From: Candidatus Liptonbacteria bacterium
Lineage (GTDB): Bacteria; Patescibacteriota; Minisyncoccia; UBA6257; 2-01-FULL-56-20
Assembly: GCA_016194445.1 (NCBI GenBank)
Contig: JACQBP010000026.1
Span: 1-38,998, forward strand
Direction of reading: 5' to 3'
Length of the DNA: 38,998 bases
This document shows, piece after piece, positions 1 through 38,998 of the stretch. Below the pieces are notes generated by a model. It was not told where the DNA came from. It made no database searches and saw nothing but the letters and a program-made list of their open reading frames with translations. Within the stretch, counting starts at the first letter, position 1. Each line of letters opens with the position of its first letter. Made by a program: the position numbers and the translations under genes.

Positions 1-306
1 GTAGGAACTATCAAATTTTTTGCCGTCAGTGAAAGTGCCGATGTAGTTTACGGTCACCGCATCGCCAGCTTTAACTTCCGCGCCCGCGCCGACCACAAGA
101 TCTTTTTTAATTAACTTTTCGTCGCCGGGTTGAGGGGTGATGTCCATTGAGCTTTGGTTTTTGTCGTTATTTTGATTTTGAGGCTCCGTAAGACTTTTAA
201 TAAAGCTGCCACTGGGTTTGTTTACGTTCACGATAGCATAGACAAGCAGGCCCAAGAGACCGACCAAGACAACCCACGAGATGATTTTTTCGTTTTTAGT
301 GCTCAT
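1..306 (-). CDS. FKBP-type peptidyl-prolyl isomerase, membrane-anchored, 3' end outside the window
   Basis: Minus-strand translation MSTKNEKIISWVVLVGLLGLLVYAIVNV...VVGAGAEVKAGDAVTVNYIGTFTDGKKFDSSY matches the FKBP N-terminal signature; N-terminal TM segment. Confidence 0.85.
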   Translation of the reverse strand, partial: MSTKNEKIISWVVLVGLLGLLVYAIVNVNKPSGSFIKSLTEPQNQNNDKNQSSMDITPQPGDEKLIKKDLVVGAGAEVKAGDAVTVNYIGTFTDGKKFDSSY

Positions 307-339
307 TGGGTGCTATTTTACCAGCCCAGTTTAAAATAA

Positions 340-1194
340 TCAATCGTTTTTCTGGTTGGGGAGATTCCGGCAGTTTTCTTGGAATTTGACGATAATTTCG
401 GGCGTTTTTACCATTAACTCAACCGCGGCCTCGTCTTGTTCCTCGATGATTTTTTTCCATGACTCGCAAATTTCAGTTTGATGCTGATTAAGAATTTCGG
501 GAGTGGATAGGGTTGCGTTTTCAGTTTTGTTTTGTTCGCCCTCATTTGGCGGGTGGTTTGTTTGGGATTCGACTTCTTCGTCTTTAAATTCGTTCTGATA
601 TTCTTCTGAAACTTTTTTACCTACTTCTTCTATTTCTTTTAAGTTGAGATTTTGGGTTTGGCTTTCTTTGGTTGAACTCGCTCTATGGCTGAAAGCTCCG
701 GGTTTTTGAGATGGCGCGACAGGTAGAAAGGGCGGCGGTATATTTTCTTTTTTTACGATATTTTTATTAAACTCAATGGTGCCGATTGAATTTTCGACTT
801 CACTTTCTAATTCTTTGGAAAGGGAAGTGATTTTAGGGTTTTCAGGATTTTTAGATCGAATTTCTTTGATTTCATCTAATCTTCTTTGCGCCAACTCAAG
901 GTGAAATTCGGCTTTTTGAGATCCACTGGTAAAAATTGATTTGACGGCTTCGGTGGATCTTTTTAGTGGATAAAGGATGTTATCCGCGCCGACATTTTTT
1001 TGGTCGGCATAGGTGGCCCCCGCGATTAGCAACAAGATTAAACCGGCGCTAAAACCAACTCCCCGAATGAAGTATCGAAAAGTTGGGGCTTTTTGACGCG
1101 CGGTGGGAAATTTGGACTTAAAGGCCGAAAGAAAAATAGCTTTGTTCCTTGCTTTCAATTCGCGATTGGGTTTGTAAAATTTTTTTAAGTTCAT
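340..1194 (-). CDS. DUF5667-like membrane protein (sigma-factor-associated)
   Basis: One TM segment followed by DNILYPLKRSTEAVKS...FHLELAQRRLDEI, typical of DUF5667; directly downstream of an ECF sigma factor. Confidence 0.7.
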   Translation of the reverse strand: MNLKKFYKPNRELKARNKAIFLSAFKSKFPTARQKAPTFRYFIRGVGFSAGLILLLIAGATYADQKNVGADNILYPLKRSTEAVKSIFTSGSQKAEFHLELAQRRLDEIKEIRSKNPENPKITSLSKELESEVENSIGTIEFNKNIVKKENIPPPFLPVAPSQKPGAFSHRASSTKESQTQNLNLKEIEEVGKKVSEEYQNEFKDEEVESQTNHPPNEGEQNKTENATLSTPEILNQHQTEICESWKKIIEEQDEAAVELMVKTPEIIVKFQENCRNLPNQKND

Positions 1195-1214
1195 CCCGTT
1201 AGAAAATTAATGAT

Positions 1215-1766
1215 TTATGCTAAATTATTGCGAATTTTTTGTTTTAGGCGGCTGACACTCACCCGTAAAGTTCCGCTGGGTTTATTGAGCATTTTCGAGA
1301 TATCTTCATATTTTAAATCGGCAACAAAGTGGAGTTCGAAGAGTTCTTTTTCTTCCTTAGAAAGAGAGCCGATAAAAGATTGGACACGAGCGAACTCGAT
1401 TTTATTGTCCAGGTTTCCCTGATCAATGATTGGAGAGATTTTTTCAATTTTCTCTTCTTCAATTTCCGAAAAATTGATTTCCTTGCTTTTTCGGTAGTAA
1501 TCAGTGATCGTGTTTCTCGCCAACTGCCAAAACCAAACCAGGAAACTTCCTCTTTGATTATCAAAAGTCTCTATTCGATCAACTAATTTGAGGAAGATAT
1601 CTTGAGTTAGGTCTTCGGAGGTCGCTCGATTGGAGGTTCGGTTCATGCAAAATCCAAAAACTTTATCGAAAAGCTCTTCATAAAGTTTCTCGGCAGCCGA
1701 GGTGTCTCCTCTTTGAGCTTTAAGGGCGAGTTTGGTGAAGGCGTCTTTTTCAAATAGGTTTCTCAT
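1215..1766 (-). CDS. RNA polymerase sigma-70 factor, ECF subfamily
   Basis: Region 2 (SEDLTQDIFLKLVDRIETFDNQRGSFLVWFWQLARNTITDYYRK) and region 4 (LHFVADLKYEDISKMLNKPSGTLRVSVSRLKQKI). Confidence 0.93.
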   Translation of the reverse strand: MRNLFEKDAFTKLALKAQRGDTSAAEKLYEELFDKVFGFCMNRTSNRATSEDLTQDIFLKLVDRIETFDNQRGSFLVWFWQLARNTITDYYRKSKEINFSEIEEEKIEKISPIIDQGNLDNKIEFARVQSFIGSLSKEEKELFELHFVADLKYEDISKMLNKPSGTLRVSVSRLKQKIRNNLA

Positions 1767-1822
1767 AAGTGATACGAAGGTTTCAATAAGTTGTTACATT
1801 TTTAAACTATATCTATGATTTG

Positions 1823-3577
1823 TCAACTTTCATTTAGTAAACTTCCACTCTGTTCGCGCCAGAGGGCGGCGTAGAGACCTTTCTCTTTTAATAATTCAGC
1901 GTGATTCCCCTCTTCACTTAAGAGACCTTTTTCGAGGACATAGATTTTTTTGGCGTGGGCGACAGTGGAGAGACGATGAGCGATGAGGATGGTGATAAGG
2001 TTGGGCCGGAGATTCGAGATATTGCGGATGGTTTGAGTGATGGATTTTTCGGTGATGGAATCGAGACTTGAGGTGGCCTCGTCGAAAATAATGATTTCGG
2101 GATTTCGGAGTAGTGCCCGAGCAATGGCCAGCCTTTGGCGCTCACCCCCGGAGATTTTGATGCCGCCCTCGCCGATTTTGGTGTCTAAACCTTTACCACC
2201 TCTTTCGATGATGGGAGTGGCGGCGGCAGATTTTAAAGCTTGGAGGCAATCTTCGTCCTTCGCTTGCGGGTTAACGAATAATAAGTTTTCTCGAACCGCG
2301 CCGGCAAACAGTTGGGTTTCTTGAGAAACCAGGCCGATTCTTTTTCTTAAATCGGCGTAATCGATTTTCGAGGAATCATTTTGATTGAAAAGGATTTTGC
2401 CTTTTTGGGGTTGATAAAGACCGACGATGAGTTTCACTAAAGTAGTTTTTCCAGAACCAGACGGCCCGACAAAAGCCACGATATCGCCTGCCTTAATTTG
2501 GAGACTGGCTTTTTGGAGGGAAGGTTTACCACTCGAAGCGTAACTGAAAGAGACATCTTTGAATTCAATCGATGTAACGGGTCCGACTCGGAGCGGGTTT
2601 TTAGGTTGAACTTGGGTCGGAATTTCAAGAATTTTATTTAATTGTTCACTCGAAGCTCGAGCTTCGTGAAACTGGGACGAGACATTCCCAAGTTCTGAAA
2701 GGGGCGAAAAAATAAAGAAAGAATAAATGAAAAGACTTAAGAATTCGCCGAGGGTGATGTGGCCTTTGAAGATCATAAAGATCATCAGGAAAATGAGGAT
2801 GGCGCGCATGGCGTTGATCATCGTCCCTTGAATGAAACTTAAAACGCGAATCAAGCGGATTTTTTTAAGTTCAAGCGAAAGGATTTTTTCGTTAACCGAA
2901 TTTAGCCGCCCGATCTCTTGGCTTTCGAGACCGAGACTTTTGACCAGTTCCACGTTTCTTAAAGTTTCGGTGGTGGAACCGGCGAGATCGGCGGATTCAA
3001 GGACGATGTTTCTCTGGGCGGATTTGATGCGTCGGCCAATCAAAAAAGTAGTGACGCCAAGCGTCGGAATCATCAAAAAATAGACGGCACCGATTAACCA
3101 GTGGACATAGAAGGCGTAGCTCAAGACAAAAATCATGCCGATCAGAGAAAAGAAGATGATGTTAACGAAATTCGAAATTACGATCTGAATGTCGGTGCGG
3201 GCTTTTTGAAGTTTTAAAAGAAGTTCACCGGAGCGTTGATCTTCGAAGATGGCGTAGGGTAACAAAAAAGAGTGGCTGATGCTCGTTTCATAAATCGAGG
3301 CGCCAACGCGCTGGCTCACGATGTTCACAAAATAATCTTGGAAATTTTTCGCAACGCGGGAGATGAATGAAACGCCGACGAAGGCCACGACCAGAAGTCC
3401 GACGCCACTCAAAAATTCTCCAGTTGTGTAACTGGTTGAATGGCTTGCGTATCGATCAACAATTACGCGGATGATTTGAGGATCAAGAAGCGAGAAAAAT
3501 TGGTTGATGGCCGCGAGAATGACGGCTCCGAAAAGGATGTTTTTATATTTTCTAACGTAGTGCCAAACTAGATTCAT
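1823..3577 (-). CDS. ABC transporter ATP-binding/permease (exporter)
   Basis: Walker A GPSGSGKTT, signature SGGERQRLAIARALL, Walker B IIIFDEATSSLD; start set at internal Met MNLVWHYVRKYK. Confidence 0.93.
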   Translation of the reverse strand: MNLVWHYVRKYKNILFGAVILAAINQFFSLLDPQIIRVIVDRYASHSTSYTTGEFLSGVGLLVVAFVGVSFISRVAKNFQDYFVNIVSQRVGASIYETSISHSFLLPYAIFEDQRSGELLLKLQKARTDIQIVISNFVNIIFFSLIGMIFVLSYAFYVHWLIGAVYFLMIPTLGVTTFLIGRRIKSAQRNIVLESADLAGSTTETLRNVELVKSLGLESQEIGRLNSVNEKILSLELKKIRLIRVLSFIQGTMINAMRAILIFLMIFMIFKGHITLGEFLSLFIYSFFIFSPLSELGNVSSQFHEARASSEQLNKILEIPTQVQPKNPLRVGPVTSIEFKDVSFSYASSGKPSLQKASLQIKAGDIVAFVGPSGSGKTTLVKLIVGLYQPQKGKILFNQNDSSKIDYADLRKRIGLVSQETQLFAGAVRENLLFVNPQAKDEDCLQALKSAAATPIIERGGKGLDTKIGEGGIKISGGERQRLAIARALLRNPEIIIFDEATSSLDSITEKSITQTIRNISNLRPNLITILIAHRLSTVAHAKKIYVLEKGLLSEEGNHAELLKEKGLYAALWREQSGSLLNES

Positions 3578-3772
3578 GTAACATAAAGTATGAAACCTGA
3601 AACAGAATTTCAATACTATGATTAAGAATTATAGCACCGCCAAACCCAGCACCACAATTTCGAATCGGTTTTAAATTCAGGTATTTATTCTAAACACTCA
3701 CATTTGAAAAATTTTAATTTTTCGAATATTTGAAGCGGGAAAAGCGGTTGAAATTGTGGGCTGGATAAACAA

Positions 3773-3806
3773 AAACAGCTTCGTTTTGAAGCGAAACTGT
3801 TCTTGT
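3773..3806 (-). terminator. Intrinsic terminator after the RRM gene
   Basis: ACAGCTTCG...CGAAACTGT stem (one wobble) followed on the minus strand by TTTTTG. Confidence 0.65.
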
Positions 3807-3820
3807 TTAAAATCGGCTAA

Positions 3821-4150
3821 TTACTGCCAATTACCGTGACCTCCGCCACCGAAACCACCGCGGCCGCCGCGGAAACCACCCTCGCGTCGCGCGGGCCGGT
3901 CTCCCATTGGCTTGGCTTCGTTGACAGTCAAGGTGCGACCACCGAAATCTTTACCATTCCACATCTCAATCGCTTTTTCAGCGTCATCGTCATTGGTCAT
4001 CTCTACAAAACCGAAACCGCGGGACCGGCCAGTCATCTTATCGGTGATGATCGTGGCTGATTCAACGGCTCCAACTTGAGAGAAAGCATCTTTCAGCTCA
4101 TCTTGAGTGGTGGTATACGGCAAGCCGCCAACATACAACTTCTTTGCCAT
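3821..4150 (-). CDS. RNA-binding protein, RRM domain, Gly-rich tail
   Basis: KLYVGGLPY (RNP2) and RGFGFVEM (RNP1); C-terminal GGFRGGRGGFGGGG. Confidence 0.95.
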   Translation of the reverse strand: MAKKLYVGGLPYTTTQDELKDAFSQVGAVESATIITDKMTGRSRGFGFVEMTNDDDAEKAIEMWNGKDFGGRTLTVNEAKPMGDRPARREGGFRGGRGGFGGGGHGNWQ

Positions 4151-4280
4151 TGTGCTATTTTATTTTTATGTAAGACGACCTTACTTCCCGCCTAGTTTCC
4201 ATAAACCTACGAGAGGCTGTGCCCTACACCAAATAAAAAGCATAAGGCCGAGAAAGCTTGCGCAGAAAACTTACTTGGGT

Positions 4281-4309
4281 ACTATACACTATTTCCTTAA
4301 AAGATGCAA
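4281..4309 (-). promoter_or_regulatory. Sigma70-like promoter for the RRM gene
   Basis: Minus strand TTGCAT-N17-TATAGT, about 125 nt upstream of the RRM start. Confidence 0.6.
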
Positions 4310-4334
4310 GAAGACTCTAGAAGTCCTTATTTTA

Positions 4335-4952
4335 CTAGCTTATCCGCCATTCGGTGATTTTACCGACTTTGATTTCGATGGGGTCGGCTTTTCGAAGATT
4401 TTCGGCCATTTTTGCGGTCAGAATTTTGTGATGAGGCACGTGGTCTAGGGCACGGTCAATGTACCAAAGATCTTTTTTGGAAGTGACCCAGTTTTTGGAA
4501 TTGAATTGATTAAGATCAAGTAAAGCAGAATAACTCCGCAAAGTTTTTTGGCCGTTATCTAAAAAATACTCATGGAAATAAGACAGCGCTAACTCGCGAA
4601 TGTTTTTGTAAACGGGTTCGCGATAACGCAAAACGGCGTGATTGGTTTTGGAAAGAGCGCCCCAAAAATTGGAAATTTTAAACGGCGTGACGACGTGATC
4701 GTAGTCGCCACTTATGGTTTTAAGGTGAAGCAAAAGCGGGCGTTCGCCATGAAACATTAAAGCCGCTGCAGCGAGAACGGCTCCCTCGAAGCAATGAGCT
4801 TTATTTTCCTTTAAAACTTTTCGCGGAGAGTAACAGGTCTCCCCTCTTTTTTCAAAGTTGATGGGAATAGTTTCGAGGAAATTCTGAATTTTCTTAGGGG
4901 TATCCAGTTTTTGGAAAAGTTTCTTTTCTTTTACATCGAGTTTGAAATCCAT
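4335..4952 (-). CDS. Transglutaminase-like hypothetical protein
   Basis: Cys/His motif pattern KAHCFEGAVLAAAAL ... GDYDHVVTPFK. Confidence 0.5.
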   Translation of the reverse strand: MDFKLDVKEKKLFQKLDTPKKIQNFLETIPINFEKRGETCYSPRKVLKENKAHCFEGAVLAAAALMFHGERPLLLHLKTISGDYDHVVTPFKISNFWGALSKTNHAVLRYREPVYKNIRELALSYFHEYFLDNGQKTLRSYSALLDLNQFNSKNWVTSKKDLWYIDRALDHVPHHKILTAKMAENLRKADPIEIKVGKITEWRIS

Positions 4953-4955
4953 TTT

Positions 4956-5165
4956 TTATTTTTCGTTAGGGAGAAGGAGATAAAAAATAATCGAGAAGAC
5001 GATGGTTGAACTCGGAATAATGGAAATGGCGAGGAGAAATTTGAGTGTCGGATGAAATGTGAAGATTCTTTGGATTTTATTAACTGAAAAGAAGATATCG
5101 GCCGCGACAATGGCCAAAAAAAGCCCGAGGAAAACGGAAATGAAGAAGCGAAAGGAGGATTTCAT
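4956..5165 (-). CDS. Small two-TM membrane protein
   Basis: 69-aa ORF with two hydrophobic segments, tightly packed between neighbours. Confidence 0.55.
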   Translation of the reverse strand: MKSSFRFFISVFLGLFLAIVAADIFFSVNKIQRIFTFHPTLKFLLAISIIPSSTIVFSIIFYLLLPNEK

Positions 5166-5183
5166 GCCTCCTTTAATTTTAAT

Positions 5184-5957
5184 TTAATCGAATTCTAAAT
5201 ACAAAGGCAGATGGTCCGAAACTATTTCGGGGAGAACTCGGAAATCTTTGACTTCTAAATCTTTTGAAACGAAGCAATAGTCAGCGATGTAGTCTTTGTA
5301 TTTTTCCATGTCTTTGTAGTTGTGATTGCGGGTAGTTTTGATTCCATTTTCTTGGATCAAATTTCGCAGATTTTGCCCGAACTGAGCGATGCTATGAGTT
5401 TCCGGCTGAACGTTAAAATCTCCGATCAAAACTTTTTTATTGAACCCGCCTTTTGACTCAAAAAAATCAAGGATTTTGCGGGTTTGGTGGTCCCTGAGCG
5501 GATTATCATTTTTCCCACTGTTGGGAAGCACGAGCCCGTGGAGGTTGCCGATCAGCAACTTATTTTCTTTAATTTCTATCGCGGTGTATAAAAAATTGCC
5601 ATTGGATACTTTGAGTTGGTTGGCGTTTTCGGAATGGGTTAGAAAACCCCCCGAGCTGATAACCTTAAGATTATTTTTCACAAAAGTTGCTTGCCCGATC
5701 GGGATAGAATCTACCATTTCTCCAAAAAAAATAAACCCGAGCGGCGCTTGGTGGATATAGGGAGTAAAGTCACTTAAGATACTGGCAATTTCCTCGTGAA
5801 GATTGACCCGAGCGCCATGGGGACCCAATTCGGACTTAGACCCAAAGAAAATTTCTTGAAAGCAAAAGGTGTCGATTTCGGATCGCCGCTTTTTTATAAA
5901 TTCGAGGAGTGGCTCTAAAAATTGGCCGCCGGCCGTGTTTAGGGAAATGAGTTTCAT
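5184..5957 (-). CDS. Endonuclease/exonuclease/phosphatase family protein
   Basis: MKLISLNTAGG, CFQEI, NLHG, IGDFNVQPET, SDHLPLYLEF motifs. Confidence 0.9.
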   Translation of the reverse strand: MKLISLNTAGGQFLEPLLEFIKKRRSEIDTFCFQEIFFGSKSELGPHGARVNLHEEIASILSDFTPYIHQAPLGFIFFGEMVDSIPIGQATFVKNNLKVISSGGFLTHSENANQLKVSNGNFLYTAIEIKENKLLIGNLHGLVLPNSGKNDNPLRDHQTRKILDFFESKGGFNKKVLIGDFNVQPETHSIAQFGQNLRNLIQENGIKTTRNHNYKDMEKYKDYIADYCFVSKDLEVKDFRVLPEIVSDHLPLYLEFD

Positions 5958-5958
5958 C

Positions 5959-8562
5959 TTACTTTTTGTGTTCGGGCGCGTTGATTAGCCCGCACTTTTT
6001 ATATTTCTTACCACTACCACACGGGCAAGGGTCATTGCGGCCCACTTTAGCGCCACTAGCCACTGGGGTTTGGCCACTAGGGAGTGCAGAATTATTGTGT
6101 TGATGCTGGTTTTGACTGCCGAGTTGGGAGCGGAAAAGATTCATAAAGACGAAACTGTCGAAATTGTTCCAAAAATCTTGAAAAAGAACGCGGCTTTCTT
6201 GCTTGAATTCGACTAGAGGATCTTTTTGACCGTAAGCGCGGAGACCGATGGATTCGTTTAGGGCTTCTAGATTTTCGAGATTCGTCATCCAAAGCATATC
6301 TAAAATACCTAAAAGTTTACTCGGAGACATCGGATCAACGCTGATTTCAAAGCTTCTTTTGGTGATCAGACTTTTTAAATTATCGAGGTCAGGATTTTCC
6401 GGATAAGGGTGGTCGCTGGTCGCCAGACCAGATTCTTTAAAAAGGTTTTTAATTTTTTCTTCTTTAGATAAAGTCGGAGTTTCTTCGTCGAGAGAATCCG
6501 AATCTGGAAGGTTAAAGATTTTTTCTAAATGATTAGCCGAGGATTCAAAAATATAATTAGCCAATTTTTCGCGACTTAAGCTTTCTAAAAATTCCTGCCG
6601 CCGTTTGTAAACATTGGCCCTTTGTTTGTTTAAGATGTCGTCGTATTCGAGCAAGTGTTTTCTTAAATCAAAATTGGCGCCTTCGACGCGACTTTGAGCT
6701 TGGGCAACGGCTTTCGAAACAATGCCAACTTGAATGGGCACGTCGTCGGGCAGATTGAATTTTTCCATCAAGTTTTTGACCCTCTCGCCGCCGAAAACTC
6801 GGACGAGGTCATCTTCTAACGAAAGAAAGAATTGAGAAGAACCGGGGTCACCTTGGCGACCGGCGCGGCCGCGGAGCTGATTGTCGATGCGGCGAGCTTC
6901 GTGGCGTTCGGTGCCGATGATATGAAGGCCACCTAGCGTGCGAATTTTTTGCGTTTCCTCGGGATTGGGCGGATTGCCGCCTAAAATGATATCCACGCCT
7001 CGGCCCGCCATATTGGTGGCGACCGTAATGGCTTGGTTATGACCAGCTTGGGCAATGATGGCTCCCTCGCGCTCGTTGTTTTTGGCGTTCAAGACTTCGT
7101 GAGGAATATTTTCTCGACTCAAGAGAGCCGCGAGGATTTCGTTTTTCTCGATCGAAGTGGTGCCGACTAAAACGGGTTGGCCTCTTTGATAATGTTCTTT
7201 AATTTCGGCGGCGATGGCCTGCCACTTGGCCGCTTCCGTTCGATAGATCGCGTCGGGAAAATCTTTGCGCACCAGCGGGCGATTGGGCGGGATGCTCACG
7301 ACCTCTAAGTTGTAAACCTTGTGAAATTCTTCGGCGGAAGTTTGGGCGGTGCCAGTCATGCCAGAGATTTTTTTATAAAGACGGAAGTAATTTTGAACGG
7401 AAATCTTCGCGTAAGTGCGCGACTCTTCTTTGACCTGGACGCCTTCCTTGGCTTCGATGGCTTGGTGGAGACCGCCGTTGTAGCGCCGGCCTTGAAGGAG
7501 CCGCCCCGTGAATTCATCGACAATAATCACCTCGCCATTTTTGACCACGTAATCTTTGTCCCGCTTGAAGATGGCGTGAGCCCTAAGACTCTCTTCGAGA
7601 TAGTGAACGAGACGGAGATTTTGCGAGGCATAGATATTTTTAACGCCAAGCATTTTTTCCACTTTTTCGATGCCTGGATCGGTAATGGCCACCGAACGAT
7701 GCTTTTCGTCAACGATATAATCGAGATCGTTTTGGAGCCGGCTCGCAACACGCGAGAAGGTTCGATAGAAATCGTTCGACTCCTCGTCTGGAGCGGCAAT
7801 GATGAGTGGAGTGCGAGCTTCATCAATTAAAATGCTGTCGACTTCGTCGATAATGGCGAAGGGGTGGCTCCTTTGAACTTGGGTTTCGAGACTGTAAGAG
7901 AGGTTGTCTCGCAAATAATCAAAGCCGAATTCGTGGTTAGTGCCGTAGGTAATGTGGGCCAAATAGGCCTCCCGACGAGAAATGGGCCGTAAAAATTCTT
8001 TTTGGACTAGAAAGCTACCGGTTGTGTCCCTCTCTTTGTCAATGAGTTCCTGGCCGTCTTCCGGGACCTTAAAATCCGGGTCGTAAAGGTAGGCGTTATT
8101 TGGGACAAGGCAAGCGACGCTAAGCCCCAGGAGCCGGTAAATTTGGCCCATCCAGACGGCGTCACGGCGAGCGAGGTATTCATTGACTGTTACGACGTGG
8201 ACGCCTTCTTCGGTTAAGGCGTTTAAATAGGCGGGAGCGACGGCGGCTAGGGTCTTGCCTTCACCAGTCATCATTTCAGAGACTGCACCTTGATGAAGCA
8301 CTAACCCGCCGATTAACTGAACATCGTAAGGACGCTGGCCGAGAGTTCTTTTAGCCGCTTCTCGGACAAGGGCGAAAGCGCGCGGAATGATGTCTCCTAA
8401 GGCCTTACCGTTTTTCAAACTCTCTTTGAGGTCGGCGGTTTCTTTTTTGAAATCTTCGTCTTTGAGCTTTTCAATTTCGCTTTCAAGTTTGTTGATCTCT
8501 AGAACTAGAGATTGAAACTTGCCGAGGCTCTGGCCCTGAAAAAGATTTTTTAAAAAACTCAT
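5959..8562 (-). CDS. secA: Preprotein translocase subunit SecA
   Basis: MMTGEGKTLAAVAPAYLNAL, DEVDSILIDEARTPLII, TNMAGRGVDIILGG, C-terminal SEC-C NDPCPCGSGKKYKKC. Confidence 0.98.
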   Translation of the reverse strand: MSFLKNLFQGQSLGKFQSLVLEINKLESEIEKLKDEDFKKETADLKESLKNGKALGDIIPRAFALVREAAKRTLGQRPYDVQLIGGLVLHQGAVSEMMTGEGKTLAAVAPAYLNALTEEGVHVVTVNEYLARRDAVWMGQIYRLLGLSVACLVPNNAYLYDPDFKVPEDGQELIDKERDTTGSFLVQKEFLRPISRREAYLAHITYGTNHEFGFDYLRDNLSYSLETQVQRSHPFAIIDEVDSILIDEARTPLIIAAPDEESNDFYRTFSRVASRLQNDLDYIVDEKHRSVAITDPGIEKVEKMLGVKNIYASQNLRLVHYLEESLRAHAIFKRDKDYVVKNGEVIIVDEFTGRLLQGRRYNGGLHQAIEAKEGVQVKEESRTYAKISVQNYFRLYKKISGMTGTAQTSAEEFHKVYNLEVVSIPPNRPLVRKDFPDAIYRTEAAKWQAIAAEIKEHYQRGQPVLVGTTSIEKNEILAALLSRENIPHEVLNAKNNEREGAIIAQAGHNQAITVATNMAGRGVDIILGGNPPNPEETQKIRTLGGLHIIGTERHEARRIDNQLRGRAGRQGDPGSSQFFLSLEDDLVRVFGGERVKNLMEKFNLPDDVPIQVGIVSKAVAQAQSRVEGANFDLRKHLLEYDDILNKQRANVYKRRQEFLESLSREKLANYIFESSANHLEKIFNLPDSDSLDEETPTLSKEEKIKNLFKESGLATSDHPYPENPDLDNLKSLITKRSFEISVDPMSPSKLLGILDMLWMTNLENLEALNESIGLRAYGQKDPLVEFKQESRVLFQDFWNNFDSFVFMNLFRSQLGSQNQHQHNNSALPSGQTPVASGAKVGRNDPCPCGSGKKYKKCGLINAPEHKK

Positions 8563-8897
8563 TTTTTAATTTTGCCTCGAATGGGTAACCGTTTCTCCTT
8601 GAATTTCTCAATTTCGAGATGGAGTTTATGTTTGACGATATCGATGGCTCGACGGATGTCGTTTGAGGTTTCGGTGGCTCTCAAGGTTCGGCCACTCAAA
8701 TGAAAATTAACTTCGGCCATAAAAACTTCGCCTTTGTGATGGTGCTGAGTCGTGCGGGCAACTTCAATTCGGAGATCTGCTTCCCCTTCAGTCTCAAACT
8801 TTTTAACCAGTCTTGCCAAAATGCTTAATTTGTTTTCTATATAGGTGCGGAGGCTGGGGATAAGGTCTAAATTGGTTGATTTTATGGTTATTTTCAT
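8559..8897 (-). CDS. hpf: Ribosome hibernation factor HPF/RaiA family
   Basis: MKITIKSTNLDLIPSLRTYIENKL... HHHKGEVFMAEVNF, typical HPF/YfiA. Confidence 0.92.
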   Translation of the reverse strand: MKITIKSTNLDLIPSLRTYIENKLSILARLVKKFETEGEADLRIEVARTTQHHHKGEVFMAEVNFHLSGRTLRATETSNDIRRAIDIVKHKLHLEIEKFKEKRLPIRGKIKK

Positions 8898-8926
8898 TAG
8901 TTTATAATAACATTTTTTGGCAAAAA

Positions 8927-8960
8927 GAAAACCCCGCTAAAAGTTTCAGACGGGGTTTTC
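8927..8960 (-). terminator. Intrinsic terminator between the small RNA unit and hpf
   Basis: GAAAACCCCG...CGGGGTTTTC, 10-bp perfect stem; followed by TTTTT on the minus strand. Confidence 0.8.
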
Positions 8961-9162
8961 CGTAAAGACAAATAAATTTATCTTCGCTTTTTACCTCCCT
9001 TTTTTTTCTTTGCCATTTTCTTTTTCAGGCCAACAATTTTTATCCCGTTGGCGGCCGACCTTTGTCGAGATCTTGTGAAGCAATCATACTTCACGAGCTT
9101 GGCAGAAATAAATCTGACTGCCAATTTTTATTGAGGTCGGGAAAAGTTCTAATTTCCCCTAC
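8961..9162 (-). ncRNA. Candidate structured RNA (leader or small RNA) with its own promoter and terminator
   Basis: Closing stem CCGACCT(9055-9061)/AGGTCGG(9134-9140) encloses hairpins 9072-9080/9089-9097 and 9099-9105/9118-9124; third stem 9029-9034/9047-9052; extended -10 TGA-TATACT upstream. Confidence 0.5.
8978..9016 (-). CDS. Possible 12-aa basic peptide MAKKKKGGKKRR inside the structured RNA unit
   Basis: ATG...TAA reading MAKKKKGGKKRR*; no good SD; the same frame is open further upstream. Confidence 0.25.
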   Translation of the reverse strand: MAKKKKGGKKRR

Positions 9163-9168
9163 GAGAAT

Positions 9169-9177
9169 AGTATATCA
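9169..9177 (-). promoter_or_regulatory. Extended -10 promoter element for the structured RNA unit
   Basis: Minus strand TGATATACT; weak -35. Confidence 0.45.
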
Positions 9178-9224
9178 TAACTGCGCAAGAAAAGTTTTAA
9201 ACTGTGGATAAGTTTTCGCTCGCT

Positions 9225-9348
9225 ATTTTGTTTTGAAAGACCGGTGGTTCAATTGCTCCAGCGGCAATTGCCCACCTGCGCTCTCAGAGCAATGAATCCT
9301 TTGGATACCAAGCTCATTACTCTTCCGAGAGCTCTTTCAAAACAAAAA
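9225..9348. mobile_element. MITE-like non-autonomous element, 124 bp
   Basis: 15-bp perfect terminal inverted repeats TTTTGTTTTGAAAGA (9226-9240)/TCTTTCAAAACAAAA (9333-9347); flanked by 7-bp direct repeats GCTCGCT (9218-9224 and 9349-9355); two internal hairpins. Confidence 0.55.
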
Positions 9349-9373
9349 GCTCGCTTAAGGGGAAGATGAAAGG

Positions 9374-10306
9374 CTATGAAACTATCTGCACTTCTACTTC
9401 AAGAGTGATACCGAATTTGCGCTTAACTCCAGCTTTAACGGCCTTAATGACCGCTTTGACATGGGAGGCCTTGGCGCCACCTAAATTAACAATGAAATTC
9501 GGGTGTTTAGGGGAGACCATCGCCTTTCCTCGCTTCAAGCCCTTAAGACCGGCTTCTGAAATCAAATAGGCGGTGGGGATAACCGGGAAAGGGTCGGGTT
9601 TGATCACGTGCCGCACTTGTACGAGTGAGGCTTTGGGGAATTTTTTGACATCGACATTTTTGAAAGTGCTGCCGGTGTTGGGATATTCCAGGGGATGTTT
9701 GGCTCGGCGAAAATCGATTTTATCTTGAATGGCAAACTTGATGGCTTTGGGATTGCCTTTTTTGAGTTTTAAAACCGCGCCGGTGACAATAAATTCGCCA
9801 TCTTTCTTTTTAAAAAAACTGGTGCGATAGCCAAATTGACAACTTTTATCAGAGTAAGTTTTTACTTTGAGCGTTTGGATGTTGAAACTTTCGACTGATT
9901 CAATATTGTCTTTAATTTCTCCCCGGAAGGCGCCGGCGTTGCCGCGAATGGCGCCGCCTAAAGTGCCGGGCAATCCCCCAGCCCATTCGAGACCGCTGAA
10001 ACTTTGCTTGATGGCAAACTTGAGCAAGTCCGGCATTAAAACTCCGGCACCGACGCGAATGCGGAGACCATTTGCGGTTAAATGCTGAATGTCAATCTTT
10101 AAAACCAAGCCCTTAAAACCTGCGTCGCTAAAGAGAAGATTGGTGCCGCCGCCTAAGATAAAAATTTTTTGTTTATTTTCTCTCGCCCAAACAACGGCTT
10201 CTTTTAAATCTTTGATACTTTTGGCTTCGAAAAAATATCTGGCCTGACCGCCAATTTTGTAGTTGCTGTGTTTTGAGAGCGGAACATTTTTTTGAATCTT
10301 GATCAT
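9374..10306 (-). CDS. murB: UDP-N-acetylmuramate dehydrogenase
   Basis: NYKIGGQARYF, FILGGGTNLLFSD, GLEWAGGLPGTLGGAIRGNAGA, GSTFKN, LISEAGLKG. Confidence 0.95.
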   Translation of the reverse strand: MIKIQKNVPLSKHSNYKIGGQARYFFEAKSIKDLKEAVVWARENKQKIFILGGGTNLLFSDAGFKGLVLKIDIQHLTANGLRIRVGAGVLMPDLLKFAIKQSFSGLEWAGGLPGTLGGAIRGNAGAFRGEIKDNIESVESFNIQTLKVKTYSDKSCQFGYRTSFFKKKDGEFIVTGAVLKLKKGNPKAIKFAIQDKIDFRRAKHPLEYPNTGSTFKNVDVKKFPKASLVQVRHVIKPDPFPVIPTAYLISEAGLKGLKRGKAMVSPKHPNFIVNLGGAKASHVKAVIKAVKAGVKRKFGITLEVEVQIVS

Positions 10307-10315
10307 TGAGAAAAA

Positions 10316-10392
10316 CCCCCAATAAGCTGCGGATTGGTGACCTCCTTTATGTTTGTTGTTAAATGAGTGCTCGACCCGCAGCTTATTGGGGG
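10316..10392. promoter_or_regulatory. murB leader hairpin (attenuator-like) with an SD-like sequence in the loop
   Basis: 17-bp perfect IR CCCCCAATAAGCTGCGG/CCGCAGCTTATTGGGGG; minus strand loop contains AAAGGAGGTCACC; stem followed by TTTTTCTC then murB ATG. Confidence 0.6.
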
Positions 10393-10399
10393 CACTCTA

Positions 10400-10428
10400 A
10401 AAATATACGATTTATGGTTACTGGTCAA
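10400..10428 (-). promoter_or_regulatory. Putative murB promoter
   Basis: Minus strand TTGACC-N17-TATTTT; predicted TSS falls at the base of the leader hairpin. Confidence 0.45.
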
Positions 10429-10472
10429 AATAATCTGGTGTTCTAGAATTCTCGAGAAAGGAGGAGGCGACT

Positions 10473-10607
10473 ATGCACGAAAAGTTTCCTCTAACCTGTC
10501 TGTACCACGCCGAAGGCGGCGGTATGGACGGCTCGCTACGAGTTCGCGGCGCCGGAGCTGATGGCACTTGTTTTATCCCCACCGGTGGGGATGCGGACGG
10601 CACGTAG
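10473..10607 (+). CDS. Small ORF, 44 aa, Gly-rich: MHEKFPLTCLYHAEGGGMDGSLRVRGAGADGTCFIPTGGDADGT
   Basis: Strong SD AAAGGAGGAGG 8 nt before ATG; stop followed 9 nt later by a strong terminator; below the ORF-track length cutoff. Confidence 0.55.
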   Translation: MHEKFPLTCLYHAEGGGMDGSLRVRGAGADGTCFIPTGGDADGT

Positions 10608-10616
10608 CGAAACACA

Positions 10617-10658
10617 ACAGCGGTTGGCACTGTTTGGTGCCAACCGCTGTATTATTTT
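10617..10658 (+). terminator. Intrinsic terminator of the 44-aa small ORF
   Basis: 14-bp perfect stem ACAGCGGTTGGCAC/GTGCCAACCGCTGT, 6-nt loop, then ATTATTTT. Confidence 0.85.
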
Positions 10659-10740
10659 AAATATAGAAAACCCCGCCTGTGACGGGATATAAGTCTTCTT
10701 AATTTCTCGACCATATCTTCGAAATGAACACTAAGAAACT

Positions 10741-10762
10741 AAAAACCCCCTGCGGGGTTTTT
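10741..10762. terminator. Bidirectional intrinsic terminator
   Basis: AAAAACCCC-CTGC-GGGGTTTTT. Confidence 0.75.
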
Positions 10763-10885
10763 AGCCAAACATATTTTTGGGGCAGTTCTTTGATTGCCCA
10801 AAGAACTACTCACACTCATTCACAGGTATTTTAGCAAACAACTATTTGAAAGTCAACCCCATTAGAGGTAACGCCTTAGAGATGA

Positions 10886-11662
10886 TTAGCGAAGTTCATA
10901 GGTGACGTTAACTTGAAGGGTAATATCTTCGGTACCAGGTTCTAGAGGAGCGGGGGAAGCCGACGGAGCCATGCCCATACTCATACCGGCTTTGGCAAAT
11001 TCGCCATAGTAAGGAATGGGCCGGTTGGAATTTTCAGTGACCGAAACCACGCGGCCGAGACTGGCGCCGCTCGCTTTGGCCATAAATTCGGCTTGCGCTC
11101 GGGCTTTTGTGTAGGCTTTGGCTCGGGCATCGTTCATAAATTTATCCGGATCTTCGACGGTAAAGCTCACGCCGGAGATGTTGTTGACTCCGAGCTCTGG
11201 TAAACTACCGAGAATCTTTGAAACTTGGTCAAGGTTTTTATCTAATTCTTTGATTTTCACGAACACGCCTTGCGTTAAAGTGTAACCGACGATAAAAGAT
11301 TGACTACCGTTTTTATCGTATTGATATTTCGGTTGGAGATTGTACTGGGTTGTCTCGATACCGTTGTCAGGAACGCCTTGGGACTTGATGAATTTAATCA
11401 CTTCGGAGAGATGATCGTTGTTTTCTTTGGAGATTTTAGCGAGATCGGCGCCTTCGGTGAGGAGTGAAAAGGAAAACTGAGCCAGATCGGGCTTCACCGT
11501 GGTTTTACCTTCGGCGTTGACGCTAATTGTACGTGTCGCCTGTTGTGAATTGCCGATTTTATCGAGCGTCGGCATCACAAAAAAGAAAAGATTGATCACC
11601 AGCCCCGCTAACAAAATGTCCAAGAAAACCCAGAAGTATTTTTTTGATTTATCCATTTCCAT
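10886..11662 (-). CDS. SIMPL domain-containing protein (DUF541)
   Basis: TRTISVNAEGKTTVKPDLAQFSFSLLTEG ... ARAKAYTKARAQAEFMAKASGASLGRVVSV. Confidence 0.93.
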   Translation of the reverse strand: MEMDKSKKYFWVFLDILLAGLVINLFFFVMPTLDKIGNSQQATRTISVNAEGKTTVKPDLAQFSFSLLTEGADLAKISKENNDHLSEVIKFIKSQGVPDNGIETTQYNLQPKYQYDKNGSQSFIVGYTLTQGVFVKIKELDKNLDQVSKILGSLPELGVNNISGVSFTVEDPDKFMNDARAKAYTKARAQAEFMAKASGASLGRVVSVTENSNRPIPYYGEFAKAGMSMGMAPSASPAPLEPGTEDITLQVNVTYELR

Positions 11663-11665
11663 TTT

Positions 11666-12409
11666 TTATTTGGAAGCAATTTTAATGATTTTTTTGAATT
11701 CTTCGGTTTTTAAACTAGCGCCACCGACCAAGGCGCCGTCGATTTCTTGATGTTCAAATATACGCGCGGCGTTCAACGAAGTTACGGAGCCGCCGTAGAG
11801 TACATTAGGTTTCAGGTTAGAGGTTTTAGGTTTTAGGAAGTCTTTGATGTAAGCGGCCATCGAGGCGGAGTCTTCGGGTTTGTCGGCTTTGCCGGTGCCT
11901 ATGGCCCAAATGGGTTCGTAAGCTATAACTAATGACTTAGAACTGATGACTGACGACGGGATACCCTTGAGGTCTTTGGTGATTTGATTTTTCACGAAAC
12001 TTTCGGCTTGGGACAAACCTTCTCTTCTCGTTGAAAGCGATTCGCCGACACACAAGATCACTTTGAGTCCAAAGGCGAGAGCCGATTTCACTTTTTGGTT
12101 AATAATTTCATCAGTTTCGCCCAGATAGTTTCTTCTTTCGGAATGACCGAGAATCACGTAGCTCGCACCAATTTTTTTGAGCATAGAGATAGAAACTTCG
12201 CCCGTAAAAGCGCCGCCGGGAATAGGGTTTTGCCAGAAAACATCTTGCGCGCCTAAATCAGCTTTCCTTAAGGCATTTTTGACGGCACCCAAAAAAGGAA
12301 AGGGCGGGCAGACGACCACGCCTTTTTCGTCGGAGGCTTTGGCGAGTTGAATGGCCTCGGATTCAGAGCTTGGGTTCATCTTCCAGTTAGCAACGATTAG
12401 TTTATTCAT
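11666..12409 (-). CDS. tpiA: Triose-phosphate isomerase
   Basis: MNKLIVANWKMNP, GASYVILGHSERR, VIAYEPIWAIGTGK, VLYGGSV. Confidence 0.97.
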   Translation of the reverse strand: MNKLIVANWKMNPSSESEAIQLAKASDEKGVVVCPPFPFLGAVKNALRKADLGAQDVFWQNPIPGGAFTGEVSISMLKKIGASYVILGHSERRNYLGETDEIINQKVKSALAFGLKVILCVGESLSTRREGLSQAESFVKNQITKDLKGIPSSVISSKSLVIAYEPIWAIGTGKADKPEDSASMAAYIKDFLKPKTSNLKPNVLYGGSVTSLNAARIFEHQEIDGALVGGASLKTEEFKKIIKIASK

Positions 12410-12468
12410 ATTTTTTAGTGATTCATTTTCTCCTGTCAATATGTAAATTTTATCATACGTCCGAAATT

Positions 12469-12497
12469 TTGACTACAAAGAATTTTGGGAGTATACA
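12469..12497 (+). promoter_or_regulatory. Sigma70-like promoter for ispH
   Basis: TTGACT-N17-TATACA. Confidence 0.6.
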
Positions 12498-12560
12498 TAA
12501 ACCCAGCAAGGCAATGCCGGCTTTAAAACTGAATCAACGTCCAAGTGATGGGGGTGAAAA

Positions 12561-13520
12561 ATGCGGTGGTATAGAATCCGCGCCAGACGGACCTTTGAGG
12601 TGGCTCAAACGGCCGGTGTCTGCTGGGGAGTGGATCGAGCGATTCGAGGCATTCGAGGAGCCGCTCGGGGGAAAGAGAGATCAAGAGTGCCGCAGGTACT
12701 CGGTTGGCTGATTCACGATCAAAACTCGATAAGACAACTCGAGAAGGATGGGATTCGAACGATCGAGAGCCCCGAAGAAGCTACTACAGAGGTGATTGCC
12801 ATCACGGCTCACGGCCGAGACCCCAAAGACATCCGGCGACTCCAAGAGCAAGGCTTTAAAGTTCTCGACATGACTTGCCCGATAGTTACGAATCAACATG
12901 CCGAAGCTTTAAAGCTCAAAGAATCAGGTCGAAAGATCATTTTGGTCGGGACCAGGGAACCTCATCCAGAAGTACTGGGAACGCGGGGAGTGCTGGATGA
13001 TGAGGCGATCGTGGTTGATTCGCCATTTGGCGCCCAACTTATCACACTCCACCCCGAAACGCCGATCGGGGTAATTGCCCAAACCACTCATGACCCCGTG
13101 GTGGTTGACGAAGTGCTGTGGGAGCTTAAGAGAAGATTCCGAGATGTTCTCTATGTTCCGACGGCCTGCGGTGACATCGCTTTGAAACTCGAGGAGATTC
13201 GAGAAAAAGCGCAAAAAGCCGACACGATCATAGTGATCAGTGAAGAAAGGAGCGCTAACGGCAATAACCTGGCACGGGTCGCGAGAGCTATGCAGAAAAC
13301 GGTGATCTTCATCCTCGACGAAACGAAACTCGAGCGAGCAATGATCGCTCAGGCAAGACGAATCTTTATCACCGCCGCGGCTTCGAAGTTCGAAAGAGAT
13401 ATTGATGGGGTGGCTGCCAAGCTCAAAAGTTGGGGTTGGAGGCGACGCCAACCTCGGGGTCCGGTGATGACTAAAGAGGAGCGAGCTAAAATGAGCGCTC
13501 GGCAGGCGGCCGGTCACTGA
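12561..13520 (+). CDS. ispH: 4-hydroxy-3-methylbut-2-enyl diphosphate reductase (IspH/LytB family)
   Basis: GVCWGVDRAI, TAHGRDP, DMTCPIVTNQH, EPHPEVLGTRG, PTACGD, SANGNNLARVA; three conserved Cys; SD GGGGGTG before ATG. Confidence 0.88.
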   Translation: MRWYRIRARRTFEVAQTAGVCWGVDRAIRGIRGAARGKERSRVPQVLGWLIHDQNSIRQLEKDGIRTIESPEEATTEVIAITAHGRDPKDIRRLQEQGFKVLDMTCPIVTNQHAEALKLKESGRKIILVGTREPHPEVLGTRGVLDDEAIVVDSPFGAQLITLHPETPIGVIAQTTHDPVVVDEVLWELKRRFRDVLYVPTACGDIALKLEEIREKAQKADTIIVISEERSANGNNLARVARAMQKTVIFILDETKLERAMIAQARRIFITAAASKFERDIDGVAAKLKSWGWRRRQPRGPVMTKEERAKMSARQAAGH

Positions 13521-13575
13521 CCAAACCATACTTATACTTCCCCTCTCCGGGGACAAGCGGGTACAATTCCCACAG

Positions 13576-13607
13576 ACGCCACCATTCATCGGTGGCGTTT
13601 TCATTTT
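13576..13607 (+). terminator. Intrinsic terminator after ispH
   Basis: ACGCCACC...GGTGGCGT followed by TTTCATTTTT. Confidence 0.75.
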
Positions 13608-13664
13608 TAAAACTTGCCGAAAGGAGAGAGGAATTGTAAAATATTCGAGAAATTGCCGCCTTCG

Positions 13665-13695
13665 CCCCAAACCAAAAGCAAGTTTTGGTACGGGG
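13665..13695. repeat. Hairpin repeat copy 1
   Basis: CCCCAAACCAAAAGCAAGTTTTGGTACGGGG; near-identical to 15101-15128. Confidence 0.5.
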
Positions 13696-13723
13696 TAAAT
13701 CTAGTGGCTTCCTGAATCGGAAT

Positions 13724-13798
13724 GGCGCTATCGTCTAGTCTGGCCTAGGACGCCAGGTTCTCATCCTGGTAACGCGGGTTCGAATCCCGCTGGCGCTA
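13724..13798 (+). tRNA. tRNA-Glu(CTC)
   Basis: Acceptor GGCGCTA/TGGCGCT, anticodon arm CCAGG-TTCTCAT-CCTGG (anticodon CTC), T arm CGGG-TTCGAAT-CCCG; CCA not encoded. Confidence 0.93.
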
Positions 13799-13803
13799 CG
13801 AGC

Positions 13804-15072
13804 TTAATCTTCTTTTTTTTCTAAATGAAACTCCCTCAATTCCTGAATTTCTTCAACGATCTCATTGAGCTGAATAATATGGGAAGCTTTGACTAGAACT
13901 AAATCCCCTTTTCGGATCAATTCCCGAATCGGTTTTTTGGCTTCATCAACATCTTCGAAAACTTGAATGTTTTTTTTATTCAGACCGGTTTTCTGGGCAG
14001 ATTCAGCGATGATTTTTCCGCGAGGGCCAACTGTGACTAAAATGTCAACTACATCCGCCGCGAGGCGACCGAGTGTCTCATGCGCGCCAATGGTATAGCT
14101 CCCAATTTCGGTCATGTCACCTAAGACGGCGATTTTTCTTTTGGCCGGGAGGTCTCGTAGCGTGTCTAAGGCGGCGTGCATTGACATCGGGCTCGCGTTA
14201 TAGCTGTCGTCTAAAATCAAGCTGGATTTGATACCTCTAACCAAATTCATTCGGCCGCGAGGTGGCTGGTAGTTTTTTAAGCGGTCGGAGACTTTGATTA
14301 AATTAAAACCGAAGGCGATGCCGACAGCCGCGGCGGCGGCCGCAGCGTAGCCCTGGGCCTTACCGATCGCATGATCGATTTTAACCGGAACAGTACTGCC
14401 GCCGTATTCAAGCTTAAAAGAGAGGCCGGTGGGTACGCCTTCAAAAATTCGGGTTTCAAAATTGGTGATCCGTAAATCCGAGCCGCGGTTAAAACCAAAC
14501 GTCATCAAATGCGCTCGGGTGCGATCTTTTAAATTTAGGACTGCTTCGTCGTCTTTGTTTAAGATAGCGAAACCGGCAGTGGGAAGAAATTCAATTAGTC
14601 TCCCTTTCTCCCGCGCCACTTCTTCAGCCTCGTTGTAAAATTCAACGTGGACGGGGATGTCGCCGATCGCCGTGATGATGCTTACGTTCGGCCTGGCGAT
14701 CGAGAGAAGATACTTGATGTCGCCGGGTTTGTCGGCAGCGTATTCAAGAATGAGAAGCTCGGGGTAGTGGGTATTTTTCGGACCTAAAATTTGCCAAAGT
14801 GATCGAAAAATAACCGACATCCAAAAAAAAATTCCCTTGACCTCGGAATAATCGCCTAAAATCGTAAGAGGTAAGCCGATTTCGTTGTTAAAATTACCTT
14901 GAGCGAAACGGATGAGGCGATCACCTTTTAGGACCGCCGCGATCGCCATTTTGGTTGAAGTCTTGCCGACGCTGCCGGTCACACCGATGATGCCGGGGCG
15001 ATAACGCCATAAAGTTACACTCGCCAATCTCTTCAATACCGCTTTAAGAATTTTAACTAGTGTTTCCTTCAT
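13804..15072 (-). CDS. murF: UDP-N-acetylmuramoyl-tripeptide--D-alanyl-D-alanine ligase (Mur ligase)
   Basis: GVTGSVGKTSTK, VSIITAIGDIPVHVEFY, LILDDSYNASPMSMHAAL, AVLGDMTEIG; start at MKETLVKI. Confidence 0.92.
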   Translation of the reverse strand: MKETLVKILKAVLKRLASVTLWRYRPGIIGVTGSVGKTSTKMAIAAVLKGDRLIRFAQGNFNNEIGLPLTILGDYSEVKGIFFWMSVIFRSLWQILGPKNTHYPELLILEYAADKPGDIKYLLSIARPNVSIITAIGDIPVHVEFYNEAEEVAREKGRLIEFLPTAGFAILNKDDEAVLNLKDRTRAHLMTFGFNRGSDLRITNFETRIFEGVPTGLSFKLEYGGSTVPVKIDHAIGKAQGYAAAAAAAVGIAFGFNLIKVSDRLKNYQPPRGRMNLVRGIKSSLILDDSYNASPMSMHAALDTLRDLPAKRKIAVLGDMTEIGSYTIGAHETLGRLAADVVDILVTVGPRGKIIAESAQKTGLNKKNIQVFEDVDEAKKPIRELIRKGDLVLVKASHIIQLNEIVEEIQELREFHLEKKED

Positions 15073-15100
15073 ATTCAGATTTAATTTAAAGTTTAAATAT

Positions 15101-15128
15101 CCCCAAACCGAACAAGTTTGGTACGGGG
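15101..15128. repeat. Hairpin repeat copy 2
   Basis: CCCCAAACCGAACAAGTTTGGTACGGGG, same orientation as copy 1. Confidence 0.5.
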
Positions 15129-15182
15129 CAGGTGCCATGAAAAATCTTTGAATCTTGGACTGCTATTTTTCACTTTGATTTT

Positions 15183-16826
15183 TTAATTTTGAACTTGCCT
15201 GATCCGGTCTGGCGGGAGGTTGTAGTAATTTAAAATAAATTGCGCTAAAGACCTAAAAGCAGGAACGACAGTGGTGCCGGCCAACGGCGCGCCTTCGGGC
15301 TCGTTTAACCTGATCAGAATGACAAATTTGGCGTCTGAAACAGGACCGAAACCGAGGTAGGTGTTAATAACTTTATCGGTATAGCCGCCTTTTTTAAAAT
15401 CGGGCACTTGGGCGGTGCCGGTTTTGCCGGCGAGTCGGTAGCCGTTGATCTTGCCAATCTCGGCTTTATCAACAGCGGAGACCATCATTTGGGCTACTTT
15501 TTGGGCAGTCGTGGCACTCACTGTACGGCGGATTTCTTTGGGTTTTAAATCGGAGTTTAAGTAAGGAGTCATAAGGTGGCCGCCGTTCGCGATACTTGAG
15601 AAGGCGTTTAGGAGTTCGATTTCGGTGATGGCCACGCCTTGACCAAAAGAGGCGGTCGCAAAGGCCACTTCGGGCGCGCCGGTTTTTAATCTTTTCAGAT
15701 CGCCGTTCAGTTCCCCGGGCAGGTCAATGCCAGTCTTTTCTTCTAAACCGAAAGTTTGAAGATATTTTTTGAAAATAATATGGCCGGTCTCTCTCTCGGC
15801 GAAGGCCGCTCCGGTGTTAACGGATTGTTCGATGACGTTCGTCATAGTGATTTTACCATGCGCCTTTAGATCCCAGTTTTTGATTTCTCGGCCACTGACT
15901 TTAAGAACACCGGTGTCGACGAAAGTGGTATCGGGAGTAATTTTCCCAGAATCAATACCAGCGGCCATAGTGATGATTTTAAAAACGGAGCCGGGTTCAT
16001 AGATACCCTGCACGGATGGATTTGAAAAGAGACCGAGATCATATGTTCCATAATTGTTAGGATCGAACCCGGGATAGTTTTCGAAAGCCAAAATTTTTCC
16101 GGTTTTCGGATCTTGGACAATAACGCTGCCGCTTTTGGCATTTTTCGAAGTGACGAGCCGGCTCAAAATTTTTTGAGCTTCAATTTGAATATTGGCGTCG
16201 ATAGTTAAGTTAAGATCTTGGCCTTGTTTCGTAGCGACTAGAGACTTAACAAGAGCGTTGTCATTTTCTCCCGCGAGAGTGGAATTATAAAAACTTTCAA
16301 GTCCGTAATGTCCAGTTTCCTCGCCACTTGAATCGGTCGGCCCCACAAAACCTAAAACTTGAGACATTAAAGTCCCGAAAGGATAGAAACGAGCCGATTC
16401 TTGATCGATATAGATGCCTTTGAGTTTGAAATCTTTAACTTTAGCAACCGTTTCTAAATCGGCTTTTTTGATTAACAGTTCGTAGAGATCATCTTTTTTA
16501 GAAAGTTTTTTCTCAAGATCTTTTAAGGGCACGTGAAGAACAGGCGCGAGGAGGCTCGCAGCTTCCGGTGGATCTTCAATCCCCTTGGGAACGGCGTAAA
16601 TAATTGGAAAGTTTTTGTTTAAAACGGCGGGCAGTTTGCCCCCGTCTTTATCGGTAAAATAAATACCGCCTCGATTGGCTTTCAGGAATCCGGAGGCGGC
16701 ATATTGGGACTCGGCTTTGGCTGTATAGTTTTGATTACTTAAAATCTGAAGACTGTAGAGATGGAAAAGCAAAAAAGCGTAAGCTAAGGCAAAAATCGAA
16801 ATTACTGTTGCAAAGCGAAAGCCCAT
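15183..16826 (-). CDS. ftsI: Penicillin-binding protein 2 / FtsI transpeptidase
   Basis: RGGIYFTDKDG, YEPGSVFKI (SxxK), SVN, AGKTGTAQVP (KTG). Confidence 0.95.
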   Translation of the reverse strand: MGFRFATVISIFALAYAFLLFHLYSLQILSNQNYTAKAESQYAASGFLKANRGGIYFTDKDGGKLPAVLNKNFPIIYAVPKGIEDPPEAASLLAPVLHVPLKDLEKKLSKKDDLYELLIKKADLETVAKVKDFKLKGIYIDQESARFYPFGTLMSQVLGFVGPTDSSGEETGHYGLESFYNSTLAGENDNALVKSLVATKQGQDLNLTIDANIQIEAQKILSRLVTSKNAKSGSVIVQDPKTGKILAFENYPGFDPNNYGTYDLGLFSNPSVQGIYEPGSVFKIITMAAGIDSGKITPDTTFVDTGVLKVSGREIKNWDLKAHGKITMTNVIEQSVNTGAAFAERETGHIIFKKYLQTFGLEEKTGIDLPGELNGDLKRLKTGAPEVAFATASFGQGVAITEIELLNAFSSIANGGHLMTPYLNSDLKPKEIRRTVSATTAQKVAQMMVSAVDKAEIGKINGYRLAGKTGTAQVPDFKKGGYTDKVINTYLGFGPVSDAKFVILIRLNEPEGAPLAGTTVVPAFRSLAQFILNYYNLPPDRIRQVQN

Positions 16827-17116
16827 TTTTGTGCGGATTCAAAATAATCGGGGTTTTTTTCTTGAACAAGCCCGAGGGTGGCAATGATTTGATCGACATT
16901 TTCAGACTCAAAAAAGGCAAAAACTTTTTGGTTGAGATCGGCGGTAGCGGCTTGGTTAACTTCGATTTCCCTCTTAAGCTTCGTAATATCCTGGTCTAAG
17001 TTTACAACTTGATTATACATAAAAATCAGATAAAAGACGCCGGATACTAAAGGCACAATCGAAGAAATCAGCAATTTAATAACAAAACTTAATTTTTCGG
17101 GTTTTATGAAGGTCAT
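16802..17116 (-). CDS. FtsL/DivIC-like bitopic septum protein
   Basis: Short TM then coiled-coil; lies between rsmH and ftsI, the usual ftsL position. Confidence 0.6.
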   Translation of the reverse strand: MTFIKPEKLSFVIKLLISSIVPLVSGVFYLIFMYNQVVNLDQDITKLKREIEVNQAATADLNQKVFAFFESENVDQIIATLGLVQEKNPDYFESAQKWAFALQQ

Positions 17117-17135
17117 GCTAGCTAGGTTTTAGGTT

Positions 17136-18020
17136 TTAGATAAGGATGGCGGCTCGGAGTTTGGCGGAACGACTTTTGGGGTTTTGAACGATTTCTTCCA
17201 TTGAGGCTTCGATTGGTTTTTTAGTTAAGATTTTTAAAATTCCTGCCAGCTCTAATTTTTGAAAATGTTTTTTGATGATGGCGTCTTCTAACGAATGAAA
17301 GCTGATAATGACGACTCGAGCTTTGGGTTTGAGAATATCCGGTAAGCGGTTTAAAACTTTTTCTAAATTCTCGAGTTCGTGATTGGCGTAAATTCGAAGA
17401 GCTTGAAAAGTCCGGGTAGCGGGATCGATGCGTTGGTTCTCGTAATTTTTGGGGGTGGATGCGCGGATAATTTCGGCTAATTCCAAACTCGAAGTGATTC
17501 TCTTCTTCTTGCTAACCTCTTTGATGGCCTTTGCGATTTTTCGAGATAACCTCTCGCCGCCTAATTTAAAGATGATGTCTGCTAATTCGCCTTCTTTGAG
17601 TTCTCGAATGACTTGAGCGACGGGAGCGCTTTCGGCGCTGTAGGTCATGTAGAGCGGCTCGTCTTTATCGAAACTGAAACCGCGATTAGAATTTTCAATC
17701 TGCTCTGATGAAAAGCCGAGGTCAAGCAGTAGGCCGTCAGCTTTCCCTAATTTTTCTTTTTTTAAAATTTCTGGCAGATCGGCGTAGTTGCCGCTTATAA
17801 GCGTGATGGACGACTTATGACCAATAACCCACGACTCTCTTTTTAATTTTTTGATCAAACTTTCGTCCCAATCGATTCCAAAAACTTTTCCGCTCGGAGA
17901 AATTTTATCAAGAATAATTTTAGCGTGTCCCCCACCATTGATCGTGCCGTCGATGATGAACTCGCCCGGTTCGGGATTTAGATATTCGATTACTTCTTTT
18001 AAGAGAACCGGTATATGCAT
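17136..18020 (-). CDS. rsmH: 16S rRNA (cytosine(1402)-N(4))-methyltransferase
   Basis: MHIPVLLKEVIEYL, DGTINGGGHAKIIL, DLGFSSEQIENSNRGFSF, QALRIYANHELENL, IISFHSLED. Confidence 0.97.
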   Translation of the reverse strand: MHIPVLLKEVIEYLNPEPGEFIIDGTINGGGHAKIILDKISPSGKVFGIDWDESLIKKLKRESWVIGHKSSITLISGNYADLPEILKKEKLGKADGLLLDLGFSSEQIENSNRGFSFDKDEPLYMTYSAESAPVAQVIRELKEGELADIIFKLGGERLSRKIAKAIKEVSKKKRITSSLELAEIIRASTPKNYENQRIDPATRTFQALRIYANHELENLEKVLNRLPDILKPKARVVIISFHSLEDAIIKKHFQKLELAGILKILTKKPIEASMEEIVQNPKSRSAKLRAAILI

Positions 18021-18105
18021 GGTTGTAATGTTCTAAGGCTTGAGTGTTGTAATGTTTTAATTTAGATTTAGCACTACAACATTCGAGCATTCAGGCACTA
18101 CAACC
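18021..18105 (-). repeat. Nested inverted repeat filling the mraZ-rsmH intergenic gap
   Basis: Outer GGTTGTAATG(18021-18030)/CACTACAACC(18096-18105), inner 18038-18054/18072-18088; ends at the rsmH ATG. Confidence 0.6.
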
Positions 18106-18536
18106 TAAATCCCCAGCTCCCCCAACTTCTCCGCGATTTCTTCGGACGAACTTTCAGTCTTGGCTTTATATTTCTCCCACTTATCTGTATCCCAAACTTC
18201 AATGCGATTATAGAGGCCGGCCACCACTACTTCTTTTTTTAAACCAGCGTATTTTCGCAAATAATCGGGAATTAAAATTCTTCCTTGAGTATCGACTTCC
18301 GCTTGAGCAGCGCCGGCTAACATTAAACGAGCAAAAGCTCGGGAGTTGGCTTGAGCTAGAGGCAAGGTAATTAATTTTTGAGCTAAAGCTTCCCACTCTT
18401 TGCCACCGAAAATAAATAAACAATTATCCAATCCCCGAGTGATAATGGCGCCGGATTTTAATTCCTCTCGGAATTTTGCCGGTACAGCCATTCGACCTTT
18501 AGAATCTAAATTGTGATGGTATTCGCCGAGTAGCAT
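18105..18536 (-). CDS. mraZ: Transcriptional regulator / division protein MraZ
   Basis: MLLGEYHHNLDSKGRMAVPAKFREEL, RARLMLAGAAQAEVDTQGRILIPDYLRKYA. Confidence 0.97.
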   Translation of the reverse strand: MLLGEYHHNLDSKGRMAVPAKFREELKSGAIITRGLDNCLFIFGGKEWEALAQKLITLPLAQANSRAFARLMLAGAAQAEVDTQGRILIPDYLRKYAGLKKEVVVAGLYNRIEVWDTDKWEKYKAKTESSSEEIAEKLGELGI

Positions 18537-18605
18537 GAATCAAATTTCATGTAATATGTAACAAGCGACATGTGACAAGAGAAAGTAAGAGAGAAATGGG
18601 ACAAG

Positions 18606-18643
18606 CCCAGCACTTTCTAGTCCTCACACTAGAAAGTGCTGGG
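18606..18643. repeat. Perfect hairpin upstream of mraZ
   Basis: 15-bp stem CCCAGCACTTTCTAG/CTAGAAAGTGCTGGG, 8-nt loop. Confidence 0.8.
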
Positions 18644-18666
18644 ATGGCAAAGAAGAGGGATTTTAT

Positions 18667-18731
18667 CCCCAGAAAGTGGGGTTTATCCCCAGTTTCATCC
18701 ACAATTCCCCACTTGTGTTAAGAATACCCCA
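18667..18731 (-). promoter_or_regulatory. Predicted MraZ operator array
   Basis: CCCCA (minus TGGGG) at 18667, 18687, 18707, 18727, ATCCA at 18697 and inverted TGGGG at 18677: all on a 10-bp register. Confidence 0.7.
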
Positions 18732-18770
18732 CCGTTCTCCTCGGTGTCAAAATTCATTGTTAGAAACAAA

Positions 18771-18793
18771 GAACCCTTGATTTTCAAGGGTTC
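18771..18793 (-). terminator. Intrinsic terminator upstream of the mraZ region
   Basis: GAACCCTTGA-TTT-TCAAGGGTTC, followed by TTTGTTT on the minus strand. Confidence 0.65.
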
Positions 18794-18827
18794 TTATCGG
18801 TTAGAGCACTGAGATATCCACAAATTA

Positions 18828-19175
18828 TTACCAGGGCGAATTGTTCTTGATAATAAAACCGATTCTTTTCATCAGAACAAAGCCGTAACCCCAAGAGACG
18901 ACGAGCCAATAAGGAATACCCAGTAAATCGGGCTGGGTAAATTTTTGATAACCACTGACTTCGGTGCCGATGGTTTCGACAATAAAACCGGCGATTAAGC
19001 CATAGATAAAAATCCAGGTTTCTGTTTTACGATCCTTGCCCAAAAATATTACAACTAAGGAGAGAACTAAATAGATTAAAAATAAGTCCGTGTTATGGCG
19101 CCAGAAAAAATAACTCAAGATGATCCCCAAAACTAGCGGCAGGGAGTGGATGAGAATCTGCATGATTTTAGACAT
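18828..19175 (-). CDS. Small multi-TM membrane protein
   Basis: 115 aa with several TM segments. Confidence 0.7.
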   Translation of the reverse strand: MSKIMQILIHSLPLVLGIILSYFFWRHNTDLFLIYLVLSLVVIFLGKDRKTETWIFIYGLIAGFIVETIGTEVSGYQKFTQPDLLGIPYWLVVSWGYGFVLMKRIGFIIKNNSPW

Positions 19176-19190
19176 GAGTTTTTATGCAGT

Positions 19191-20621
19191 TTATTTTGAA
19201 TCTTCTTGAATTGGTAACTTTTCAAGATACTCTCTCACCACCCCAGTGATCTTAGTTTTGGCTTTCGCTCTATCTTCATCGTTCTGCGCTGACTGATATT
19301 CATCTATGGCAGTTGCTCCATCCCCAGTTTTTAAAAATTCAGAAATATTTTTAAAAGTTGAGAACTCTAAAAGTGCTGGATTGTCTGAGAAACCTATGTA
19401 CCTCCTAGTTTTTGGGTCCTCAAAAACTAGGGATGTGGTTGAACCAAAACTCTTGATAATACCAAAAGGTTGGCCATTCTCATCAGTAATTATAAAATCA
19501 TTTGGATTTTCGAGGGTGAACCCAAATTCATTTTGAAAAGCGGAGAGTATTTTCTCGATGGGAACACCGCGTCGTTCTAATTCTTTATAAGCGGATCCTT
19601 GTTTGGGGGAAATAAAATGATCACTCATCAAACCCATCAGACCATCTCCGGTTACAATCAAACTGAATGTTCCTTCGCCAAATTTCTTATCGATCATTTC
19701 TTTAATTTTTATAGTTTCGCCCTTCCGAATGATTTCCCAAAAATTATCCTGCCCGATAATGTTTTCTAGGGCAAAAGCCGAAAAAGTCTCTCCCATATAG
19801 GCGTTAGTTGGCAGCTCCATCTTTTTTATCTTCTTATTAATTTCCAATCTCAAGAGCTCGTTCTGTCCTTCACTCAAAGAAAGCGTCTCGTTCAGTCCAA
19901 TTACGGATGGATCGTAAATATTTTTTTCTTCACCGGAAACAACCGCTGTTGTTGTCTGGAGACTGTGCAAATATTCGTGCTGAATTGTTCCTAAAATATC
20001 TTGATTGTCGGGGTCGATGAAAATCGTGTCTGCTTCACTTTCCTCACGAGTAATTTGGTAACGAGCCGTCGTAGTCAGACCAAGTTCTCCTTTGGTGCTG
20101 GGAGTAAATCTAAGTGCTGGGAAAGGATAACGAAGATCAATCCGCGATCCTAAACCCATACCTTTAAGGGCTTCTTCGTATTCACCGAGATTAAATTCCA
20201 TGAGTTTGGCCTCGAGTAAATGGAGGTTGGGTGTGTCGGGGTTACCAATACGATATTCTTCGATTGCCTCTTGTATTCTTAACTGATATTGAAAGTTTCT
20301 TTCGGTTTCAATTAGCTTTTCTTCAGAGTCAGGAACATTCGCTAAGTTATCGTATTTAATTTCAGCCACTCCCGGATGCTGTTGAATAAATCCCTCCCAG
20401 GCTGTTTTTTGACTTTGATTCCCTTTAATAAAATCGTAAACATACGTACCGGCAATGATACCACTGCCGAGAGTAAGCCACTTAATGGCACGACCAAACT
20501 TTGTGCGTTGGAATTCAACGATTTTGCTAAATGAACTTCCTTTTTCGGAGGTTTGTCTTTTTGATTCCTCTCCCTCGAGATTTTCTGGATCATTCGGCAA
20601 AAACGGATTTTCGATGGACAT
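19191..20621 (-). CDS. Membrane-anchored putative HExxH metallopeptidase-like protein
   Basis: N-terminal TM (WLTLGSGIIAGTYVYDF) and IQHEYLHSLQTTTA. Confidence 0.5.
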   Translation of the reverse strand: MSIENPFLPNDPENLEGEESKRQTSEKGSSFSKIVEFQRTKFGRAIKWLTLGSGIIAGTYVYDFIKGNQSQKTAWEGFIQQHPGVAEIKYDNLANVPDSEEKLIETERNFQYQLRIQEAIEEYRIGNPDTPNLHLLEAKLMEFNLGEYEEALKGMGLGSRIDLRYPFPALRFTPSTKGELGLTTTARYQITREESEADTIFIDPDNQDILGTIQHEYLHSLQTTTAVVSGEEKNIYDPSVIGLNETLSLSEGQNELLRLEINKKIKKMELPTNAYMGETFSAFALENIIGQDNFWEIIRKGETIKIKEMIDKKFGEGTFSLIVTGDGLMGLMSDHFISPKQGSAYKELERRGVPIEKILSAFQNEFGFTLENPNDFIITDENGQPFGIIKSFGSTTSLVFEDPKTRRYIGFSDNPALLEFSTFKNISEFLKTGDGATAIDEYQSAQNDEDRAKAKTKITGVVREYLEKLPIQEDSK

Positions 20622-20627
20622 ACGAGT

Positions 20628-20954
20628 TTAGGTTAGTTGATCTATCTTCGCCGCCAGAATGAAGTCGTTAATGGAGAGGCCGCCCACGGCGTGGGTCCAG
20701 AGTTCGATTTTAACTTTGGAGTAGCTGATAAAAATATCAGGATGGTGGCCTTCAGCTTCGGCGATCTCGGCGATTTTGTTTATAAAGATCATCGCCTCTT
20801 TGAAATTTTTGAATTTGAAGTCGGCCCAAATCTTTTTTTGATCGAGTTGCCACTTATTTGAAACTTGAGCTAAGAGTTTTTTCGCTTCCTCACGAGTAAG
20901 TGGCGGCGTTCCCCCTTCACACGGGACGCATTTTTGGTTTTTTAGATTATTCAT
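20628..20954 (-). CDS. Pterin-4a-carbinolamine dehydratase (PCD/DCoH)
   Basis: WQLDQKKIWADFKFKNFKEAMIFINKIAEIAEAEGHHPDIFISYSKVKIELWTHAVGGLSINDF. Confidence 0.93.
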   Translation of the reverse strand: MNNLKNQKCVPCEGGTPPLTREEAKKLLAQVSNKWQLDQKKIWADFKFKNFKEAMIFINKIAEIAEAEGHHPDIFISYSKVKIELWTHAVGGLSINDFILAAKIDQLT

Positions 20955-21534
20955 ACCTTAATTTTGTATCTTCTATCACCTTATACACTCCCTTATTGAA
21001 CCGATAGAAGTATTCGAGCCCTTTTCCGCGAACCTGTTTAATTTCTAAACCGAGCGATTTTGCTAATTCAAAAATCTCTTGCGTAGTTTTTTCAACCTCA
21101 TTTTCATTCTCAACCATTTTTTCAATTTCACAGATAGTATATCCGCAATCCATTTGATCAATATCTATATTAAATTCTCTAATTCTGAACTTTCGCCTAT
21201 TGGTTACTAGTTTTACTAAAACTTTAAAATTGTTAAGCCTCAGATTTTCTTCGAAATCTTCAGATAGTTTTTTGAGCTCAAGGCGCTTAGTAACTTCTTT
21301 TGTATTTGTTATTTCATCATATATATTAATTAATCCTTGTTTATTTTCTAATGGAATTTTTATTTCAAAATTGCCATTCCTGCTTCTAAGCCACCAGTCT
21401 TTTTTAACGAGTGCATAGTCGGGGTTATCAAAATAAATATCGGTATTTATAACTTCTTTTACAAATTCAGCAGATTCTTCAATCCGCTTCATTTGTTCGG
21501 GGGTTAAGGAAAATTTCTTTTCAACTTCGATCAT
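20947..21534 (-). CDS. CYTH domain / ThTPase-like protein
   Basis: MIEVEKKFSL, DIYFDNPDYALVKKDWWLRSRNGNFEIKIPL. Confidence 0.85.
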   Translation of the reverse strand: MIEVEKKFSLTPEQMKRIEESAEFVKEVINTDIYFDNPDYALVKKDWWLRSRNGNFEIKIPLENKQGLINIYDEITNTKEVTKRLELKKLSEDFEENLRLNNFKVLVKLVTNRRKFRIREFNIDIDQMDCGYTICEIEKMVENENEVEKTTQEIFELAKSLGLEIKQVRGKGLEYFYRFNKGVYKVIEDTKLRYE

Positions 21535-21557
21535 CTAAAATAGTCTACAATAATTCG

Positions 21558-21579
21558 AAAACCGCGCCAAGGCGGTTTT
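21558..21579 (-). terminator. Intrinsic terminator after the DoxX-like gene
   Basis: AAAACCGC...GCGGTTTT. Confidence 0.65.
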
Positions 21580-21594
21580 TGGTCTCAATTTTTT

Positions 21595-21975
21595 CTACTT
21601 AAACCACTCCCGGGAATTTTTTGGCCAGCCCAAAAGCAGTAGGAGAGCCAAGGGCGCGCTCCAGTTAGCAAAGCGCTCGACAAAGTCCCAGATCGGAAGT
21701 CCAACCAATGGCCGGACTAAGGCCGTCCAAAATCCCCAAAACATCGCCCAAAGAAGGAAAGCTCTGATCGGTTTAATAAGCACGATAAGAGCCACTAGAA
21801 GATCGAATAAACCAATTAAAGTTAGAAGGGTTCCGGCAGTTTCAGCACTCACGCCGGTCAACTGACCGATCCACTTAATCCAATCCGCTTTGCCTTGAAG
21901 GGCAAAAACACCGTGGCCGATAAACTCGCCGGCGACACCAAGTCGTAAAACCCATTGAACAGTTTTTGAATTCAT
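21595..21975 (-). CDS. DoxX-like membrane protein
   Basis: LRLGVAGEFIGHGVFALQGKADWIKWI and four TM segments. Confidence 0.65.
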   Translation of the reverse strand: MNSKTVQWVLRLGVAGEFIGHGVFALQGKADWIKWIGQLTGVSAETAGTLLTLIGLFDLLVALIVLIKPIRAFLLWAMFWGFWTALVRPLVGLPIWDFVERFANWSAPLALLLLLGWPKNSREWFK

Positions 21976-21978
21976 GAT

Positions 21979-22109
21979 TTTACCCTCCCAACTTTTAAGA
22001 CTTATGTCTTAATGCGTTTATATTTTGGAAAGCGCAAGTGACGGCGATAAATGTGTTGGGTGCGCTAACAATTTTTAAAAAATTAGGTCTTAAAAGTTGG
22101 GAGGGTAAA
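21979..22109 (-). promoter_or_regulatory. Candidate SD-sequestering RNA switch upstream of the DoxX-like gene
   Basis: 23-bp perfect IR TTTACCCTCCCAACTTTTAAGAC(21979-22001)/GTCTTAAAAGTTGGGAGGGTAAA(22087-22109); 5' end of the gene's SD GGGAGG lies inside the stem; competing local hairpin TTAAGAC-ttat-GTCTTAA. Confidence 0.6.
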
Positions 22110-22129
22110 TTTACGACCTTTTGCTATAA

Positions 22130-24343
22130 TTATATGACTTTTTTTCGCAGTAGTAAGGCGTTTATAGACACAATCACGGTTGAAAACGACATGAGTACCG
22201 CCGCAAAGGCCGGAGCGAGCGTAATTCCATGATTCCATAAAACGCCGGCGGCAAGCGGTATTGCCACCACATTGTAGCCTGTAGCCCAGAAAAGATTCTG
22301 AATCATCTTGGTGTAAGTGAGCTTGGAGAGCCGGATGATTTTTACAATATCCCGAGGGTCATTTCTCACTAAGATAATTCCAGCCGATTCGATAGCGACA
22401 TTAGTACCCGCGCCGATCGCGACTCCTAAATCGGCCCGAACCAGAGCTGGCGCGTCGTTGATGCCATCCCCAATCATCGCCACTTTGTTGCCTTTAGCTT
22501 GTAAGAGTTTTACTTTCTCTGATTTTTCATGCGGCAAAACTCGAGAGAAGTATTCATCAATTCCCAAATCTTTGGCCACCCATTCCGCCACTTTTTCGGA
22601 GTCGCCGGTGATCATCGCCACTTTTACGTTCATCGCTTTTAGGGCTTTGATGGCTTCGCGAGATTCTTCGCGGATAACATCAGCGAGGCCCAAGACGCCC
22701 AAAAGCTCATTGTTTTCCAGAACATAGATAATGGTTTTTCCTTTTTCGGCTTCGAGCTCGGTTTGGGATTTAATTTCGTTCGGCAAATCGAAACCTTGAT
22801 CTAAGATGGCGTGGCCACCAACCAGAATTTTTCGCTCGCCCAATTTGGCTTCTACGCCTTTGCCAGGTAGGCGTTTAAAGTCGGCCACCGAATCAATTTT
22901 GAGATTTCTCTTTTTAGCTTCGACGACAATGGCCTGGGAAATCGGATGCTCGGAATGAGAATCCACGGCCGCGGCGATTTGAATTAAATCGTTTTCCGAT
23001 TTTGATTTACTTAGCCAAATATCAGTCACGCCATACTCACCTTTGGTAAGCGTGCCGGTTTTATCAAACAGCACCACATCAATCGAGCGCGCCATCTCAA
23101 GCGCTAGGCGATTCTTAATCAGAAATCCATTTCGGGCTGCCATAGTGGTTGAAATCGAAGCGACGAGCGGCACGGCCAGGCCGAGCGCGTGCGGACAGGC
23201 AATCACGAGCACGGCCACCATTCGCTCAAGTGCAAAATCAAAACCGGATTTTGCGAAGAGCCAGAGGACAAAAGAAAGTCCGCCCGAAGCAATCGCCACT
23301 ACGGTCAAGTAGTAAGCCGCCTTATCCGAAAGAATCTGAAGTTTCGATTTCGAAGCCTGGGCTTCCCGCACCAAGCGCATCACTCCCGAAAGAAAAGTCT
23401 GCTCACCAACTTTAGTGACCTTGATTTTAAGCGATCCATCGCCATTGACCGTGCCGGCAATCACTTCGGAATTTTCTTTTTTAGGCACCAGCGCCGATTC
23501 TCCAGTAATCATCGATTCATTCGTCTCTGACTTTCCCTCGAGAACTACTCCGTCGGCGGGAATTCTTCCACCTGGTCGAACGAAAACTATGTCCCCAATT
23601 CTTAGTTCCGAAATTGGAACTGTTTCTATTTCTGTCTCAATCTTTAATTTTGAATTGTCATTTTGACTTTTGCCAGTTAAGCTTTGAATTATTCTTTCCG
23701 CCGTATCTGGCAAAAGCTTTGAGAGTTCTTTTAGGGCACCTTGAGCGCCTTTCACCGCTCTCATCTCAATCCAATGACCGAGAAGCATAACGGTGATCAA
23801 CGTGGTCAATTCCCAAAAAAGAGTCTCACCTTGTCCTTTGATCGTCACAAAAACGCTGTACCCAAAAGCGGTGGTGATGGCGAGAGCGATTAAAGTCATC
23901 ATACCCGGCAGCTTGGCGCGAATTTCTCTAGCTGCGCTTGCGAGGAAAATCATCCCGGCGTAGAAAAAGACGAACGAGCCCAAAATAAAGGGCAGATATC
24001 GAGAGCCGGGAAATTCCGGCGCATTAATTTTAAGGACGCTTCTGGCAAAATCGGAATAGAGAATAACTGGGACTGACAAAACCAAACTCACCCAAAATTT
24101 CTTCAGGAACTGCTCGGTGGAGTGCCCAACGTGCTTATCGTGTTCGTCGTGTTCTGACTTATGACTTTTAACTTTTGACTTTTGACTGACTAGTGCCATC
24201 CCGCACTCAGGACACATCCCGGGTTGATCTTGTCTAACTTCCGGGTGCATTGGGCAAGTATAAAAAACACCCCCGGCCATATCCATTGGTTCCTGGTCTT
24301 TCGGATTTTTATTATTATCGTGGCAACAAGAATGATCTTTCAT
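22130..24343 (-). CDS. copB: Copper-translocating P-type ATPase, CopB-like
   Basis: [37 protein letters not shown] ion motif, [22 protein letters not shown]. Confidence 0.93.
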
Positions 24344-24352
24344 TTGCCTTAA

Positions 24353-25306
24353 TTATACTCCACATCCTCCCCCGCTCGACTTTTTCTCCGGGGTTTGAAC
24401 TTGGCTCAAGATGTTCGCATAACCGTAAGCGCTTGAATAATCCGCGCCTAAGATTTCTTTCGGGTCGGCTTTTTCAAGACTCGTTCCTTTCATTTTAAGA
24501 TACTTGTCAATAGTAAGATACGTGTCCGGAAACCAGTATGAATTTACCTGGAGCGCCACTTTGTACATCTCGTTTTCGTTCGCGCCATTTGCCGCCATCA
24601 ACTCTAAGAGTCCCAACATCGCCATGCCGTGATTGCAGTCCGGAAAATAAGTGGAGTTTCCGCAACACGGCCGGTAGATATTTTTCGAGACTTTTTCGAC
24701 TAGAAGTTGCTGCTCCGGCGTCAATTTCACTAGCTCGTGTTTCGAGTAGTGATCCATGGCGTTTCCTTTCGCTAGAGTCCAGCCACCAGTCGAAGCAAAA
24801 TTTCCCGCTCCCCCGTATCGTGAATCCTTCATCGGTCCCTTCTCTAAAATCGGGTTTTGGTTAGCTAAACCAAAAGCCCAGAAAAGATTCAGGAGATAGC
24901 CGGAATTTTGCATAGTCATCACAACCCGATCATTTTTTGAATCAAGCAGGAGACTTTTCTCTTCTGCCCGCAAACCTCCTCGGCCGGCGTAAATCTGTTC
25001 AAAAGGCCCTTGGTCAATCACACCCAACTGAACCATTTGCTTGCCTAAATCTCCCCAGCCAATAGGGAGCTCAACACCGGCGGAAGGCAAAACTGACTCG
25101 CTCGGTGTAGCTATGGTTTCCTTTTCGGCGGCTGAATGATGACTCGAATCAACTTTGTTGACCGAACTTAATTGGTTGTTTTTTTGAGAACCAACGTGAT
25201 AGACTAAAAGTAGAAAGAAGGCGATAACGGCAATAACCGCCACGACAGTCGACCCCCAGCTGGCGGCTGGAATTTCAAGATTTTTTTCCTCGTTTAGATC
25301 GTCCAT
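24353..25306 (-). CDS. Conserved membrane-anchored Cys-containing protein of unknown function
   Basis: TM anchor; RPCCGNSTYFPDCNHGMAMLGLLELMAANG; C-terminal SGGGCGV; start at MDDLNEEKN. Confidence 0.7.
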   Translation of the reverse strand: MDDLNEEKNLEIPAASWGSTVVAVIAVIAFFLLLVYHVGSQKNNQLSSVNKVDSSHHSAAEKETIATPSESVLPSAGVELPIGWGDLGKQMVQLGVIDQGPFEQIYAGRGGLRAEEKSLLLDSKNDRVVMTMQNSGYLLNLFWAFGLANQNPILEKGPMKDSRYGGAGNFASTGGWTLAKGNAMDHYSKHELVKLTPEQQLLVEKVSKNIYRPCCGNSTYFPDCNHGMAMLGLLELMAANGANENEMYKVALQVNSYWFPDTYLTIDKYLKMKGTSLEKADPKEILGADYSSAYGYANILSQVQTPEKKSSGGGCGV

Positions 25307-25319
25307 ATTTTTATTAAGG

Positions 25320-26240
25320 TTAGTGACACGACTTTTTTTCTTCTTTTTCCTGATCAGCTTCGTCTTCCTTCGGCAACTCTCCCTCATTCGATTTTCTCAC
25401 CGCTCGGTAAATGAAATAGCCAAATATTCCTAAGATAAACACGGCCCAAATTATATCCGGCACTCCCTTAGTTATTTCGAAAAAACTCGTAGTGGTTTGA
25501 TTCAAGAATTTTCCGACCGCGGCTTGGAAACTCGGCGCCCAATACGCGTTCCCAGAGAAACCTAGCACAACCATAGTGATACCGATCAAAAGGAAAATAC
25601 TGGCGGCCAAAAGATTAGTGGAGTGCGCAAAATAATCTTTCCCCCCTAATCGAAACTCCATCACCTTGCCTTGAATGAGTTTGGATTTTTCGAGCTTGAA
25701 TTTGTCGTAGAAGAAAGCGGCTAAGAAAAGCGGGAAAACCATGCCGAAAACGTAGGTGAAGGTAACCACTAAAGCTTTCCAGAAAACGCCGGAGACGACC
25801 GCGAGCGTGACCGCGCCGGCCAAAACTGGAGCGCAACAAGAGGTCGCGGCGCCCGAAAGGATTCCCAAAAGAAAAACGGATTTGGGATGCGAAGCGGAAA
25901 GTTTGGGTTTGATTTTTTTCATCATCGGAATCATGGCTATGCTTTTTCCGAAGATCGAAAAAATGGCGAGGATGATCATAAACACGCCTCCGATCAGATA
26001 CATTTCCTTATGGAAGTTTTGGAAGATGCTCGCGAGCCAGGCCGCGCCGAGACCGATGGGAATCAGAACCACGGCAATCCCCGAAAAGAAAACCAGAGTC
26101 ATCCGGATAATATTTTTCTTTTCCCTAAAAGCCGAAGCGAGGTAGGCCGGCAGAAGCACAGTAATGCAACACGGGGCGAAGAGCGCCACCATTCCGGCCA
26201 AAAAAGCCGCCAGGATCGAAGCGCTAAAGATTAACTCCAT
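25320..26240 (-). CDS. CcdA/DsbD-type transmembrane thiol-redox protein
   Basis: AGMVALFAPCCITVLLPAYLASAF ... GAATSCCAPVLAGAVTLAV, six or more TM. Confidence 0.8.
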   Translation of the reverse strand: MELIFSASILAAFLAGMVALFAPCCITVLLPAYLASAFREKKNIIRMTLVFFSGIAVVLIPIGLGAAWLASIFQNFHKEMYLIGGVFMIILAIFSIFGKSIAMIPMMKKIKPKLSASHPKSVFLLGILSGAATSCCAPVLAGAVTLAVVSGVFWKALVVTFTYVFGMVFPLFLAAFFYDKFKLEKSKLIQGKVMEFRLGGKDYFAHSTNLLAASIFLLIGITMVVLGFSGNAYWAPSFQAAVGKFLNQTTTSFFEITKGVPDIIWAVFILGIFGYFIYRAVRKSNEGELPKEDEADQEKEEKKSCH

Positions 26241-26241
26241 G

Positions 26242-26754
26242 TTAGTTAGTCACCATGGCTCTGAAATTCAACTCGACTTTGGGCGTTTGGCTCGAGTTGG
26301 TTTCAATGAATACGGTGCGATTTGCCAAACCGATGCCAGATGGCCCGTGAGCCGCGGGATTGAAGATGGCTTTAACTTTAATCGTTTCGCCAGCTCCCAC
26401 CTTGACATTAGCCGTCGAGATGCCGCCACCGTGGCCGGGCATGCCGTAGGGACCGGAGGTTTCGCCTTTGGCGTCGGTGATTTCGGCGGTGGTGCACATA
26501 CAGGAAGTGTAGACTTTGTTAATGACGATAGGTTCGGCACCGTCATTCTTGAGCTCAAAGACTTTTGAGACGTTGCCATTTTTCATGGCGATAGTGCCAA
26601 AGTCAAAATCTTTTTCAAGCGCACTAAGAATACTGGCGGATGCGATGGAAGCTTTTTTACTTAATCCCCCGCCGCTTTGACTACCAAGAAATCCGAGGCC
26701 GATAATAATAGCCAAGATGATAACGGCGAAGATAATGATGTTTTTTGATTTCAT
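26242..26754 (-). CDS. DUF1573 domain protein
   Basis: DFGTIAMKNGNVSKVFELKNDGAEPIVINKVYTSCMCTTAEI. Confidence 0.85.
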   Translation of the reverse strand: MKSKNIIIFAVIILAIIIGLGFLGSQSGGGLSKKASIASASILSALEKDFDFGTIAMKNGNVSKVFELKNDGAEPIVINKVYTSCMCTTAEITDAKGETSGPYGMPGHGGGISTANVKVGAGETIKVKAIFNPAAHGPSGIGLANRTVFIETNSSQTPKVELNFRAMVTN

Positions 26755-26786
26755 GTTTTTCTAATAATTTTTTTCGACAACGAAAA

Positions 26787-26809
26787 AACACCTGGGATTA
26801 GGTGTTCAT
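26787..26809 (-). terminator. Intrinsic terminator
   Basis: AACACCT-gggatt-AGGTGTT; followed by T-run on the minus strand. Confidence 0.6.
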
Positions 26810-26842
26810 CGGCGCGCTACAAAGACCGCTTAGAAAAAGCGT

Positions 26843-27256
26843 CTAGCGCACCGTCTGTAATGCTAGCGGATCGCGTTTATTTAAAATTGAGAGCCAGGCG
26901 AGAAAACGATTTTTTAACTTGAAAATGTCTCCGGAGAGCTGAACACTAGATTTTTGAAAATAATAAGTAACTTTAGGTCTGACTTTAGCGGCGACGAAAA
27001 CGCCGGCGATTAACGAGAAAGCCAAAAGAAGCAGGGTTAAGATGTTGGTTTGACCCAAACTTGCCCGAAGAGAGGCTTGAAGATTGGAGAGATGCTCGAG
27101 GGTAGAATTGATCGGGTTAACCACCTGGGCACAGTTGCTAGAAAATTCAAAGAGGCAAGAATGGTGCATGGCGTGGCTCGCGTGGGCCAGGCTCGAAAAG
27201 CCGAGGATGTTCACGATCACAAAGGCGAAAAGAATAAAAAGTCCCTGGGGTTTCAT
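26843..27256 (-). CDS. Secreted/membrane His-Cys protein of unknown function
   Basis: Signal-like N-terminus then HASHAMHHSCLFEFSSNC; second TM. Confidence 0.6.
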   Translation of the reverse strand: MKPQGLFILFAFVIVNILGFSSLAHASHAMHHSCLFEFSSNCAQVVNPINSTLEHLSNLQASLRASLGQTNILTLLLLAFSLIAGVFVAAKVRPKVTYYFQKSSVQLSGDIFKLKNRFLAWLSILNKRDPLALQTVR

Positions 27257-27306
27257 TGGTTTTAGATTAGCACTATACGGAAAATCTCGCAAGACGCGGA
27301 GCAAGC

Positions 27307-28422
27307 CTAGCCAAAAGTGAAGGTAAAAGCTTTGAGTCCGGGAGTGGGGATGAGGATTTCAAGGGTGTGTTCGCCGTAGGTGGGATCTTTAATTAATTCG
27401 TAAAGCTGGTCGGTTTGGATGTCGAGAGATTTGATTAAGTGCCCGTCCTTCAAAATCTGAACTTTGGTAGAGCTCGGCGCGCTCGAAACAAAATAAACAT
27501 CCTTGGAGTGGTACTTAAAGATAATTTTGGCGTTCTGACTTAAACTTTCGGCGTATTGATTTTCGATTTTCCAGCGGCCGACTAGGTAGAGAGTGTTGGC
27601 TTTGACCTCGGGCGGGTTTTTGAAATCGAACTCACCCGTGACTCCTGGCTGGCCACTGCCGAGATATTTATTTCGAAAAGCGCCGAAGTAGGTTTCCGGA
27701 CTGCCGATTTTAGAAAGATCACTGCCAACTTCTTCTTGGGGAGAGGTAATGTCGTTCTTCAATTTCATTTTTTCGCCTAGAACTGACATCCTTTCAGCGA
27801 GAGCCGCTTGGATTTTACTTTCGGTTTCGGCATAGCCACCTTCACCGATGTGGTCGTAGATAATAGCCCCGTGGATGTCGATTAAATATTTATGCGGCCA
27901 GTATTGATTACGATAAGCCTGCCAAGTCGAGTAGTCGTTGTCCAAGACAACGGGATATTGAATTTTTTCTTTTTTGACGGCGGCGGTGACATTTTCGTAT
28001 TTTTTCTCGAATTCAAACTCGGGGGTGTGGACGCCGATAATTTCTAACCCTTGGTCTTTATATTTCTCGTACCAGGCGTTTAGATAAGGCGTGGTGCGCT
28101 GACAATTGATACAGCTGTAAGTCCAAAAATCAACGAGGATAACTTTTTGACCCACGAGATCACCGAGCGAGATTTTTTTAGTATTGATAAAGCCGTCGGG
28201 CGTAGAAATTTCATGGTAGCACTCGAGCGATCCCGCTTTTTCTGAACCCGGAGAACAAGTGACGATGCTAGTCTGACTTTTGGTACTAGTGGCTTGATTG
28301 ACCGGAGAAACGGCTTCGTTTTGGGGACTTGCGGTTGGACTGGCCTTTTCGGATTGGAGGTAATAGATCGCCCCAGCCACGATAACCAAGACAACGGTAA
28401 GAAGAATTTTGTTTTTGACCAT
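27307..28422 (-). CDS. Thioredoxin-like/TlpA-type protein with DipZ-like C-terminal domain
   Basis: VILVDFWTYSCINCQRTTPYLNAWYEKYKDQGLEIIGVHTPEFEFEK. Confidence 0.88.
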   Translation of the reverse strand: MVKNKILLTVVLVIVAGAIYYLQSEKASPTASPQNEAVSPVNQATSTKSQTSIVTCSPGSEKAGSLECYHEISTPDGFINTKKISLGDLVGQKVILVDFWTYSCINCQRTTPYLNAWYEKYKDQGLEIIGVHTPEFEFEKKYENVTAAVKKEKIQYPVVLDNDYSTWQAYRNQYWPHKYLIDIHGAIIYDHIGEGGYAETESKIQAALAERMSVLGEKMKLKNDITSPQEEVGSDLSKIGSPETYFGAFRNKYLGSGQPGVTGEFDFKNPPEVKANTLYLVGRWKIENQYAESLSQNAKIIFKYHSKDVYFVSSAPSSTKVQILKDGHLIKSLDIQTDQLYELIKDPTYGEHTLEILIPTPGLKAFTFTFG

Positions 28423-28426
28423 GGAT

Positions 28427-29206
28427 TTAGCTGGTTGGTTTTTTGGGAGAAGTCGAGGCGAGATAGGAAAGGAAACCGGGGATGAGCGGGAGGATGCAGG
28501 GGCTAAGGAAAGAACCTAAACCAGCAAAGAGAGCCACGGCAAGATTGACTAGATTCAGAGACATAATATGTTCGCCAACGGAGGTCGAGACACCGAGCTG
28601 GTCTAGGAAATTGACGACGACTTCCAGATTGGCGATCCGGCTCAACTGACCCACGAAAATCAAGATACCCAAAAGGATGAGAATGACGCCAAAGAAATAT
28701 TGAAAATAATCGAGCCAGCGGCCGGCGCGATTAATAAAATTTTGGGCTTGGTTCGCAAAGAGACCAACGATGAGAAACGGCAAACCGATACCGAGGGTGT
28801 AGGCCATGAGAAGAAAGAAGGCGCCACCCGGCGAAGTTGCGGCGAGAGCGAGGATAGCGCCTAAGGCCGCGCTCACGCAAGGCGTCCAGCCAACGGCAAA
28901 GGCGGCGCCAAAAACAAAAGAGGTCAGGTAGCGGGAGTTGAATCGGGTTTTAACGGCGAATTTGTGATCGCGTTCTAGAAATGGAATTTTGATGAGTTTT
29001 AAAACGACTAACCCAAAAAGAATAATGACCACTCCCCCAACCCGACCAAGCCACGCTTCAGCCGTATAAGAAGAGTGCTCTAAGACCGTTTGGAGTAAAA
29101 CGCCAACGAGCGAAAAGACAACTGAAAAACCGAGCACAAAGAAAAGACTCGACAAAAAAATTTCTGAGCGACTGGGCCCGGTTGGGCTTTGGGCTTGAGG
29201 CTCCAT
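28427..29206 (-). CDS. CcdA-like cytochrome c biogenesis/thiol-redox membrane protein
   Basis: GLGSFLSPCILPLIPGFLSYLA (at C-terminal end) and VGWTPCVSAALGAILALA, six TM. Confidence 0.85.
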   Translation of the reverse strand: MEPQAQSPTGPSRSEIFLSSLFFVLGFSVVFSLVGVLLQTVLEHSSYTAEAWLGRVGGVVIILFGLVVLKLIKIPFLERDHKFAVKTRFNSRYLTSFVFGAAFAVGWTPCVSAALGAILALAATSPGGAFFLLMAYTLGIGLPFLIVGLFANQAQNFINRAGRWLDYFQYFFGVILILLGILIFVGQLSRIANLEVVVNFLDQLGVSTSVGEHIMSLNLVNLAVALFAGLGSFLSPCILPLIPGFLSYLASTSPKKPTS

Positions 29207-30015
29207 TAGCTCGAAATGAGTTTGTTAATTTCCGATAGGTAGCGATCTTTGTCCCAACCATCTGGCGCTTTTAAGATCCGCTCTCCATTTTTCACAAAAA
29301 CCTTAGTGTGCTGGTAGGCCACGCCGAATTGTTTAGCCAGGGCTTCTTCGTCTTGGTCGGTGTCGCTGTCTTTATAATTGACGCGGAAAGCGATGACTTT
29401 ATCGGATTTCAATTCATCGAAGGCCGACTGCATCTTAGGAAATTCAGCCTTGCAAATGGGACACCAGTTGGCATAGAAATAGAGGACGATCAACTTATTT
29501 GATTTTATGGCGACGTCGTAATCTGGTTTTGTGAAATCAAGAAGGGGCGCCGACGTGCCGGCAAGCACTGTCCCCATATATTTATCCATCATCTTCCCTT
29601 CTTTATTCATCATTGCCTTTTCGCCAGCTTCCATAATAGAACCATCTCCCCACACCGACTGTCCTTCCTTGAGCTTTACTGCTGTGCCGTCTTTCTTTGT
29701 CACTTTCCCAGCGAGCGTTACCTTCACACCGCTCTCAAATGTATAGTCCTTCGCGAGAGGCGACATCGTGCCATTTTCTTCCAACATGATCTTGCCATCT
29801 TTGAGAACAACGCCTTTCTCCGGCATTGCTTCACTCTTCTTTTTCTCCATAGCCTCTTTTTCCATTAACAACTTTTCTCGTTCCTGAAGTGGCGAGGTTT
29901 CTTTAGATTGCTTGTGGATAACAAAATATCCAACTCCGGCAACGACACCCACGAAAACCACAATCGCGATAACAATGGGCATCGCGAAACCCATTCGAGA
30001 ATTAAAGTTTTTCAT
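29206..30015 (-). CDS. Membrane-anchored thioredoxin-like protein with DUF6799-like repeat
   Basis: LIVLYFYANWCPICKAEFPKMQSAF; GVVLKDGKIMLEENGTMSPLAKDYTFESGVKVTLAGKVTKKDG. Confidence 0.87.
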   Translation of the reverse strand: MKNFNSRMGFAMPIVIAIVVFVGVVAGVGYFVIHKQSKETSPLQEREKLLMEKEAMEKKKSEAMPEKGVVLKDGKIMLEENGTMSPLAKDYTFESGVKVTLAGKVTKKDGTAVKLKEGQSVWGDGSIMEAGEKAMMNKEGKMMDKYMGTVLAGTSAPLLDFTKPDYDVAIKSNKLIVLYFYANWCPICKAEFPKMQSAFDELKSDKVIAFRVNYKDSDTDQDEEALAKQFGVAYQHTKVFVKNGERILKAPDGWDKDRYLSEINKLISS

Positions 30016-30022
30016 GTTTCTA

Positions 30023-30063
30023 ATTTTAGAAGCCAGGAAACCAATGTCAAGTCGACTTTACAC
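30023..30063 (-). promoter_or_regulatory. Promoter of thioredoxin operon with operator-like motif
   Basis: Minus TTGACA-N16-TAAAAT; motif ATGTCAAGTCGACTTTACAC (30044-30063) over the -35. Confidence 0.65.
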
Positions 30064-30083
30064 GATAACTGGGGATAACTTTT

Positions 30084-30452
30084 CTAGAAATTCTGGCGGC
30101 TGTAGATAAGACTGACGATTTTACCTAAAACCATAAACGCAAGGCTAATGACCAACCAAGGGTCGATCGCATGCGAAAGACTCTGAACCACGATACCAGC
30201 TGTAAGACCGGCCGCGCCTAAAAGATAAGCGAATCTGCCGGCCATTAAGCGATGGAGTTTTTCTCTCTCGTCGGCCGCCTTTTCTCGCCAAACAAAAACA
30301 GCGAAAACCCCGAAAGTCGCGACTAACAGCATTGCTGCGGTCATGGTAAGGGTGCTCGGCATCCAAAAATCGAAAGGATTAGCCACTAAAACCAGAAGGA
30401 TGATAAAAGCCAACGAAATTAAAAGTTCCTGGATAAATTTATTTTTTCCCAT
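30084..30452 (-). CDS. Four-TM membrane protein partnered with the XRE regulator
   Basis: Hydrophobic 122-aa ORF overlapping the XRE stop by 14 nt. Confidence 0.7.
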   Translation of the reverse strand: MGKNKFIQELLISLAFIILLVLVANPFDFWMPSTLTMTAAMLLVATFGVFAVFVWREKAADEREKLHRLMAGRFAYLLGAAGLTAGIVVQSLSHAIDPWLVISLAFMVLGKIVSLIYSRQNF

Positions 30453-30654
30453 GATGAATTTCGAAAATTTCTTCGACCGGTTTTTTGAAAAAATTGGCGA
30501 TTTTTATGGCGAGAAGAACCGAGGGCGTGTAGTTACCTTTCTCAATGGCAATGACGGTCTGCCGGGTGATGTCCACGGCATCGGCTAATTCCTCTTGAGT
30601 GACGCCCAATTTACTCCTTAAATTATAAACCGTATTTTTGACAGTGTCGCTCAT
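30439..30654 (-). CDS. XRE-family HTH regulator
   Basis: NLRSKLGVTQEELADAVDITRQTVIAIEKGNYTPSVLLAIKIANFFKKPVEEIF. Confidence 0.95.
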   Translation of the reverse strand: MSDTVKNTVYNLRSKLGVTQEELADAVDITRQTVIAIEKGNYTPSVLLAIKIANFFKKPVEEIFEIHHGKK

Positions 30655-30660
30655 GTTGGA

Positions 30661-30702
30661 AAGATAGCTAGCGGCGAACTTGATGTCAAATTAACTTTAC
30701 GC
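30661..30702 (-). promoter_or_regulatory. Leaderless-type promoter of XRE gene with operator-like motif
   Basis: Minus TTGACA-N17-TATCTT, 6 nt before ATG; motif ATGTCAAATTAACTTTACGC (30683-30702). Confidence 0.65.
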
Positions 30703-30718
30703 GGAAATAAGCTAGAAC

Positions 30719-30744
30719 GAGGTTTTTACCATGGTAAAAACCTC
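30719..30744. repeat. 26-bp perfect palindrome
   Basis: GAGGTTTTTACCATGGTAAAAACCTC. Confidence 0.85.
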
Positions 30745-30782
30745 AATTTCTACCCTAAAACCAAGATTTGAAAATCGCGCGG

Positions 30783-31097
30783 CTAGTTTTTCTTTCGATC
30801 AAGTTTATCCAATCTTAAAAGCTTTACGCCATAGTAAACCACGAGAGCAATCACCAGAAAGTCGATAATGGAACTTAAAAAACTGCCCCAAAGAATTTTG
30901 ACCGACCCGATTTGAATTCCAGCTTCTTTCAACTCTCCAGCTGCGCCAAGTAAAACGCTTAAAATGGGATTGATGATATCGCTCACCAGCGAGGAAACTA
31001 TTTTAGAGACCGCGCCGCCAAGAATAAAGCCGACCGCTAGCCCAACGACCCCCTGCTCTCGAATAAAGCTAATGAAGCTTTTTATAGGTTTAATTAT
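30783..31097 (-). CDS. mscL: Large-conductance mechanosensitive channel, apparent non-canonical start (ATA/ATT)
   Basis: IIKPIKSFISFIREQGVVGLAVGFILGGAVSKIVSSLVSDIINPILSVLLG; no ATG/GTG/TTG at the expected N-terminus. Confidence 0.85.
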   Translation of the reverse strand: MIKPIKSFISFIREQGVVGLAVGFILGGAVSKIVSSLVSDIINPILSVLLGAAGELKEAGIQIGSVKILWGSFLSSIIDFLVIALVVYYGVKLLRLDKLDRKKN

Positions 31098-31110
31098 ACC
31101 ACCCCGACAA

Positions 31111-31980
31111 TTATTTTCCGTAATATCCCAAAAGCGCCTTGATGCCCGCCAGGTTTTTATCCCACTCAATCGATTCGTGAGTTTTGAGTTCAACCGTGAT
31201 GGCCGGAATCCCGATTGAGGCCAACCAATCTTCCGCCGCCCCCGTCACCGCGTAGGCGTCAAATGTGTCTGCCGCCGGATATTCGGCGGCGCTGGAGTAA
31301 GCCTTCATAATGGCGAGCACTTCAGGCAAAATCCCTTTTTCACACTGCGAGGCATACACGGCGTTCGCCTGACTGTGCCAAAAAACTACCGCCACTGGCC
31401 GCTCGCGCAAAACAAAGTCCCGAATCGCCCGCGCCTCCGGCTCGGAAAATGCCGCCGTCCCCGCGCTCACTTTTTTCCCCTTCCAAGTTCCCTCCTTCTG
31501 CCATTTGCAATCAAAATTTCGATTGAGATCCACTTTGTGCGCGTTGAATCGTCCTGGCTCTTGCGCTACGCCCATTGGCACATCCGCCGCTGTAAAACGT
31601 CCCTCCTTGTCGATTACTTTAAAAACTCCGTCTGGGTTAGCCGACGGAATCACCGTCACCGCCAAATTCGCCGGCAAAGTGCTGGAGTTTGCGTTCAAGT
31701 AATCCAAAAATTCATATGCCAAAACCACGCTGTTCCACTCGTACCCGCCGTGAATCCCGCCCACAAACACAAAATGTTTCGTTCCGCTTCCATATGTATA
31801 CGCCTCGATCTTTCGGTCCTCCACCGACATTCCCAAAATTTCCTGTTTGAAAGCCACTGTTGGCTCCACCGCCGGCGCCGGTTTCTCTTTGCTGTGAAAA
31901 ATCAAAAACAAAATCCCGGCCAACACCAAAATCGCCGCCCCGCCCAAAATCAGCGTCCGCTTCATGAAAGTCGTCTCCAT
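31111..31980 (-). CDS. M14-like zinc carboxypeptidase paralog 1
   Basis: GGIHGGYEWN (HxxE), PSANPDG, VDLNRNFDC. Confidence 0.82.
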   Translation of the reverse strand: METTFMKRTLILGGAAILVLAGILFLIFHSKEKPAPAVEPTVAFKQEILGMSVEDRKIEAYTYGSGTKHFVFVGGIHGGYEWNSVVLAYEFLDYLNANSSTLPANLAVTVIPSANPDGVFKVIDKEGRFTAADVPMGVAQEPGRFNAHKVDLNRNFDCKWQKEGTWKGKKVSAGTAAFSEPEARAIRDFVLRERPVAVVFWHSQANAVYASQCEKGILPEVLAIMKAYSSAAEYPAADTFDAYAVTGAAEDWLASIGIPAITVELKTHESIEWDKNLAGIKALLGYYGK

Positions 31981-32888
31981 TATTTAGCGTAATGATTGAG
32001 GAAGGCTTTAATGCCGGCTTCATTCTTAGTCCATTCGGTGTCTTCGTGATTCGTGAGCAAAACGCTAATCGCCGGAATCCCCTGCTTCGCCAGCCAGTTG
32101 ACCATATCTCCCGTGATCTCGTAAAAATTAAATTCCTTATAGACTTTATAACCCGAGGCCTTGCCGTAAAGGTTGGCAAGCACGAGAGTCTCCGGCAAAA
32201 CGCCCGCGTGGCAGTTGGACGCGAACACCCCGTTCGCCGCGCTATACCAAACCAAAGCCGCCACCGGTTTCTTTGTTTCTATATAATTTTTAATCGCTTG
32301 GGCTTCCGGTTCGGAAAAAACCGCGCTGCCCCCACTCACCGTTTTATCCTGCCAAACCGCTTTGGCTTTCCAGTCGCAATCAAAGTTGCGGTTCAGGTCC
32401 ACGTTATTAGCGTTAAACCGACCCGCCACCTGAAGCGCCTGATCTGCCAACACATCTGTCTTAGCAAACTTGCCCGCCGTGCTCGCCACTTTTGAAAGAC
32501 CGTCCGGATTTAAAACTGGAATCACCGTTACTTTCACACCCCCCGGAACAGCGCTAGGGTTCGCCTTTAGGTAATCCATCATCTCGTAAGCGACCAAGGC
32601 CGTGTTCCACTCGTACCCGCCGTGGATGCCGCCGACAAACAAAATTTCTTTTGCGCCCGTGCCATAATGGTACGCCAAAATATCTCGGCCTCCGGCCGAT
32701 TTGCCAATCACCGATTGATCTTTGTTTTGGTTTTGATCCGTTACGGGTGACCCACCCGTTTGGTCGGTGCTAGTCGCCCCGCTCTGATTCCCGGTGATGT
32801 CGACGCTTTTAGACGAATTCCTGAATAAGAAATACGCCCCGACCCCCACCAACCCAACTACAACCAACCCGATAATGATTTTTTTCAT
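31980..32888 (-). CDS. M14-like zinc carboxypeptidase paralog 2
   Basis: GGIHGGYEWN, PVLNPDG, VDLNRNFDC; start at MKKIIIGLVV; stop overlaps next start (TAATG). Confidence 0.82.
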   Translation of the reverse strand: MKKIIIGLVVVGLVGVGAYFLFRNSSKSVDITGNQSGATSTDQTGGSPVTDQNQNKDQSVIGKSAGGRDILAYHYGTGAKEILFVGGIHGGYEWNTALVAYEMMDYLKANPSAVPGGVKVTVIPVLNPDGLSKVASTAGKFAKTDVLADQALQVAGRFNANNVDLNRNFDCDWKAKAVWQDKTVSGGSAVFSEPEAQAIKNYIETKKPVAALVWYSAANGVFASNCHAGVLPETLVLANLYGKASGYKVYKEFNFYEITGDMVNWLAKQGIPAISVLLTNHEDTEWTKNEAGIKAFLNHYAK

Positions 32889-33004
32889 CCCGTTAGAAAT
32901 AGACAACTAAATATGTTGTCTATGAAAACTTACAATAAGCTCGACAAGCTTATTGGGTATGCCATTTTTAATATTAAATTGTTGTCGTTGATTTCTAACG
33001 GGAT
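32887..33004 (-). promoter_or_regulatory. Structured leader of the M14 operon
   Basis: 14-bp perfect IR ATCCCGTTAGAAAT(32887-32900)/ATTTCTAACGGGAT(32991-33004) overlapping the ATG; inner hairpins AGACAAC/GTTGTCT and AATAAGCT/AGCTTATT. Confidence 0.55.
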
Positions 33005-33249
33005 TCATATGTTTATTATAGCACTTTGGAGTCTAGGTTGTTAACTAAAAATATTTCTTTGTTTGAGGTAAGCAAACTTCCGCAGCGATCACATTTCCTC
33101 CCCAACAAGAGCTCCAATCGCAAACTGAACGCCCACAAAATAAAGAGAGGGCAACAAAAAAACCATAACCATCGAAAATTTTGCCTCAAAGCCACTCTTT
33201 GTCATTTTTTAATAGAGGACAAGATTGGATTTATTATAAGCTCCTCAAA

Positions 33250-33682
33250 CTAAACCTCTTTTGAAGCTCGCATTGCGCGGTATTCGCGCTCGATGCCAAA
33301 GATACTAAAGGTAACAATACTCCCCACTAAAATTCCCACCACGTTTAAAAGAAAAAGGATGAGCGTGTTGTTCGCAAAACTCAAATCGCCCGTGGCCACG
33401 CCGATGCCGGTGGCAACCAGAGGCGGCATGAGCGAGACCGCGATCCCGATGCCAGTCATGGCCGCCCCCACTTTGGTCCGCACCAGTCCATACGCGCCAA
33501 TCGCCCCGGCAATCAACGCAATCAGGGTAGCGATCAACCGATTCGAAGAAAAAGAAATGAAAAACCGGATCCACCTTCACACTGCCAAAAAGCGCCGTTC
33601 CCAGATAAGCCAGAGCTAGCGCCACCACGCAAGAAACTAAAAGCATACCTAAAGACCGCCCAAAAAGACGCCCATCGCTCAC
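33250..33682 (-). pseudogene. DUF389 family membrane protein, 5'-truncated and frameshifted
   Basis: SDGRLFGRSLGMLLVSCVVALALAYLG in one frame, FFISFSSNRLIATLIALIAGAIGAYGLVRTKVGAAMTGIGIAVSLMPPLVATGIGVATGD in another; shift near CCGGTTTTTC. Confidence 0.75.
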
Positions 33683-34672
33683 TCTTTCGACAACACCTTT
33701 ACCACTGATCCCCTCCCCGCTGCCCCAGCTTCAACTTCGACCACCACCGCGAGCTCAACTCCGGCCCAACCCGAAAGTTTAAAAATTTCCAAACTGCTCA
33801 TCGCCGCGATTGGCACTTCCACCGCAAAAATTACTTGGACCACCAATAAAATCGCCGACGCTCAAATTTTCTACGGCGAAACTCCGACTTACGAAAAATC
33901 GAGCGCCATCGGATCGCAAACCACCAATCATGAAATTTTGCTCTCGGGACTGAAACCCGGCACGAGTTATTACTACAAAGCGGTTTCGCGCGCCGCAAGC
34001 GAAACGGCTCAAGTGGAAAATCAAGAATTTACCACTTTGGCGGTCGTGGCAACTCCTCACCCCGCGCCAAAAATTTCTAACGTCGCTGTGGAATCTTTTG
34101 GCACTTCAACTGCCACCATCATTTGGACCACCGACATCTCCGCCGATTCCGAAGTGGAATTTGGCTCGACCGGGACTCAAGTGACGCCTTCCTTTCGTTT
34201 TACCCGAAACCTAGCGGCGGGTTCGCAAAATCTAGATGTTTTTCATCTTCAGTTAATTTTGAAAAATGAAGCTGGGATTTATCCATCGGGACTTTTGACC
34301 GGCTACTTTGGCCCCCTAACCCAAAAAGCTTTGACGCGCTTTCAGATAAAACGCAAACTCGAGCCTACTGGCAGGGCGGACGAGAAAACCCGCGTCGCGC
34401 TCGAAAATTTTTCTCGACGGTTGAAAATCGAAAGCAATACCCTGACCTCGATTTTTGAAAGAGATCTGGCTGTCGGCCAATCCGGCAGCGATGTTTTGGC
34501 GCTCCAGCAATTTTTAATCGATCAAAATTTCTATCCGGAAAAACTTTTGACTGGATACTTTGGCGAGCTGACTCGACAAGCGCTCATTCGATTCCAGCAA
34601 GCGCAAAACATCACTCCGGCTCAAGGATATTTTGGCCCAGTGACGAGAGAGGCATTACAATCAACGCTTTAG
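33653..34672 (+). CDS. Fibronectin type III plus two PG_binding_1 domains, 5' truncated
   Basis: Open frame from 33653 with no ATG/GTG/TTG until TTG at 33938, yet Fn3 sequence starts before it (KITWTTNKIADAQIFYGETPTYE); LTGYFGPLTQKALTRFQ and LTGYFGELTRQALIRFQ repeats. Confidence 0.8.
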   Translation, partial: RPPKKTPIAHSFDNTFTTDPLPAAPASTSTTTASSTPAQPESLKISKLLIAAIGTSTAKITWTTNKIADAQIFYGETPTYEKSSAIGSQTTNHEILLSGLKPGTSYYYKAVSRAASETAQVENQEFTTLAVVATPHPAPKISNVAVESFGTSTATIIWTTDISADSEVEFGSTGTQVTPSFRFTRNLAAGSQNLDVFHLQLILKNEAGIYPSGLLTGYFGPLTQKALTRFQIKRKLEPTGRADEKTRVALENFSRRLKIESNTLTSIFERDLAVGQSGSDVLALQQFLIDQNFYPEKLLTGYFGELTRQALIRFQQAQNITPAQGYFGPVTREALQSTL

Positions 34673-34723
34673 GAAGGAAATTAAAATTTAAAATATAGCT
34701 TAGTTAGAATCCTAAAAAAGAAA

Positions 34724-34757
34724 AACCGCTCACTCTCCGAAGAGAGTAAACGGTTTC
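34724..34757 (-). terminator. Intrinsic terminator after pyrD
   Basis: Minus strand AAACCGtttACTCTCTTCGGAGAGTgagCGGTTTTTC with C(UUCG)G loop. Confidence 0.8.
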
Positions 34758-34782
34758 AATGTGCCGGCGTCTCAGCCCCCAC

Positions 34783-35718
34783 TTAGTTGGTTCTAGGGAC
34801 AGACGAGACAGCGATGAGTTCATCAAGAAGAACGTTGAATACTCGACCCTTGCGCTCAATGCAAGCAGTGGCAACTTGAACGGCGGCGGCTTTGGCGAGG
34901 AGATAATCGCGCACATTCTTGCCAGTCGAGATTCCACCGACACCAACCACTTGAATCCGATCGTCAAGCGCGGCTCGAAACTGAACCACTTGACCAAGAC
35001 CGATCCCGAACATAGCTGGGCCCCCGACCCCACCGAAACCGTTGTTCGGAGTGATAATCGGTTTAAGACTTTCTCCGAAAGCAAAGCCGTTTGGGAAGGT
35101 GTTGGTGGTCACGAGCGCTTTCACGATGGCGTACCTGTTGCAAATGGCAGCCATTCGTTTCAAGGCGGATGGATCGCTGAAGGGCGAAACCTTGAAGGCA
35201 ACACGCGCGTCAGCCCCAACCCGCTCCGTGACCCGAAGCATGATCTCTTCGACGAGGTCAAAGTCGAACGAGATGACGGGCTTTTGCACGTTGCCGGCGA
35301 CAACATTGGGGCAACCTAAGTTTTCTTCAACGATGTCGGCTCCGCCTCCCAAAGCCATTTCGGTTAGATCCACGTAGTCGCTTGCATTGAACCCAGCGAC
35401 GTTCATGACAAGAGCTTTGCCGGCTTCATTGCAACGCCGGACGGCTTCGGGAAGATGTTCCTGCCAGTACTTGAGGCCCGGGTTTGGCATACCTAGCGAG
35501 TTCAGTGAAAACGGGTCTTGGTACGAGTAGACATTCCCTGAGTTGCCGTCCCTTGGTTCAACTGTTATCGAACCGATCACAACAGCTGAAACCATGGTTT
35601 TGAGAAAACCTTCGACGCCTTCTTCGCCTTCAAGCCGTTTACAGGTGCCACCGGCATTCATGATGGGGTGTTCGAGGTTGACCCCAGCCAGACTAACAGA
35701 CAGATCGAGATTCATCAT
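34783..35718 (-). CDS. pyrD: Dihydroorotate dehydrogenase-like protein
   Basis: LSVSLAGVNLEHPIMNAGGTC, NVAGFNASDYV, EENLGCPNV, FKVSPFSD, VVGVGGISTGKNVRDYLLAKAAAVQVATA. Confidence 0.88.
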   Translation of the reverse strand: MMNLDLSVSLAGVNLEHPIMNAGGTCKRLEGEEGVEGFLKTMVSAVVIGSITVEPRDGNSGNVYSYQDPFSLNSLGMPNPGLKYWQEHLPEAVRRCNEAGKALVMNVAGFNASDYVDLTEMALGGGADIVEENLGCPNVVAGNVQKPVISFDFDLVEEIMLRVTERVGADARVAFKVSPFSDPSALKRMAAICNRYAIVKALVTTNTFPNGFAFGESLKPIITPNNGFGGVGGPAMFGIGLGQVVQFRAALDDRIQVVGVGGISTGKNVRDYLLAKAAAVQVATACIERKGRVFNVLLDELIAVSSVPRTN

Positions 35719-35835
35719 TTTCTCTCCTTTATTCTTTACGCGTCTATATTCAGTTGGAGCTTGTGCCAAATACAATCTAAAAGCTTTTTAAGTGTTTGGC
35801 AAGTGGGCGCTGGAGTTTTAAAAAAGCAAAGAGGC

Positions 35836-35860
35836 GGGCTGTGAAGTCCGCCTCTCGTGA
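35836..35860 (-). terminator. Intrinsic terminator after pyrE
   Basis: GAGGCGG...CCGCCTC followed by TTTGCTTTTTT on the minus strand. Confidence 0.65.
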
Positions 35861-35879
35861 GGAAATTCGGGTTGTCGAG

Positions 35880-36611
35880 TTAGATAGGTTGGGGTTCAGC
35901 GGCTTTCATCGCGGCCGAGAGTCTTTCCCAATCCCTCTTGGGCTTCCAGACAACGTTGCCGGCCTGGATATCGTCCACAACCGCGGGATTGTCTTGCTGG
36001 TACTGAACCGTTTCGATATGGAGCAGACTGAGGACACGTATGATAACTCCTACTCCTGGGACAACGTCGTGAGGAGATCGATTCAGAAAGCAAACCACCT
36101 CAATCACTTTTCCGCCCAACTCCTCAACAAGCCGGATCAACTGGTCAGTGGTCGAGAAGTTGTTACAAACATCCTCGACGATCACCACTAGGTCTCCCGG
36201 CCAGATCTCGTGGCGGTCGATCACCAAAATCGACTCTTCTCGTTGTCCGCCATTTGCCAGAGAAATGATTTTCTTCTCCGCAAAGATGACACGGGTACCG
36301 CTAGTTACTCGCCCAAGATCTCCAGCCAGGAGAATGCCGCCCATCGGAGAACCGAGAAAAACATCGACGCCCGAGAAAGGAAAGCGGTTTTCCATCTGTC
36401 GCGCGAAATGGTCGCGAACTGCCGGATACTGCTCGGCGCGGGCGAAGTTGTAATAAACATCACCCACGAAGTGCTCTCCGTCTAAACCGTACTTGCCAGC
36501 GTATCCGACAAGCGGCCCTAAACGTTTCCCGTCGGGCTCTTTCGGACACTCGTAGTACCCGCCGCAGTTACGCAGGGTGGCGAGCGGATCGTTTACGATG
36601 ATTGTCGGCAT
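35880..36611 (-). CDS. pyrE: Orotate phosphoribosyltransferase-like
   Basis: VDVFLGSPMGGILLAGDLGR, VVIVEDVCNNFSTTDQLIRLVEELGG (PRPP motif); perfect SD GGAGGTGA; next to pyrF. Confidence 0.82.
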   Translation of the reverse strand: MPTIIVNDPLATLRNCGGYYECPKEPDGKRLGPLVGYAGKYGLDGEHFVGDVYYNFARAEQYPAVRDHFARQMENRFPFSGVDVFLGSPMGGILLAGDLGRVTSGTRVIFAEKKIISLANGGQREESILVIDRHEIWPGDLVVIVEDVCNNFSTTDQLIRLVEELGGKVIEVVCFLNRSPHDVVPGVGVIIRVLSLLHIETVQYQQDNPAVVDDIQAGNVVWKPKRDWERLSAAMKAAEPQPI

Positions 36612-37459
36612 TGCTCACCTCCATTCGATAGGCAACGAGTAATCGCGTCGTGGAGCTTTTGGGTTTCACGGCGAGCGGCTTCGGCGAAATCGGGACCATT
36701 TGAGGCAAAGATGATGCCACGGGAAGAGTTGATGATCATGCCTTGATCGAAACTGTCTTTGCCAGCCGCGACGGTTTTTTCGAGATCGCCACCTTGAGCG
36801 CCGATACCAGGAATCAAAATCGGCATGTCGCCCACGATCGCACGAACCTTTACGAGCTCTTCGGGATAAGTCGCGCCGACAACTACACCGCAGTTGCCAT
36901 TTTTGTTCCATTCGCTTGCGACACGCCGCGCAACGAAGCGGTAGAGTGGCCCACCGTTCACGGGCAAGTTTTGAAACTCGCTTGCGCCCGGATTGGATGT
37001 GCGGCAGAGTACGAAGATCCCTTTGTCCACACGATCGAGAAACGGTTGCAGGGCTTCGCGACCTAGATAGGAGTGAACGGTGATGGCATCCACACCCAAG
37101 TACTCGAATGCCATCTGGACGTAGCCGTTGTTGGTGTTGCCGATGTCGCCACGTTTGGCATCGAGGATGACTGGGACTTCTGGCGCCAAGCTACGGATAT
37201 CGTTAATCGTGTGACGCAAGACCTCAATACCAGCGCCACCGTGCGCCTCGTAGAACGCAACATTCGGCTTGTAGGCGCACACTAAGTCCCCTGTCCTTTC
37301 CACGATAGCCCGATTGAACGCGGCAATGGCAACATCGGCGGTACGTCCACTCCGCACACACTCGGGAATTTTCGCAAACTCACTGTCGAGGCCGACACAG
37401 ACAAAATGCCCCCTGGCATTCTGGGCTCGTAGTAACTCCATGAAGTTCCGAGTACTCAC
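36593..37459 (-). CDS. pyrF: Orotidine 5'-phosphate decarboxylase (PyrF type 2-like)
   Basis: FVCVGLDSEFAKIP, AYKPNVAFYEAHG, VILDAKRGDIGNTNNGYVQMAF, ILIPGIGAQGGD. Confidence 0.93.
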   Translation of the reverse strand: MSTRNFMELLRAQNARGHFVCVGLDSEFAKIPECVRSGRTADVAIAAFNRAIVERTGDLVCAYKPNVAFYEAHGGAGIEVLRHTINDIRSLAPEVPVILDAKRGDIGNTNNGYVQMAFEYLGVDAITVHSYLGREALQPFLDRVDKGIFVLCRTSNPGASEFQNLPVNGGPLYRFVARRVASEWNKNGNCGVVVGATYPEELVKVRAIVGDMPILIPGIGAQGGDLEKTVAAGKDSFDQGMIINSSRGIIFASNGPDFAEAARRETQKLHDAITRCLSNGGEQCRQSS

Positions 37460-37579
37460 TTGATCCTCTCTTTCCTTTTCGTTACGGTGATATTGTGATT
37501 ACAACCCTATTTACTTGTGACTCTGTTGCTGGCTATAGACTACCTCGGAAGCTTGCGAGGGTCAAGTTCCAAGAAAGAA

Positions 37580-37614
37580 AAAACCGTCTGCCTCCTTTCG
37601 GAAACAAACGGCTT
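37580..37614 (-). terminator. Intrinsic terminator after the hydroxylase-like gene
   Basis: Minus strand CCGTTTGttTCCgaaaGGAggCAGACGGTTTTTTC. Confidence 0.7.
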
Positions 37615-37636
37615 ATGTAGCTCTTCCCTCTTGCGA

Positions 37637-38569
37637 TCAAACCCCAACGGCGACTTCTTGTGCCTCTCGCTTTTTCCTTGCCATCCTCGCAAAGTTTCGA
37701 TGCTCAATCTTCTTTGCCCATCGAATCAAAAGCGAGAGTGGCCAGCGAGGGTTAGGCCGAGTAAAGTCTTCGCTTCGCCATTCACCATTCGTGGAATACA
37801 ACGAAGTCATTCTGACATACGTCCCAAAAATCCAGTCCCAAATCGGCAACAGGAAAAAACCCGAGATTGCCATGTTGCACATTGGAACGGCGTGGTGACG
37901 TAAGTGAAACCCGTACACCTTTTCCCAGAACCGGCCCCAGCGCGGATGATCAAACCTCGGCGACCAACGCTCAAAGGACCAGTGCTCAATTGAGTGATAC
38001 CCTTCGTAAAGCGTCAGTCCTAGAAAAAGCGTGAAGTATCCCCCAAAAAACCAGGGAAAAGTCGGCATCATCCACTGCAAAAGAACAAGATAAACAGTCA
38101 CCGGCAAAGCAAACACCAGCATCGCGTACCATGGAAAAAACGACGCCTCGTGTTGCTCTGGTTTAGTGATGGGATACTCGTTCTCGACCAAAAAAGAAAT
38201 CACTTTTCCTTTTTCGGTCCGCTTCTTTTTAATTGCAGTAATTAGATGATGAATGAGGTGGTGGGCCAGATAAAGAGGGTAGAGAAAAGGAACGACGAAT
38301 ATGTGGAGTACAAAGATATGGAAAAGGTACTCCACAAGACTTGTCATCGTAAGCTTTACAACTCCAATCACAATCAGGTACTTCCACCAGACGGAAGCTG
38401 ACTGCGCCTCCCAAAACCGATTCGGGACGCCCAGCCAACTAGCCACCAAGGTACTCACCGCCCAAAAAAGCGCGATGAGAAATGCGAAGTTAAGCGTGTT
38501 AATCACCAGAAAGCGCGGCAATGAAAACGGCCGTACCTTCTCCTCGTCTAAAGCTGTCTTTATATGCAC
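37637..38569 (-). CDS. Fatty acid hydroxylase/sterol desaturase superfamily membrane protein
   Basis: His boxes HHLIHH, HSIEHW, HLRHH, several TM segments. Confidence 0.8.
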   Translation of the reverse strand: MHIKTALDEEKVRPFSLPRFLVINTLNFAFLIALFWAVSTLVASWLGVPNRFWEAQSASVWWKYLIVIGVVKLTMTSLVEYLFHIFVLHIFVVPFLYPLYLAHHLIHHLITAIKKKRTEKGKVISFLVENEYPITKPEQHEASFFPWYAMLVFALPVTVYLVLLQWMMPTFPWFFGGYFTLFLGLTLYEGYHSIEHWSFERWSPRFDHPRWGRFWEKVYGFHLRHHAVPMCNMAISGFFLLPIWDWIFGTYVRMTSLYSTNGEWRSEDFTRPNPRWPLSLLIRWAKKIEHRNFARMARKKREAQEVAVGV

Positions 38570-38937
38570 AAGTTGCCCCTCTTGTTTTTAATCGTGAGCG
38601 AGCGAGCGGATGTAAAGCTGCTAAATCTAAGTATAGCATTTCGAAACAACATCCGCCTAATATATTTGGAGGAGCAAACTCTGGTGGGCGTTGCTGGGAT
38701 CGGATAAATGATGATAAATATTGAGGTGTGTCTTGGAAGGATCGCCTCTCGCTTTTGCTAAAGCTCGAGACCTTCGCTCTCTCGTCGAGAGCTGCGGCTT
38801 ACGGCTTTCCGACTTGCCCTCCTAACTTTTGGGTGTGTCTTTATACAACTCCGCTCGAACTCACTTTATCAAAAATTCTTGACCAAAGGAAGCCGCCCCG
38901 CTCTGTTCTTGCGAACAGGGCGGCGGGGCTACGCTTA

Positions 38938-38994
38938 CGGCTCACGGGCAAAAATTGGGGGAGTTTGAGGGGGAAAATTTTTGCCCGTGAGCCG
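38938..38994. repeat. 19-bp perfect inverted repeat with G-rich loop
   Basis: CGGCTCACGGGCAAAAATT/AATTTTTGCCCGTGAGCCG, loop GGGGGAGTTTGAGGGGGAA. Confidence 0.85.
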
Positions 38995-38998
38995 AACA

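Follow-up and report, generated by a model that had tools for sequence, protein, structure and literature searches.

A conserved palindrome over the promoters of a CylR2-like regulator and a methionine-rich thioredoxin operon in Patescibacteria

Most Patescibacteria cannot be cultured and, to our knowledge, almost nothing is known about gene regulation in them. A stretch of 38,998 nucleotides from a Candidatus Liptonbacteria bacterium (contig JACQBP010000026.1, analysed whole and called the window here) contains two similar 20-nt sites, one at the promoter of a small XRE-family regulator gene and the other at the promoter of a neighbouring thioredoxin operon. This arrangement raises the question of whether the repeated site is the operator through which the regulator would control both gene groups, and to what signal such a system would respond. 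The features concerned are the following:

30683..30702, minus strand: operator O-xre (GCGTAAAGTTAATTTGACAT on the minus strand), the right half of which is the −35 box of the XRE gene
30661..30689, minus strand: promoter of the XRE gene, TTGACA N17 TATCTT, with the −10 box ending 6 nt before the ATG
30439..30654, minus strand: XRE-family (HTH_3, CylR2-like) regulator of 71 aa (Pfam HTH_3, E 5.6e-14)
30084..30452, minus strand: small membrane partner of 122 aa with four helices, overlapping the XRE gene by 14 nt
30044..30063, minus strand: operator O-trx (GTGTAAAGTCGACTTGACAT on the minus strand), which matches TGTAAAGTNNACTTKACA exactly
30023..30050, minus strand: promoter of the thioredoxin operon, TTGACA N16 TAAAAT, with the −10 box ending 7 nt before the ATG
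29206..30015, minus strand: membrane-anchored thioredoxin with DUF6799, a methionine-rich linker (5.6% Met) and a WCPIC active site (Pfam; Met content)
28427..29206, minus strand: CcdA/DsbD_TM-type electron conduit (Pfam DsbD_TM, E 8.9e-18)
27307..28422, minus strand: TlpA/ResA-like thioredoxin with a C-terminal Thioredoxin_10 domain (Pfam)

A direct check of the sequence agrees with the geometry first described for the two sites, which are identical at 16 of 20 positions, each contain the TTGACA (−35) of a minus-strand promoter and are followed by −10 boxes 6–7 nt before the ATGs of the XRE and thioredoxin genes. On the minus strand, the XRE promoter consists of TTGACA at 30689–30684 and TATCTT at 30666–30661, with the ATG at 30654; the corresponding positions for the thioredoxin promoter are 30050–30045 (TTGACA), 30028–30023 (TAAAAT) and 30015 (ATG). 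Both rank within the three best sigma-70-like sites between 25000 and 31200 in a simple scan (11/12 and 10/12), the third site equalling the lower score (10/12). Of the palindromic core proposed by the sequence-only reading, the perfect symmetry stands (AAGTCGACTT is a perfect palindrome and AAATTAACTT has one pair broken), but its length of 10 bp was too short, since the palindrome really spans 18–20 bp. Allowing up to three mismatches, the window has two matches to the joint pattern; the expectation from shuffles is 0.01.

The conservation of the site was assessed at 80 XRE loci taken from a scan of the collection, 78 assigned to Patescibacteria from their record titles or their company and 2 from archaea. 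A site was scored when it lay no more than 115 bp ahead of the XRE gene (up to three mismatches) and/or 450–1000 bp after its start (up to two mismatches). In 73 of these loci the palindrome lies at the XRE promoter, immediately behind the XRE–membrane pair, or at both places; the loci were picked by XRE similarity and share ancestry, so that the count is not one of independent events. The sequence-only reading had named beforehand, as the outcome that would speak against it, a motif not kept upstream of orthologs, and the result is the opposite. When the half-site was shuffled, at most 1 of the 80 loci matched, compared with 72 for the real half-site. Three more loci (L091, L098 and L123) carry the palindrome further upstream, before a larger gene group, and some have just one of the two sites. 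Base counts over the orthologous loci yield a 20-bp palindromic consensus, ATGTAAAGT-NN-ACTTKACAT, whose right arm is the −35 box; the −35 hexamers equal the consensus or come close to it (TTGACA/TTTACA) and the −10 box peaks at a spacing of 17 nt. The symmetric conservation spans 18–20 bp and extends far upstream of the −35 box, while column counts show the flanking DNA to be otherwise little conserved. Going by record titles, the system is found in Kaiser-, Nomura-, Campbell-, Harrison-, Roizman-, Levy- and Woesebacteria and WS6. The two archaeal XRE proteins (L104 and L109) have the recognition helix of the orthologs, and their loci contain neither a membrane partner nor a site. The XRE/DUF2178-type pairs of three other genomes of the order (G003, G047 and G018; for example, recognition region VRRETIVFLEQGKYNPS) were treated as a separate subfamily; no copy of the exact motif occurs anywhere in these genomes, and no thioredoxin operon was found in the stretch read.

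The reading that we favour, with a probability of roughly 0.8, is that a CylR2-like repressor, together with a four-helix membrane partner, controls itself and an operon for extracytoplasmic thiol/methionine redox chemistry. An XRE dimer would bind the 20-bp palindrome over the −35 box of two promoters, that of the XRE gene and its membrane partner and that of the adjacent operon encoding the exported methionine-rich thioredoxin, CcdA and the TlpA-like protein. Bound there, it would block RNA polymerase, with a tighter hold on the operon than on its own gene. The membrane partner, encoded on the same mRNA as the XRE protein, would probably act as a sensor of envelope conditions (oxidised thiols or methionines, an oxidant, or copper), relieving the repression so that surface redox repair would be made when needed. 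Repression by the XRE protein of its own gene and of the thioredoxin/CcdA operon had already been proposed from the window; the conservation of the operator largely upholds this, with binding and repression themselves predicted from sequence. The present analysis adds a paralogous island, the methionine-rich nature of the targets and the kinship with CylR2.

The regulator is a single CylR2-like XRE HTH domain of ~66 aa, and in the window it contains no effector domain and no cysteine. Its nearest PDB chains are CylR2 (1utx) and 9k3w; the alignment to 1utx is nearly full length (E 1.6e-17 with a profile, 3e-11 with the single sequence). The recognition helix is nearly constant among orthologs, and covariation between operator and protein is therefore unusable as proof of their pairing. 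The membrane partner adjoins the XRE gene in 77 of the 80 loci and carries an invariant DER motif (D61 E62 R63); an AF2 model shows four helices with a pLDDT of 88. No Pfam family, DUF2178 included, scores above threshold for the window protein, and DUF2178 is absent among the 25 Pfam families listed for 51 partner homologs. Scattered, weak Pfam matches within the partner family were rejected as composition effects, and a fold search against the PDB gave nothing significant. Its likeness to DUF2178-type proteins is limited to the DER motif and weak profile similarity (hhalign 39%).

Thioredoxin- and/or CcdA/TlpA-type genes lie downstream at most orthologous loci. The first target gene encodes a thioredoxin at 41 of 56 loci and a DsbD-like protein at 6. 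These first target proteins contain 6.3% methionine, against a background of 1.9%, and 37 of the 56 have at least two MM pairs, compared with 0.8% of background proteins. At six loci (L044, L047, L054, L072, L077 and L086), the first target is a small membrane-anchored protein with 12–24% methionine and without a thioredoxin active site. Methionine sulfoxide reductases (MsrA and MsrB) recur among the operon-mates, and an Msr gene lies within ~4 kb at 17 of 64 loci, two of these genes being upstream on the other strand. The window and C33, a second contig of the source genome described below, contain no Msr gene; an MsrB gene is found elsewhere in this genome, on contig C35.

From these targets we infer that the signal would be the oxidation of thiols or methionines outside the cytoplasm; copper is the main alternative. 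A broader proposal, which we put forward tentatively and at somewhat less than even odds, is that the system is an envelope oxidative-stress switch found across Patescibacteria, in which the four-helix DER protein would directly sense oxidation outside the cell and titrate or release the CylR2-like repressor, inducing methionine-rich surface thioredoxins as sacrificial scavengers, which CcdA and Msr would then recycle. A signal of copper or another metal in place of oxidants is unlikely but the strongest competitor, and one compatible with the operator model: the methionine-rich linkers of the target proteins would bind Cu(I), two loci have cupredoxin domains in the first target gene, and the window thioredoxin contains DUF6799. 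Nevertheless, the recurrent extra genes of the operons are methionine sulfoxide reductases and not copper pumps, and no copper-pump family appears among the 25 of 38 Pfam families listed for these extra genes.

A less probable alternative concerns the sense of the regulation, the XRE protein acting as an activator: from the palindrome it would recruit polymerase, as lambda cI does at PRM and as the C proteins of restriction-modification systems do. Counted from the predicted start, the centre of the site falls near −38.5, close to class II activator positions. However, the palindrome covers the whole −35 hexamer, −35 boxes at or near consensus should need no help, and the nearest relative, CylR2, is a repressor (PMC3709268); on these three grounds, the favoured reading takes the XRE protein to be a repressor. 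The distribution of site strength is consistent with a repressor that holds the operon tightly and its own gene loosely. At 35 of 40 two-site loci the operon operator is nearer the consensus than the operator of the XRE gene, at none of the 40 is it further away, and the window shows the same order. In one genome (G051, locus L037), the XRE gene is without a good operator of its own, so that autoregulation is not universal.

The repeat might also be thought a promoter type only, a sigma or leaderless promoter consensus and no operator at all, as it contains the −35 box at a fixed distance from the −10 box. This is very improbable, given the symmetric conservation reaching far upstream of the −35 box and the distribution of the motif among genomes. 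A scan of 244 genomes of the order found the exact motif in two, the source genome and G051, a Candidatus Harrisonbacteria genome that has an XRE ortholog and carries the motif between the XRE–membrane pair and the thioredoxin operon; the other 242 genomes all have ordinary promoters. Among 40 whole genomes with the XRE gene, 24 contain the exact motif, at no more than one place per genome, and in 23 of the 24 this place is the XRE locus; in the other it is on a separate 3.9-kb contig in which no XRE or thioredoxin gene was recognised. An even, unbiased sampling of the class, 384 genomes in all, yielded 12 with the exact motif, in each case at the XRE locus or at a thioredoxin operon; the motif is found in 11 of 42 genomes with the XRE gene compared with 1 of 342 without it (Fisher p 8e-11); the remaining 341 likewise have ordinary promoters. 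The sole genome with the motif and without the XRE gene has its site before a methionine-rich thioredoxin-CcdA-TlpA operon. The confinement of the full palindrome to XRE/thioredoxin loci speaks against this alternative. A chance likeness of two promoters can be dismissed, as nothing speaks for it once the shuffles of the window and of the half-site, the genome samples and the conservation across orthologs are considered. The exact operator on the separate 3.9-kb contig, at 1501–1518 of L147 (G249:C32, a Komeilibacteria genome), possibly marks an additional member of the regulon.

The 894-kb source genome was searched for the site as well. With up to two mismatches, sites are confined to the window locus and to C33, a 7-kb contig with a paralogous XRE/thioredoxin island; the island has three further sites, the third of which was found at three mismatches. 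Matches with three mismatches on contigs C5 and C46 lie away from the XRE/thioredoxin islands and were taken as background. The XRE protein of C33 is 64% identical to that of the window and has its own membrane partner alongside, and the island also contains a glutaredoxin, a site TGTAAAGTGAACTTTACA, a methionine-rich thioredoxin, a truncated CcdA and a DUF3179 protein. Of the three C33 sites, one precedes the XRE gene and one a thioredoxin operon; the last stands before the gene of a small secreted protein, behind which comes a second thioredoxin-CcdA-TlpA operon. Taken with the window, this placement means that every strong site in the genome precedes an XRE gene or closely precedes a thioredoxin operon.

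The island itself (L036, G000:C33) is flanked by 115-bp inverted repeats (1–113 and 6600–6714, 98% identical). These repeats contain a GC-rich hairpin that also occurs in 14 of 41 related genomes (also L217–L224), often in opposite-facing pairs 1.3–5 kb apart whose cargo varies and was read by eye as DNA methyltransferase/restriction-like genes, an ABC transporter, small XRE genes and a symporter-like gene. No transposase was obvious. The pairs look like a family of repeat-flanked cargo cassettes. Within the island, at L036:1733–2268, the truncated CcdA gene runs, out of frame, into what is left of the 3′ end of another DER membrane partner gene; a deletion between two copies of the module is the apparent cause.

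The promoter geometry had also led to the proposal that both mRNAs are leaderless. In the source genome, −10-like hexamers are most frequent 12–13 nt ahead of first-gene starts (28 of 135, over a slightly wider range) and Shine-Dalgarno-like motifs precede ~10% of genes, which makes leaderless mRNAs plausible and, at the same time, ordinary here. Leaderlessness was rejected as a distinctive feature, being a common promoter class in this genome that is not conserved among orthologs: 19 of 52 orthologous XRE promoters are predicted to be leaderless. Elsewhere in the window, the open reading frame listed at 26843–27304 (minus strand) starts with TTG, and a better ATG near 27257, a few nucleotides after a TAATCT box, looks like another leaderless start. 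An MscL channel is encoded at 30783–31193 (Pfam), and the adjacent genes at 31111–31980 and 31980–32906 (minus strand) encode similar anchored proteins that, by eye, look like M14-type carboxypeptidases in tandem duplication.

The nearest known system is CylR1/CylR2 of Enterococcus faecalis (1UTX), in which CylR2 is a repressor and the membrane protein CylR1 is needed for induction (PMC3709268). Both systems combine an XRE protein of ~66–71 aa without an effector domain and a small multi-helix membrane partner; CylR2 represses an adjacent operon from a site in its promoter, as the XRE protein is predicted to do here. CylR1 is predicted to have three helices (PMC3709268), whereas the partner described here has four and the DER motif, the comparison being one of helix number. 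The cylR genes are divergent from their target, a lantibiotic/cytolysin operon with quorum sensing, whereas the XRE pair lies upstream of its target in the same direction and the target genes are for thioredoxin, CcdA, TlpA and Msr.

Bacillota plasmids (for example, B. licheniformis pBs004 and P. aryabhattai p-LAD3) also encode a CylR2-like XRE protein followed by a small protein, annotated as DUF2178 in p-LAD3. Upstream of this pair in pBs004 (L161, 1428–1461) are two overlapping TGTAAAGT-type palindromes (TGTAAAGTACCCTTTACG / CGTAAAATTCGCTTTACA), and thioredoxin and disulfide oxidoreductase genes lie near the XRE gene, the palindromes suggesting that the operator type extends to Bacillota. 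The plasmid XRE proteins differ, with identities that stay below 60% in every plasmid record; in other Bacillota examples the palindromes are different or none was found, and the profile link between their membrane partners and that of Patescibacteria is weak (hhalign 39%).

On the target side, the locus contains an exported thioredoxin and a CcdA, as in the Etrx/CcdA/MsrAB system, the Etrx thioredoxins of Streptococcus pneumoniae presumably pairing with CcdA-type proteins. Etrx1/Etrx2-MsrAB2 of this species is reported to combine surface thioredoxins and a methionine sulfoxide reductase against extracellular oxidants, with Etrx proteins that are lipoproteins, whereas the thioredoxins here are membrane-anchored and Met-rich (PMC3914529).

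In the part of the literature covered, no description of a Patescibacteria XRE/thioredoxin regulon was found. The kind of regulator, a CylR2-like XRE protein with a membrane protein, is known; what appears to be new is the regulon across Patescibacteria, together with its operator and redox targets. The system supplies a regulator, an operator, a partner and a target operon that are kept across many lineages of Patescibacteria, and the regulon predicts a response to extracellular oxidants that can be tested. It also gives the little-understood CylR1/CylR2-type pair a broad relative outside lantibiotic clusters.
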